48,989 nucleotides of DNA from Rhodanobacter denitrificans (lineage in GTDB: Bacteria > Pseudomonadota > Gammaproteobacteria > Xanthomonadales > Rhodanobacteraceae): the NCBI GenBank assembly GCA_017848855.1, contig JAFIHF010000013.1, positions 137,867-186,855 of the forward strand, written 5' to 3'. Position 1 is the first letter of the stretch. The number at the start of each line of letters is the position of its first letter. The translations under genes were made by a program, and so were the position numbers. Positions 1 to 48,989 of this stretch are shown here, in pieces. The notes beneath the pieces were generated by a model. That model was not told where the DNA came from. It searched no databases and saw only the letters and a program-made list of their open reading frames with translations.

Positions 1-91
1 GTTGGTTTCGACCGAAGAACCGGCAGCCAGCCCCGATCGAGGCCAGTACCACCGCAACGAGGAAGAAGCCGAACCGACGCCGGTTCGGCAT
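1..91 (-). CDS. N-terminus of an unknown protein, cut by the window edge
   Basis: Reading leftward from an ATG complement at 89-91 gives about 30 residues: a short basic start (MPNRRR), a hydrophobic stretch (FGFFLVAVVLASIGAG), then a Cys and a polar segment that runs off the edge. This looks like a membrane anchor or signal peptide. The Cys is not in a good lipobox, because the usual Leu at -3 is missing. I see no convincing ribosome binding site, so the start is uncertain. The gene follows the TonB receptor on the same strand, but a strong hairpin lies between them. Function unknown. Confidence 0.4.
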   Translation of the reverse strand, partial: MPNRRRFGFFLVAVVLASIGAGCRFFGRNQ

Positions 92-190
92 GCAGCGGCA
101 GGCACGCGGGACGAGACAGGCGTGGCCCGCATTGTCGGCGACATCGCGGGCGCCGGCCAGCGATGCGGCAAGCACCGATCCCGGACACGA

Positions 191-222
191 CCGCGGCGCG
201 CCGGTCGCCCGGCGCGCCGCGG
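191..222 (-). terminator. Long GC hairpin after TonB receptor 1
   Basis: A perfect 14-bp inverted repeat (CCGCGGCGCGCCGG and its complement) surrounds a 4-base loop, starting 17 bases past the stop of the minus-strand receptor gene. CCGGA/TCCGG pairs just outside it. There is no clear U-tract on the minus strand, so it may block transcripts or protect 3' ends rather than act as a textbook intrinsic terminator. Confidence 0.55.
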
Positions 223-238
223 TCCGGTGTTGCCTGGA

Positions 239-3028
239 TTACAGATCGACCTTCACGCCGAGGTTGAAGAAGCGGCCGACGATGCCCTCCTGCGACCAGG
301 TGGGGTTGTAGTTGGTGCCCGGGCCCGCGTAGTTCGCGGGGTCGAACGGCGGCAGCTTGTTGAACGCGTTCAAGATCGAGCCGGTGATGCTGACGTGGTC
401 GTTGATCGCGTAGCTTCCGGTCAGGTCGAAGAAGGTGGCCGCCTTGATCCGGCAGTTGGCCGGGAACGGCGTGCCGGCCGGCGTGGTGGTGATGCACGAG
501 CCGGGGCCGATGCCCACGTCCTCGGCGATCTGCGCATAGCCGCTGGTGCGGTACAGCGTGCCGGTCACGGTGAGCGGACCCCAGATGACCGTGTTCGCCC
601 ACGAAGCGCGCAGGCGCGGCGTGCCGGCGCCCGAGGACAGGTTGTACGGGCCCTGGGTGCCCACGTAGCGCTGCTTCGAGCCGTCCGGCAGGGTCAGCGT
701 CCAACTGAAGACATTGGTGGCATTCAGCTCGCTGACGTACTTGACGCCGTTGCCGAAGGTCCAGTGCCCCTGCAGGTCCAGGTCGATGCCGGTGGTCTTG
801 AGCTGGTTCGCGTTGACGTATTCGCCGATCACCTCTATCGGACGCGGCTGCGCGTTCGGGAACTGCGGATCGGGCACGTCGGGCACCACGGTGACGCCCG
901 GCGCCTGCGGCGTGCCGGCGTAATAGGCGTCGAGCGCGGCGCCCGTCTGCGACTGCACGATCACCCCGGTCTTCTTGATGCTGTAGTAATCCAGCGAGGC
1001 GCTCAGCCAATTGGTCGGCTGCACCACCACGCCGAACGTGAAGTTGGTGGCCTTCTCCGGCTTGATGTTCTTGTTCGCCAGGGCATTCTCGCCAAGGGCG
1101 TACGGCTGCACGTAACCATTGTTGCCGTGCATGGCCTGGAACGCGGGCGGCGGCGTGTAGGTGACGAAACCCAGCGACGCACTGGAACCGTTCTCGGCGA
1201 ACGACGGCGCGCGGAAACCCTTGGACCAGGTGCCGCGGATGGCGAGCCAGTCCATCGGTTTCCACTTGATGCCGAGTTTCGGCGAGAAGTTGTTGCCCAC
1301 GTCGGAGTAATGGTCGAAGCGGCCGGACGCATCGACTTCCAGCGAATTGAGCAGCGGCGCATCCAGCTCGGCGTAGAAGCCGCTCACGTCGCGGCTGCCC
1401 TTGGTGTGGGCGTTGCCCAGGCCCTGGAACTCGAAGTTGGGGTTCAGCGTCGGATCGTTCTGTGCCTCATGGCGGAACTGCGCGCCCACGGCAAGGCCAA
1501 GGCTGCCGCCCGGCAGGTTGAAAAGCTCGCGGTTGGCGCTGAGGTCCAGCGAGTCGAGGTCGGAGGTCGAGGTTTTCGAATAGCCCGGCGCCAGCGTCGC
1601 GCGGATCGCCGGCGAGTTCGCCGAAGGATTGGCGAAGTTGTAGGTGCCGTTGGCCACCGCGTCGAGCAGGGCGTTGTAGCTGATGAAGCCGTACTGGTCC
1701 GTGCCCAACCAGGTGTGGTTGATCACCGCCGCGACATCCCAGTGCCAGTCGTCGAACTGGCCGCTGACGCTGCCCACGAGGCGCGCGTTGTGGTTGTTGT
1801 AGTTGAATCCGTTCGGGATGTCGCCGAACGCATAGTTGATAGCCGCGGGTACCGCGAACGGATTGGAGGGATTGCCCACCGGCAAGGTGATCGCGTCGGT
1901 GTTGTTCGGGATGGAATTCTGGATCTGCGCGGGCGGCCCCACGGTCCAGGTTTTCGCCTGGAAATAGCTGGCCGACAGGTAGGCCGTGGTGGTGTCGTCG
2001 AGCTTGACGGTGAAGCGCCCGTACAACCCGCCCTGCTCCATCGCCGGCTGCAGCTGGCCGTACTGCGAGGCCAGGTTCTGCTGGCAATAGCTGCCCGGAC
2101 TGTTCGGGTCGTTCGTCACCAGCGTTTCATAGGGGTCGCCCGCGCAGCTGCGCAGCGGCTGGATGTTGCCGCCGGTGGACGGCGTGACCGAACCGTAGAT
2201 CGAACCCACCGCATTGGAAGGCACGCCGGGATTCGGGCCGCCGAGCGGGCTCAGGTTGGTCGTGTTGTACGGGAACGGCCGCTGGTTCACCCGGATGCTG
2301 TTGTCCTTCTGGAACTGCGCGCTGAAGTAGGCGTTGTAGTGGTCGGTGTCCAGGTCGCCGCCGCCGGCCAGCAAAGTGGCCTTGCGGGTGAAGCCGCCGC
2401 CGCGCTGCGAGGTGCCGACGTCGGCGGTGGCTTCCACGCCGCGGAAGTGCGGCTTGAGGATCACGTTGACCACGCCGGCGATCGCATCGGCGCCGTACAG
2501 CGACGAGGCACCGTCCTTCAGCACCTCGATGCGCTCGACCGCGGCGAGCGGAATGGTGTTCAGGTCGACGAAGGAGCGCTCGCCGTCGTCCGACACCGCG
2601 TAGCTGGCGTTGCGATGGCCGTCGATCAACACCAGGGTGGAATTCACGGTGAGGCCGCGCAGGGCCACGCCGGACGCGCCGGCCGCGAAACCGTTCGTGA
2701 ACGCGTTCGGGATCGAGCCGCTGTTGTCGGCGGAAATCGCGCGCACCACGTCGGACAGTGTGGTCAAGCCGCTGCGCTGGATCTGCACCGCCGAGATCAC
2801 CGTCACCGGCGAGGTGGTCTCCACGTCGATGCGCGGTATCGCCGAACCGGTCACCACGACGGTCTGCAACTGTTGCGCCTGTTGCGCCGACGGCTGCTGC
2901 TGCGATGACTGCTGCTGCGTGGACTGCTGCTGCGTTGGCGAAGCCGGCGGCGGCGCACTTTGCGCAAAGGCCGCAGCCAGCGGGGTCATCGCCAGACCGG
3001 CGAGGGAAACCATCGTCATGCATTTCAT
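239..3028 (-). CDS. TonB-dependent outer-membrane receptor 1
   Basis: A 929-residue outer-membrane beta-barrel that would import a large or scarce substrate using TonB-ExbB-ExbD energy. The start is the ATG (MKCMTM) whose complement is at 3026-3028, because GGAGG lies 8 bases upstream. The reading frame stays open further upstream but without a comparable site. Residues 1-22 form a signal peptide (cleavage after AFA). Residues of about 30-60 are a Gln-rich linker. The plug domain then begins at TVVVTGSAIPR and carries typical plug text (VLIDGHR, RIEVLKDGASSLYGADAIAGVVNV). The remainder is barrel. This style of receptor is abundant in Xanthomonadales. The substrate cannot be told from sequence and no transport partner is adjacent. 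It is divergent from TonB receptor 2 across 444 bp. Confidence 0.93.
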   Translation of the reverse strand: MKCMTMVSLAGLAMTPLAAAFAQSAPPPASPTQQQSTQQQSSQQQPSAQQAQQLQTVVVTGSAIPRIDVETTSPVTVISAVQIQRSGLTTLSDVVRAISADNSGSIPNAFTNGFAAGASGVALRGLTVNSTLVLIDGHRNASYAVSDDGERSFVDLNTIPLAAVERIEVLKDGASSLYGADAIAGVVNVILKPHFRGVEATADVGTSQRGGGFTRKATLLAGGGDLDTDHYNAYFSAQFQKDNSIRVNQRPFPYNTTNLSPLGGPNPGVPSNAVGSIYGSVTPSTGGNIQPLRSCAGDPYETLVTNDPNSPGSYCQQNLASQYGQLQPAMEQGGLYGRFTVKLDDTTTAYLSASYFQAKTWTVGPPAQIQNSIPNNTDAITLPVGNPSNPFAVPAAINYAFGDIPNGFNYNNHNARLVGSVSGQFDDWHWDVAAVINHTWLGTDQYGFISYNALLDAVANGTYNFANPSANSPAIRATLAPGYSKTSTSDLDSLDLSANRELFNLPGGSLGLAVGAQFRHEAQNDPTLNPNFEFQGLGNAHTKGSRDVSGFYAELDAPLLNSLEVDASGRFDHYSDVGNNFSPKLGIKWKPMDWLAIRGTWSKGFRAPSFAENGSSASLGFVTYTPPPAFQAMHGNNGYVQPYALGENALANKNIKPEKATNFTFGVVVQPTNWLSASLDYYSIKKTGVIVQSQTGAALDAYYAGTPQAPGVTVVPDVPDPQFPNAQPRPIEVIGEYVNANQLKTTGIDLDLQGHWTFGNGVKYVSELNATNVFSWTLTLPDGSKQRYVGTQGPYNLSSGAGTPRLRASWANTVIWGPLTVTGTLYRTSGYAQIAEDVGIGPGSCITTTPAGTPFPANCRIKAATFFDLTGSYAINDHVSITGSILNAFNKLPPFDPANYAGPGTNYNPTWSQEGIVGRFFNLGVKVDL

Positions 3029-3472
3029 GGGCAAACCTCCGGCGTGGGGAACCGTGGCGAGGTGCTCGCATGACTCGAGGGCGTGCAACAGCATCCCTGT
3101 CTCGATGCGGGAACGCGTTGCTGCAAGTGCCGACGGGCGTGGGGACGCAGGCAACCGTCGCTGAATGTCCGGACTACTCCCCGTGCACGGTCATTGCAAG
3201 TGACCGTGGCGAATCGCGTTCACGCGCCATTTCCGAATGTCGCGCCTTTGTGTCGAGCCAGGCTCCGGGTTGATGCAACCAACCCCGCATCACGCCACGG
3301 CCTTCCATACGTCCAAATGAAAGGCCTTGCATGGCGACGCAGCACGAACGCCGGCAACTGCGCCGCAATTTCTCGCGCCGCGCATCGCATCTTCCTTTTG
3401 TTGCATGGCTGTCATGCGCGCGGTCCAGCATCCCGCGCCGTGCCTCGCCCTTCCCATTCCCCGGACCCGTCC
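3029..3472. other. 444-bp divergent intergenic region between two TonB receptors
   Basis: No credible gene is visible here; the open frames crossing it are upstream extensions of the receptors or antisense frames. It must hold promoters for both receptors. A single PhoB-like half-site CTGTCAT lies at 3409-3415, about 60 bases before the receptor 2 start, but the partner half-site 11 bases away is poor. I could not assign -35/-10 elements with confidence. Confidence 0.6.
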
Positions 3473-5668
3473 ATGCCCTTGCCCGCCTCGCGCTCCCGCG
3501 GCCCCGCCCTGCTCGCCCTCTCCATCGCCGTCGCGCTGGCGTCGCCGGTCCACGCCGACGACGCGCCCCGCGCGCAGCCCGCGCCGGCCACCGTCGACGG
3601 CAGTTCCGCATCGCCGCAGGACGCCCGGCGCCTCGACGCGGTGCAGGTGAGCGCCACCACGACCACCGTCGTCGTGCCCACCCAGGCCTCGACCATCGCC
3701 ACCGAGCCGCAGTCGCTGATCGGCAGCCTGTACCTCAAGGAGAACATTCCGCCCAGCGGCGACTACACCGATGCGATCGCGGTCTCGCCCAGCGTCTCCA
3801 CCGTGGCGCCGAACGGCCCCGGCCTGATGGAGGCGGCGCAGGTCAACCTGCGCGGCTTCAACGACGGCGAATACAACGTCAGCTTCGACGGCATCCCGTG
3901 GGGCGATTCGAACGACTTCACCCACCACTCGACCAGCTACTACACCAACCGCGACACCGGCGGCATCGTGGTCGACCGCGGCCCCGGCACCGCCGCCACG
4001 CTGGGCAACGCCACCTTCGGCGGCACCGTGGCGGTGAGCTCGAAGGAGCCGGGCGCGGATTTCGGCATCGAGCCCTGGCTCAGCTTCGGCAGCTGGAACA
4101 CCCGCACGGAGGGCGCCGAACTCGACACCGGCCGCATCGACCGGAGCGGCGGCACCACCGCGCTGCTGATCGCGCAGAACGGCGATTCGGACGGCTATCT
4201 GAGCTACGCCGGGCAGCGCCGGCAGAACGCGATGGCGAAGATCGTGCAGCCGCTCGGCGAGCACCTCACGCTGAGCTTCATGGGCCTGTACAACAAGCTG
4301 CACCAGTACGTGCCGTTCGGCGCCACGCTGGCCGAGCTGCAGCAGTACGGCCCGGACTACGGCCTCAACAACGACCCCGCCAGCCAGAACTACTACCGCT
4401 ACAACCGCGACGAGATCAACACCGACATGGGCTACGTCGGCCTGCACTACGCCGACGACGGCTGGACGGTCGACGACAAGCTCTACACCTACGGCTACAA
4501 CCACTTCGGCTTCAACGGCGTGGACCCCAACGGCGAGACGCCGAACGGCACGGTGTACGGCGCCAACGACGTGCCCGGCCAGCGCATGCGCAACTGGTAC
4601 CGCTCCTGGGGCGACATCTTCCGCCTGGCGAAGGAACTCGGCCCGGGCGAGCTGCACGCCGGCTTCTGGTACGACCACCAGGACAACCTGCGCTGGCAGG
4701 TCGAGACCGACGAGACGCTGGATGGCGCGCTCAACGGCATCCCCGCCGGCGCTGCGGTCGACCGCCGCATGAACGACACGCTGCGCACCTTCCAGCCCTA
4801 CCTCGAATACCAGTGGAATTTCGCCGACACCGCCTGGCTCACCGGCGGCGTGAAGTACGTGAACTTCCGCCGCAGCATCGACGCCACGGTGAACCAGAAG
4901 ACCGGCCAGCCGCTGCAGTACGGCAAGACCTGGAGCAAGGCGCTGCCCTCGCTCGCCGTGCACTGGGAGTTCATGCCGGACTGGACCGCCTACGCGCAGT
5001 GGGCCAAGGGCTTCCTCGCGCCCAACCTCAACACCTTCTACACCACCGACCCGCGCGCCAGCGACGTGAAGCCGCAGGGCACCACCAACATCCAGCTCGG
5101 CACCGTCTGGAGCGACGACCGCCTGAGCCTCTCCGCCGACGTCTACCACATCGACTTCAGCAACAAAGTGGAGAAGCGCAAGGTCGGCGGAATCACCTGG
5201 TTCTACAACGCCGGCGGCGCCACCTACAAAGGCCTGGAGCTGGAGGGCAGCTATCGGCTCGGCGCCGGCTTCAGCCTGTACGCGAACGGCTCGCTCAACC
5301 GCGCGATCGACAAGGACACGAACCAGTGGCTGCCGAACGCGCCGCACAAGACCGCGGCGCTGGGTCTGATCTACCGCGACGGCCCGCTGTATGCCGCGCT
5401 GGTCGACAAGTTCGTGGGCCAGCGCTACGGCGACAGCGGCCAGACCCAGCGCATGGGCGGCTACGCGGTCACCAATTTCTCCGCCAGCTACACCTTCGAT
5501 CTGGCCGGCGACGGCATCAAGGACGTGCGCGTCGGCCTGCAGGTCGGCAACGTGTTCGACAACCAGCACATCGTCGACCTCGCCGGCTACACCGCGCAGG
5601 ACAACACGCCGATGTACTTCACCATCCCCGCGCGCAACTACCAGCTCACGCTGTCGGCGAGGTTCTGA
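3473..5668 (+). CDS. TonB-dependent outer-membrane receptor 2
   Basis: A 731-residue TonB-dependent receptor. The ATG at 3473 is chosen because it opens directly on a signal peptide (MPLPASRSRG followed by a hydrophobic core, cleavage after VHA at residue 28); upstream in-frame sequence reads like non-coding DNA. The plug domain includes VNLRGFNDGEYNVSFDGIPWGDSND, and the barrel ends with the C-terminal Phe (LTLSARF) expected for BAM-dependent assembly. The stop at 5668 lies 2 bases before the start of a secreted acid phosphatase gene, whose ribosome binding site (GAGG) sits inside the receptor's last codons. The two are therefore translationally linked. From this I infer a receptor for a phosphorylated compound or for a product released by the phosphatase, but no substrate residue is recognisable. 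Confidence 0.93.
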   Translation: MPLPASRSRGPALLALSIAVALASPVHADDAPRAQPAPATVDGSSASPQDARRLDAVQVSATTTTVVVPTQASTIATEPQSLIGSLYLKENIPPSGDYTDAIAVSPSVSTVAPNGPGLMEAAQVNLRGFNDGEYNVSFDGIPWGDSNDFTHHSTSYYTNRDTGGIVVDRGPGTAATLGNATFGGTVAVSSKEPGADFGIEPWLSFGSWNTRTEGAELDTGRIDRSGGTTALLIAQNGDSDGYLSYAGQRRQNAMAKIVQPLGEHLTLSFMGLYNKLHQYVPFGATLAELQQYGPDYGLNNDPASQNYYRYNRDEINTDMGYVGLHYADDGWTVDDKLYTYGYNHFGFNGVDPNGETPNGTVYGANDVPGQRMRNWYRSWGDIFRLAKELGPGELHAGFWYDHQDNLRWQVETDETLDGALNGIPAGAAVDRRMNDTLRTFQPYLEYQWNFADTAWLTGGVKYVNFRRSIDATVNQKTGQPLQYGKTWSKALPSLAVHWEFMPDWTAYAQWAKGFLAPNLNTFYTTDPRASDVKPQGTTNIQLGTVWSDDRLSLSADVYHIDFSNKVEKRKVGGITWFYNAGGATYKGLELEGSYRLGAGFSLYANGSLNRAIDKDTNQWLPNAPHKTAALGLIYRDGPLYAALVDKFVGQRYGDSGQTQRMGGYAVTNFSASYTFDLAGDGIKDVRVGLQVGNVFDNQHIVDLAGYTAQDNTPMYFTIPARNYQLTLSARF

Positions 5669-5670
5669 CG

Positions 5671-6378
5671 ATGCGCAAGACGATCCTGGTCCCGCTGCTG
5701 CTGCTCGCCGCGCTGCCCGCGTTCGCCGCCGACGGCCCCGCGGTCGACCTCGCGGCGCTGCTGCCGCCGCCGCCCGCGTCCGGTTCGCCGGCGGCACGGC
5801 GCGACCTGCAGGGCGTACTCGACGTGCAGGCGCACCGCACGCCCGCTGAGGCCGCCGCGGCGCGAGCCGACGAGGCGCACAGCGTGTTCCGCTACGCCGA
5901 CGTGTTCGGCGCGGCGTTCACGCCGCAGGAGCTACCGCGCACGGCGGCGCTGTTCGCCCGCGTGGTGGCTTACGACAAGGGCGAGGTGAAGGCGGTGAAG
6001 GCGTACTGGCACCATCCGCGCCCCGCGCTGGTGTCGCACGCGGTGCATCCGCTCAGCCAGGAGCGGCCGGACGACTGGAGCTACCCCAGCGGCCACTCCA
6101 CCCTGGGCTACACCGAGGCGGTGCTGCTGGCGAACATGGTGCCGGAACGGCGTGCGGCGATCTTCGCCCGCGCCGACCTGTACGCGCAGCACCGCATCGT
6201 GATGGGCGTGCACTACCCCAGCGACGTGGAAGCCGGCCGGCTCGCCGGCACTGTGCTCGGCGGCCGTCTGCTGGCCGATCCGGCCTGGCAGGCGGATTTC
6301 GACGCGGCGCGCGCCGAGCTGCGCGCGGCACTGCAACTGCCGGCCGAGCCGGCCGCCGCGGCGCTCGCCGTCCATTGA
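5671..6378 (+). CDS. Secreted PAP2-type (class A) acid phosphatase
   Basis: A 235-residue periplasmic phosphatase of the PAP2/class A non-specific acid phosphatase family (PhoN-like), which removes phosphate from organic monoesters through a phospho-histidine intermediate. Residues 1-19 are a signal peptide (MRKTILVPLLL, ending AFA). The three-part active site is complete: K110-x6-R117-P118, P139-S140-G141-H142, and R175-x5-H181-x3-D185. The third motif starts with His where many members have Ser. The start at 5671 is supported by GAGG 8 bases upstream, and the gene begins 2 bases after TonB receptor 2. That coupling suggests the enzyme works on, or prepares, the receptor's ligand. Confidence 0.9.
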   Translation: MRKTILVPLLLLAALPAFAADGPAVDLAALLPPPPASGSPAARRDLQGVLDVQAHRTPAEAAAARADEAHSVFRYADVFGAAFTPQELPRTAALFARVVAYDKGEVKAVKAYWHHPRPALVSHAVHPLSQERPDDWSYPSGHSTLGYTEAVLLANMVPERRAAIFARADLYAQHRIVMGVHYPSDVEAGRLAGTVLGGRLLADPAWQADFDAARAELRAALQLPAEPAAAALAVH

Positions 6379-6436
6379 CGCCGCCCGCCCGTGAACGGCC
6401 GCCCGCGGACGGCTCGCCCCCGCCCGCGGGCTCGGC

Positions 6437-6442
6437 GATAAT
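6437..6442 (+). promoter_or_regulatory. -10-like GATAAT six bases before the envC ATG
   Basis: GATAAT is followed by exactly six bases and then the ATG at 6449. No Shine-Dalgarno sequence is present. A transcript starting at the usual distance from this -10 would begin at or next to the start codon, so it would be leaderless. No good -35 is visible. Confidence 0.5.
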
Positions 6443-6448
6443 CGGCCG

Positions 6449-7669
6449 ATGCCCAGCCCCGTCCGCGTCGCCCGCCTCCCCGCCCTCTCCGTCGTGGCCC
6501 TCGGCGCCGCCCTCGTCTTCGTCCCGGCACAGGCGCGACAGGACAAGGCCCAGACCGAGCAGGCGGCCGCGAAACAGAAGCTGGGCAGCGTGCAGCAGCA
6601 ACTGCAGGCGCTGGACAAGCGCCAGGCCGCCACCGCCGCACGCCGCGACGAGCTCAACGCACAGCTGGCGAAGCAGACCACCGCGCTGGCCGCCGCCGCG
6701 CGCGCACTGCGCCAGACCGACGCCGAGATCGCCGCCAAGCAGCAGCAGCTGGAACAGCTGCAGCAGCAGCGCGCCGAGCTCAAGCAGAAGCTGGACGGCC
6801 AGAAGGCCGCGATCGCCGACCTGCTGCGCGCCAGCTACGCGCTGGGTCACGGCTCGGACCTGCGCCTGCTGCTGGACAACGAGGACGTGGGCCGCATCGC
6901 ACGCGCGCTGGTCTACTCGCAATACTTCCAGCAGGACCGCGTGCGGAAGGTGCAGCAGCTGCTGGCCAGCCTCGCCCAGTTGCAGACGCTGGAGGCGCAG
7001 ATCGCCGCCGAGCAGCAGGCGCTGCAGGCCCAGCGCAGCCAGCGCGAGCAGCAGAACAAGCAGCTGGCGCAGCAGCGCGCCACGCAGCAGAAGCTGGCCG
7101 CCGAAACCGACGCCACCTACCAGGACCAGGCGCAGCGACTCGCCGCGCTGAAGCAGGACGAGCAGTCGCTCAACAACCTGGTCGGCAAGCTGCAGAAGCA
7201 GATCGACCAAGCCATGCGCGAAGCCGCCGCGCGCGAGGCCGCACGCCAGGCCGCGGCGAAGAAGCACGGCGGCAAGGCGCCGCCGCCGCTCGCGGTGGGC
7301 GGCGCGGGCGCCAACATCCGCGGCAACCTGCCCTGGCCCGCGGCCGGCGAGGTGCACAGCTACGGCAACGGCGTGCTGATCCGCGCCGCCGGCGGCAGCG
7401 AGGTGCATGCGGTGGCGAACGGCCGCGTGGTCTACGCCGGCTTCCTGCGCGGCTACGGCATGCTCTTGATCCTCAACCACGGCAACGGCTGGATGAGCAT
7501 GTACGGCAACAACGAAACCCTGCTGCACGGCGTGGGCGACGCGGTCAGCGCCGGCCAGGCGGTGGGCACGGCGAGCGCGCCCACCGGCGTCAACACCGGC
7601 GTGTACTTCGAACTGCGCCGCGACGGCCAGCCGGTCGATCCGCGCAGCTGGCTGGGCCAGCACCGCTGA
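6449..7669 (+). CDS. envC: Murein hydrolase activator EnvC
   Basis: A 406-residue periplasmic protein that activates N-acetylmuramoyl-L-alanine amidases (AmiA/AmiB in E. coli) at the division septum under FtsEX control. Residues of about 1-28 form a signal peptide (ending FVPAQA). Residues of about 30-265 are a long coiled coil rich in Gln, Ala and Lys. The last ~110 residues are a LytM (M23) domain. As in known EnvC, this domain lacks the zinc ligands: the catalytic HxH of active LytM enzymes is replaced around VYFELRRDG, so it should be an activator and not a peptidase. The ctpA protease gene follows 109 bp downstream, a common pairing in Xanthomonadales. The start codon has no Shine-Dalgarno sequence but does have a close -10 box. 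Confidence 0.93.
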   Translation: MPSPVRVARLPALSVVALGAALVFVPAQARQDKAQTEQAAAKQKLGSVQQQLQALDKRQAATAARRDELNAQLAKQTTALAAAARALRQTDAEIAAKQQQLEQLQQQRAELKQKLDGQKAAIADLLRASYALGHGSDLRLLLDNEDVGRIARALVYSQYFQQDRVRKVQQLLASLAQLQTLEAQIAAEQQALQAQRSQREQQNKQLAQQRATQQKLAAETDATYQDQAQRLAALKQDEQSLNNLVGKLQKQIDQAMREAAAREAARQAAAKKHGGKAPPPLAVGGAGANIRGNLPWPAAGEVHSYGNGVLIRAAGGSEVHAVANGRVVYAGFLRGYGMLLILNHGNGWMSMYGNNETLLHGVGDAVSAGQAVGTASAPTGVNTGVYFELRRDGQPVDPRSWLGQHR

Positions 7670-7778
7670 ATCGTCGGTTCAGCCTGCACCGTTGACGGGC
7701 GCCCGCCGTCGTCGCAGGCTGGCAACGTCAAGGCCCGCCACCGGAACGGCGGGCGTCCCCTTTCCCCGGAGTCGTCCC

Positions 7779-9155
7779 ATGCGGTTTTCCACCTACAGCC
7801 TGTGCGCCCTGCTGCTGGCGGCGCCGTTCGCGCATGCGCAGACCGCGCCGGCGCCGGCCGCGAGCGCGCCCGAGCCGCCCACCGAACTGGCACCCACCCA
7901 CGTGCGCGCGGATGCGCCCGCCAAGCCCGGCGACAACCAGGTCGACCTGCAGGACATCCGCCGCTTCAGCCGCGTCTACGACATCGTGCGCCAGGCCTAC
8001 GTGGAGCCGGTGAGCAACCACGCGCTGATGAAGGACGCGATCACCGGCATGCTCGCCGGGCTCGACCCGCACAGCGAATACCTCGACAAGGAAGGCCTCG
8101 CCCAGCTCGACGAGGACACCACCGGCCAGTACAGCGGCCTCGGCATCGAGGTGCTGCAGCAGGACGGCGGCCTCCTGATCGTCACCCCGATCGACGACAC
8201 GCCCGCCTCGCGCGCCGGCATCCGCCCCGGCGACAGCATCGTGAAGATCGACGGCGTGCTGGTCGACCCGCAGAACGTGGACGACATGTTCAAGAAGCTG
8301 CGCGGCAAGCCCGGCAGCAAGATCACGCTCACCATCGTGCACAAGGGCAGCGACAACCCGGTGGACCTGCACCTGGTGCGCGAGAACATCGCGATCACCA
8401 GCGTCAAGGTGCATCAGCTCGATCCGGGCTACGACTACATCCGCATCACCCAGTTCCAGAGCGACACCGCCGCCGACCTCGAACGCAAGCTCGGCGCGCT
8501 GATCGCCAAGGACGGCGCGCCCAAGGGCGCCGTGCTCGACCTGCGCAACAACCCCGGCGGCCTGCTCACCGCCGCGGTGGGCGTGAGCGACGATTTCCTG
8601 AACTCCGGCACCATCGTCACCACCCGCGGCCGCCTGCCCGACTCCAACATGAGCTTTTCCGCGCACCCCGGCGATCTCCTGAATGGCGCGCCGCTGGTGG
8701 TGCTGGTGAACCACGGCACCGCCTCCGCCGCCGAGATCGTCTCCGGCGCGTTGAAGGACAATCACCGCGCGCTGCTGATCGGCCAGCGCACCTTCGGCAA
8801 GGGCGTGGTGCAGACCGTGCTGCCGCTGGACGCCGACCACGCGGTGAAGCTCACCACCGCGCGCTACTACACGCCCAACGGCACCTCGATCCAGGCCGAA
8901 GGCATCAAGCCCGACATCCCGCTCGCCGACCTCAGCGTGCGCAAGGCCGATGCGGCGGCCGAGCTGATCAGCTCCGAAGCCGACCTGCCCAACCACCTCG
9001 CCAACGAAAACGCCAAGGCCGGCACCAACATCGACAACGACGGCAGCGCCGCCGAAGCGAAACTCGCCACCAGCGACTACGCGCTGGCGCAGGCGCTGAA
9101 CGTATTGAAGGGCATGGCGCTGGGGCGCGGGGCGGCGGTGCCGGCGGCGAAGTAG
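7779..9155 (+). CDS. ctpA: C-terminal processing periplasmic protease, S41 family
   Basis: A 458-residue S41A serine protease (CtpA/Prc type) that cleaves periplasmic substrates from the C-terminus, in other bacteria including cell-wall hydrolases. The start ATG at 7779 follows CCGGAG and opens a signal peptide (MRFSTYSLCALL, ending AHA). A PDZ domain lies at about residues 110-195. The catalytic Ser is S316 (TASAAE) and the general-base Lys is K341 (FGKG), 25 residues apart as in Prc. The position next to envC fits a role in regulating septal peptidoglycan hydrolysis, but that link is inferred. The C-terminal ~65 residues are low-complexity and acidic/Ala-rich. Confidence 0.93.
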   Translation: MRFSTYSLCALLLAAPFAHAQTAPAPAASAPEPPTELAPTHVRADAPAKPGDNQVDLQDIRRFSRVYDIVRQAYVEPVSNHALMKDAITGMLAGLDPHSEYLDKEGLAQLDEDTTGQYSGLGIEVLQQDGGLLIVTPIDDTPASRAGIRPGDSIVKIDGVLVDPQNVDDMFKKLRGKPGSKITLTIVHKGSDNPVDLHLVRENIAITSVKVHQLDPGYDYIRITQFQSDTAADLERKLGALIAKDGAPKGAVLDLRNNPGGLLTAAVGVSDDFLNSGTIVTTRGRLPDSNMSFSAHPGDLLNGAPLVVLVNHGTASAAEIVSGALKDNHRALLIGQRTFGKGVVQTVLPLDADHAVKLTTARYYTPNGTSIQAEGIKPDIPLADLSVRKADAAAELISSEADLPNHLANENAKAGTNIDNDGSAAEAKLATSDYALAQALNVLKGMALGRGAAVPAAK

Positions 9156-9613
9156 GCGTCGACACCCGGACATGCCGCTCACCGCAGGGGCGCACCCTGT
9201 GCGCGACTGATAAGGAACGAGTGGAGAGGAGTGAGAAGCGAGAGAGAGCGTACAGCTCGCACCTCGGGCTTTTCTCTCACTCATCACTCTTCTTCACTCG
9301 CTTCCCGCTTTCGCGCACAGGGTGCGCTCCTTTACAGCCGCCCACCTTGGTCCGCACCCGTGGGTCGGGATTCATCCCGACTGGCCGCGCCTTGCCGTTC
9401 GGGCGTGTCGGGCTGAAGCCCGACCTACAGGCGCCGCCTCGCTTCTCACGTCCGTGGGTCGGGATTCATCCCGACCGGCCGTGCCTTGCCGCTCGGGCGT
9501 GTCGGGCTGAAGCCCGACCTACAGGCGCCCGCCTCGGTTCTCACGCCCGTGGGTCGGGATTCATCCCGACCGGCCGCGCCTTGCCGCTCGGGGATGTCGG
9601 GCTGAAGCCCGAC
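9156..9613. other. 458-bp repeat-filled gap between ctpA and midA
   Basis: This gap contains no credible gene. It holds one copy of a ~145-bp composite palindromic element (9187-9330) and three tandem copies of a ~70-bp double-hairpin repeat (9360-9429, 9454-9524, 9549-9619), described separately. The last copy runs into the midA stop codon. Confidence 0.85.
9187..9330. repeat. Composite ~145-bp palindromic element, copy A
   Basis: The outer arms are GGGGCGCACCCTGTGCGCGA (9187-9206) and its inverse ending GTGCGCTCC (9311-9330). Each arm folds by itself (GCGCAC-CCT-GTGCGC). The inner arms are purine-rich GAGTG...GAGTGAGAAGCGAGAG (9219-9248) and a pyrimidine-rich inverse (9274-9308). A second copy of almost the same length lies at 32461-32606. 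Shorter versions having only the outer arms lie at 31683-31750 and 36453-36507. Confidence 0.8.
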
Positions 9614-9619
9614 CTACAG
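9360..9619. repeat. Three tandem copies of the GTCGGGAT/GTCGGGCT double-hairpin repeat
   Basis: Each ~70-bp unit has a first hairpin GTCGGGAT-TC-ATCCCGAC, a GC-rich middle, and a second hairpin GTCGGGCT-GA-AGCCCGAC followed by CTACAG. The units are 9360-9429, 9454-9524 and 9549-9619, separated by short variable spacers (ending TCACG or TCACGC). A fourth, shorter copy is at 29287-29343. The form is that of a REP-type intergenic element. The CTA of the last unit is the midA stop codon on the minus strand. Confidence 0.85.
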
Positions 9620-10807
9620 GCGCCCGCCCTGGTCGGCGGCGAGCAGCTCCGCCGGCAACGGCAGCATGTCCATGCCGCGCGCGAACAGCATCGCCTGGAA
9701 GCGCTCGCCCATCTGCTCGGGCAGGGTGAGCCGCTTCACTTCCTGCGCGAGGCGATAGCGCGCCGCCTCGTCGGCGGCTTCGGCATGCGCGGCTTCGAAC
9801 GCCTCCTGCAGGCCGCTGGCGATCAGGAACTGCGCCTGCGGCAAGTAGGCGGCCACGCCGAAGCCGGCGCTGTTGCCGGCCTCGGCCAGCGCGGTGAAAT
9901 CCACCGAAGCGGTGAGGTCGTTGAGGCCGGGCAGCCACAGCGGATCGTGGTGCGCGTGATGGCGGTAATGCGCCATCAGCGTGCCGTCGCGGCGTTCGGG
10001 CTGGTAGAACTCGCGGCGCACATAGCCGTAGTCCACGAACAGCATCACGCCGGCCTCCAGCGCGCCGGCCACCGCCTGCAGCCAGTACGGCAGCTGCGGC
10101 AGGATCTCGGTGCGGTAGCCGTCGGCGAAGTCCGCGCCAAGGTCGCGCTCGACGTGGCGCACCGCGCCGGCAACCAGTGCGTCGGCAGGGCGATCCACGC
10201 GCATCAGCCGGCCCTCGCCATCCAGCGCCACGTGTTCCTCGTACACCTCGCCGTCCTTCATCGCGATGCGCGTGGCGGGCAGCGCGTCGATCACCTCGTT
10301 CGCGAACAGCACGCCGCGCCAGTCCTGCTCGGGCGGGCGATCCAGCCACTCGACGCGCGCATTCAATTCGCCCGGCAAGGCGGCGACGAGGCGTTCGCGC
10401 TGGCGTTCGCGCAGGTCGGCGCTGGGTTCGAGGATGAGGTAGCGCCGCGGCAGCACGCCGGACGCGGCGAACGCCTTCAGCGCCGCTTCCGCGAACGCGC
10501 CGCTGCCGCCGCCCAGTTCGAGGAAATCCGCCTCCTCGCCCAGCGCGGCCAGTACCGGCGCCACCGCGTTCACCACGCAGCGCGCGAACAACGTGCCCAG
10601 CTCCGGCGCGGTGACGAAATCGCCGGCCTCGCCGAACTTGGTCTTGCCCGCGCTGTAGTAACCCAGCCCCGGCGCGTACAGGCTGCGCTCCATGAACTGC
10701 GCGAACGGCATCGGCCCGTGCGCGGCGACCTGCTCGCGCAACTGGCGCAGCAGGCGATCGGAATGCGCGCGCTCATCGGCGGAGGGTTCGGGGAGTCGGG
10801 AGGCCAT
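9614..10807 (-). CDS. Class I SAM-dependent methyltransferase, MidA/NDUFAF7 family
   Basis: A 397-residue member of the COG1565 (MidA/NDUFAF7) protein-arginine methyltransferase-like family; the mitochondrial relative methylates a complex I subunit. Seen in sequence: GEAGDFVTAPELG near residue 60-75, the glycine-rich SAM loop ELGGGSGAFA, NEVIDALP, and VDYGY, all in family order. The start is the ATG MASRLPEP with its complement at 10805-10807; in-frame sequence further upstream reads into a repeat block. The stop codon TAG is provided by the edge of an intergenic repeat. The bacterial substrate is not established. Confidence 0.88.
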   Translation of the reverse strand: MASRLPEPSADERAHSDRLLRQLREQVAAHGPMPFAQFMERSLYAPGLGYYSAGKTKFGEAGDFVTAPELGTLFARCVVNAVAPVLAALGEEADFLELGGGSGAFAEAALKAFAASGVLPRRYLILEPSADLRERQRERLVAALPGELNARVEWLDRPPEQDWRGVLFANEVIDALPATRIAMKDGEVYEEHVALDGEGRLMRVDRPADALVAGAVRHVERDLGADFADGYRTEILPQLPYWLQAVAGALEAGVMLFVDYGYVRREFYQPERRDGTLMAHYRHHAHHDPLWLPGLNDLTASVDFTALAEAGNSAGFGVAAYLPQAQFLIASGLQEAFEAAHAEAADEAARYRLAQEVKRLTLPEQMGERFQAMLFARGMDMLPLPAELLAADQGGRL

Positions 10808-10867
10808 GGGGGCGTCGGTCGTGTTTCGTCGGAGGGCGAAGGATAGCGGATGCGTGGTCGTGGTCTG

Positions 10868-11047
10868 TTGGGGCTTGCCGCAAGCGACAAAGCGGTTTCG
10901 TGCGCCTGCCGCAAGAAACCGCTTTGTCACTCGCGAAAGCGCGAAAATAGAGCCCCTCTCCCCCAGCCCCTCTCCCACACGTGGGAGAGGGGAAATGCGC
11001 GTCGCGGCAGGCGTCCGAAACCGCTTTGTTCCTTGCGAAAGCGCGAA
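10868..11047. repeat. Inverted and direct repeats between midA and TonB receptor 3
   Basis: GACAAAGCGGTTT (about 10886-10898) and AAACCGCTTTGTC (about 10916-10928) form an inverted pair. A direct repeat of GAAACCGCTTTGT plus GCGAAAGCGCGAAA recurs about 102 bases apart (near 10915-10946 and 11017-11048). Between them lies CCCCTCTCCCAC-ACGT-GTGGGAGAGGGG, a perfect hairpin at about 10967-10993. The 280-bp gap 10808-11087 holds no gene. Confidence 0.7.
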
Positions 11048-11087
11048 AGCAAATGCCCCCGACTCCACAACTGGGCGGTAGCCCAAA

Positions 11088-13280
11088 TCAGAAATCTTTC
11101 TGCAAGCTCAGATACAACCCGCGACGCGGACCAAACTGCGGCGCCCCCACGCCCACACCGGTGCCATCGCGCAGCTCATACGTGCGATCCAGCGCGTTGA
11201 TCAGCGCGAGCTGGGTGTGCAGCTTGCCGAAGCGGTCGAACGCGAAGTCGTGCGACACATTGAGGTTCAACTGGAAATACGCCGGCAGACGCGCGCCGTT
11301 CGGCACCGCGCCGTCGCGGCGCAGGCCGCTGCCGAACAGGTAGTCGGCGCCGAACCGGGTGTCATCCGAAAGCGCATAGCTGAGGCCGCCGGAGGAGGTG
11401 TACTTCTGGTCGTGGTCGAGGTGGATGTAGTTGGCGGCGATGTACGCCAGGTCGTCCGGGCTGAAGTTGTACTGGCTGGTGATGACGTCCTTGCCCATTG
11501 CCTTGCCGTACGCGAAGTTGAACCAGCCCGACCACGGCCCGCTGGCGTAGTTCGCGGTGAACTCCACGCCGGCCACGCGGCCGCGGCGGTAGTTGAAGGT
11601 GGAATACACCAGCGCCTGGCCGAACTGACCTTCGTCCTGCAGGCGATGCACCTCGCGATAGTAGCTGTCCAGGCCCAGCGTCCACGCGTCGCCGAGGTTC
11701 TGCGACACGCCCACGTCGAAGTAGTCCGCGCGCTCGGCCAGCGGGGTGTTGTCGCCGTAGTTCTTCACCGCGTTGGTGGTGCCTTCGAAAGCCGCGATGT
11801 TCGCCGCGGTGATCATCTCGGTGGCGGGCGGCGTGAAGTAGCGCGAATAGCCGGCGTGCACGGCGGTGCTGCCGCTGGCCTGCCAGACCACGCCGAGGCG
11901 CGGGCTGAGCTGGCTCTGGGTGGTGCCGAAGGCCTTGTACGTGTCGCCGCGCAGGCCGTAGTTCACGGTCCAGTCCTGGCCGATGCTCCACTCGTCCTGC
12001 ACGTAGGCGGACCAGGTCTTCGCCACGATGCGGTCGCCGGTGAAGATGCCGAACGGCGTGGTGCTGGTTTGCGCGCCGTCGGCGTCGGCCGGGAACACCA
12101 GCGAGTCCGTGTTCGCGGTGGCGCGGTCGAAGCTGCCGTACACGCCGTAGCGCAGGGTGTGGGTGTCGTTGAGCGGCGTGGAGAAATCCGCCTGCAGCGT
12201 GCTCGTGCGGTCGTTCCGGCGGATCGTGCCGGCCACGCCGTTGAAGATCAGGTCGCCGACGGCGTCGGGGAGGTACTGCAGGCCGCTGTAGCGCTGGCCC
12301 AGCGAGACCTGGTAGCCGGTCGCGCCCAGCTTGCCCTGCAGCGACAACACGCCGAAGCGGGTCTGCTCGTGCTGGCGCTGGTCGAGCTCGGTGGAGTCGA
12401 AGTTCGTGACGTCGAGACCATTCTTGTCCAAATACGCGAACTGCGGCGTGGCGCCCGGCCGGTTCGGGATCTGGAAGCGGTTGTTCGCGGCGCCGAACAT
12501 GAAGCTGAGGCGCGTGTCGTCGTTGACCAGATAGCTCAGCGTGCCGAACGCCTTCGCCTGGTTGGTGTGGTCGTGGATCGGCGTGCGGCTGGCCGTGGGG
12601 TTCTCGATGCCCACGTCGTTCTCGAGATAATTGCCGGTGAGGTACCAGCTCCAGCGCTCGCTGCTGCCCCAGATCGAGGCGTTCGGGTTGAGCGTGCCGA
12701 ACGAGCCGGCGGTGACGCCCACGCTGCCGCCGTTGCCGAGGTCGTGCCCGCTCCGGGTGGTGATGTCCACCACCGCCGCGGTACGCAGGCCGTACTGCGC
12801 CGGCAGCGCGCCGTCGAGCAGGCTCACGCTGCGGATCGTGCGCGCGTCCAGCGTCTGGCCGAAGCCGGAGATCGACTCGGGCACGATCACGCCGTTGATG
12901 CGGTACTGCAGGTTCGCGTGGTCGCCGCGCACGTGCAGGCCGCCGTAGGAGTCCTGCACCACGCCCGGCGCCTGCAGGATCACCTGGTTCACCGGCGTGG
13001 ACGCGCCCAGCGGCAGCTGCGCGATCGCCTTCTGGTCGATCACGTACTGGCTGCTGCCGGTGTCCGGCGACAGCGCGTTGCGCGCCTGGTCCAGCGCGGC
13101 GGAGACGCTGATCGCGCCGAGTTCGCGCACGCTGGGCGCGGGGTGGTTGCGCGTGGCGCCCGGGCTGCCGTCCGTGGCCGTGTCGCCGGTGGCGGTCGCG
13201 GCGGCATCGCCGGCGTGCGCGGGGACGGACAGCGCGCACAGTGCGACGGCAAGGCTCAAGGCAAGCGGGGAAAACTGCAT
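11088..13280 (-). CDS. TonB-dependent receptor 3, probably zinc-regulated
   Basis: A 730-residue TonB-dependent receptor. The start ATG complement is at 13278-13280. Residues 1-23 are a signal peptide (MQFSPLALSL..., ending AHA). The plug includes LQAPGVVQDSYGGLHVRG and LLDGALPAQYG, and the C-terminus ends in Phe (LYLSLQKDF). A perfect 18-bp palindrome GTAATGTTATAACATTAC lies 52-69 bases upstream and resembles the Zur (zinc uptake repressor) operator, so I infer a role in zinc or metallophore uptake under zinc limitation. No His-rich loop of the ZnuD kind is obvious, so the substrate call rests on the operator alone. Confidence 0.92.
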   Translation of the reverse strand: MQFSPLALSLAVALCALSVPAHAGDAAATATGDTATDGSPGATRNHPAPSVRELGAISVSAALDQARNALSPDTGSSQYVIDQKAIAQLPLGASTPVNQVILQAPGVVQDSYGGLHVRGDHANLQYRINGVIVPESISGFGQTLDARTIRSVSLLDGALPAQYGLRTAAVVDITTRSGHDLGNGGSVGVTAGSFGTLNPNASIWGSSERWSWYLTGNYLENDVGIENPTASRTPIHDHTNQAKAFGTLSYLVNDDTRLSFMFGAANNRFQIPNRPGATPQFAYLDKNGLDVTNFDSTELDQRQHEQTRFGVLSLQGKLGATGYQVSLGQRYSGLQYLPDAVGDLIFNGVAGTIRRNDRTSTLQADFSTPLNDTHTLRYGVYGSFDRATANTDSLVFPADADGAQTSTTPFGIFTGDRIVAKTWSAYVQDEWSIGQDWTVNYGLRGDTYKAFGTTQSQLSPRLGVVWQASGSTAVHAGYSRYFTPPATEMITAANIAAFEGTTNAVKNYGDNTPLAERADYFDVGVSQNLGDAWTLGLDSYYREVHRLQDEGQFGQALVYSTFNYRRGRVAGVEFTANYASGPWSGWFNFAYGKAMGKDVITSQYNFSPDDLAYIAANYIHLDHDQKYTSSGGLSYALSDDTRFGADYLFGSGLRRDGAVPNGARLPAYFQLNLNVSHDFAFDRFGKLHTQLALINALDRTYELRDGTGVGVGAPQFGPRRGLYLSLQKDF

Positions 13281-13331
13281 GGACGGGATTCCAGGTTGTC
13301 GTTGGCGGCGCTGCGCGCCGGGCCGCTTTGC

Positions 13332-13349
13332 GTAATGTTATAACATTAC
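13332..13349 (-). promoter_or_regulatory. Perfect 18-bp palindrome, Zur-box-like operator
   Basis: GTAATGTTATAACATTAC reads identically on both strands. Its core TGTTATAACA matches the core of proteobacterial Zur sites. It lies 52 bases before the receptor 3 ATG and contains TATAAC/TAACAT that could be the -10, with TTGGCT about 16 bases further upstream as a weak -35. A repressor bound here would block the promoter. Confidence 0.65.
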
Positions 13350-13479
13350 CAGCCTGAGCCAAGGCCGAACCGGGCCACAAGTCATGCACCGCGACGCGGC
13401 GGCCGTTGATCCGCGCTTCATGGCGAGCGCCTAGACTGGCCTCCTCGCGCGCCACGCCCGCGCGCCCACGGAGTGCGCC

Positions 13480-14223
13480 ATGAACCCGCGACACCCGCCC
13501 GGACCGGACCGCGCCGACGGGAGCCGCCAGGTGCCCGCCGTGATCGTCCGGCACGAGGAGGCGAACCGGATCACCCGGGCGATCCTCGACTTCGTCAGCA
13601 ACATCCCCGACAGCAAGGTGGACGGCGCCGCCGATCCGCGCGCGCAGGCGCGGCAGATCGCCGGCCGTGCCGCCCAGCGCGCCGCGCTCACCGCCGGCAC
13701 GCTGGCGCTGCCGCCCGGTCCGCTGGGCTGGCTCACCGTGCTGCCGGAACTGGTAACGATCTGGAAGCTGCAGGCGCAGATGGTCAGCGACATCGCCGCC
13801 GCGTTCGGCCGCCACGCCGAACTGGGCCGCGAGCAGATGCTGTACTGCCTGTTCCGCCACACCGCGGCGCAGGCCTTCCGCGACCTGGTGGTGCGCATGG
13901 GCGACCGCCTGCTGTTCCGCCGCATGTCGCAGACGGTGGTGGAGCGCGTCGCCAAGCAGCTGGGCGTGAAGCTCAGCCGCCGCGCAGTGGGCGAAGGCGT
14001 GTCGCGCTGGCTGCCGGTGATCGGCGCGCTGGGCGTGGGCGCCTACGCGTACTACGACACCGGACAGGTGGCCGCCACCGCGATCGAGCTGTTCGGTGGC
14101 GGCATCGAGCGCGAAGGCGAAGATGCGCCGGCAGCAGCGCCGCCATCGCGTGCGCGCAAGCTCGCCGGCGCCGTGCGCAAAACCATCTCGCGCAAGCGCG
14201 GCACGCCCACGGACGAAGCCTGA
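13480..14223 (+). CDS. EcsC-like conserved protein (tentative)
   Basis: A 247-residue protein without a signal peptide. Two hydrophobic, Gly/Pro-rich helical segments are visible: TAGTLALPPGPLGWLTVLPEL at about 72-92, and a stretch around LPVIGALGVGAYAYYDTG. The order 'helix, small-residue turn, WLTVLPELVTIWKLQAQMVSDIA' recalls the EcsC family of membrane-associated proteins of unknown function. The C-terminal ~35 residues are basic. GGAG lies 6 bases before the ATG. The family call is from memory of the pattern and is only moderately secure. It may be co-transcribed with the pteridine reductase gene 73 bp downstream. Confidence 0.6.
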   Translation: MNPRHPPGPDRADGSRQVPAVIVRHEEANRITRAILDFVSNIPDSKVDGAADPRAQARQIAGRAAQRAALTAGTLALPPGPLGWLTVLPELVTIWKLQAQMVSDIAAAFGRHAELGREQMLYCLFRHTAAQAFRDLVVRMGDRLLFRRMSQTVVERVAKQLGVKLSRRAVGEGVSRWLPVIGALGVGAYAYYDTGQVAATAIELFGGGIEREGEDAPAAAPPSRARKLAGAVRKTISRKRGTPTDEA

Positions 14224-14296
14224 GCGCCGCCGCGGATGACGCGGCGGCGGCGATCCGGCAAGCTGTCGCCCATCGTCGCCGCGCAGGAGCCGCCGC

Positions 14297-15043
14297 ATGC
14301 CGCCCAGCCAGGATCGCCCCGTCGCGCTGATCACCGGTGCCGGCAAGCGCGTGGGTGCGGTGATCGCGCGCACCTTGCACGCGGCCGGCTACGAGCTCGC
14401 CCTGCACTGCCGTCGCTCGGTGGACGAGGCCGAGATGCTGGCCGCCGAGCTGGAAGCCGCGCGCGCCGGCAGCACGCTGGTGCTGCAGGCCGAGCTGGCC
14501 GATCCGCATGCGCTGCCCGCGCTGGTCGACACCGCGCTGGCCCGCTACGGCCGGCTCGACGCGCTGGTCAACAACGCCTCGGCGTTCTTCCCCACGCCGG
14601 TGGGCGCAGCCAGCGTGGCGCAGTGGAACGAGCTGTTCGCCTCCAACGCGCAGGCGCCGTTCTTCCTCGCCCAGGCCGCCACGCCCGCGCTGCGCGCCAC
14701 GCGCGGCGCGATCGTGAACCTCGTGGACATCTACGCCGAACGCGCGCTGGCGGACCACCCGATCTACTGCATGGCCAAGGCCGCGCTGGCGGCGATGACG
14801 CGCGCGCTCGCGCTCGACCTCGCACCCGACATCCGCGTCAACGGCGTGGCGCCCGGCGCCGTGCTGTGGCCCAGCGACGGCAAGCCCTACGCCGACCAGC
14901 AGGCAATGCTGGCGCGCACGCCGCTGGCCCGCGCCGGCGCGCCCGAGGACGTGGCCGGCGCCGTGCGGTGGCTGCTGTGCGACGCGCCCTACGTGACCGG
15001 GCAAATCATCCGCGTGGACGGCGGGCGCACGCTGACGGTGTAG
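14297..15043 (+). CDS. Pteridine reductase (short-chain dehydrogenase family)
   Basis: A 248-residue SDR enzyme that would use NADPH to reduce dihydrobiopterin or dihydromonapterin/dihydrofolate. It has the pteridine-reductase form of the nucleotide motif, T13-G-x3-R18-V-G20, where classical SDRs have Gly in place of Arg. NNAS follows in the usual place, with Y157-x3-K161 (YCMAK) as the catalytic pair and GQIIRVDGG at the end. AGGAG lies just before the ATG. FolM of E. coli is the nearest functional comparison. The folate genes folB and folK lie about 2 kb downstream on the same strand, supporting a pterin role. Confidence 0.87.
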   Translation: MPPSQDRPVALITGAGKRVGAVIARTLHAAGYELALHCRRSVDEAEMLAAELEAARAGSTLVLQAELADPHALPALVDTALARYGRLDALVNNASAFFPTPVGAASVAQWNELFASNAQAPFFLAQAATPALRATRGAIVNLVDIYAERALADHPIYCMAKAALAAMTRALALDLAPDIRVNGVAPGAVLWPSDGKPYADQQAMLARTPLARAGAPEDVAGAVRWLLCDAPYVTGQIIRVDGGRTLTV

Positions 15044-15184
15044 GCGAGACACCCTCGCTGGGCTTTGCGCGCGCCGCAAGCGACAGGCTTGCTTCGCCAG
15101 CCGGCGATAGCCAAGACATCGCAAGCACTCGCCCCTCACCCCGGCCCTCTCCTCGCTCCTCAAAGCCGCGGCCATCCATGACCG

Positions 15185-15208
15185 CTCCCCGCGTGCCCCA
15201 GCGGGGAG
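15185..15208 (-). terminator. Hairpin downstream of dbpA within a repeat-rich gap
   Basis: CTCCCCGC-8 bases-GCGGGGAG lies 13 bases past the dbpA stop. The surrounding CCCCTCACCCC and GAGAGGGAGAG tracts belong to the same CCCTCTCCC-type intergenic repeat family seen near 10.97 kb and 43.3 kb. It may serve both dbpA (minus) and the pteridine reductase gene (plus), which converge here. Confidence 0.5.
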
Positions 15209-15221
15209 AGGGAGAGTGGCG

Positions 15222-16601
15222 TCAATCCAGCGCGCGCACACGGAAATTGCGCCCCTTGATGCGCCCGGCGCGCAGCCGCTCCAGCGCCTTGGCCGCCAGC
15301 GCGCGGCCGATTGCCACGTAGGCGCGGGTGGCGAAGACGTCGATCTTGCCGATGTCCTTCGCATCCAGCCCGGCGTCGCCGGTGAGCGCGCCGAGGATGT
15401 CGCCGGGGCGCAGCTTGTCCTGGCGGCCGGCGTCGATCACCAGGGTCCGCATCGGCGCGAGGTGCAGCGTCTTGCCGCGCGGCGGGGCGAGTTTCAGCGT
15501 GCACCACGGCAGCGGCGCGCCCTGCGCTTCCTCGATGTTCGCCGCCTTCGGCCGCTCGCGCGGCGTGCACAGGGTGATCGCGAGGCCGGTTTCGCCGGCG
15601 CGGCCGGTGCGGCCGATGCGGTGGGTGTGGGTGTCGGGGTCGTGCGCGATGTCGTGGCTGACCACCAGCGGCAGCGCGGCGATGTCGAGGCCGCGCGCGG
15701 CCACGTCGGTGGCCACCAGCACGTTGCAGCTGCGGTTGGCGAAGCGCACCAGCACCTCGTCGCGGTCGCGCTGTTCCATGTCGCCGTGCAGGGCGAGCGC
15801 GGAAAAGCCGCGGCGGTCCAGTTCCTGTGCCACCGCGTCCACGTCCTTGCGCATGTTGCAGAACACCAGTGCGTGCTGGCCGCGCTCGCCGCTCAGCAGC
15901 TGCGCCAGCGCGTCGAGCTTGTGCGCCGGCTCCACCTCGATGAACTGCTGCTCGATCGCGGGCTTCGCTTCGGTGGGCACCTCGACGGTGATCGCGACCG
16001 GCTCCTGCTGCACGCGCTGGCTCACCGCACGGATTTCGTCCGGGTAGGTGGCCGAGAACAGCAGCGTCTGGTGGTGCTTGGCGATGCGCCCGACGATGTC
16101 GTCGATGGCCTCGGAAAAACCCATGTCGAGCATGCGGTCGGCCTCGTCCAGCACCAGCACGCGGATGCCGCCGCCGTGCAGGCTGCCGCGCTTCAGGTGT
16201 TCCTGCACGCGGCCGGGCGTGCCGACCACGATGTGCGGGTCGTGCGCGAGCGAGGCCAGCTGCGGCCCCAGCGGCATGCCGCCGCACAGGGTGAGCAGCT
16301 TCACGTTGGGGATGTTCGCGGCGAGCTTGCGCAGCGCCTTGCTGACCTGATCGGCCAGCTCGCGCGTGGGGCACAGCACCAGTGCCTGCAGGCGGATCGT
16401 CTCCACCTGCAAGGCCTGCAGCAGGGCCAGCCCGAACGCGGCGGTCTTGCCGCTGCCGGTCTGCGCCTGCGCGATCACGTCGCGGCCGGCCAGCATCGGC
16501 GGCAGGCTTTGCGCCTGCACCGGCGTCATCTCCGTGTAGCCGAGGGTTTCGAGGCTGGCGAGCAGGGCGGGCTTGAGCGGGAGCGTGGCGAAGGCGGTCA
16601 T
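15222..16601 (-). CDS. dbpA: ATP-dependent DEAD-box RNA helicase DbpA
   Basis: A 459-residue DEAD-box helicase acting in large ribosomal subunit assembly; the E. coli enzyme is activated by hairpin 92 of 23S rRNA. In order: Q-motif region (LGYTEMTPVQ, from about 20), Walker A AQTGSGKT (46-53), PTRELA (78-83), DEAD (152-155), SAT (183-185), ARGLDI, HRIGRTGR. The C-terminal ~75 residues carry the DbpA-specific RNA-binding domain (RPGDILGALTGDAG, IGKIDVFATRAYVAI, GRIKGRNFRVR). I use the ATG with complement at 16599-16601 (MTAFATLPLK), which aligns with the family N-terminus. Five more in-frame codons exist upstream. Confidence 0.94.
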   Translation of the reverse strand: MTAFATLPLKPALLASLETLGYTEMTPVQAQSLPPMLAGRDVIAQAQTGSGKTAAFGLALLQALQVETIRLQALVLCPTRELADQVSKALRKLAANIPNVKLLTLCGGMPLGPQLASLAHDPHIVVGTPGRVQEHLKRGSLHGGGIRVLVLDEADRMLDMGFSEAIDDIVGRIAKHHQTLLFSATYPDEIRAVSQRVQQEPVAITVEVPTEAKPAIEQQFIEVEPAHKLDALAQLLSGERGQHALVFCNMRKDVDAVAQELDRRGFSALALHGDMEQRDRDEVLVRFANRSCNVLVATDVAARGLDIAALPLVVSHDIAHDPDTHTHRIGRTGRAGETGLAITLCTPRERPKAANIEEAQGAPLPWCTLKLAPPRGKTLHLAPMRTLVIDAGRQDKLRPGDILGALTGDAGLDAKDIGKIDVFATRAYVAIGRALAAKALERLRAGRIKGRNFRVRALD

Positions 16602-16634
16602 GCGCCATGATCGCATGCGCCGACGCCGTGCCGG

Positions 16635-17045
16635 TCAGCTCAGCGCGGAATCGATATGGATCTCGCCGCTGAGCACCTTGTGGATCGGGCAGGCATTGGC
16701 GATCTGCAGCAGGCGTACGCGCTGCGCGTCGTCCAGCGCGCCATGCACGGCGATACGCCGGCGGATCCGGTTGCTGCCGTCCTCCGGCTTGCCGTCGGGG
16801 TTGAAGTCCAGCGCCACCTCGACGCCGTCCAGCGGCCAGCCCTTGCGCGCGGCGTACATCTTCAGCGTGATCGCGGTGCAGGCGCCGAGCGCGGAGAGCA
16901 GCAGCCGGTGCGGGTCGGGGCCGCTGTCGCCGCCGCCGAGCGTGGCGGGTTCGTCGGCCAGCCAGGTGTGCCCGCGATCGTCGTGGAAGCGGACGGCATA
17001 GGGCGTGTCGGCGATGACGGCCGTGACGGCGGGCGTGGTGTTCAC
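16635..17045 (-). CDS. OsmC/Ohr-family peroxiredoxin-like protein
   Basis: A 136-residue OsmC-family protein, a thiol-dependent hydroperoxide-detoxifying fold. The two family cysteines are C56 ([10 protein letters not shown]) and C119 (NACPIHK). The start is the GTG with complement at 17043-17045 because GGAG lies 8-9 bases upstream and the length then fits the family; the open frame extends upstream without support. The subtype resembles YhfA/SACOL-like OsmC proteins rather than classic Ohr, so the exact substrate is open. It lies 33 bp before dbpA on the same strand and could be co-transcribed with it. Confidence 0.85.
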
Positions 17046-17175
17046 TGGCGGATTCTCCGGTGGGCGATGGACAGGGTGTAGCACGGCCGGCCTGCGCCGT
17101 GGTGAACGCGGGCGACTTGCATCCGCGTGCGCGGTCGCGGACCCTGTGCAGCCCGTGTTCCACCGACGCAACGCC

Positions 17176-17535
17176 ATGGACATCGTTTTCATCGAAGACC
17201 TGCGCATCGACGCCGTGATCGGCATCTACGACTGGGAGCGCCGCGTGCGCCAGACGCTGGCGTTCGACATCGAGATGGCGTTCGACAACACCGTGCCCGC
17301 CGCCAGCGACGACATCGCGCTGACGCTGAACTACAAGGACGTGTCCAAGCGGCTGATCGACTACGTGGGCGCCTCCAGCTTCGGCCTGGTGGAAACCCTG
17401 GCCGAGCGCTGCGCCGCGATCATCCGCGAGGAATTCGGCGTGAGCTGGGTGCGGCTGAAGCTGTCCAAGCCCGGCGCGGTGCGCGGCGCGAAGGCGGTGG
17501 GCGTGCGCATCGAACGCGGCGTGCGGCCGCAGTGA
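17176..17535 (+). CDS. folB: Dihydroneopterin aldolase
   Basis: A 119-residue FolB enzyme converting 7,8-dihydroneopterin to 6-hydroxymethyl-7,8-dihydropterin in folate synthesis. It is recognised by the start [21 protein letters not shown], by [14 protein letters not shown], by [10 protein letters not shown], and by the C-terminal [17 protein letters not shown], with a conserved Lys near the end. Length is normal for the family. The folK start lies 2 bases after the stop, so the two consecutive pathway steps are translated from one message. Confidence 0.95.
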
Positions 17536-17537
17536 GC

Positions 17538-18020
17538 ATGGCGCGCGTCTACCTCAGCCTGGGCTCGAACGTCGAGCCGCGGCGCTACCTCAACGCGGCG
17601 CTGGACGAGCTGCGCGCGCGCTTCGGCGCGATCGCGGTGTCGCCGGCCTACCGCAGCCGGTCGGTGGGTTTCGACGGCGCGGATTTCGTGAACCTCGCGG
17701 TGGGGCTGGATACGGAGCTCGAACCCGCGGCGCTGAACGACTGGCTGCACGCGCTGGAGGATCGCCACGGCCGCCGCCGCGACGTGCCGCGCTATTCCGA
17801 CCGCACGCTGGACGTGGACATCGTGCTGTACGGCGAGCGCGTGGTCGACGGCCCCGGCCACCTGCAGATCCCGCGCAAGGAGCTGAAGCACGCCTTCGTG
17901 CTGAAGCCGCTGGCCGACATCGCGCCGCAGGCGCGCCATCCGCTGGGCGGGCAGACGATGGCCGAATTGTGGGCGGCGTTTCCGCAGGAACGCGAGCCGC
18001 TGACGCCCGAGGCGCTATGA
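17538..18020 (+). CDS. folK: 6-hydroxymethyl-7,8-dihydropterin pyrophosphokinase
   Basis: A 160-residue HPPK that transfers pyrophosphate from ATP to the product of FolB, preparing it for dihydropteroate synthase. It shows YLSLGSN at the start, the HPPK signature region RYSDRTLDVDIVLYG with both metal-binding Asp residues, and the downstream IPRKELKHAFVLKPLADIAP block. It begins 2 bases after folB and belongs to the same operon. No folP is adjacent. Confidence 0.95.
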   Translation: MARVYLSLGSNVEPRRYLNAALDELRARFGAIAVSPAYRSRSVGFDGADFVNLAVGLDTELEPAALNDWLHALEDRHGRRRDVPRYSDRTLDVDIVLYGERVVDGPGHLQIPRKELKHAFVLKPLADIAPQARHPLGGQTMAELWAAFPQEREPLTPEAL

Positions 18021-18091
18021 CCTTCCCGCACTGGTCGCCGCGCCGCGCAGGATGCTAGAAAGACGCCAGCCATCACGATGGGGGAAACGAC

Positions 18092-18943
18092 ATGGCCGGC
18101 AAGTTTGCCCGCAGCTGGGCATTGATGAAGGCAAGCGCAGGCGTGCTGCGCGAGGACAGGAAGCTGCTGCTGTTCCCGCTGCTGTCGGGGCTGTGCAGCC
18201 TCGTGGTGGCGGCGAGCTTCCTGATCCCGGTGGCGCTGGCGATGATCGACCACCACGAGGCGGTGGGCGATTACCGCATGGCGCCGGCCTACTACGCGCT
18301 GATGTTCGTGTTCTACCTGGTGCAGTACTTCGTGATCGTGTTCTTCAACACCGCGCTGGTCGGGGTGGCGCTGGCGCGCCTGCGCGGCGAGCCGGCCGGG
18401 CTGGACGAGGGTTTCGCGCTGGCGCGTGCGCGGCTGGGCAGCATCTTCGGCTACGCGCTGATCGCCGCCACCGTGGGCCTGCTGCTGCGCGCGCTGCAGG
18501 AGCGGCTGGGCCTGATCGGGCGCTTCGTGGTGGGCCTGTTGGGCCTCGCATGGACGGTGGCCACCTTCCTGGTGGTGCCGGTGCTGGCCAGCGAGGACCT
18601 CGGCCCGGTCGATGCGGTGAAGCGCAGCGTGGAGCTGCTGAAGCAGACCTGGGGCGAGAACCTGATCGGCAACGCGGGCCTGGGCGTGGTGTTCGGCCTG
18701 ATCTCCCTGTTCGTGATGCTGCTGGCGGCGCTGCTGGTGGCCGGCGCGGCCGCCACGCAGTCGATCGCGGTGATCGTGCCGGCGATCGCGCTGGCGGTGG
18801 TGGCCTTCGTGCTGCTCGGCTTGGTGCAGTCCACGCTGCAGGGCATCTACGCCGCCGCGCTGTACCGCTACGCCGAGTCGGGCGAAGTGGGCAGCGGCTT
18901 CGACCAGGCGCTGCTGGAGTCGGCGTTCCGCACCAAGGATTGA
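18092..18943 (+). CDS. Multi-pass membrane protein, DUF6159-like
   Basis: A 283-residue integral membrane protein with about six hydrophobic segments: LLLFPLLSGLCSLVVAASFL near 25, a pair around 60-90, and further segments near 125-170 and 205-250. The GEPAGLDEGFALARARLGSIFGYAL and SEDLGPVDAVKRSVELLKQTWG blocks recall the DUF6159 family, related to stage II sporulation/glycerophosphodiester phosphodiesterase membrane domains. A strong GGGGGAA site precedes the ATG. No function is known. A bidirectional terminator separates it from pssA. Confidence 0.7.
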   Translation: MAGKFARSWALMKASAGVLREDRKLLLFPLLSGLCSLVVAASFLIPVALAMIDHHEAVGDYRMAPAYYALMFVFYLVQYFVIVFFNTALVGVALARLRGEPAGLDEGFALARARLGSIFGYALIAATVGLLLRALQERLGLIGRFVVGLLGLAWTVATFLVVPVLASEDLGPVDAVKRSVELLKQTWGENLIGNAGLGVVFGLISLFVMLLAALLVAGAAATQSIAVIVPAIALAVVAFVLLGLVQSTLQGIYAAALYRYAESGEVGSGFDQALLESAFRTKD

Positions 18944-18951
18944 TGGCTGCC

Positions 18952-18972
18952 GGGCCGGCTTGCTGCCGGCCC
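18952..18972. terminator. Bidirectional terminator between convergent genes
   Basis: GGGCCGGC-TTGCT-GCCGGCCC is a perfect 8-bp stem with a 5-base loop placed exactly between the stop of the membrane-protein gene (plus) and the stop of pssA (minus). Confidence 0.7.
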
Positions 18973-18973
18973 G

Positions 18974-20368
18974 TCACAGCAACCGGTTGACCAGGCGGTC
19001 CAGCCGCACCCGGCTCAGGCGGCGCAGCAGGCGCCGCACTTCCGGCGGGTAGTGCCGCGGGCTTTCCAGCGCGTGGTAGTCGGCGAGCCGTGTGGCGTGC
19101 CGGCGCAGCGCGCTCCATTCGGCCTCGTGCATCGCGTGCAAGCGGCGGCCGGGGTCGCGCAGCAGCAGGCCGTTCTCCAGGTCCAGCGCCCAGGCGCGCG
19201 GGTTGAGGTTGTGGCCGGTGAGCAGGGCCGCGTCGTCGTCCACCAGCAGGCCCTTCAGGTGGTAGCTGTTGTCACCGTCGCGCCACAGCCACAGGTTCAG
19301 CTGGCCGCTGGCGAGCTGGCGCGCATGCGCGCGGGCGAAGCGGCGCAGGTTGTTCTCGTAGAGGTAGGGCAGCAGGCCGATGGTGGTGAACGGCTGCTCC
19401 GGCGGGATGTAGAAATCGTTCGCGGTCTTGTCGCCCACCATGATGTCGATGCGGCAGCCGCGCCGCAGCGCGAGGCCGACCGCCGCGCGCACGGAGCGCG
19501 GCAGGTTGAAGTAGGGCGTGAGCAGCACCACGCGCTCGCGCGCTTGCTGCAGCAGCGCGAGCACGGTGTCGTTGAGTGCGTTGTCGTTGCGGCCCAGGCC
19601 CACCAGCGGCGTTACCGCCACCGCATCGGCCGGCGGCGTTTCGTGCGGCACGGCATAGGCGGCGAACTGCAGCGCCTGGCGCAGCTCGCGGATCGCCGGC
19701 AGCAGCGCGCGGGTGGCCGGCGCCTCGGGCGTGTCCAGCCGCGGCACGGCCGGGTTGTCGGCGAAGTGGCGCGCGACGAAATCCGCCAGCGCGTCGGCGA
19801 GGCCGCGGTGGCGCAGCAGGTGGTAGCGGTCCAGCCGGTAGCGGCCGTGCCGCGCGAGGTAGACGTCGTTGAGGCTGGCGCCGGTGTACAGCACGGCGTC
19901 GTCGATCACCCAGCCCTTGAGGTGCAGCACGCCCAGCAGTTCGCGCCCCTGCACCGGCACGCCGCGGATCTCCACGCCGTCGCCCAGCCGCCGCGCGTAT
20001 TCGCGGTACATGCCCGCGTTGCCTTCGCTGTGCGCCTGGCCGATCAGGCCGCGGCGGGCGCGGTGCCAGTCCACGTACACGGTGATCCGCAGCGCCGGCT
20101 GGCGCGCCTTCGCCGCGTACAGCGCATCGAGCACCTCGCGGCCGCCGTCGTCGTCCTGCAGGTACAGCGCCACGATCACGATGCGCCGCTCGGCCTGCGC
20201 GATCAGCTGCAGCAGGGTCTGGCGGAAGGCGGCCGGGTCCGGCAGGGCCGCGATCGCGTCGGCCGGCACGGCGAAGGCGGGCAGCCGCTGCGTGGCCGTG
20301 GCGTCGCCGCGGCGGTGCGGCAGCAGGCGGCGGGCGAGCCGGCCCGGGGCGTCGATCAAGCGGTTCAT
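18974..20368 (-). CDS. pssA: CDP-diacylglycerol-serine O-phosphatidyltransferase (PLD type)
   Basis: A 464-residue phosphatidylserine synthase of the phospholipase D superfamily, the first committed step to phosphatidylethanolamine. It resembles E. coli PssA throughout: RRIVIVALYLQDDDGG, TVYVDWHRARRG, HKD-like motif 1 HLKGWVIDD with YTGASLNDVYL, VTPLVGLG, VGDKTANDFYIP, HKD-like motif 2 HLKGLLVDDD with NLNPRAWALDLENG, and a basic C-terminus. I use the ATG with complement at 20366-20368; an upstream TTG would add six residues. It is transcribed in the same direction as the aae operon, but a 22-bp palindrome lies between them. Confidence 0.95.
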   Translation of the reverse strand: MNRLIDAPGRLARRLLPHRRGDATATQRLPAFAVPADAIAALPDPAAFRQTLLQLIAQAERRIVIVALYLQDDDGGREVLDALYAAKARQPALRITVYVDWHRARRGLIGQAHSEGNAGMYREYARRLGDGVEIRGVPVQGRELLGVLHLKGWVIDDAVLYTGASLNDVYLARHGRYRLDRYHLLRHRGLADALADFVARHFADNPAVPRLDTPEAPATRALLPAIRELRQALQFAAYAVPHETPPADAVAVTPLVGLGRNDNALNDTVLALLQQARERVVLLTPYFNLPRSVRAAVGLALRRGCRIDIMVGDKTANDFYIPPEQPFTTIGLLPYLYENNLRRFARAHARQLASGQLNLWLWRDGDNSYHLKGLLVDDDAALLTGHNLNPRAWALDLENGLLLRDPGRRLHAMHEAEWSALRRHATRLADYHALESPRHYPPEVRRLLRRLSRVRLDRLVNRLL

Positions 20369-20381
20369 GGCCGCAGATGAT

Positions 20382-20403
20382 GGCAAGCCGGCGCCGGCTT
20401 GCC
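20382..20403 (-). terminator. Perfect 22-bp palindrome between aaeA and pssA
   Basis: GGCAAGCCGGC followed directly by its complement GCCGGCTTGCC, with no spacer, lies 25 bases past the aaeA stop and 13 bases before the pssA start. It has no U-tract. It could end the efflux operon transcript or act as a protein site for pssA. Confidence 0.45.
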
Positions 20404-20428
20404 TACCCGCGCACCGCGGCCAGCCGCA

Positions 20429-21433
20429 TCAGCGCGTGTGCGGCTGCACCTCGATCGTGGCGGTCATGCCCGCGGCCAGCACCGTGCCCGCGGGCAGCGC
20501 GGCGGGATCGATCGCGATGCGCACCGGCACGCGCTGCGCCAGCCGCACCCAGTTGAAGGTGGGATTGACGTTGGCGAGCAGGTTGGCGCCGGTGGGGTTG
20601 TCGTGGTCGGTGATGCCGCGCGCGATGCCGGTGATGCGGCCCCGGAGGTGCGCGCCGCCGGCCATCAGGCGGACGTCGACCGGATCGCCCACGCGCAGCT
20701 GCGGCAGCTTGGTTTCCTCGAAGTAGCCGTAGATGTAGTAGCTGTGGCTGTCGACCAAGGCCATGCGCGCGGCGCCGGCGGCGGCGTAGTCGCCCACGCG
20801 TACGTCGAGGTTGGTGACGTAGCCGTCCGCGGGCGCGCGCACTTCGGTGCGCTGCAGGTTGAGCCGGGCCAGCTCCACCGCCACCTGCGCCTGCTGCACC
20901 GCCGCCAGCGCCTGCTGCGCGGCGGCGCTGGCCTGCTGGTGCGAGGCCTGCGCCCGCTGCAGGCCGGCGCGCGCGTTGTTCGCGGCGGCCACCGCGTTCT
21001 GCCGGGCCTCGGCGGAGATCACGCTCTGCTCGGGCATCCTGAGCCGCCGTTGCGCCTGCGCCTCGTACATCTCGTACTCGGTCCGGCTGCCGGCGATCGC
21101 GGCGCTGGCAGCCGCGGCGCCGGCGCCGGCCGCGCGCGCGCTGGCCGTGGCCGCGGCGAGGTTCGCCTCGGCCTGCTGCAGGGCGAGCACGTAGCGGTCG
21201 CGGTCGATCGTCATCAGCACATCGCCCTTGCGCACGAACTGGTTGTCGTGCACCGGCACGGTGGCGACCAGGCCGGCCACGTCCGGCGCGATCTGCACCA
21301 CGTCGGCGCGCACGCGGCCGTCGCGGGTCCACGGCGCATACAGGTAGTGCTTCCACAGCGCGTGGCCGAGCACGGCGGCGACGAGCACCACCGCGGCGGT
21401 GGACAGGAAGCGCAACAGCGAGGACTTGTTCAT
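20429..21433 (-). CDS. Membrane fusion subunit of an aromatic-acid efflux pump, AaeA-like
   Basis: A 334-residue HlyD/EmrA-family periplasmic adaptor. One N-terminal membrane helix (LLRFLSTAAVVLVAAVLG, about 5-22) is followed by the AaeA-typical YAPWTRDGRVRADVV, a lipoyl half-motif, a long Ala/Gln-rich coiled-coil hairpin (about 85-185), the second lipoyl half (LQRTEVRAPADGYVTNLDVRVGD) and a beta-barrel domain. The start is the ATG with complement at 21431-21433; codons further upstream overlap the preceding gene. It is the last gene of marR-aaeB-aaeX-aaeA. The pump partner is the FUSC protein two genes upstream. E. coli AaeAB exports p-hydroxybenzoate; the substrate here is inferred. Confidence 0.88.
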   Translation of the reverse strand: MNKSSLLRFLSTAAVVLVAAVLGHALWKHYLYAPWTRDGRVRADVVQIAPDVAGLVATVPVHDNQFVRKGDVLMTIDRDRYVLALQQAEANLAAATASARAAGAGAAAASAAIAGSRTEYEMYEAQAQRRLRMPEQSVISAEARQNAVAAANNARAGLQRAQASHQQASAAAQQALAAVQQAQVAVELARLNLQRTEVRAPADGYVTNLDVRVGDYAAAGAARMALVDSHSYYIYGYFEETKLPQLRVGDPVDVRLMAGGAHLRGRITGIARGITDHDNPTGANLLANVNPTFNWVRLAQRVPVRIAIDPAALPAGTVLAAGMTATIEVQPHTR

Positions 21434-21441
21434 GGCGATAT

Positions 21442-21642
21442 TTAGTTGAGCAACAGCAGGCCGGCGAGGCCGAACAGGCAGGCGAACAGGGCGAGGCGGA
21501 ACAGCGGCGGGTGCCACACGTAGCGGTACAGGCCGTAGCGGCCGATCAGCACGTCCACCAGCGCCATCAGCAGCAGGCAGCCGAGGAAGATCGGCAGCAG
21601 GCCGGGCACCAGCACGCCCTGGATGGCGATTTCATGCGGCAT
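21442..21642 (-). CDS. Small DUF1656 membrane protein, AaeX-like
   Basis: A 66-residue protein with two membrane helices (GLLPIFLGCLLLMALVDVLI and LFRLALFACLFGLAGLLLL) and the YGLYRYVWHPPLFRLALF linker typical of DUF1656/AaeX. These proteins are always found between the FUSC and HlyD genes of such pumps; the role is unknown. Its first codons overlap the last 11 bases of the FUSC gene, and aaeA starts 8 bases after its stop, so the operon is tightly coupled. Confidence 0.9.
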   Translation of the reverse strand: MPHEIAIQGVLVPGLLPIFLGCLLLMALVDVLIGRYGLYRYVWHPPLFRLALFACLFGLAGLLLLN

Positions 21643-23737
21643 GGGCGGGCTCCCCGGCGGGCATCCAGCTGGCCAGCGGCGATTCGTCGTCGCGCAGCGC
21701 GCCCAGCAACTGGTACAGACGCGGGCGCAGCGCGGGCGCAGCGGCGCAGACGCCGATCGCTTCGCGCACGGCGTCCTCGGCCTGCTGCCGGCGCACCGCG
21801 TCGGGGCCGCGGTACAGCTGCGCCACCGCCTGCACCGCGCGCTCCACCGCCTCGCGCACTTCGGGCGGCGCCGCGCTGGCGCGCAGCTGCTGACGCAGCT
21901 CGATCAGCGCGCGCCCGCTCTCGTGCACCGCCAGCGCCCAGGCCAGCAGTTCGCGCGACTCGCGGCTGTCCGGGCGGGTGTGCACGATCGCCTGGTGGAA
22001 CAGGTCGCGGCTCTCGCTTTCGAAGCGCCACGACAGGCCGTCCAGCGGCGCGCAGGCGGCCTCGACCACCTGCTCGCGCAGGCGGCGGAACTGGCGCCGA
22101 CGCTGCCAGCCGCTGCCGGTGACGCGCGGCACGAACACGAAGGCCACCGCCGCCAGCGCCACGCCGGCCACTTGCGCGATCGCGTCGTTGAACGCATGCG
22201 TGGGGTCGTACACCATCGGGTTCTTCAGCGCGAGGATGTAGACGATGCCGAGCGCGTAGCCGCCGCCGATGCCGGCGTGGCGGGCGTGGGCGGCCAGCCA
22301 CGGCCCGATCAGCAGCAGCGGCAGGGTCGCCGCGACCAGCATCGCGAAGCCGTCGCTGCCGGGCAGCAGCACGAAGGCGGCGAACAGGCCGGCGAGCATG
22401 CCGGCGGCGTAGCCGCCCAGCATGGTGAAGGCGGAGGCCAGCGGGTTCGCGGTCGCCGCGAACAGGCCGCTGAAGATGGTGGCCAGCAGCATCGCGCTGG
22501 CGCCGTAGGTCCAGCCGCTGGCGATCCAGAACACGCTCAGCGTGCTCATGGTGAGGAAGCTGCGCAGCACCGCCACCAGCGCGCCGGTGGCGTCGTTGCC
22601 GCGGCGGAAGTGCACGCGCTCCACGCCGCCGCGCTGCACGCGCCCGCGCAGCGCCAGCTCCACCTCCACATAGCCGCACAGCTCGTCGAGGAAGCGCTTC
22701 AGCACGGTGGCGCCGGTGTCGAACGCCAGCTGCGCGCGCCCCGGCGCCAGATCCGTGCGCAGCTTCGCCTGCAGCGCCGGCAGCTGCTGCGCGCACGCGC
22801 GCAGGCGCGGCGCCAGCACCGCCGGATCGTGCAGGTCCGCGGGCGACGTGGTCAGCGCCGCGCCGATCGGGCGGTACAGCGCGATCAGCGCGGCCACCTC
22901 CGCATCGCGGCGCTCGCGCTGCAGCCGGTTGATCAGGTGGTGCAGCGACTGGAAGCTGGTCGCCGCCGCCATGTTGTGCTGGTTGAGCAGGCGCATGCGG
23001 GTGCTGCGCGCGCGGATTTCCGGATCTTCGAAGATCACCGAGGCGCGCTGGTCCTCCAGCTGCACCGCGGCGCGCACGAAGCGCAGGTGCGCCTGCTCCA
23101 TCGCCGCGCGCGGGATGCTGCCGCCGGTGGAGCCGCGCACGAAGTCGATGAAATGCGCGAAGTGCTCGCGCGCGCCCTGCCGCAGCACCAGCCGCAGGCG
23201 CTCGGGAAACACCAGGTCGCTGACCGTGCCGGCCACCAGCAGGCCCAGCATCACCTCGCTCACGCGCATCAGCGCGGAGTCGAACACGCCGAGCGGGTTG
23301 CCGATCGCCGGCAGCGCCACGATCGCCGCGGTGTAGCCGGCGAGCACGAAGCCGTAGGCCTGGAAGTTGCGGTACAGCGTGGCGCCGCCCGCGCACAGGC
23401 CCACCCACAGCGACATGCACAGCAGGAACAGCACGCGCTGCTGCGGGAACGCGCACAGCAGCGCCAGCCCGAACGCGCTGCCGCACAGCGTGCCGATCGC
23501 GCGGTAGAAACTCTTGGCGCGCACCATGCCGCTGTGCGGGTGCATCACGATGCCCACCGTGATCATCGCGGTGGCCGGCTGCTCCAGCCGCAGCCACATC
23601 GCCAGCCATGCGGCGAGGTACAGCGCCAGCACGGTCTTGAACACGAACAGCCAGGCGCGGCCTTCGCCGGCGAACGCCTCCGCCAGCAGCGGCCAGCGGC
23701 GCGCCGCCGGCCCCGTCTTCGTCGCCGCCGACGCCAT
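21632..23737 (-). CDS. FUSC-family inner-membrane efflux protein, AaeB-like
   Basis: A 701-residue FUSC/aromatic acid exporter family protein. It has two membrane domains: helices from WLFVFKTVLALYLAAWLAMWL (about 29) to about 175, and a second block from about 375 to 520. Each is followed by a cytoplasmic region rich in Arg, Gln and Ala. AMITVGIVMHPHSGMVRAKSFYRAIGT is a typical family sequence. It begins one base after the marR stop and overlaps aaeX at its end. With AaeA it would form an exporter of aromatic carboxylates or similar weak acids. Confidence 0.9.
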   Translation of the reverse strand: MASAATKTGPAARRWPLLAEAFAGEGRAWLFVFKTVLALYLAAWLAMWLRLEQPATAMITVGIVMHPHSGMVRAKSFYRAIGTLCGSAFGLALLCAFPQQRVLFLLCMSLWVGLCAGGATLYRNFQAYGFVLAGYTAAIVALPAIGNPLGVFDSALMRVSEVMLGLLVAGTVSDLVFPERLRLVLRQGAREHFAHFIDFVRGSTGGSIPRAAMEQAHLRFVRAAVQLEDQRASVIFEDPEIRARSTRMRLLNQHNMAAATSFQSLHHLINRLQRERRDAEVAALIALYRPIGAALTTSPADLHDPAVLAPRLRACAQQLPALQAKLRTDLAPGRAQLAFDTGATVLKRFLDELCGYVEVELALRGRVQRGGVERVHFRRGNDATGALVAVLRSFLTMSTLSVFWIASGWTYGASAMLLATIFSGLFAATANPLASAFTMLGGYAAGMLAGLFAAFVLLPGSDGFAMLVAATLPLLLIGPWLAAHARHAGIGGGYALGIVYILALKNPMVYDPTHAFNDAIAQVAGVALAAVAFVFVPRVTGSGWQRRRQFRRLREQVVEAACAPLDGLSWRFESESRDLFHQAIVHTRPDSRESRELLAWALAVHESGRALIELRQQLRASAAPPEVREAVERAVQAVAQLYRGPDAVRRQQAEDAVREAIGVCAAAPALRPRLYQLLGALRDDESPLASWMPAGEPAHAA

Positions 23738-23738
23738 G

Positions 23739-24233
23739 TCAGCCCCGTTCCAGCTGGTCCAGGAATTTCTTGAGCAGGCGCTCCAGCTGCGCCGCCTCGG
23801 CCGGTTTCAGGCCGGCGGCCTGGCGCTCCAGCAGCCCGCAGACCGCGGGCATGAAGTCGTCGATCAGCGCCAGCCCGGCCTTGCTCAGGGCCAGGCTGAC
23901 CTTGCGCCGGTCTTCGTCGCTGGCGGTGCGCTCGACCAGCCCCTTCTCACACAGGCTGTCCGCAAGCCGCGTGATGTTGGCCGACTTCTCGCCCGCCGCC
24001 TCGGCCAGCTGCGTGGGATTGAGCGCGTAGCCCTCGGTGCCGTACAGCATCATCAGGATGTTGTACTCCGGGTGGCTGATGCCCCACGGCTTCAGCAGCG
24101 CGTTGGCGTCGTCGTGCACGCGCTTGTAGAGGTGCTTGATCAGGCGCACCAGCACCGCCGGCTCGCGCGGGAACGCGGGCTGGCGCCGGCAGGTGACGGC
24201 GAGGCGCTGTTCGGTGGGGGTGAAGCTGCTCAT
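23739..24233 (-). CDS. MarR-family transcriptional regulator of the efflux operon
   Basis: A 164-residue MarR-family winged-helix repressor. It shows ISHPEYNILMMLYG, the recognition helix region NPTQLAEAAGEKSANITRLADSLCEKGLV, and the wing ERTASDEDRRKVSLALSKAG. It is the first gene of the efflux operon, one base before aaeB, so it very likely represses its own operon and releases DNA on binding an aromatic or phenolic acid. An inverted repeat TATTTCA-CAAA-TGAAATA lies 29-47 bases upstream of the ATG. The N-terminal ~20 residues are polar and poorly conserved. Confidence 0.92.
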   Translation of the reverse strand: MSSFTPTEQRLAVTCRRQPAFPREPAVLVRLIKHLYKRVHDDANALLKPWGISHPEYNILMMLYGTEGYALNPTQLAEAAGEKSANITRLADSLCEKGLVERTASDEDRRKVSLALSKAGLALIDDFMPAVCGLLERQAAGLKPAEAAQLERLLKKFLDQLERG

Positions 24234-24262
24234 GGCCGAGGCGGGTTTAATGTCTGCGTTTG

Positions 24263-24280
24263 TATTTCACAAATGAAATA
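24263..24280 (-). promoter_or_regulatory. Inverted-repeat operator upstream of the marR-aae operon
   Basis: TATTTCA-CAAA-TGAAATA is a perfect 7-4-7 inverted repeat in an AT-rich stretch unlike the surrounding DNA. An overlapping pair TTTGT-ATTTC-ACAAA (24259-24273) is also present. Size and placement fit an autoregulated MarR-family site over the promoter. Confidence 0.65.
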
Positions 24281-24354
24281 TATGGATGTGAATCTTATGC
24301 CTCGTCCCGGCAATCCGCAAGCGCCCACGCAAACCGGCATCGGCGCAAACGAAC

Positions 24355-24375
24355 AGGGCGCCCACCGGGCGCCCT
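24355..24375 (-). terminator. Terminator after the lipoprotein gene
   Basis: AGGGCGCCC-ACC-GGGCGCCCT is a perfect 9-bp stem 34 bases past the lipoprotein stop. On the minus strand it is followed by GTTCGTTTG, a weak U-rich tail. Confidence 0.6.
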
Positions 24376-24408
24376 GCGCTTGCTGCGACAGCGGGGCTGG
24401 GCGGAAGC

Positions 24409-24813
24409 TCAGCCGCCCTTGATCGGGAAGGTCTGGGTGGCGCCGCTGGCGGGCGCCGACTTCGCCGGCTGGTTCGGCGCGGCGGGCGTGACCAGGTGCG
24501 AGCCGCACTGGTAGGCGCCCCAAGGCTGCGCGCCGTCCTTCGGCTCGGCCAGCGGCTTGATGGTGTCGGCGTGCATGGTGGCGGCCTCGTTGCGCGCCAT
24601 CACCTGCAGTTCGTCGCGCACCTTGATGTCGTTGCGGTCGATCGGGCCCACGTGGTCCATCACCGAGACGGTGATCTTGCCCAGGTCCTTGCATTGCGAG
24701 ACGTCGCCGCTCCACGCCGTGCGCACGTTCTGCGAGGCCGGGGTGGGGTTGATGCCCCAGGTGCAGGCGCCCAGCAGCAGGGTGGGAACGAGCAGCAGCA
24801 CGGTCTTGCGCAT
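24409..24813 (-). CDS. Outer-membrane lipoprotein, DUF4156-like
   Basis: A 134-residue predicted lipoprotein with a clear signal peptide and lipobox (LLLGAC, Cys17). The mature part has VSQCKDLGKITVSVMDHVG and a following DELQVMARNEAATMHADTI, the pattern of DUF4156 proteins in which a Cys-x-x-LG strand is followed by an Asn/Ala-rich helix; a second Cys follows (GAYQCGSH). GGAG lies 8 bases before the ATG. It lies downstream of the M16 protease gene on the same strand but beyond a strong terminator, so it probably has its own promoter. Function unknown. Confidence 0.78.
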   Translation of the reverse strand: MRKTVLLLVPTLLLGACTWGINPTPASQNVRTAWSGDVSQCKDLGKITVSVMDHVGPIDRNDIKVRDELQVMARNEAATMHADTIKPLAEPKDGAQPWGAYQCGSHLVTPAAPNQPAKSAPASGATQTFPIKGG

Positions 24814-24829
24814 GGACGACTCCGATGTC

Positions 24830-24866
24830 GGAATGAAGAAAGGCCGGACGGCGAACCGTCCGGCCT
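24830..24866 (-). terminator. Intrinsic terminator after the M16 protease gene
   Basis: AGGCCGGACGG-CGAA-CCGTCCGGCCT (24841-24866) is a perfect 11-bp stem with a stable tetraloop, 42 bases past the stop. On the minus strand it runs into TTTCTTCATTCC. Confidence 0.85.
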
Positions 24867-24908
24867 CCATGCTAGCGCGCAGGACGCGGCCGCGTCCTGT
24901 ACGGCAAC

Positions 24909-27785
24909 TTACTTCGCCGCCGGCTTGCCGTCGGCGTCGAGCACCTCGACCTCGCCCAGCTTCAGCGCGCGCACCGGCGCCTCGATCTGCTTGAGGTCGC
25001 CCACGATCACCCAGGTCATCGCGTCGGGCTTCACGATCTCCTTGATCGCGGCCTCGGCCTGGTCGGCGGTGATCGCTTCGAGCTTGCCCTTGAGCGTCTG
25101 CACGTAGTCGTCGGGGCGGCCGTATTCGACGATGCCGGCCATCGCGCCGAGCACCGCGCCGGTGGTCTCGTAGCTGCCCGGCAGGGCGCGGATGCGGCTG
25201 TCCTTGATCTTGGCGACCTCGGCGTCGCTGAGCGGCTTGGCGCCGACCACCGCGCGCGCTTCCTTCAGCACCTCCTCGGCCGAGGGTGCGGTCTTGTCGG
25301 TCTGCACCGGCGCGTAGAACAGCATCGGGCGCTGGCCCTGGGCGTCCATCAGGAAGCTCTGCGCGCCGTAGGCCCAGCGCTTGTCCTCGCGCAGGTTCAT
25401 GTTGAGGCGCGAGGTGAAGGTGCCGCCGAAGGCGCCGTTGGCCACGGTGATGGCGAGGTTGTCCGGCGCGCGGGTGGAAGGCGCGAGCAGGCCGGCCAGG
25501 ATCAGCGACTGCGGCGCGTCCTTGCGGTCGATCAGGAACACGCGCGGCCTGGCCTGCGCGGCCACTTCGGCGATGTTCTTGTGCGGCACCGCGGTGGCCG
25601 GGGCCTGCCAGTCGCCGAACGCGGCGTCGAGCTCGGGGATGATCTTCGCCAGCGTGGTGTCGCCGGCGACCAGGATCTTCACGTTGTCCGGGCGCAGCCA
25701 GTTCCGCTGGAAGCTGCGCAGGTCGTCGGCCGTAAGCGACTCGATGCTGGCCTCGGTGCCGCTGCCGGTGAACGGAATGGCGTAGGCGTGGCCCGCGCCG
25801 TACAGCAGCGGCGGCAGCGAGCGCAGCGCCAAGCCCATCGGCTGGGTCTTCTCCTGCGCGATGTCGGCCAGCCACTGGCCGCGCACGCGCTCGATGTCGG
25901 CGGCCTTGAACGCGGGGTCGCGCACGATGTCGGCGAACAGCATCAGCGAGGGCTGCAGCTGGTCGTTCAGCGCGTTGAGCGAGGCGCTGCAGGTGTCGAG
26001 CGCGCAGCCCACGCCGGTGATCGCGCCGAGGCGCTGCTTGCGCTTGGAGACTTCCACCGAGTCGAGCTTGGCGGTGCTCTCGTTCATCAGCGTGGCGGTG
26101 AAGTTCGCGGTGCCGAGCTTGCCGCCCTGGTCGGCCGCAAAGCCCGCGTCGAACACCAGCCGCACCTGGGTCACCGGGATGGTGTGGCGCTCGGCGAGGA
26201 TCACCTCGATGCCGTTCTTGAGCTTGCCGCGCTCGAGCGCGGGGAAGCTGAGCGACGGGAACGACGTCACCTGCGGCACGCCCTGGTCGCGATCCACGTC
26301 GCTCTTGCTGACCGTGTACTTCGCCGCGGCGGGCAGCTTGGGCGCAGGCTTGCCGGCGGCCTCGGCGAGCGGCTGCACCGCCTTGTCCTCGGCGGCGGGG
26401 TCGAAGCCCTTGCCGGCCGGCAGCACGGTGAGCAGGTAGTCGCCCTTGCTGAGCCACTGGTCGGCCGCGGCCTTCACCGAAGCCGGCGTGGCCGCGTCGG
26501 CGCGCGCGAGGTCGAGCTTGTAGGCGCCCGGGTTGCCGCGATAGACCTGACCTTCGGCGAGGATCACCGCCTTGCCGCCGAAGCCGCCCACCTTCTCCAG
26601 CCCGCGGATGAACTGCGCGCGGTTGCCGATCTTGGCGCGCGCCAGCTCGTCGGCGGTGGGGCCGTTGGCGAGGAACTTCTTCAGCTCGTCCGCGATCGCC
26701 GCTTCCACCTTGGCCGGGTCCACGCCCTGCTTCACGTCGGCCTGGATCTGGAACTGGCTGGCCAGCGCGAACGACGCGATGCTGGCGGAGACGCTGTCGA
26801 CCAGCTTGTCCTGGTAGACGAGGCGCTGGTACAGCCGCGAGGTCTTGCCGCCGCCCAGCACGGTGCTGGCGAGGTCGAGCTGGATCGCCGCGTCGCTGCC
26901 CAGCTGCGGCACCACCCAGGTGCGGTAGATGCGCGGCTGCGCCACGTGGTCGTGCTGCACGCCGCGGGTGCTCTTCGCCAGCGGGGTGATCCACGGCTGC
27001 TGGTGAGCCACCGGCTTGCCGGCCGGGATGTCGCCGAAATACTTCAGCGCCTTCTCGCGCGCCTGCGCCACGGTGATGTCGCCGGCCAGCACCAGGGTGG
27101 TGTTGGCGGCGCCGTAGTTGTCGTGGAACCAGTGCTTCACGTCGTCCAGCGAGGCCGCGTTCAAGTCGGCCATCGAGCCGATGGTGTCGTGCTGGTAGGG
27201 ATGGTTGGCGGGGAACACGTTGGCGAGGATGTTCTCGTCCACGCGGCCGTAGGGGCGGTTCTCGCCCTGGCGCTTCTCGTTCTGCACCACGCCGCGCTGG
27301 GTGTCGAGTTCCTTCTGGCCGATCGCGCCGAGCAGGTGGCCCATGCGGTCGGACTCCATCCACAGCGCCATGTCCAGCGCGGTAGTGGGCACGGTCTCGA
27401 AGTAGTTGGTGCGGTCGAACCAGGTGGTGCCGTTCATGTCGGTGGCGCCGGCCAGCTCGAACGGCTGGAAGTAGGTGCCCTTGTGGTGCTCCGAACCCGA
27501 GAACATCAGGTGCTCGAACAGATGCGCGAAGCCGGTCTTGCCCTTCGGCTCGTCCGCCGAACCGATGTGGTACCAGATGCTCACCGCCACCACCGGCGCC
27601 TTGTGGTCCTCGTGCACGATCACGGTGAGGCCGTTCGGCAGGGTGAAGCGGGTGTAGGCGATCTCCGGCATCCGCTGCGCGGCCGGCGCGGCCGGCGCGC
27701 TGGCGGCCAGGGCCAGCTCCGGCGCGGCACCGGCGGTGACGCTCAACAGGCCCGCGATCAGCAGGGCGAGTGGCTTGCTTCCCAT
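24909..27785 (-). CDS. Periplasmic M16 (pitrilysin) family zinc protease, two-domain
   Basis: A 958-residue secreted metalloprotease with two tandem M16 halves in one chain. The start ATG (complement at 27783-27785) follows AAGGAG and opens a signal peptide (MGSKPLALLIAGLLSV, ending ALAAS). The inverted zinc motif is H88-L-F-E91-H92 (GFAHLFEHLMFSG), with the third ligand E171 (VVQNEKRQ), so the N-terminal half is catalytic. The second half, from about residue 510, lacks HxxEH and is the usual inactive partner that closes the chamber. Such enzymes degrade small peptides; the physiological substrate is unknown. Confidence 0.92.
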   Translation of the reverse strand: MGSKPLALLIAGLLSVTAGAAPELALAASAPAAPAAQRMPEIAYTRFTLPNGLTVIVHEDHKAPVVAVSIWYHIGSADEPKGKTGFAHLFEHLMFSGSEHHKGTYFQPFELAGATDMNGTTWFDRTNYFETVPTTALDMALWMESDRMGHLLGAIGQKELDTQRGVVQNEKRQGENRPYGRVDENILANVFPANHPYQHDTIGSMADLNAASLDDVKHWFHDNYGAANTTLVLAGDITVAQAREKALKYFGDIPAGKPVAHQQPWITPLAKSTRGVQHDHVAQPRIYRTWVVPQLGSDAAIQLDLASTVLGGGKTSRLYQRLVYQDKLVDSVSASIASFALASQFQIQADVKQGVDPAKVEAAIADELKKFLANGPTADELARAKIGNRAQFIRGLEKVGGFGGKAVILAEGQVYRGNPGAYKLDLARADAATPASVKAAADQWLSKGDYLLTVLPAGKGFDPAAEDKAVQPLAEAAGKPAPKLPAAAKYTVSKSDVDRDQGVPQVTSFPSLSFPALERGKLKNGIEVILAERHTIPVTQVRLVFDAGFAADQGGKLGTANFTATLMNESTAKLDSVEVSKRKQRLGAITGVGCALDTCSASLNALNDQLQPSLMLFADIVRDPAFKAADIERVRGQWLADIAQEKTQPMGLALRSLPPLLYGAGHAYAIPFTGSGTEASIESLTADDLRSFQRNWLRPDNVKILVAGDTTLAKIIPELDAAFGDWQAPATAVPHKNIAEVAAQARPRVFLIDRKDAPQSLILAGLLAPSTRAPDNLAITVANGAFGGTFTSRLNMNLREDKRWAYGAQSFLMDAQGQRPMLFYAPVQTDKTAPSAEEVLKEARAVVGAKPLSDAEVAKIKDSRIRALPGSYETTGAVLGAMAGIVEYGRPDDYVQTLKGKLEAITADQAEAAIKEIVKPDAMTWVIVGDLKQIEAPVRALKLGEVEVLDADGKPAAK

Positions 27786-27872
27786 CGTGTTGCTCCTTGG
27801 CTTCGAGGTGTCCGGCGAGGCTAGGGGAGAACGCAGTTTCTTGCCAGATGACGAACGGCATGCGGCGTGCGC

Positions 27873-27907
27873 ACTGTCCGGTTTGCCTGTCCGGCTGTCC
27901 GCGGACA
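27873..27907. promoter_or_regulatory. Three CTGTCCG repeats ending in a palindrome, divergent promoter region
   Basis: CTGTCCG occurs at about 27874, 27887 and 27895; the last is part of TGTCCGCGGACA, a perfect 12-bp palindrome. Another TGTCCGG lies near 27809. They sit between the M16 protease gene and the small secreted-protein genes. A second palindrome, TCAATGCATTGA, is at 27949-27960 beside AT-rich DNA that may hold the rightward promoter. No regulator family can be named. Confidence 0.4.
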
Positions 27908-28036
27908 ACCGCCCGGCATCGCGGGTCGGATTTTTATTTCCTTTCCAATCAATGCATTGAATCGATCCTTCGACTTGGCATGCGGCTTGCTCATGACCTT
28001 GTGCAGGACACCACCCACCCTTGTCGGAGACACGCC

Positions 28037-28240
28037 ATGAAATACGAGAACCTGATGCTCAGCGGCCTGTTCGTCGTCTGCCTGCTGGTTTGCACCCTGG
28101 TGCTGGGCGCGATGCTGACGGCCACGCCGTCGTCGGTGCAGCTGGCCGCCGCCGGCAGCCTCGGCAACACCCTGCTGGCCGCACCCGTGCAGTGCGCGCT
28201 GCCCGCCGATGGCGTGATCTGCCCGCGCATCCCGGGCTGA
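28037..28240 (+). CDS. Small secreted or membrane-anchored protein with two cysteines
   Basis: A 67-residue protein: MKYENLML, a hydrophobic core (SGLFVVCLLVCTLVLGAML), then a short Ala-rich mature part containing VQCALPADGVICP with two Cys nine residues apart. I do not recognise a family. It is supported as a real gene by a clear paralogue starting 34 bp downstream with nearly the same N-terminus (MKHETLMLHGLFAACLLVC) and the same two-Cys tail. The upstream CGGAGACACGCC gives a reasonable ribosome binding site. The role is unknown; possibilities include a small secreted disulfide-bonded peptide or a membrane peptide. Confidence 0.6.
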   Translation: MKYENLMLSGLFVVCLLVCTLVLGAMLTATPSSVQLAAAGSLGNTLLAAPVQCALPADGVICPRIPG

Positions 28241-28274
28241 GCCCGCCCCTCACCACGATCAACGGAGTATCCCC

Positions 28275-28749
28275 ATGAAACACGAAACCCTGATGCTGCA
28301 CGGCCTGTTCGCCGCTTGCCTGCTGGTCTGCGGCCCAGGGATGCTCTGATCTATTCCACGCACCCGGCATGACGTCCAGAAGGCCTGCAGGGTGTGTTGC
28401 GTGGCGCAGGGCAGACTGGCCGTCTGTTCAAGCCGCGCGACGCAGCCTGCGGGCCTTCTGGACGTCACCCCGTCAATTTGATTCAACACGTTGGGGCCGC
28501 GCTGTATGCGTGCAGCGCTCCGCCCCAGCGTCTAGACAGACAGCCAGTCTGCCTTCGCCGCTGCGACGAAGCGCTGCGCGCATACAGCACGGTGACGGGT
28601 GCGCGGAATAGATCAGAACATCCCTTGTGCTCGGCGCAATGCTGACGGCCCCGCTGCCGGCGGCCACCGCCACCCACGCGCTGGTTGCCTCGACCAACGC
28701 CTGCGTGGCGGCGGATGCCAGCACCGCTTGCCCGCTGCCGCGCGGCTGA
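28275..28749 (+). pseudogene. Paralogue of the small secreted-protein gene, split by a palindromic element
   Basis: The ATG at 28275 starts MKHETLMLHGLFAACLLVCG, nearly the same as its upstream neighbour, but the frame hits TGA after 24 codons at the edge of an inserted element. After the element the sequence resumes with VLGAMLTAPLPAAT and ends ACVAADASTACPLPRG at 28749. Removing 28337-28625 exactly restores one frame of 61 residues (LLVCGPVLGAMLTAP), matching the neighbour's LLVCTLVLGAMLTAT. The break is therefore an insertion and not random decay; no point mutations elsewhere disrupt the frame, which suggests a recent event. Confidence 0.8.
28337..28625. mobile_element. 289-bp MITE-like palindromic element with terminal inverted repeats
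   Basis: The ends are AGGGATGCTCTGATCTATTC (28337) and the inverse of AGGGATGTTCTGATCTATTC (ending 28625). The inverted match continues through CGCACCCG for about 32 bases with three mismatches. Inside are two further hairpins: GACGTCCAGAAGGCC (28371-28385) with its inverse at 28452-28466, and GCTGTATGCGTGCAGCGCT (28501-28519) with its inverse at 28570-28588. Their loops share an inverted GGCAGACTGGC module. There is no open frame of transposase size. No target duplication is evident. It would need a transposase in trans. Confidence 0.8.
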
Positions 28750-28786
28750 TCGCAACCGTGATTCGCCCGCGCCCCGCGGCGCACGC

Positions 28787-28792
28787 GATAAT
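28787..28792 (+). promoter_or_regulatory. -10-like GATAAT six bases before the trmL ATG
   Basis: GATAAT plus exactly six bases precedes the ATG at 28799 with no Shine-Dalgarno sequence, the same arrangement as at envC. This predicts a leaderless mRNA. Confidence 0.5.
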
Positions 28793-28798
28793 TAGCGG

Positions 28799-29266
28799 AT
28801 GCTGCACGTCATCCTGTTCCGCCCCGAAATCCCGCCGAACACCGGCAACGCCATCCGCCTGTGCGCCAACACCGGCGCCGCGCTGCACCTGATCCGCCCG
28901 CTCGGCTTCGCGCTCGACGAGGCGCGCCTGCGCCGCGCGGGCCTGGACTACCACGAGTACGCCCGCGTGCAGGTGCACGACAGCCTCGACCACTGCCTCG
29001 CCGCGATCGGCCGGCCGCGCGTGTACGCGTTCACCACCCGCGGCCGCACGCGCCACGTCGACGCGCGCTATGCCGATGGCGACGCGCTGCTGTTCGGCTG
29101 CGAAACCGCCGGCCTGCCCGCCGAAGTGCTGGACGATATCCCCGCGGCGCAACGCCTGTGCCTGCCGATGCGGCCGGACAACCGCAGCCTCAACCTCTCC
29201 AACGCCGTGGCGGTAGCCGTGTACGAGGCCTGGCGGCAACTCGGCTTCGACGGCGCCATCGGCTGA
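28799..29266 (+). CDS. trmL: tRNA (cytidine/uridine-34 2'-O)-methyltransferase
   Basis: A 155-residue SPOUT-class methyltransferase that 2'-O-methylates the wobble base of certain tRNA-Leu species. It has the TrmL start [27 protein letters not shown], motif 2 [11 protein letters not shown] and motif 3 [20 protein letters not shown], whose residues form the SAM-binding knot. Length is normal for the family. It stands upstream of ubiJ-ubiB, separated by a double-hairpin repeat. Confidence 0.95.
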
Positions 29267-29286
29267 ACCGCACCGTCGGTCGGGCT

Positions 29287-29343
29287 GTAGGTCGGGATTC
29301 ATCCCGACACATTGCCCGCATGTCGGGCTGAAGCCCGACCTAC
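29287..29343. repeat. Double-hairpin GTCGGGAT/GTCGGGCT repeat, fourth copy
   Basis: GTAGGTCGGGATTCATCCCG and GTCGGGCTGAAGCCCGACCT flank a 13-base middle. This is a shorter version of the tandem units at 9.4-9.6 kb. It fills the trmL-ubiJ gap. Confidence 0.85.
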
Positions 29344-29361
29344 GACGCAGCGCCCGCCCGC

Positions 29362-29367
29362 TACAAT
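29362..29367 (+). promoter_or_regulatory. -10-like TACAAT six bases before the ubiJ ATG
   Basis: TACAAT followed by exactly six bases and the ATG at 29374, with no Shine-Dalgarno sequence. This repeats the arrangement seen at envC, trmL and arfB. Confidence 0.5.
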
Positions 29368-29373
29368 CGCCGG

Positions 29374-30039
29374 ATGACCGATCCCACTCCCAACGCCTGG
29401 CTGCCCGTGCCGCTGCGCAAGCTCGCCGGACGCGCGCTGGAAACCGCGCTGAACCACACGCTGTCGCTCGATCCCGACACGCAGCAGAAACTCGCCGCGC
29501 TGGACGGCCGCCGCGTGCTGCTGCATCTGCGCGGGCCGGAACTGGCGCTCGCCGTGCAGGTGGAAGACGGCCAGCTCAAGGTCGGCCCGCCGCATGCAGG
29601 CGAAGCCGGCGGCAGCACGCTGCGCGTGGCCGCCACGCCCGGCAGCCTGCTGGCGATGGCGCTGCGACGCGGTGACGACACGGTGGCGCCGGGCAAGGTG
29701 GAGATCGCCGGCGACGCCGACCTCGCGCGGCGGCTGGAAAAGCTCGCCTCGCAGTTCGCCCCGGACTTCGAGGAAGCGTTCGCGCGCAGCTTCGGCGACG
29801 TGCTTGGCGTGCCGCTGGCGCGCGCGGTGCGCAAGGCGCTCACGCACGCGAAGGAAACCGCCGGCCACCTCACCGAGGACGGCGCCGCCTGGCTGCGCGA
29901 CGAATCGCGCCTCGCGCTGGCGCCGGGCGAAGCGGAAGCCTTCCTCGACGGCGTGGACGCGCTGCGCGAACGCAGCGAACGATTGGAGGCCCGCCTCGCC
30001 CGGCTCGAAGCGCGCCTGAAAAAAGGAAAGTCCGAGTGA
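29374..30039 (+). CDS. ubiJ: Ubiquinone biosynthesis accessory factor UbiJ (SCP2 domain)
   Basis: A 221-residue UbiJ. The N-terminal SCP2 lipid-binding domain (about 15-110, [37 protein letters not shown]) is followed by helices and a basic coiled coil ([20 protein letters not shown]). UbiJ, with UbiK, organises the soluble Ubi complex that modifies the ubiquinone ring and binds its lipid intermediates. The stop overlaps the GTG start of ubiB, so the two are translationally coupled. The usual upstream neighbour ubiE is absent here. Confidence 0.92.
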
Positions 30040-31685
30040 CCCCGCTCGCCGTCGTGCCGCGCCTGCTGCGCGTCGCCGTGGTGCTGCTGCGCTACCGGCT
30101 CGACGAGCTGGTCGACGCCACCCACCTGTTCCGCCCGCTGAAACTGCTGCGCCCGCTGCTGGGCCGGCCCGCGGTCGACGTGCGCCCGCTGCCGCGCGGC
30201 GCGCGCCTGCGCCTCGCGCTCACCGAGCTGGGGCCGATCTTCGTCAAGGCCGGCCAGGTGCTGTCCACCCGCCGCGACTTGGTGCCTGCGGACATCGCCA
30301 ACGAGCTGGCCCTGCTGCAGGACCAGGTGCCGCCGTTCCCCGGCGTCGAGGCGCGCGCCATCGTGGAGCGCGAGCTGAAGGCGCCGATCGGCCGTCTATA
30401 CGCCCATTTCAACGAGGCGCCACTGGCCTCCGCCTCGATCGCCCAGGTGCACGCGGCCGAACTGCCCGACGGCCGCGCGGTGGTGGTGAAGGTGCTGCGC
30501 CCCGGCATCGACGCGAAGATCGCCCGTGACGTGAAGCTCTTGCGTTCGCTGGGCGCGCTGGCCAACCGCTGGCACCCGAACGCCGACAAGATCCGCCCGC
30601 TCGACGTGGTGGCGGAAGTCGAGAAGATGCTGGAGAACGAGCTGGACCTGCAGCGCGAAGGCGCCAGCGCCAGCCTGCTCCGCCGCAATTTCGCCAGCGG
30701 CGTGGACCTCTACGTGCCCGAGGTGCACTGGGACCTGACCGCGCAGCGCGTGCTCACGCTGGAACGCGTGCACGGCCTCAGCAGCGACGACATCGCCGCG
30801 ATCGACGCCGCCGGCATCGACCGCAAGGCGCTGGCCGCGAAGGGCGTGCGGGTGTTCTACGAGCAGGTGTTCCGCGACAACTTCTTCCACGCCGACGCCC
30901 ACCCCGGCAACATCTGGGTCGACCCCACGCGCCCGGCGGAGCCGCGCTTCATCGCGCTGGATTTCGGCATCATGGGCTCGCTGCCCGAGGCCGACCAGTA
31001 CTGGCTGGCGCAGAACTTCATCGCGCTGTTCGAGCGCGACTACGCGCGCATCGCCAAGCTGCATGTGGACGCCGGCTGGATGCCCTCCACGGTGCGCCTC
31101 GACGAGCTGGAAGCCGCGGTGCGCACGGTGTGCGAGCCCTACTTCACCCGCCCGCTGTCGCAGATCTCGCTGGCCGAGCTGGTGGTGAAGCTGTTCCAGA
31201 CCGCGCGCCGCTTCGAGCTGACCCTGCAGCCGCAGCTGATCCTGCTGCAGAAGACCCTGCTCAACATCGAGGGCGTGGGCCGCCTGCTCGATCCGGAGAT
31301 CGACATCTGGGCGGTGGCGCATCCGGTGCTGAAGCGCATCCTGCGCGAGCGCTACAGCCCGCTGCGCACGCTGCGCGAAGTGCGCCGGCGCCTGCCCGAA
31401 TGGTTCCACCTCGCCCCGCGCCTGCCCGAGCTGGTGCACGACTCGCTGGAACGCATCGCGCGCGGCGAACATCGCCTGCTCGCCGATGTGGACACGCTGA
31501 GCCACCAGCGCCATCTGCTGCGCCGGCTGCTGCGCATGATCGCGGGCAGCGCGCTCGGCGCCACCCTGACCCTCTGCGCCACCCTGCTGTGGGCGCTGGC
31601 GCCGCAGCACGGGCCGTGGCTGCCGCTGAGCATGGGCGTGGCGGGGCTGCTGGCGTTCGGCTGGGGCTGGCTGGAGCGTCGGTAG
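30036..31685 (+). CDS. ubiB: Ubiquinone biosynthesis regulatory ATPase/kinase-like UbiB
   Basis: A 549-residue UbiB-family (ABC1/ADCK) protein, an unusual membrane-anchored kinase-like ATPase needed for ubiquinone synthesis. The start is GTG at 30036, overlapping the ubiJ stop. It shows the family KxGQ motif ([16 protein letters not shown]), VVKVLRPG with the ATP-site Lys, [22 protein letters not shown] and ALDFGIMG. Two C-terminal membrane helices lie at about 500-548. Its TAG stop is the first triplet of an intergenic palindrome (TAGGAGCGC...). Confidence 0.95.
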
Positions 31686-31750
31686 GAGCGCACCCTGTGC
31701 GCGATCAACGCCATTCACGAAACGCCCATCGCGCACAGGGTGCGCTCCTA
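31683..31750. repeat. GGAGCGCACCC palindrome, short form, between ubiB and truC
   Basis: TAGGAGCGCACCCTGTGCGC and its inverse ending GTGCGCTCCTA surround a 22-base loop. The two 23-base arms are perfectly complementary. The element supplies the ubiB stop codon, ends 6 bases before truC, and could act as a terminator. Confidence 0.85.
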
Positions 31751-31756
31751 CCCCCC

Positions 31757-32509
31757 ATGAACCCCATCGAAATCCTCCACCAGGACGATGCCCTCGTTGC
31801 GGTGAACAAGCCCGCAGGCCTGCCCGTGCACCGCTCGGCGATGGTCAACGACGCCGAGCGTTACCTCGTGGACGTGCTGCGCGAGCAGCTCGGCGGCAAC
31901 GTCCATCTCGCGCACCGGCTCGACCGCGCCACCAGCGGCGTGCTGCTGGTGGCGCGCAGCAGCGAGGTCGCCGCCGCGCTGGGCGAGCAGTTCATGGGCC
32001 GCGACGTGCGCAAGCAGTACCTCGTGGTGGTGCGCGGCTGGCCGGAACCGGCCGAGGGCACGATCGACTACCCGCTGCCCGGCTCGCGCGAAACCGGCCC
32101 GCGCCGCGAGGCGCGCACGCGCTATCGCCGGCTCGCCACGGTGGAAGTGCCCATCGCGCTCGGCCGCTACCCGCAGCAGCGCTACGCCCTGCTGCGGGCC
32201 GAACCGGAAACCGGCCGCTTCCGCCAGATCCGCAAGCACCTCGCGCACATCCACCATCCGGTGATCGGCGACTGCCAGCACGGCCGCGGCGACCACAACC
32301 GCCTCTACAAGCAGCACTTCGCCTGCCATCGCATGTTGCTGCACGCGTGGCAGCTGGATTTCCGCCATCCCGTGAGCGGCGCGGCCATGACATTGCAAGC
32401 GCCGCTGGATCGCGAGTACACGGGCGTGCTCGAACGCTTCGGCTGGACCACGGCCCTCCCGGAGCGCGCCTTGGGCGCGAATGGGACAGGAGTGAGTGAA
32501 GAGGAGTGA
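31757..32509 (+). CDS. truC: tRNA pseudouridine synthase C (position 65)
   Basis: A 250-residue RluA-family pseudouridine synthase. It shows NKPAGLPVHRS near the start, the catalytic motif HRLDRATSG with D56, ETGRFRQIRKHLAHI and HPVIGDCQHG, the set typical of TruC (tRNA U65). The core ends around DREYTGVLERFG. The last ~17 residues (LPERALGANGTGVSEEE) are encoded by the left arm of a palindromic repeat (32461-32606) and look like an acquired tail. The start ATG at 31757 follows a palindrome and has no clear ribosome binding site. Confidence 0.9.
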   Translation: MNPIEILHQDDALVAVNKPAGLPVHRSAMVNDAERYLVDVLREQLGGNVHLAHRLDRATSGVLLVARSSEVAAALGEQFMGRDVRKQYLVVVRGWPEPAEGTIDYPLPGSRETGPRREARTRYRRLATVEVPIALGRYPQQRYALLRAEPETGRFRQIRKHLAHIHHPVIGDCQHGRGDHNRLYKQHFACHRMLLHAWQLDFRHPVSGAAMTLQAPLDREYTGVLERFGWTTALPERALGANGTGVSEEE

Positions 32510-32606
32510 GAAGTGAGAGAGGAACAGCACGCCGCCGCCCATGCTTTCTCTATCTACTCACCCCTCTTCACTCACTTCTCGCTCAATCGCGCACAGGGTG
32601 CGCTCC
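32461..32606. repeat. Composite ~145-bp palindromic element, copy B, entering truC
   Basis: The left arm GGAGCGCGCCTTGGGCGCGA (32461-32480) matches the consensus arm at 17 of 20 bases. The right arm, the inverse, is at 32587-32606. The inner purine-rich arm GAGTGAAGAGGAGTGAGAAG and pyrimidine-rich inverse are as in copy A (9187-9330). The left part is translated as the truC C-terminus and includes its stop. Confidence 0.8.
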
Positions 32607-32623
32607 TACGTGGCGCCATCCCC

Positions 32624-32629
32624 TAAACT
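32624..32629 (+). promoter_or_regulatory. -10-like TAAACT six bases before the arfB ATG
   Basis: TAAACT, then six pyrimidine bases, then the ATG at 32636. No Shine-Dalgarno sequence is present. The match to a -10 is weaker than at the other three sites. Confidence 0.4.
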
Positions 32630-32635
32630 TCCCCC

Positions 32636-33058
32636 ATGCTGACCATCAGCCGCACCCTCACCCTGCCCGAATCCGAGCTCGTCGAGCGCTTCCTGCGCGC
32701 CGACGGTCCCGGCGGCCAGCACGTGAACCGCACCGAGAGCGCGGTGGAGCTGCGTTTCGACGTGGCGCACTCGCCCACGCTGCCGGAGCCGCTGCGCGAA
32801 CGTCTGCTGGCGCGGCGCGACCGCCGGCTCACCGACGAGGGCGTGCTGGTGATCCAGGCGCGCCGCTTCCGCGACCAGGGCCGCAACCGCGAAGACGCAC
32901 GCGAGCGCCTGGTGGAGATCATCCGCGGCACGCTGGTGGTGCCGAAGAAACGCGTGGCGACGAAACCCACGCGGGCCTCGCAGGAACGCCGCCTTGTCGG
33001 CAAACAGCAGCGCGGCAAGCTCAAGCAGGCGCGCTCGCGCGACTGGGGGCGCGAATGA
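32636..33058 (+). CDS. arfB: Alternative ribosome-rescue factor B (peptidyl-tRNA hydrolase)
   Basis: A 140-residue ArfB/YaeJ, a release-factor-like protein that frees ribosomes stalled on mRNAs lacking a stop codon. The catalytic G26-G27-Q28 sits in DGPGGQHVNRT. The C-terminal ~35 residues are a Lys/Arg/Gln-rich tail (KPTRASQERRLVGKQQRGK) that in E. coli enters the empty mRNA channel. The stop overlaps the ATG of plsC (ATGA), so the two genes are coupled. Confidence 0.95.
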   Translation: MLTISRTLTLPESELVERFLRADGPGGQHVNRTESAVELRFDVAHSPTLPEPLRERLLARRDRRLTDEGVLVIQARRFRDQGRNREDARERLVEIIRGTLVVPKKRVATKPTRASQERRLVGKQQRGKLKQARSRDWGRE

Positions 33059-33648
33059 GCACCGCCCACCTGCCCCCGGTGCCGCCGCAGGTGCCGCGCC
33101 GGCACAGCCGGTTCTGGTCGTGGCTGATGCGCGGCGTGCTGCGCCTGTCCGGCTGGCGGCTGGTGGGCGAAGTGCCCAACCTGCCCCGGCTGGTGGTGAT
33201 CGGCGCCCCGCACTCCTCCTACTGGGACGGCGTGTGGGGGCTGATGATGAAGATCGCGCTGAACCTCGACATCAACATCATGATCAAGCGCGAGGTGATG
33301 GACAGCCCGCTCGGCATCGTGCTGCGCCCGCTGGGCCTGATCCCGATCGACCGCAAGGCCGCGCTCAACGTGGTCGGCCAGATGGCGAAGCGCTTCGCCA
33401 CGCACGAGCACATGTGGCTTGGCATCACGCCCGAAGGCACGCGCAAGGCGGTGAAGCAGTGGAAGACCGGCTTCCTGCGCATCGCGCGCGCCGCCGACGT
33501 GCCGATCCTGCCGGTGTTCATCGACTACCCCACGAAGACCTTCACGCTCGGCGCGCCGCTGCAGGCCAGCGGCGACGACGAGGCCGACCTGGCGCGCATC
33601 CGCGCGCTGTTCCGCGGCTACCGCGGCAAGCACCGCGACACGGAGTGA
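33055..33648 (+). CDS. 1-acyl-glycerol-3-phosphate acyltransferase family protein
   Basis: A 197-residue PlsC-family acyltransferase. Motif I is H53-x4-D58 (HSSYWD), motif III region PEGTRK, preceded by LGLIPIDR, and motif IV VPILPVFIDY. It is shorter than PlsC of E. coli (245 residues) and has only a weak N-terminal hydrophobic segment, so it may be a paralogue acting on another lysophospholipid or a lysophospholipid-like substrate. The start overlaps the arfB stop by 4 bases. Confidence 0.85.
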   Translation: MSTAHLPPVPPQVPRRHSRFWSWLMRGVLRLSGWRLVGEVPNLPRLVVIGAPHSSYWDGVWGLMMKIALNLDINIMIKREVMDSPLGIVLRPLGLIPIDRKAALNVVGQMAKRFATHEHMWLGITPEGTRKAVKQWKTGFLRIARAADVPILPVFIDYPTKTFTLGAPLQASGDDEADLARIRALFRGYRGKHRDTE

Positions 33649-33678
33649 GCGGCACGGCGCGGCAGCAGCCGCAAGCGC

Positions 33679-34728
33679 CTACCGCCCCGAGTGCCCCGGC
33701 TCGTCGTAGTCGCGCCAGGTGAGCAGGCCCGGCCGCACCAGGTCGATGAAAGCGCGCGCCTCGGCGCTCAAGAACTTGCCCTTGCGCACCACCACGCCGT
33801 AGCTGCGCTGCGGAAACCAGCGCGACATGTTGCGCACGGCGAGGCGCGCGCGGTCGGCGTCGGTGATGCAGATGCCGGTGACGATGGAGATGCCCATGCC
33901 CATCGCCACGTATTCCTTGATGACGTCCCAGCCGCCCACCTCGATCGCCACGCTGTAGGGCACCTGGTTCTGCTGGAACACCAGGTCGACGAGGCGGTAC
34001 GTGGACAGCCGCTGCGGCGGCAGGATCAGGCCGTAGGGCGACAGATCCGCCAGCGTCACCTCGGGCTTGGCCGCCAGCGGATGGTCGGGCGGCAGGATCA
34101 GCATCGGGTCGTAGTGGCGCACCGGCTCCCAGGCGATGTCGTGCGGCACGTCCAGCATCGAGCCCACGGCGAAATCGGCCTTGTCCTCGCGCAGCATGGC
34201 GAGGCCGTCCTTGCCGGTGACGTTGGCGAGCTGCAGGTGCACGGCGGGGTAGCGCTCGCGGTAGCGGCGCACCAGCTCGGGCAAGAGGTACTGGATGGTG
34301 GAAGTGCCGGCGGCGATGGTGAGCTTGCCGGCGGTGAGGCCCTGCACCTTGGCCTGGAAATCGCGGTCGAGGTTGTCCCAGCCCTCCACCAGCGGACGCG
34401 CCAGCTCGTACAGCGCCTCGCCCGCATCGGTGAGGTTGATGCGGCGGCGGCGGCGCTCCAGCAGGGCCACGCCCAGCTCGCGCTCGAGCGCCTGCAGCTG
34501 CAGGCTCACCGAGGGCTGGGAGAGGAACAGCGCCTCGGCGGCACGGCTCAGCGTGCCCAGCTTCACCGTGGCCACGAAGGCGCGCAGCTGCTTGTGACGG
34601 TTGCCCTTGTAGTAGAAACGGGCTGCTTCGTTCGGCGAACCATCCGCCGGCGTACGCTTTTTTGCTGCGCCGCGGCGCGATTTTTTCGCGTTTTTGCGCG
34701 TCTTGGATGGTGGTTTTTGCTCTGCCAT
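33679..34728 (-). CDS. LysR-family regulator divergent from malate synthase
   Basis: A 349-residue LysR-type regulator. The first ~45 residues are a basic extension (KTRKNAKKSRRGAAKKRT), followed by the winged helix (LRAFVATVKLGTLSRAAEALFLSQPSVSLQLQALERELG) and a periplasmic-binding-protein-like effector domain (about 130-330). I use the ATG complement at 34726-34728; a TTG five codons upstream is possible. It is transcribed away from aceB across 114 bp that hold two palindromes, so control of the glyoxylate shunt genes aceB-aceA is the natural inference. The effector is unknown. Confidence 0.9.
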   Translation of the reverse strand: MAEQKPPSKTRKNAKKSRRGAAKKRTPADGSPNEAARFYYKGNRHKQLRAFVATVKLGTLSRAAEALFLSQPSVSLQLQALERELGVALLERRRRRINLTDAGEALYELARPLVEGWDNLDRDFQAKVQGLTAGKLTIAAGTSTIQYLLPELVRRYRERYPAVHLQLANVTGKDGLAMLREDKADFAVGSMLDVPHDIAWEPVRHYDPMLILPPDHPLAAKPEVTLADLSPYGLILPPQRLSTYRLVDLVFQQNQVPYSVAIEVGGWDVIKEYVAMGMGISIVTGICITDADRARLAVRNMSRWFPQRSYGVVVRKGKFLSAEARAFIDLVRPGLLTWRDYDEPGHSGR

Positions 34729-34747
34729 GGCAATGACTTGCAAATTA

Positions 34748-34786
34748 CATTGGCAATGACAATAGCAAAAATTGAAACATTTGTTT
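34748..34786. promoter_or_regulatory. Two palindromes between lysR and aceB
   Basis: CATTG-G-CAATG (34748-34758) and TTGTTT-TGTC-AAACAA (34771-34786) lie in an AT-rich stretch between the divergent starts. A third, TGCCATGGCA (34723-34732), spans the lysR start codon. LysR regulators commonly bind T-N11-A palindromes in such regions; which one is used cannot be told. Confidence 0.55.
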
Positions 34787-34842
34787 TGTCAAACAAGCGC
34801 AACGTGGCCTAGCTTCGAGTCGTCACCGCTACGGAGCCCACC

Positions 34843-36441
34843 ATGGCCATGCCCCGGGAACGTCTCGACACAACCGCCGTCGAAATCACCGTCCAGCCCA
34901 CGCCTGCCCAGCGGGCGATCCTCGACCCGCAGGCGCTGGCCTTCCTCGCCGACCTGCACCGCCGCTTCGACGCCCGCCGCCGCGAGCTGCTGGCCGCGCG
35001 CCGCGCCCGCCAGGCGCGCTGGGACGCCGGCGAACTGCCGGATTTCCGCGCCGACACCGCCGCGATCCGCGAATCCGAGTGGACGGTGGGGCCGATCCCG
35101 CCCGCGCTGCGCGACCGCCGCGTGGAGATCACCGGGCCGGTCGAGCGCAAGATGATCATCAACGCGCTGAACTCGGGCGCCAAGGTGTTCATGGCCGACT
35201 TCGAGGATTCCTCGGCGCCCAGCTTCGCGAACCAGATCGACGGCCAGCTCAACCTGCGCGACGCGGTGGCCGGCAAGCTCGACTACACCTCGCCCGAGGG
35301 CAAGCACTACCGCGTGGGCGCCAACCCCGCCGTGCTGGTGGTGCGCCCGCGCGGCTGGCACCTGCCCGAGCGGCACATCCTGGTCGACGGCGAGCCGATG
35401 GCCGGCGCGCTGGTGGACTTCGGCCTGTACGCGTTCCACAACGCGCGCACCCTGCACCGCCGCGACCGCGGCCCGTACTTCTACCTGCCCAAGCTCGAGT
35501 GCATGGAAGAGGCCGCGCTGTGGGACGCGGTGATGGCGCACGCCGAGCGCGAGCTGGACATCCCGCCCGGCAGCATGAAGGTCACCGTGCTGATCGAGAC
35601 CCTGCCCGCCGCGTTCGAGATGCACGAGATCCTGCACGCGCTGCAATCGCGCTGCGTGGGCCTGAACGCAGGCCGCTGGGACTACGTTTTCAGCTACCTC
35701 AAGACCCTGCGCAAGCACCGCGACCGCCTGCTGCCCGAGCGCGGCCAGGTGCAGATGACGGTGCCGTTCCTGAAGAACTATTCGGAGCTGCTGATCCAGA
35801 CCTGCCACCGCCGCGGCGCGTTCGCGATGGGCGGCATGGCGGCGCAGATCCCGATCAAGGGCGACGAAGCCGCGAACGAGGCTGCGCTGGCCAAGGTGCG
35901 CGCCGACAAGCTGCGCGAGGTCAAGGCCGGCCACGACGGCACCTGGGTGGCGCATCCCGCGCTGGTGCCCGTGGCGCAGGCGGTGTTCGACGAGTACATG
36001 CCCGAGCCGAACCAGCGCGACGTGGAGCGCGAGGACGTGCGCGTGACGCGCGAGCAGCTGCTCGCGCCCTGCGCCGGCACCATCACCCGCGCCGGCTTCG
36101 ACAACAACGTCGAGGTGTGCCTGCGCTACACCGCCTCCTGGCTCGACGGCCAGGGCTGCGTGCCGATCCACAACCTGATGGAAGACGCCGCCACTGCCGA
36201 GATCGCCCGCGCGCAGCTGTGGCAGTGGCTGCATCACGGCGGGTTGGAGTTTTCCGACCACGCGCCCATCGACTTCACGCTGTTCGACCACGCCCTGGTC
36301 AGCCACGCCCACCGACTGCAGGGCAGCAAGCTGCCCGGCGCCGCGCGCATGGGCGAGGCGGCCAAGCTGATCTCCGCCCTGATCCACGCCGACACGCTGG
36401 CCGATTTCCTCACCCTGCCCGCCTACGACCTGCTCGCCTGA
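34843..36441 (+). CDS. aceB: Malate synthase A
   Basis: A 532-residue malate synthase A condensing glyoxylate and acetyl-CoA to malate in the glyoxylate shunt. Length matches the A isoform (about 530), not the 720-residue G form. It shows KVFMADFEDSSAP, KLECMEEAALWDAVM, KVTVLIETLPAAFEMHEIL, GLNAGRWDYVFSYLKT and MPEPNQRDVEREDV in order. ACGGAG lies upstream of the ATG. It is followed by aceA 96 bp downstream on the same strand, separated by a palindromic repeat, and is divergent from a LysR regulator. Confidence 0.95.
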   Translation: MAMPRERLDTTAVEITVQPTPAQRAILDPQALAFLADLHRRFDARRRELLAARRARQARWDAGELPDFRADTAAIRESEWTVGPIPPALRDRRVEITGPVERKMIINALNSGAKVFMADFEDSSAPSFANQIDGQLNLRDAVAGKLDYTSPEGKHYRVGANPAVLVVRPRGWHLPERHILVDGEPMAGALVDFGLYAFHNARTLHRRDRGPYFYLPKLECMEEAALWDAVMAHAERELDIPPGSMKVTVLIETLPAAFEMHEILHALQSRCVGLNAGRWDYVFSYLKTLRKHRDRLLPERGQVQMTVPFLKNYSELLIQTCHRRGAFAMGGMAAQIPIKGDEAANEAALAKVRADKLREVKAGHDGTWVAHPALVPVAQAVFDEYMPEPNQRDVEREDVRVTREQLLAPCAGTITRAGFDNNVEVCLRYTASWLDGQGCVPIHNLMEDAATAEIARAQLWQWLHHGGLEFSDHAPIDFTLFDHALVSHAHRLQGSKLPGAARMGEAAKLISALIHADTLADFLTLPAYDLLA

Positions 36442-36452
36442 GCACCGCTCTG

Positions 36453-36507
36453 TAGGAGCGCACCCTGTGCGCGATGACGCGCCCTATCGCGCACAGGGTG
36501 CGCTCCT
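36453..36507. repeat. GGAGCGCACCC palindrome, short form, between aceB and aceA
   Basis: TAGGAGCGCACCCTGTGCGC and its inverse ending GTGCGCTCCT surround a 10-base loop. It could form a 22-bp stem in the aceB-aceA message and so affect relative expression. Confidence 0.85.
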
Positions 36508-36537
36508 GCATCACCCCATCACCCTCGGAGCCACGCC

Positions 36538-37833
<1,296 letters not shown>

Positions 37834-37840
37834 GTCGCAC

Positions 37841-37874
37841 GCGCGGTGCGGCGGAGCAATCCGCCGCGCCGCGC
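37841..37874. terminator. Bidirectional terminator between aceA and comM
   Basis: GCGCGGTGCGGCGGA-GCAA-TCCGCCGCGCCGCGC is a 15-bp stem with one mismatch in the gap between the converging stops. U-tracts are lacking on both sides. Confidence 0.65.
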
Positions 37875-37881
37875 GCTGGTT

Positions 37882-39381
37882 TCACAGCCGGCGGTATTGC
37901 AGTGCCTCGGCCAGATGCTCGCGTTCGAGCAGGCCCACGCCGCCGTCGAGGTCGGCGATGGTGCGCGCCACGCGCAGGATGCGGTGGTAGGCGCGCGCGG
38001 ACAGGCCCAGCTTCTCCAGCGCCTGTTCGTACCAGCGCCGCTCGGCCGGGCCCAGCGCGCAATCGCGCTCCAGCTCGCGGTGGCTGATCTCGGCGTTCGG
38101 CCGCCCCGCGCGGGCCAGCGCATGCCGGCGCGCGTTCAGCACGCGGGCGCGCACGGTGGCGGAATCCTCGTCGCGCTCGCTGCGCGCCGCGTCCATCTCG
38201 TGCAGCGGCAGCGGCGGCACTTCCACCGCGAGGTCGATGCGGTCCAGCAGCGGGCCGGAGATCCGCGCGCGATAGCGCTGCACCTGCTCCGGCGTGCAGC
38301 GGCACTGCCGGCGCGGATCGCCCGCGTAGCCGCAGGGGCAGGGGTTCATCGCCGCCACCAGCTGGAACTGGGCGGGAAAGATGGACTGCCGCGCCGCGCG
38401 CGAGACCACGATGTGGCCCGACTCCAGCGGCTCGCGCAGCACCTCCAGCACGTGCCGGCTGAACTCCGGCAGCTCGTCGAGGAACAGCACGCCGTTGTGC
38501 GCTAGCGAGATCTCGCCCGGCCGCGGCTGCGAACCGCCGCCCACCAGCGCCACCGCCGAGGCGGTGTGATGCGGCGCGCGGAACGGCCGCCGCCGCCAGC
38601 GCGCGGGATCGGTGGGCTGGCCGGCCACCGACAGCACCGCGCAGGTCTCCAGCGCCTCGGATTCGGACAGCGGCGGCAGGATGCCGGGCAGGCGCTCGGC
38701 CAGCATGGTCTTGCCGGTGCCCGGCGGCCCCACCAGCAGCAGGTGATGGCCGCCCACCGCGGCGATCTCCAACGCGCGGCGCGCCTGCAGCTGGCCGCGC
38801 ACGTCGCGCAGATCCGGACCGTCGTGGATGCCACCGTCGGCATGGATGCCGGCCGGCGTCGCCAGCTCCTGCGCGCCGCGCAGCCAGCCGCAGACTTCGG
38901 CCAGGGTGTCGGCCACGCGCACGTCCACTTCCGACACCAGCGCGGCCTCGGCCGCGTTCGCGCGCGGCACCACCACCTTGCGCCCGCGCGCCCGCGCGCG
39001 CAGCAGCGCCGGCAGTACGCCGGAGACGCTGCGCAGCGAGCCGGACAGCGCCAGCTCGCCGAGGAATTCGCAGTCGTCCAACTTCTCGCGCGGCACCTGG
39101 CCGCTGGCGGCGAGGATGCCCAGCGCGATCGGCAGGTCGAAGCGGCCGCCGTCCTTGGGCAGCTCGGCCGGCGCCAGGTTCACGGTGACCTTGCGGCCGG
39201 GGTATTCGAAGGCGGTGTTCTGGATCGCCACCCGCACGCGGTCGCGCGCCTCGCGCACCGCGGCCTCGGGCAGGCCCACGATGCTGGTGGCCGGCAGGCC
39301 GCCGGACAGGTGTACTTCGACCATCACCTGCGGCGCGGCGATGCCTTCCTGGGCACGGCTGAGGGTGACGGCAAGACTCAT
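37882..39381 (-). CDS. comM: YifB/ComM-family AAA+ ATPase (Mg-chelatase-like)
   Basis: A 499-residue ComM, a hexameric helicase that drives branch migration in natural transformation and is widespread also in bacteria not known to be competent. The N-terminal Lon-protease-like ChlI domain (about 1-175) is followed by the AAA+ core with Walker A GPPGTGKT, Walker B region GVLFLDELPEF and the Cys-rich NPCPCGYAGDPRRQCRCTP zinc-binding insert. The C-terminal lid ends with LAEALQYRRL. Length is typical. Confidence 0.94.
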   Translation of the reverse strand: MSLAVTLSRAQEGIAAPQVMVEVHLSGGLPATSIVGLPEAAVREARDRVRVAIQNTAFEYPGRKVTVNLAPAELPKDGGRFDLPIALGILAASGQVPREKLDDCEFLGELALSGSLRSVSGVLPALLRARARGRKVVVPRANAAEAALVSEVDVRVADTLAEVCGWLRGAQELATPAGIHADGGIHDGPDLRDVRGQLQARRALEIAAVGGHHLLLVGPPGTGKTMLAERLPGILPPLSESEALETCAVLSVAGQPTDPARWRRRPFRAPHHTASAVALVGGGSQPRPGEISLAHNGVLFLDELPEFSRHVLEVLREPLESGHIVVSRAARQSIFPAQFQLVAAMNPCPCGYAGDPRRQCRCTPEQVQRYRARISGPLLDRIDLAVEVPPLPLHEMDAARSERDEDSATVRARVLNARRHALARAGRPNAEISHRELERDCALGPAERRWYEQALEKLGLSARAYHRILRVARTIADLDGGVGLLEREHLAEALQYRRL

Positions 39382-39455
39382 GCGGCCGCCTGCTGCCGGC
39401 CTGCATGGAAGCCGCTGTCACACACCCGCATCGAGCGACTCCGCCGTAGTCTTCA

Positions 39456-39514
39456 GGTCGTAAATAACCGCCCCCGATCGTTAGCTCGGGGTGAGGGTGA
39501 CGGATCGGGGGCGG
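39456..39514 (-). terminator. Intrinsic terminator after ubiK
   Basis: CCGCCCCCGATC (39468-39479) pairs with GATCGGGGGCGG (39503-39514), 22 bases past the ubiK stop. On the minus strand the stem is followed by TTATTTACGAC. Confidence 0.75.
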
Positions 39515-39535
39515 CTCCCGGGAGGCTTGGTTCTG

Positions 39536-39793
39536 CTAGTCCCCGCGTGCGACGACGGCGGCCTCGAGTTCGGCCACGCGCCGCTCCAGTTCCTCGACCT
39601 TGGCCCGGGTGCGTGCCAGCACCTGGCTCTGTACGTCGAACTCTTCGCGGGTGACCAGGTCGAGGCGGCGCAATCCCTGTGCCAGGACATCGTGGAAATT
39701 GGTTCGCAGATCCTGCTGCGCCTGTGCCACTCCGGGCGGAACCAACGATGCCAGGCGTCGTGCCAGCTGATCGATATCAAGTCGGTCCATCAT
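39536..39793 (-). CDS. ubiK: Ubiquinone biosynthesis accessory factor UbiK
   Basis: An 85-residue UbiK (YqiC/BMFP family). A short N-terminal amphipathic region (MMDRLDIDQLARRLASLVP) is followed by a long coiled coil (VQSQVLARTRAKVEELERRVAELEA). UbiK forms a complex with UbiJ, encoded 10 kb away in this window, and promotes ubiquinone synthesis. Two adjacent ATGs are possible starts (39791-39793 or 39788-39790); GAGG upstream fits either. It is divergent from glnB. Confidence 0.88.
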   Translation of the reverse strand: MMDRLDIDQLARRLASLVPPGVAQAQQDLRTNFHDVLAQGLRRLDLVTREEFDVQSQVLARTRAKVEELERRVAELEAAVVARGD

Positions 39794-39872
39794 GGACGAC
39801 GCCTCGAACTTGTCGGGGAAAAGTATCGAGGAACGAAAGGTGGGCGCACCATCGGTGGACTCCGTGATCTGG

Positions 39873-40315
<443 letters not shown>

Positions 40316-40381
40316 CGGCACGCCGATCCCCTTCCGCGGGACGCGCCGCGCAAGCCAGCCGCGGCGCGGGCCGGTTCCACT

Positions 40382-40390
40382 TATCCACGG
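40382..40390 (+). promoter_or_regulatory. DnaA-box-like nonamer upstream of the nrdA promoter
   Basis: TTATCCACG differs from the DnaA box TTATCCACA at the last base and sits 21 bases before the -35. DnaA is known to regulate nrdAB in E. coli. CTTGT-AC-ACAAG (40391-40402) follows immediately and may be another protein site. Confidence 0.4.
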
Positions 40391-40410
40391 CTTGTACACA
40401 AGTTGTTGGG

Positions 40411-40439
40411 TTGACCCACCCCAATCATCCCGATATGTT
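40411..40439 (+). promoter_or_regulatory. Sigma-70 promoter for the nrdA riboswitch transcript
   Basis: TTGACC, exactly 17 bases, then TATGTT. The predicted start near 40446 places the whole cobalamin riboswitch in the leader. Confidence 0.7.
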
Positions 40440-40445
40440 GTGCCC

Positions 40446-40645
40446 GTCGGTGCACGACCAGACGCGATCGTCGGTCGGGCTGAAAAGGGAATCCGGTGCG
40501 AATCCGGAACTGCCCCGCAGCGGTAAGCGGAAACGAACGTCTCATCGGCGCACTGATCCACAGCGATCGGGAAGCGGAGACCAGTAGGCGGGCCGAACGG
40601 CCCACGTCCGCGAGTCCGAAGACCTGCCGACACGGCACGGCCGGA
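40446..40645 (+). promoter_or_regulatory. Cobalamin (adenosylcobalamin) riboswitch controlling nrdAB
   Basis: The conserved core is plain: GGGAATCCGGTGCGAATCC (40488-40506), CTGCCCCGCAGCGGTAA (about 40510-40526), and the B12 box AGTCCGAAGACCTGCC (40613-40628). Between the riboswitch and nrdA are ~150 leader bases with hairpins CGTCGGG...CCCGACG (40692-40713) and CAACCGCC...GGCGGTTG (40731-40770), the latter ending just before the ribosome binding site, so either could be the expression platform. Binding of B12 should lower nrdAB expression. The gap 40316-40795 contains no gene. Confidence 0.92.
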
Positions 40646-40795
40646 GCGCCTTGCCGAGTGGTGACGGCTTCCGCGGGGAGGCGCGTCGGATCGTCGGGCC
40701 ACGCCGCCCGACGGCGCGACCGTCCGCGAGCAACCGCCACTTCAGCCCTGCGCGCGGGAGCAGGCGGTTGATCACCCCGGTCTGGAGCCACCGCC

Positions 40796-43297
40796 ATGCA
40801 GCCTCTCGATACCGCCACCCGCGAGCGTTCCGGCGCCCGCGTGGAGTCGTCCGCGTTTTCCGCCGTAGCCCCGGCGCCCACCAGCGAAACCCCGATGCCC
40901 GTCGCGATCAAAGAACAAGAACAGCCCTTCGCCCTCACCCCGCCGCACAACCCCGGCCAGATGCGCGTGACCAAGCGCAACGGCGGCCAGGAAGCGGTGG
41001 ACGTCAACAAGATCGTGCGCGCGGTGACCCGCAGCGCCGACGGCCTGCACGCGGTGGACCCGCTGCGCGTGGCGCTGAAGACCATCGGCGGCCTGTACGA
41101 CGGCGCCACCACGCAGGAGCTGGACCAGCTCTCGATCCGCACCGCCGCCGCGCTCACCGCCGAGGAACCCGAATACGGCCAGCTCGCCGCGCGCCTGCTC
41201 GGCGCCTACATCGACAAGGAAGTGAGCGGACAGGAAATCCAGAGCTTCTCGCAGTCCATCGCACGTGGCGCGGAGCTGGGTATCCTCAACAACCGCCTGC
41301 GCGACTTCGTGGCCGCGAACGCGCGCAAGCTCAACGACGCGATCGACCCGCTCGCCACCCGCCGCTTCGAATACTTCGGCCTGCGCACGGTGTACGACCG
41401 CTATCTCTTGCGCCACCCGCAGCAGCGCCACGTGATCGAGACGCCGCAGTACTTCTTCATGCGCATCGCCTGCGCGCTGGGCGGCGGCGAGATCGGCGAG
41501 ACGCTGGAACTTTATCGCCTGCTGTCGTCGCTGGAATACATCGCCAGCTCGCCCACCCTGTTCAACGCCGGCACCGCGCACGAGCAGCTGTCGTCGTGCT
41601 TCCTGCTCGACTCGCCCACCGACTCGCTGGAGTCGATCTACGACAAGTACGCCGACGTGGCGAAGCTCAGCAAGTTCGCCGGCGGCATCGGCCTGGCCTA
41701 CTCGCGCGTGCGCTCGCGCGGCTCGCTGATCCGCGGCACCAACGGCCACTCCAACGGCCTGGTGCCGTGGCTGAAGACGCTCGATGCTTCCGTCGCCGCA
41801 GTGAACCAGGGCGGCAAGCGCAAGGGCGCGGCCTGCGTGTACCTGGAGCCGTGGCACGCGGACATCGAGGAGTTCCTCGAACTGCGCGACAACACCGGCG
41901 ACGAGGCGCGCCGCACGCACAACCTCAACCTCGCGAACTGGATCCCCGACGAATTCATGCGCCGCGTGGAGAGCGACGGCGACTGGTCGCTGTTCGACCC
42001 CAAGATCGTGCCGCACTTCGTCGACAGCTGGGGCGCGGCGTTCGAGGCCGCGTACCGCAAGGCGGAAGCCGACGGCCTCGCGACGAAGACGGTGAAGGCG
42101 CGCGAGCTGTACGCGCGCATGCTGCGCACGCTGGCGCAGACCGGCAACGGCTGGATGACCTTCAAGGACCGCAGCAACGCCACCAGCAACCAGACCGCGC
42201 TGCCCGCGAACGTGATCCATCTTTCCAATCTCTGCACCGAGATCCTGGAAGTCACCAACGCCGGCGAAACGGCAGTATGCAACCTGGGCTCGATCAACCT
42301 GTCGCGCCACGTGGTCGACGGCGCATTCGACTTTGCCAAGCTCGCCGCCACCGTGCGCACCGCAGTGCGCCAGCTCGATCGCGTGATCGACCTCAACTTC
42401 TATCCGATCGATACGGCGCGCACCGCCAACATGAAGTGGCGCCCGGTGGGCCTGGGCGTGATGGGCCTGCAGGACGTGTTCTTCAAGCTGCGCCTGCCGT
42501 TCGACTCGGCCGAGGCGCTGCAGTTTTCCACGCGCATCGCCGAGGAGATCTACTTCCACGCGCTGGCGCAGTCGAACGAACTGGCCGCGCAGCACGGCGC
42601 GCACCCCGGCTTCGCCGAAAGCCGCGCCGCGAACGGCGAGCTGCAATTCGACTACTGGCCGCACGCGACGCCGCACGACGCGGCGCGCTGGGCCGCGCTG
42701 CGCGAGGCGATCAAGACGAACGGCCTGCGCAACTCGCTGCTGATCGCGATCGCCCCCACCGCCACCATCGCCTCCATCGCCGGCTGCTACGAATGCATCG
42801 AGCCGCAGGTGTCGAACCTGTTCAAGCGCGAGACGCTGTCCGGCGACTTCCTGGTGGTGAACCGCTACCTCGTCGAGGAGCTGAAGACGCTGGGCCTGTG
42901 GACTGCCGAAGTGCGCGACCAGATCAAGCTCGCCGAGGGTTCGATCCAGGGCATCGCCGCGATCCCCGAGCGCCTGCGCGCGATCTACCGCACCGTGTGG
43001 GAACTCCCGCAGAAGGCGCTGATCGACCTCGCCGCCGCACGCGGCGCCTACATCGACCAGAGCCAGTCGCTGAACCTGTTCATGGAGAACCCGAACATCG
43101 GCCAGCTTTCGTCGATGTACATGTACGCGTGGAAGGCGGGCATCAAGACGACGTACTACCTGCGCTCACGGCCGGCGACGAAGATCGCCAAGACCACGGT
43201 GGTGGCGAGCAAGGCAGCTGCCGAAGACCAGGAGAAGGCAACGGCCGCCGTGTTCTGCTCGCTGGAAAACCCCGAGTACTGCGAGGCTTGCCAGTAA
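40796..43297 (+). CDS. nrdA: Class Ia ribonucleotide reductase, alpha subunit
   Basis: An 833-residue large subunit that reduces ribonucleoside diphosphates to deoxy forms. A variable ~50-residue N-terminus precedes an ATP-cone (about 55-145, MRVTKRNGGQEAVDVNKIVRAV), which gives dATP feedback control. The active site has N478-L-C480-T-E482 (NLCTEI), and AVCNLGSINLS follows. The C-terminal tail carries the redox pair C829/C832 (YCEACQ) that is re-reduced by thioredoxin or glutaredoxin. TGGAG lies upstream of the ATG. Expression is under a B12 riboswitch, and nrdB follows after a hairpin-rich 156-bp gap. Confidence 0.96.
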   Translation: MQPLDTATRERSGARVESSAFSAVAPAPTSETPMPVAIKEQEQPFALTPPHNPGQMRVTKRNGGQEAVDVNKIVRAVTRSADGLHAVDPLRVALKTIGGLYDGATTQELDQLSIRTAAALTAEEPEYGQLAARLLGAYIDKEVSGQEIQSFSQSIARGAELGILNNRLRDFVAANARKLNDAIDPLATRRFEYFGLRTVYDRYLLRHPQQRHVIETPQYFFMRIACALGGGEIGETLELYRLLSSLEYIASSPTLFNAGTAHEQLSSCFLLDSPTDSLESIYDKYADVAKLSKFAGGIGLAYSRVRSRGSLIRGTNGHSNGLVPWLKTLDASVAAVNQGGKRKGAACVYLEPWHADIEEFLELRDNTGDEARRTHNLNLANWIPDEFMRRVESDGDWSLFDPKIVPHFVDSWGAAFEAAYRKAEADGLATKTVKARELYARMLRTLAQTGNGWMTFKDRSNATSNQTALPANVIHLSNLCTEILEVTNAGETAVCNLGSINLSRHVVDGAFDFAKLAATVRTAVRQLDRVIDLNFYPIDTARTANMKWRPVGLGVMGLQDVFFKLRLPFDSAEALQFSTRIAEEIYFHALAQSNELAAQHGAHPGFAESRAANGELQFDYWPHATPHDAARWAALREAIKTNGLRNSLLIAIAPTATIASIAGCYECIEPQVSNLFKRETLSGDFLVVNRYLVEELKTLGLWTAEVRDQIKLAEGSIQGIAAIPERLRAIYRTVWELPQKALIDLAAARGAYIDQSQSLNLFMENPNIGQLSSMYMYAWKAGIKTTYYLRSRPATKIAKTTVVASKAAAEDQEKATAAVFCSLENPEYCEACQ

Positions 43298-43303
43298 CAC
43301 GAA

Positions 43304-43424
43304 TGCTCCCCTCTCCCACCGGGAGAGGGGTTGGGGGTGAGGGTTCGGCCTTGCCCGAACGTCACGCAAGTCACGAACCCTCATCCGCCCCTTCGGGGCA
43401 CCTTCTCCCGGAGGGAGAAGGGAT
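43304..43424. repeat. Paired hairpin repeat between nrdA and nrdB
   Basis: CCCCTCTCCC-ACC-GGGAGAGGGG (43308-43330) and CCTTCTCCC-GGA-GGGAGAAGG (43401-43421) flank a further inverted pair, GTGAGGGTTCG and CGAACCCTCAT. This is the CCCTCTCCC family seen near 10.97 kb and 15.15 kb. It is the only content of the nrdA-nrdB gap. Confidence 0.8.
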
Positions 43425-43453
43425 GCTCCTGCATGAAGCTCACGGAGAACACC

Positions 43454-44479
43454 ATGTCCGCCCAACCCGAACGCCCCCAGCACATCCTCGATCCCGGCTT
43501 CGAACTGACGCTCCGTCCGATGCGCTATCCTGGCTTCTACGAGATGTACAGGAACGCCATCAAGAACACCTGGACCGTGGACGAGGTGGATTTCTCGCTC
43601 GACACCACCGACCTCAACGCGAAGATGTCGGCGGCGGACCGCCATCTGATCCAGCGGCTGATCGCGTTCTTCGCCACCGGCGACACCATCGTGTCGAACA
43701 ACCTGGTGCTGAACCTGTACCAGCACGTCAACGCGCCCGAGGCGCGCATGTACCTGTCGCGCCAGCTGTACGAGGAAGCGCTGCACGTGCAGTTCTACCT
43801 GACCCTGCTGGATACCTACATCCCCGATCCGGGCGAGCGCGCGAAGGCGTTCGCGGCGATCGAGAACATTCCCTCGATCCGCGCCAAGGGCGAGTTCTGC
43901 TTCAAGTGGATCGACTCGATCCAGAACCTGCGCAAGCTGGAGACGCGCGAGCAGCGCCGGCAGTTCCTGCTCAACCTGATCTGTTTCGCCGCCTGCATCG
44001 AAGGCCTGTTCTTCTTCGCCGCGTTCGCCTACGTGTACTACTTCCGCTCGCGCGGCCTGCTGCACGGGCTGGCCTCGGGCACCAACTGGGTGTTCCGCGA
44101 CGAGAGCTGCCACATGGCGTTCGCGTTCGAGGTGGTGCGCACGGTGCGCGCGGAGGAACCGGAGCTGTTCAACGAGACGATGCGCGCGCAGGTGGAGGAG
44201 ATGCTGGAAGACGCGATCGCCTGCGAAACGCAGTTCGCCGAGGACGTGCTCTCCGGCGGCGTGGTCGGCCTGTCGGCCAAGGAGATGCGCCAGTACCTCG
44301 AATACTGCGCCGACCAGCGCCTCGCTCAGCTCGACCTGCCAAAGAAGTACGGTGCTAAGAACCCGTTCGACTTCATGGACCTGCAGGACGTGCAGGAAGT
44401 GACGAACTTCTTCGAGCGCCGCGTCTCCGCCTACCAGGTGGGCGTGGAGGGCGAGGTGGCGTTCGACATGGCGTTCTGA
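43454..44479 (+). CDS. nrdB: Class Ia ribonucleotide reductase, beta subunit
   Basis: A 341-residue small subunit that holds the di-iron centre and the tyrosyl radical. Iron ligands D77 (TGDTIVSN), E108 and H111 are spaced as in E. coli NrdB, and the radical Tyr is Y115 (EEALHVQFY). Further ligands lie in CIEGLFFFAAF and DESCHMAFAFE. The start is the ATG at 43454 because GGAG precedes it by 6 bases; an ATG eight codons upstream has no such site. The presence of the Tyr makes this class Ia-like, not the Tyr-less class Ic. Confidence 0.95.
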   Translation: MSAQPERPQHILDPGFELTLRPMRYPGFYEMYRNAIKNTWTVDEVDFSLDTTDLNAKMSAADRHLIQRLIAFFATGDTIVSNNLVLNLYQHVNAPEARMYLSRQLYEEALHVQFYLTLLDTYIPDPGERAKAFAAIENIPSIRAKGEFCFKWIDSIQNLRKLETREQRRQFLLNLICFAACIEGLFFFAAFAYVYYFRSRGLLHGLASGTNWVFRDESCHMAFAFEVVRTVRAEEPELFNETMRAQVEEMLEDAIACETQFAEDVLSGGVVGLSAKEMRQYLEYCADQRLAQLDLPKKYGAKNPFDFMDLQDVQEVTNFFERRVSAYQVGVEGEVAFDMAF

Positions 44480-44526
44480 ACGGCGTCATGCCAGCGCCCC
44501 AGCCATGATGCGCCGAAAGGCACTGG

Positions 44527-44546
44527 GCCCCAGCTTGCGCTGGGGC
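44527..44546. terminator. Hairpin between nrdB and the ADP-ribosylglycohydrolase homologue
   Basis: GCCCCAGC-TTGC-GCTGGGGC is a perfect 8-bp stem in the 89-bp gap between two converging genes. Confidence 0.65.
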
Positions 44547-44568
44547 GACGGGATTCCTCCGAACGTGC

Positions 44569-45651
44569 TTATGCGGCCACGGCCTGCTGCGCCAGCCGCA
44601 GCGCCATCGCGCGACGCTCCGCCACGCGCTCCAGCCCGTCGAGGAAGCGCGCCGGGATCGCCTGCACGCCGCCGATGGCGCCGCACAGCGCGCCGGTGAG
44701 CATCGCGCGCGCCATGTTCTGGCCGCCGCCGTTCACCGCGTGCAGCACGGCGGATTCGAAATCGCCCTGGAAGCGCGCGGCGAGGTAGTACGCGGCGGGG
44801 AACTGGTGGTACACCGCGCAGGGCATGCCGTAGACCAGCGACACCTTCCACGCCGGTTCGATATGCACGCCGGGATCGAGCGCGGCGCGCGCCACGCACG
44901 AGGCGGTGAGCAAGGCATCGGGCGAAGGGAACTGCCCCGCGCGGCGCGGCGCTTCCGGCCCCGGCGGCGGCACCTGTTCGCCCTGCGCCGTCACGCTGTG
45001 GAACGGCAGCGCGCCCTCGCGCACCAGCTGCATCAGGCGGCCCGAGGTTTCCGCATCCAGCGGCTCGCCGCGCAGCAGACTGCCGAGCACGCTGGCGTAC
45101 GCCACGGTCGTCGCCAGCACGGTGGTGTCGCGCTGGGTCAGCGCGGTGTTCGCGGCGGCATGTTGCGCCAGCGCGGCCGGTTCGTGCGCGTAGCGGATCG
45201 CCAGCGCGAAGACGCGCTCGGCCGCCTCGGTGGTGTCGGCCAGGCCCGCGCACTCGCCCCAGGGGCGCCCCTGCTTCACGCGCAGGCGATACGCCTCGCG
45301 GATCGACTGGCTGGTGTAGCCGCCCGGCCCCTGCATCGGCGTGCCGTCGAGTCGCGGGAACAGCTCCGCGTCCAGCCGCCGGCAGAAATCCGCCTCGTCG
45401 TAGCCGCCGCGTTCGAGCAGCGAGGCAGTGAGCAGGTCGAGGATGAAACCGGCCTGCGAGGATTGCCCCGCCGCGAGGCCCGCGTGGTAGCGGTCCGGGC
45501 GCGGCGCGGTGTAGTCGCTGATCCACTCGCCGTAGTCGTGCCGCAGCGCCGCGAGGTCGTAGTACCAGTGCGGACCCAGCGCAAGCGCGTCGCCGATCCA
45601 CGCGCCCAGCAGGGCGCCCTGGGCGCGTTGTTCGAAGCTAATGCCGGACAT
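44569..45651 (-). CDS. ADP-ribosylglycohydrolase-fold protein lacking metal-binding motifs
   Basis: A 360-residue protein with the N-terminal ARH/DraG signature GALLGAWIGDALALG and an all-helical composition. In active family members, two Mg ions are held by a TDDT-type motif near the N-terminus and by a GGDTD motif near the C-terminus. Here the corresponding places read GQSSQAGF and NGGGQNMARAMLTGALCG, with no Asp pairs. Enzyme activity of the usual kind is therefore doubtful. GGAG precedes the ATG. No partner ADP-ribosyltransferase is nearby. It may act on a different substrate or as a binding protein. Confidence 0.82.
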   Translation of the reverse strand: MSGISFEQRAQGALLGAWIGDALALGPHWYYDLAALRHDYGEWISDYTAPRPDRYHAGLAAGQSSQAGFILDLLTASLLERGGYDEADFCRRLDAELFPRLDGTPMQGPGGYTSQSIREAYRLRVKQGRPWGECAGLADTTEAAERVFALAIRYAHEPAALAQHAAANTALTQRDTTVLATTVAYASVLGSLLRGEPLDAETSGRLMQLVREGALPFHSVTAQGEQVPPPGPEAPRRAGQFPSPDALLTASCVARAALDPGVHIEPAWKVSLVYGMPCAVYHQFPAAYYLAARFQGDFESAVLHAVNGGGQNMARAMLTGALCGAIGGVQAIPARFLDGLERVAERRAMALRLAQQAVAA

Positions 45652-45735
45652 GGGGACTCCGCCAATGACTGCTCAACCTGCAGCCTACCCCACGGACGCC
45701 CACGACAACGTGAAAAACCCGGCACGAGGAGCCTG

Positions 45736-45764
45736 TTGACTACAACTGTCGCCAAGCGTAGTTT
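45736..45764 (+). promoter_or_regulatory. Promoter of the blaI-M56 operon
   Basis: TTGACT, exactly 17 bases, then TAGTTT, ending 32 bases before the blaI ATG. Confidence 0.65.
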
Positions 45765-45778
45765 AACGACATGTGTAG
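45740..45778 (+). promoter_or_regulatory. Two BlaI/MecI-type operators over the promoter
   Basis: CTACAACTGTCG (45740-45751) and CGACATGTGTAG (45767-45778) each match the BlaI/MecI consensus CTACA-NN-TGTAG with one mismatch. The first covers the end of the -35 and the spacer; the second lies just downstream of the -10, over the expected start of transcription. Binding of BlaI dimers at both would shut the promoter. Confidence 0.7.
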
Positions 45779-45796
45779 TCATACGGAGTCGCACCC

Positions 45797-46183
45797 ATGC
45801 CACGCCCTTCCATCGGCGACCAGGAACTCGCCCTGCTGCGTTACCTGGCCGAGCACGAACCCGCCTCGGTGGGCGAGGTGGCCGCCGGCTTCGGCGAGAT
45901 GCAGGGCCTCGCCCGCTCCACCGTGCTCACCATGATGGAGCGGCTGCGCGGCAAGGGCTTCCTCAAGCGCCGCCAGGCCGGCGGCGTCTACCGCTACAGC
46001 ACCACCACCGGCCCCGGCGAGGCGATGCGCAGCGCGGTGGGCCAATTCGTGGAGAAGACGCTGAGCGGCTCGGTTTCGCCGTTCGTGGCGTGGATGGCCG
46101 AGCGCGGCGAAGTCAGCGACGACGAGCTGGCCGAACTGCAGGCGCTGGTGAAACAGCTACGCAGTGCGCGCAAAGATGCCTAG
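45797..46183 (+). CDS. BlaI/MecI/CopY-family repressor
   Basis: A 128-residue winged-helix repressor of the BlaI/MecI family. The DNA-binding part (LALLRYLAEHEPASVGEVAAGFG, STVLTMMERLRGKGFLKRR) is followed by the wing and a C-terminal dimerisation helix (FVAWMAERGEVSDDELAELQALVKQL). In this family the partner M56 protease triggers loss of the repressor when its signal is sensed. The partner gene lies 84 bp downstream. Two operator sites in its own promoter predict autoregulation. No beta-lactamase or other obvious target lies in the window. Confidence 0.92.
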   Translation: MPRPSIGDQELALLRYLAEHEPASVGEVAAGFGEMQGLARSTVLTMMERLRGKGFLKRRQAGGVYRYSTTTGPGEAMRSAVGQFVEKTLSGSVSPFVAWMAERGEVSDDELAELQALVKQLRSARKDA

Positions 46184-46267
46184 CCACCGTGCGACGTCCG
46201 CGGCGCCGGAACGCGCCGCATGCGATCCAGCGCATCCGCACTGGATCGGCAAAGAAGGAGAAGTGAG

Positions 46268-48175
46268 ATGACCACGCTCGATCATCTGGCCGCCCTGCTG
46301 CTGGAACGCCTCGCCTGGGCCTCGCTGCAGGCCATCGTACTGGTGGGCGCGGTGGCGCTGCTCATCCGCCTCGTGCCGCGCCTGCCTGCCGCCGCGCGTT
46401 GCGCGCTGTGGTGGCTGGTGGGCCTGCAGGTGTTGCTGGGGCTGGCCTGGCAGGCGCCGATCCGCCTGCCGCTGCTGGCGCCTCCGACCGCGGCGACGAC
46501 ACCGACCGTTGCCGCGCCACAGCGCAGCGCGCCCGACCTTGCGGTGGCCATCGACGCGGGCGCGGATCACACGGCCACGCCCGCACCGACCACGACGCCG
46601 AACGCCACGGTTCCCGCCGACACCACATCAGGCTGGCTGTCCGCGCACTGGCGCACCGCGCTGATTGCCGCGTGGCTGCTCCTGTTGCTGGCGCAGCTGC
46701 CCGCATTGATCCGCGAGTACGTCCGCGCCTTCCGCCTGCGCCATGCCGCGCAAGCCGTGACGGATGCCGGGCTGCGGATGCGCTGCGCGCGGCAGGCGCA
46801 CGCGTTCGGCCTGCGCCGCATGCCCACCATGCTGGCCTCGCCCGACATCGCATCGCCCCAGGTCAGCGGCAGCTGGCGCCCGGTGGTGCTGTGGCCGGCC
46901 CACGCCACGCTGAGCGCCGAGGAAGCCGCGCTGGCGCTGGCCCACGAGCTCGCCCACCTCAAGCGCGGCGACCTGCTGCTGGGCTGGATTCCCGCGCTGG
47001 CGGCACGGCTGTTCTGCTTCCATCCGCTGCTGCACTGGGCGATGCGCGAATACGCGCTCCACCGCGAAGCCGCCTGCGATGCGCTGGCCGTCGAACAACA
47101 GCGCGTCGCACCGCAGGACTACGGCCAGTTGCTGCTGCGGCTGGGCGTGGCGCACCCGCTGCACGCCGGCCTCGCCGGCGCCTCCCCCACCTTCCGCAAC
47201 CTCAAGAGGCGACTGACCATGCTGCAACAGACCTCCACGGCCATGTCGCGCGCCCGCGGCTGGCTGCTCGTCGCACTCGTCGCGCTGATCGGCGTGCTGC
47301 CGTACCGCGTGGTGGCGACCGACCACCCGGCACGCGCCAGCACGGCGGCGCCGGCCAGTTCGACCTGGCTGCCGCCACCGCCTCCGCCGGCACCACCTGT
47401 GCCACCGTCGCCTCCTTCAACCCTGCCGCCTCCACCTCCTGCGCCACCGCTTCCGCCAGCGCCGCCACCCACGCCCAATTTCGGCTTCGACGCCAGCAGC
47501 GTGGATATCGACATCGACTCGAGCGCCAGACAAGGCTATGCGCTGTTCGATGGCAGCAGCCTCACGGTGCGCGGCACCCCCACCGATGCCGCCGCGATCA
47601 AGCACCTGCCCAAAACAGGCGAGCCCCTGCTGTGGATACGCCGAGACGGCAAGGTCTACCTCACCCACGACCAGGCCACCATCGAACGCGCGAAACAAAT
47701 CCTCGCTCCCCTGGCCGAGCTGTCGCACCAGCAGATCGGCCTCGCCGCCCGGCAACGCGCCGTATCCGAACAAAGCGCCGGCATCGCCATGCGCACCGCC
47801 AGGCTGACGCGCAACCAGGCCGACCTCGCGCGCGAACAGGCCGGATTGGCCGCGCAGGCCAGGATGGAGGCAGCGGCGTCACGCGATGCCGGAACAACGG
47901 AGGGTGCGAGCGATGCCCGGCAACGCGCCATCGAATCCCGGCAGCACGAACTCGCCGCGAAGCAGGCCGACCTCGATCAACGCCAAGCCGCCATGCAGGC
48001 ACAAGTGGAAACGCGCCAACGCGCGCTCGATGCGCAACAGGCTGCGCTCGATCGACAGCTTGCCGCGCGCAGCCGGAAGATCAAGGAAGCTGCGGACAAG
48101 GCAAGCCAGGCGATGAATCAGCTGATCGACGAAACGCTGGCCAAGGGCGTGGCCAAACCGGTCGACCGCACCTGA
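46268..48175 (+). CDS. BlaR1-like M56 family membrane metalloprotease with a non-standard C-terminus
   Basis: A 635-residue membrane zinc protease. Membrane helices lie at about 12-38, 43-60 and 132-150, and one near 333-350. The zinc motif is H226-E227-L-A-H230 (LAHELAHLKRGD), with the third ligand in REAACDALA. In BlaR1/MecR1 the C-terminus is a penicillin-binding sensor. Here it is replaced by a Pro-rich linker (about 370-400), a ~100-residue domain (GYALFDGSSLTVRGTP, LLWIRRDGKVYLTHDQ) and a long Gln/Ala/Arg coiled coil to the end. The signal is therefore probably not a beta-lactam bound to a transpeptidase-like domain. GGAG precedes the ATG at 46268. Confidence 0.88.
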   Translation: MTTLDHLAALLLERLAWASLQAIVLVGAVALLIRLVPRLPAAARCALWWLVGLQVLLGLAWQAPIRLPLLAPPTAATTPTVAAPQRSAPDLAVAIDAGADHTATPAPTTTPNATVPADTTSGWLSAHWRTALIAAWLLLLLAQLPALIREYVRAFRLRHAAQAVTDAGLRMRCARQAHAFGLRRMPTMLASPDIASPQVSGSWRPVVLWPAHATLSAEEAALALAHELAHLKRGDLLLGWIPALAARLFCFHPLLHWAMREYALHREAACDALAVEQQRVAPQDYGQLLLRLGVAHPLHAGLAGASPTFRNLKRRLTMLQQTSTAMSRARGWLLVALVALIGVLPYRVVATDHPARASTAAPASSTWLPPPPPPAPPVPPSPPSTLPPPPPAPPLPPAPPPTPNFGFDASSVDIDIDSSARQGYALFDGSSLTVRGTPTDAAAIKHLPKTGEPLLWIRRDGKVYLTHDQATIERAKQILAPLAELSHQQIGLAARQRAVSEQSAGIAMRTARLTRNQADLAREQAGLAAQARMEAAASRDAGTTEGASDARQRAIESRQHELAAKQADLDQRQAAMQAQVETRQRALDAQQAALDRQLAARSRKIKEAADKASQAMNQLIDETLAKGVAKPVDRT

Positions 48176-48247
48176 CACCGCCACACCGGCCAGCCAGCAA
48201 ATGCCGCATCATATCCAAGGTACTTCTTCAGCTCATAGGTGCGTGCA

Positions 48248-48989
48248 TTTCTGATGCTGCCTGCGCCGCAGCGAACTACCGGAGCGGTGGCACGGTTCGA
48301 GACGGCGTTTTCTAAGCTGCCTGCGCGGCAGCGAACACGGACCGACCTGCCTCCATACCCCATATGACTTTCTGAGCTGCCTGCGCGGCAGCGAACATGC
48401 ACTGCAGCGCCAGCTCCACGACGTAGCATTTCTGAGCTGCCTGCGCGGCAGCGAACGCCCCGATGAACCACCCCACCGTTTCCTGCGATTTCTGAGCTGC
48501 CTGCGCGGCAGCGAACCGGCATGAGACCCTCGATGGTGGCCTCGATCATTTCTGAGCTGCCTGCGCGGCAGCGAACGTGTGCAACAACACCCTGCAGCTT
48601 TCCAACAAGTTTCTGAGCTGCCTGCGCGGCAGCGAACAAAGACAAAATGACTGTATAGAGGGACGGATTTTTCTGAGCTGCCTGCGCGGCAGCGAACCGC
48701 GACCTGTGCGCCCACCAAGGCTTCACGATTTTCTGAGCTGCCTGCGCGGCAGCGAACATTCGTGACGTCCCACCCCGTCGTGTCCATGATTTCTGAGCTG
48801 CCTGCGCGGCAGCGAACCACCGTGGGCATGGCGCGAGGCCGGAGCCGTCGTTTCTGAGCTGCCTGCGCGGCAGCGAACCCCACGGTGGCGTGGACGAAGC
48901 GCGCCTACATTTTCTGAGCTGCCTGCGCGGCAGCGAACGATTGCAAGCTGTGGATCGCCAGCAGCGTTAATTTCTGAGCTGCCTGCGCG
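48248..48989 (-). CRISPR. Type I-F CRISPR array, 13 repeats seen, continuing past the window edge
   Basis: 28-bp repeats read TTTCTGAGCTGCC...GGCAGCGAAC on the plus strand; the reverse complement begins GTTCGCTGCCGCGCAGGCAG and ends CTCAGAAA, the type I-F form, so the array is transcribed leftward. Repeat starts: 48248, 48309, 48369, 48429, 48489, 48549, 48610, 48670, 48730, 48790, 48851, 48911, 48971 (cut at 19 bases). Twelve spacers: ten of 32 and two of 33 bases (48577-48609, 48818-48850). The leftmost repeat is degenerate (29 bases, an extra T and a G-to-C change) and the second has one change, marking the old, leader-distal end. Leader and cas genes must lie to the right. Confidence 0.97.

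Follow-up and report, generated by a model that had tools for sequence, protein, structure and literature searches.

The window analysed here, a stretch of 48,989 nucleotides from Rhodanobacter denitrificans, contains a small gene that is interrupted by a palindromic element and that lies between an intact paralogue and the tRNA methyltransferase gene trmL (Table 1). Comparison with other copies sets the edges of the element at GGATG...CATCC, giving a length of 285 bp and ends that read GGATGCTCTGATC...GATCAGAACATCC. The original prediction had recognised the element but had drawn it 2 bp too wide on each side (28337-28625), taking in two flank bases per side that happen to lengthen the inverted repeat.

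Table 1. Features of the interrupted locus (positions within the window).
Feature	Position	Strand	Basis or remark
Neighbouring paralogue, intact, 67 codons	28037..28240	+	
Interrupted small gene, ATG 28275, TGA ending 28749	28275..28749	+	Relatives have intact orthologues at this site
Left target-duplication copy, CCAG	28335..28338	.	One change from YTAR/CTAG; compared with copies that have exact YTAR duplications
MITE, outer stem and two arms	28339..28623	+	114 end-paired copies, insertion sequence with the same ends, fold z -17.1
Left terminal inverted repeat, GGATGCTCTGATC...	28339..28369	+	Holds the TGA that stops the interrupted gene
Arm 1 hairpin	28365..28472	+	Inverted repeat I1; consensus fold with compensatory changes
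Arm 1 tip module, C(UGGCC)G loop	28397..28444	+	Match to RNA model R1 (G000:C42:166263-166310); common to other element types
Inter-arm spacer, small CCCC/GGGG hairpin	28473..28496	+	
Arm 2 hairpin	28497..28592	-	Inverted repeats I3 and I4; tip (28536-28553) repeats that of arm 1 in inverted form
Right terminal inverted repeat	28593..28623	-	Inverted repeat
Right target-duplication copy, CTTG	28624..28627	.	One change from CTAG
trmL (tRNA methyltransferase)	28799..29266	+	Anchor for locating the empty site in relatives

The outer ends form an inverted repeat of 33 nt (91% complementary), and the outer stem of about 30 pairs bears two long arms with a small hairpin between them. The inverted repeats of the arms span 41 nt in arm 1 (83% complementary) and 34 nt in arm 2 (85%), and the tips of the two arms are mutual inverted copies over 18 nt (94%). 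Two nested hairpins had been described here; the hairpins are present, but they stand side by side on the outer stem rather than one within the other. That nearly the whole element is self-complementary is supported in principle by a predicted folding energy of -204.6 kcal/mol, compared with a mean of -116.5 (sd 5.15) for 200 dinucleotide shuffles, none of which was equally stable (z -17.1). Being short, present in multiple copies, bounded by terminal inverted repeats and free of a transposase frame (the longest overlapping ATG/GTG/TTG frames are of 76-103 aa and either extend into the flanks or sit within the palindrome), the element has the attributes of a MITE. It contains no promoter-like or terminator-like site. 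The 13 Rfam matches obtained up to E 5 were to microRNA families throughout and fell short of the curated scores; they were rejected as a response to any long hairpin.

The interrupted gene and its empty site

The empty site that the original prediction proposed to look for in relatives was found by a search anchored on trmL, which covered 30 loci (own included) and recognised the whole gene by a simple motif. At least six relatives (L168, L169, L171, L172, L174 and L176) carry an intact second small gene at the same place, adjoined by the paralogue; at several other trmL-anchored loci this crude motif had no match. A Pfam search of the small protein gave no family at E up to 1.

Read with the element in place, the gene has 24 codons followed by a TGA inside the left terminal repeat, so that the insertion would have stopped it after those 24 codons. 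Excision of the element together with one flank copy, whichever of the two is taken, restores a frame of 61 residues. The earlier claim that exact removal restores a frame was thus right as to its length, but not as to the cut: excision at the wider edges yields a junction codon for Pro, while removal of the right-hand flank copy yields Leu, in agreement with the intact gene of the first five of these relatives (the sixth, L176, has Ser). Nor does the statement that no target duplication is detectable hold, as the two flanks read as a decayed 4-bp duplication, CCAG/CTTG, in which each copy is one change from CTAG.

Copies of the element and their flanks

Three copies with both ends are found in the genome itself, namely the window copy, one that is 92% identical to it and one that is 73% identical, and there are partial matches besides. 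Among 99 genomes, own included, the element is matched in 29 (E 0.001), of which at least 11 have near full-length copies and part have arm 1 only, which makes it a multi-copy element, one of the checks first proposed. A scan of named genomes with a 22-base end pattern, in which records close to the own genome may be absent, returned 81 stretches: 77 in Dyella, 2 in Rhodanobacter sp. MP7CTX1 and 2 in Rhodothermales MAGs. The Rhodothermales stretches (L282, L303) are single exact matches far outside the family, and may reflect transfer, contamination or chance.

Across the loci examined there are 114 end-paired copies, 51 of 280-299 bp, 16 of 40-79 bp and 14 of 140-199 bp; copies with decayed ends are under-represented in this set, because its members were located by means of the ends or through resemblance to the copy in the window. 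The 4-mers that flank these copies are identical in 45 of the 114 (a control ten bases further out gives 0), and YTAR occupies 134 of the 228 flanks, where 3.6 would be expected. YTAR stands on both sides of 50 copies, and in nine of these the two flanks differ, which suggests exchange between copies. A scan of open reading frames for gene disruption around 65 copies was crude and, in GC-rich genomes, uninformative, and was set aside.

Several observations concern the ends alone. One genome (G043) has 196 end-motif matches (at most 1 mismatch; control 0), including very many single ends and short paired ones (palindromes of 40-61 bp), which looks like a spread of the ends in the form of REP-like hairpins. 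A near-perfect palindrome of 90 bp with the ends of this family (L222:203-292) has 43 pairs and a 4-base loop. At L269, L271, L273, L294, L300 and others the end motifs are no further than about 110 bp from the start of a contig, as though assemblies were broken by the palindromes.

An IS5-type insertion sequence with the same ends

The other check proposed at the outset was for a transposase gene that has these termini. Such a gene is present in an insertion sequence of 1188 bp, found intact in two copies in G011 and one in G032, with target duplications CTAA/CTAA and TTAG/TTAG in the former and CTAA/CTAA in the latter. Its transposase of 326 aa matches the NCBIfam IS5 family NF033581 with 350.6 bits (cut-off 140), as well as PF01609 (111.4 bits) and PF05598 (74.5). 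The first 19 bases of its end agree with the two element ends at 18 and 17 positions; over the first 24 bases compared, the match ends beyond about 19, and to that extent the interior of the element does not read as a deletion derivative of the insertion sequence. A relative of 1196 bp in G031 has a stop within the transposase frame and flanks TTAG/CTAG, and the numerous short PF01609 loci of the same genome (L135-L146) lack the end motif of the window-element family. More distant transposase relatives (L155, L157, L158, L159) have other ends, GGA...TCTGA, and YTAR duplications. We take the YTAR target to be a mark of an IS5 subgroup.

Multiple copies, a 4-bp target duplication (degenerate in the window copy), relatives in which the site is empty and a transposase-bearing partner that shares the ends bear out the proposal of a MITE-like mobile element. 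On these sequence comparisons it is well supported that the element is a mobile, non-autonomous MITE of IS5-type mobilisation, and the 1188-bp insertion sequence is probably its mobiliser, the transposase of which would have cut and pasted, or copied, the element in trans. No single strain was found to combine the insertion sequence and the element with matching activity, and the transposase is not matched in the own assembly (92.7% complete), nor in the copy-rich G053 and G051. That it was not found in the own assembly makes the window copy probably immobile now. This is also one of three observations that argue against the recent insertion first proposed, the others being that both flank copies have changed and that the second copy in the genome is only 92% identical. 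The conclusion that a MITE insertion broke the small gene, and that it is no longer young, is well supported.

Bodies that occur with different ends

The body of the window element (positions 30-221 of the element) recurs at L338 with unlike ends, the two bodies being alike at 146 of 190 positions. Five copies have such L338-like other ends, and three of these (L026, L030, L076; read from the sequences) are flanked by TTAA on both sides.

A second, more numerous palindromic element with two arms, about 266 bp long, occurs in the genome itself, with ends GAGCCTGTTCA, TNA flanks and an arm 1 tip shared with the window element (loci L005-L009 and L011-L013; 31 end-motif matches in G000). Its body was found with these ends in 14 copies, six of which have identical TNA flanks, and also with ends GGGCGTGTCATC (L340; 138 of 169 body positions alike). 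The two bodies, window type and ~266-bp type, share the inner part of arm 1 at 55 of 74 positions. No autonomous partner with ends GAGCCTGTTCA was found among the insertion-sequence loci examined.

The tip model R1 was built without the A2 arms, which had been misaligned when the module was first aligned. It has matches in 25 of 59 genomes (the own genome among them), although the hits in one of these, G073, look like something else. G073, a genome of another family, is matched at 19 places with weaker E-values (best 1.5e-6); the hairpin examined there, L351, looks like an integron attC site, judging by its motif, and was not counted as the module.

Conserved fold and the strand sense of lone mismatches

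In alignment A1, which holds 33 of the 41 listed copies (8 were dropped for length or large indels), 60 of the 96 consensus pairs have changes on both sides, and 97.1% of cells pair, compared with only 30-40% in slid controls. Double-change cells number 327 versus 84 in shuffles, none of 500 shuffles being as high. A conserved fold of this kind is in principle in line with the earlier suggestion that the element could form a long structured RNA. Compensatory change alone is no proof of function, since template-switch correction of palindromes can also yield such changes. The tip loop reads TGGCC or TGGCT in 49 of 60 arm-1 copies, in 48 of 60 arm-2 copies (on the other strand) and in 27 of 33 elements of the second type.

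The sense of lone mismatches was analysed with a strand-symmetric pairing score that treats G.T and A.C alike, by parsimony on one tree and one structure, for 60 of the 114 end-paired copies (length 262-300, score above 150). It replaced a first test with separate folds per strand, in which the choice of fold biases the G.U counts. Changes to G.T and to A.C are equally frequent in the terminal stem (22:23), while arm 1 shows a ratio of 67:15 on the top strand (p 5e-9) and arm 2 one of 19:49 (p 4e-4), so that G.T is favoured there on the bottom strand. Pair-breaking changes in arm 1 comprise 46 C>T, 13 G>A, 19 A>G and 1 T>C, whereas all changes in arm 1 columns are balanced (65 C>T, 61 G>A, 33 A>G, 43 T>C). 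A plain mutational bias therefore fails to account for arm 1.

In 33 elements of the second type, those that pass the score and end-match cut, the corresponding ratios are 21:24 in the stem, 35:11 in arm 1 and 18:20 in arm 2, which in this type is without the tip module; the results for the two element types are not fully independent, because the tip is shared by descent. A point against a strand sense is that the bias is small (arm 1 10:6, arm 2 8:12, stem 24:22) once the count is limited to pairs predicted for both strands, which places the strand signal in pairs that occur on one strand. Overall stability does not clearly favour either strand (the top strand is more stable in 19 of 33), as expected if the arms have opposite sense.

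Interpretation and alternatives

Taken as a whole, the locus is very probably best explained by a MITE that is moved in trans by an IS5-type transposase and the arms of which are kept as RNA. The latter part is less certain; we infer it as what best accounts for the strand signature together with the conserved tip loop, each arm behaving as if selected as an RNA read inward from its own end. The lack of a promoter-like or terminator-like site, and of an Rfam family over its curated score, speaks against this part. The tip module in each arm points inward from the nearer end of the element, so that read-through from either side would make a module-bearing hairpin first; this hairpin would then stabilise the flanking transcript, process it or attenuate it, in the manner suggested for the NEMIS RNA of Neisseria. 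A more far-reaching version, for the present tentative, is that what is conserved is the hairpin body rather than the ends. The body would then be an RNA module with a C(UGGYY)G-tipped arm, portable and independent of orientation, which would ride on MITEs, swap terminal repeats to use different transposases and act on read-through transcript from either side.

It is possible, though the less favoured reading, that the element is a functionless plain MITE whose palindromes persist solely through template-switch (quasipalindrome) correction at replication, by which one strand of an arm is copied onto the other. Such correction is a mutational process described in the excerpted text of PMC7202029, and there are short palindromes, perfect or nearly so, that bear the same ends (e.g. 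90 bp at L222, 56 bp at L219). However, it predicts no strand preference, in conflict with the opposite G.T biases of arms 1 and 2 next to a terminal stem that has none, and it leaves the conserved loops, and the body that is kept with differing ends, unexplained.

The strand signature could also arise at the level of DNA, if a single-stranded hairpin of fixed strand (lagging-strand DNA or a transposition intermediate) were selected, G.T being milder than A.C there too. This is rather unlikely, despite the fact that the strand favoured for G.T is, in both arms, the one leading inward from the end closest to the arm, and that some mobile elements act on folded single strands, since the insertion sequence is of the DDE type (PF01609), DDE transposases act on double-stranded ends, and there is no bias in the terminal stem, on which a step of that kind would rely. 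Movement as a REP/REPIN-type element by a RAYT (Y1) transposase instead of an IS5-type enzyme is very improbable, as the very short end-paired hairpins (16 of 114), the many single ends and the 196 end motifs in G043, REP-like as they are, are outweighed by YTAR duplications that are exact and by long inverted repeats at the termini that are identical to the ones on a DDE insertion sequence.

Comparison with known systems

REP/REPIN-RAYT systems are palindromic and occur in many copies and in single and paired forms, as does the window-element family, which differs from them in its exact YTAR duplications and IS5-type ends. The IS5 family subgroup with YTAR duplications has the same terminal repeats and duplication as the element; an IS5-type insertion sequence carries a transposase, whereas the window element shares only the ends with it.

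A search of the literature, covering titles and the openings of abstracts, gave no description of the window-element family. Insertion sequence-moved MITEs of bacteria, such as Correia/NEMIS, ERIC, RUP and Chunjie, are, as far as the excerpted texts of PMC10969869 and PMC2229807 describe them, likewise small and without a transposase frame, with terminal inverted repeats and target duplications, located within or between genes and predicted to give strongly folded transcripts. Compared with these accounts, the window element is larger (285 bp), has an outer stem with two arms and a tip module common to elements with other ends, and shows opposite wobble polarity of its arms. The CIR repeats of Caulobacter, in the excerpt of PMC2229807, resemble it in having two long arms joined by a linker and a conserved motif in the terminal loop, but are without the end-to-end pairing of the window element, and the motifs differ.

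There is nothing exceptional about the window element as a MITE. Two features are unusual: a body that persists with changing ends, and lone mismatches whose strand sense flips between the two arms. If confirmed, this would offer a clean case for asking whether MITEs of bacteria owe their persistence to parasitism on transposases or to an RNA that is useful to host or element, and the same strand-symmetric test of wobble pairs can be applied to ERIC, Correia and others.
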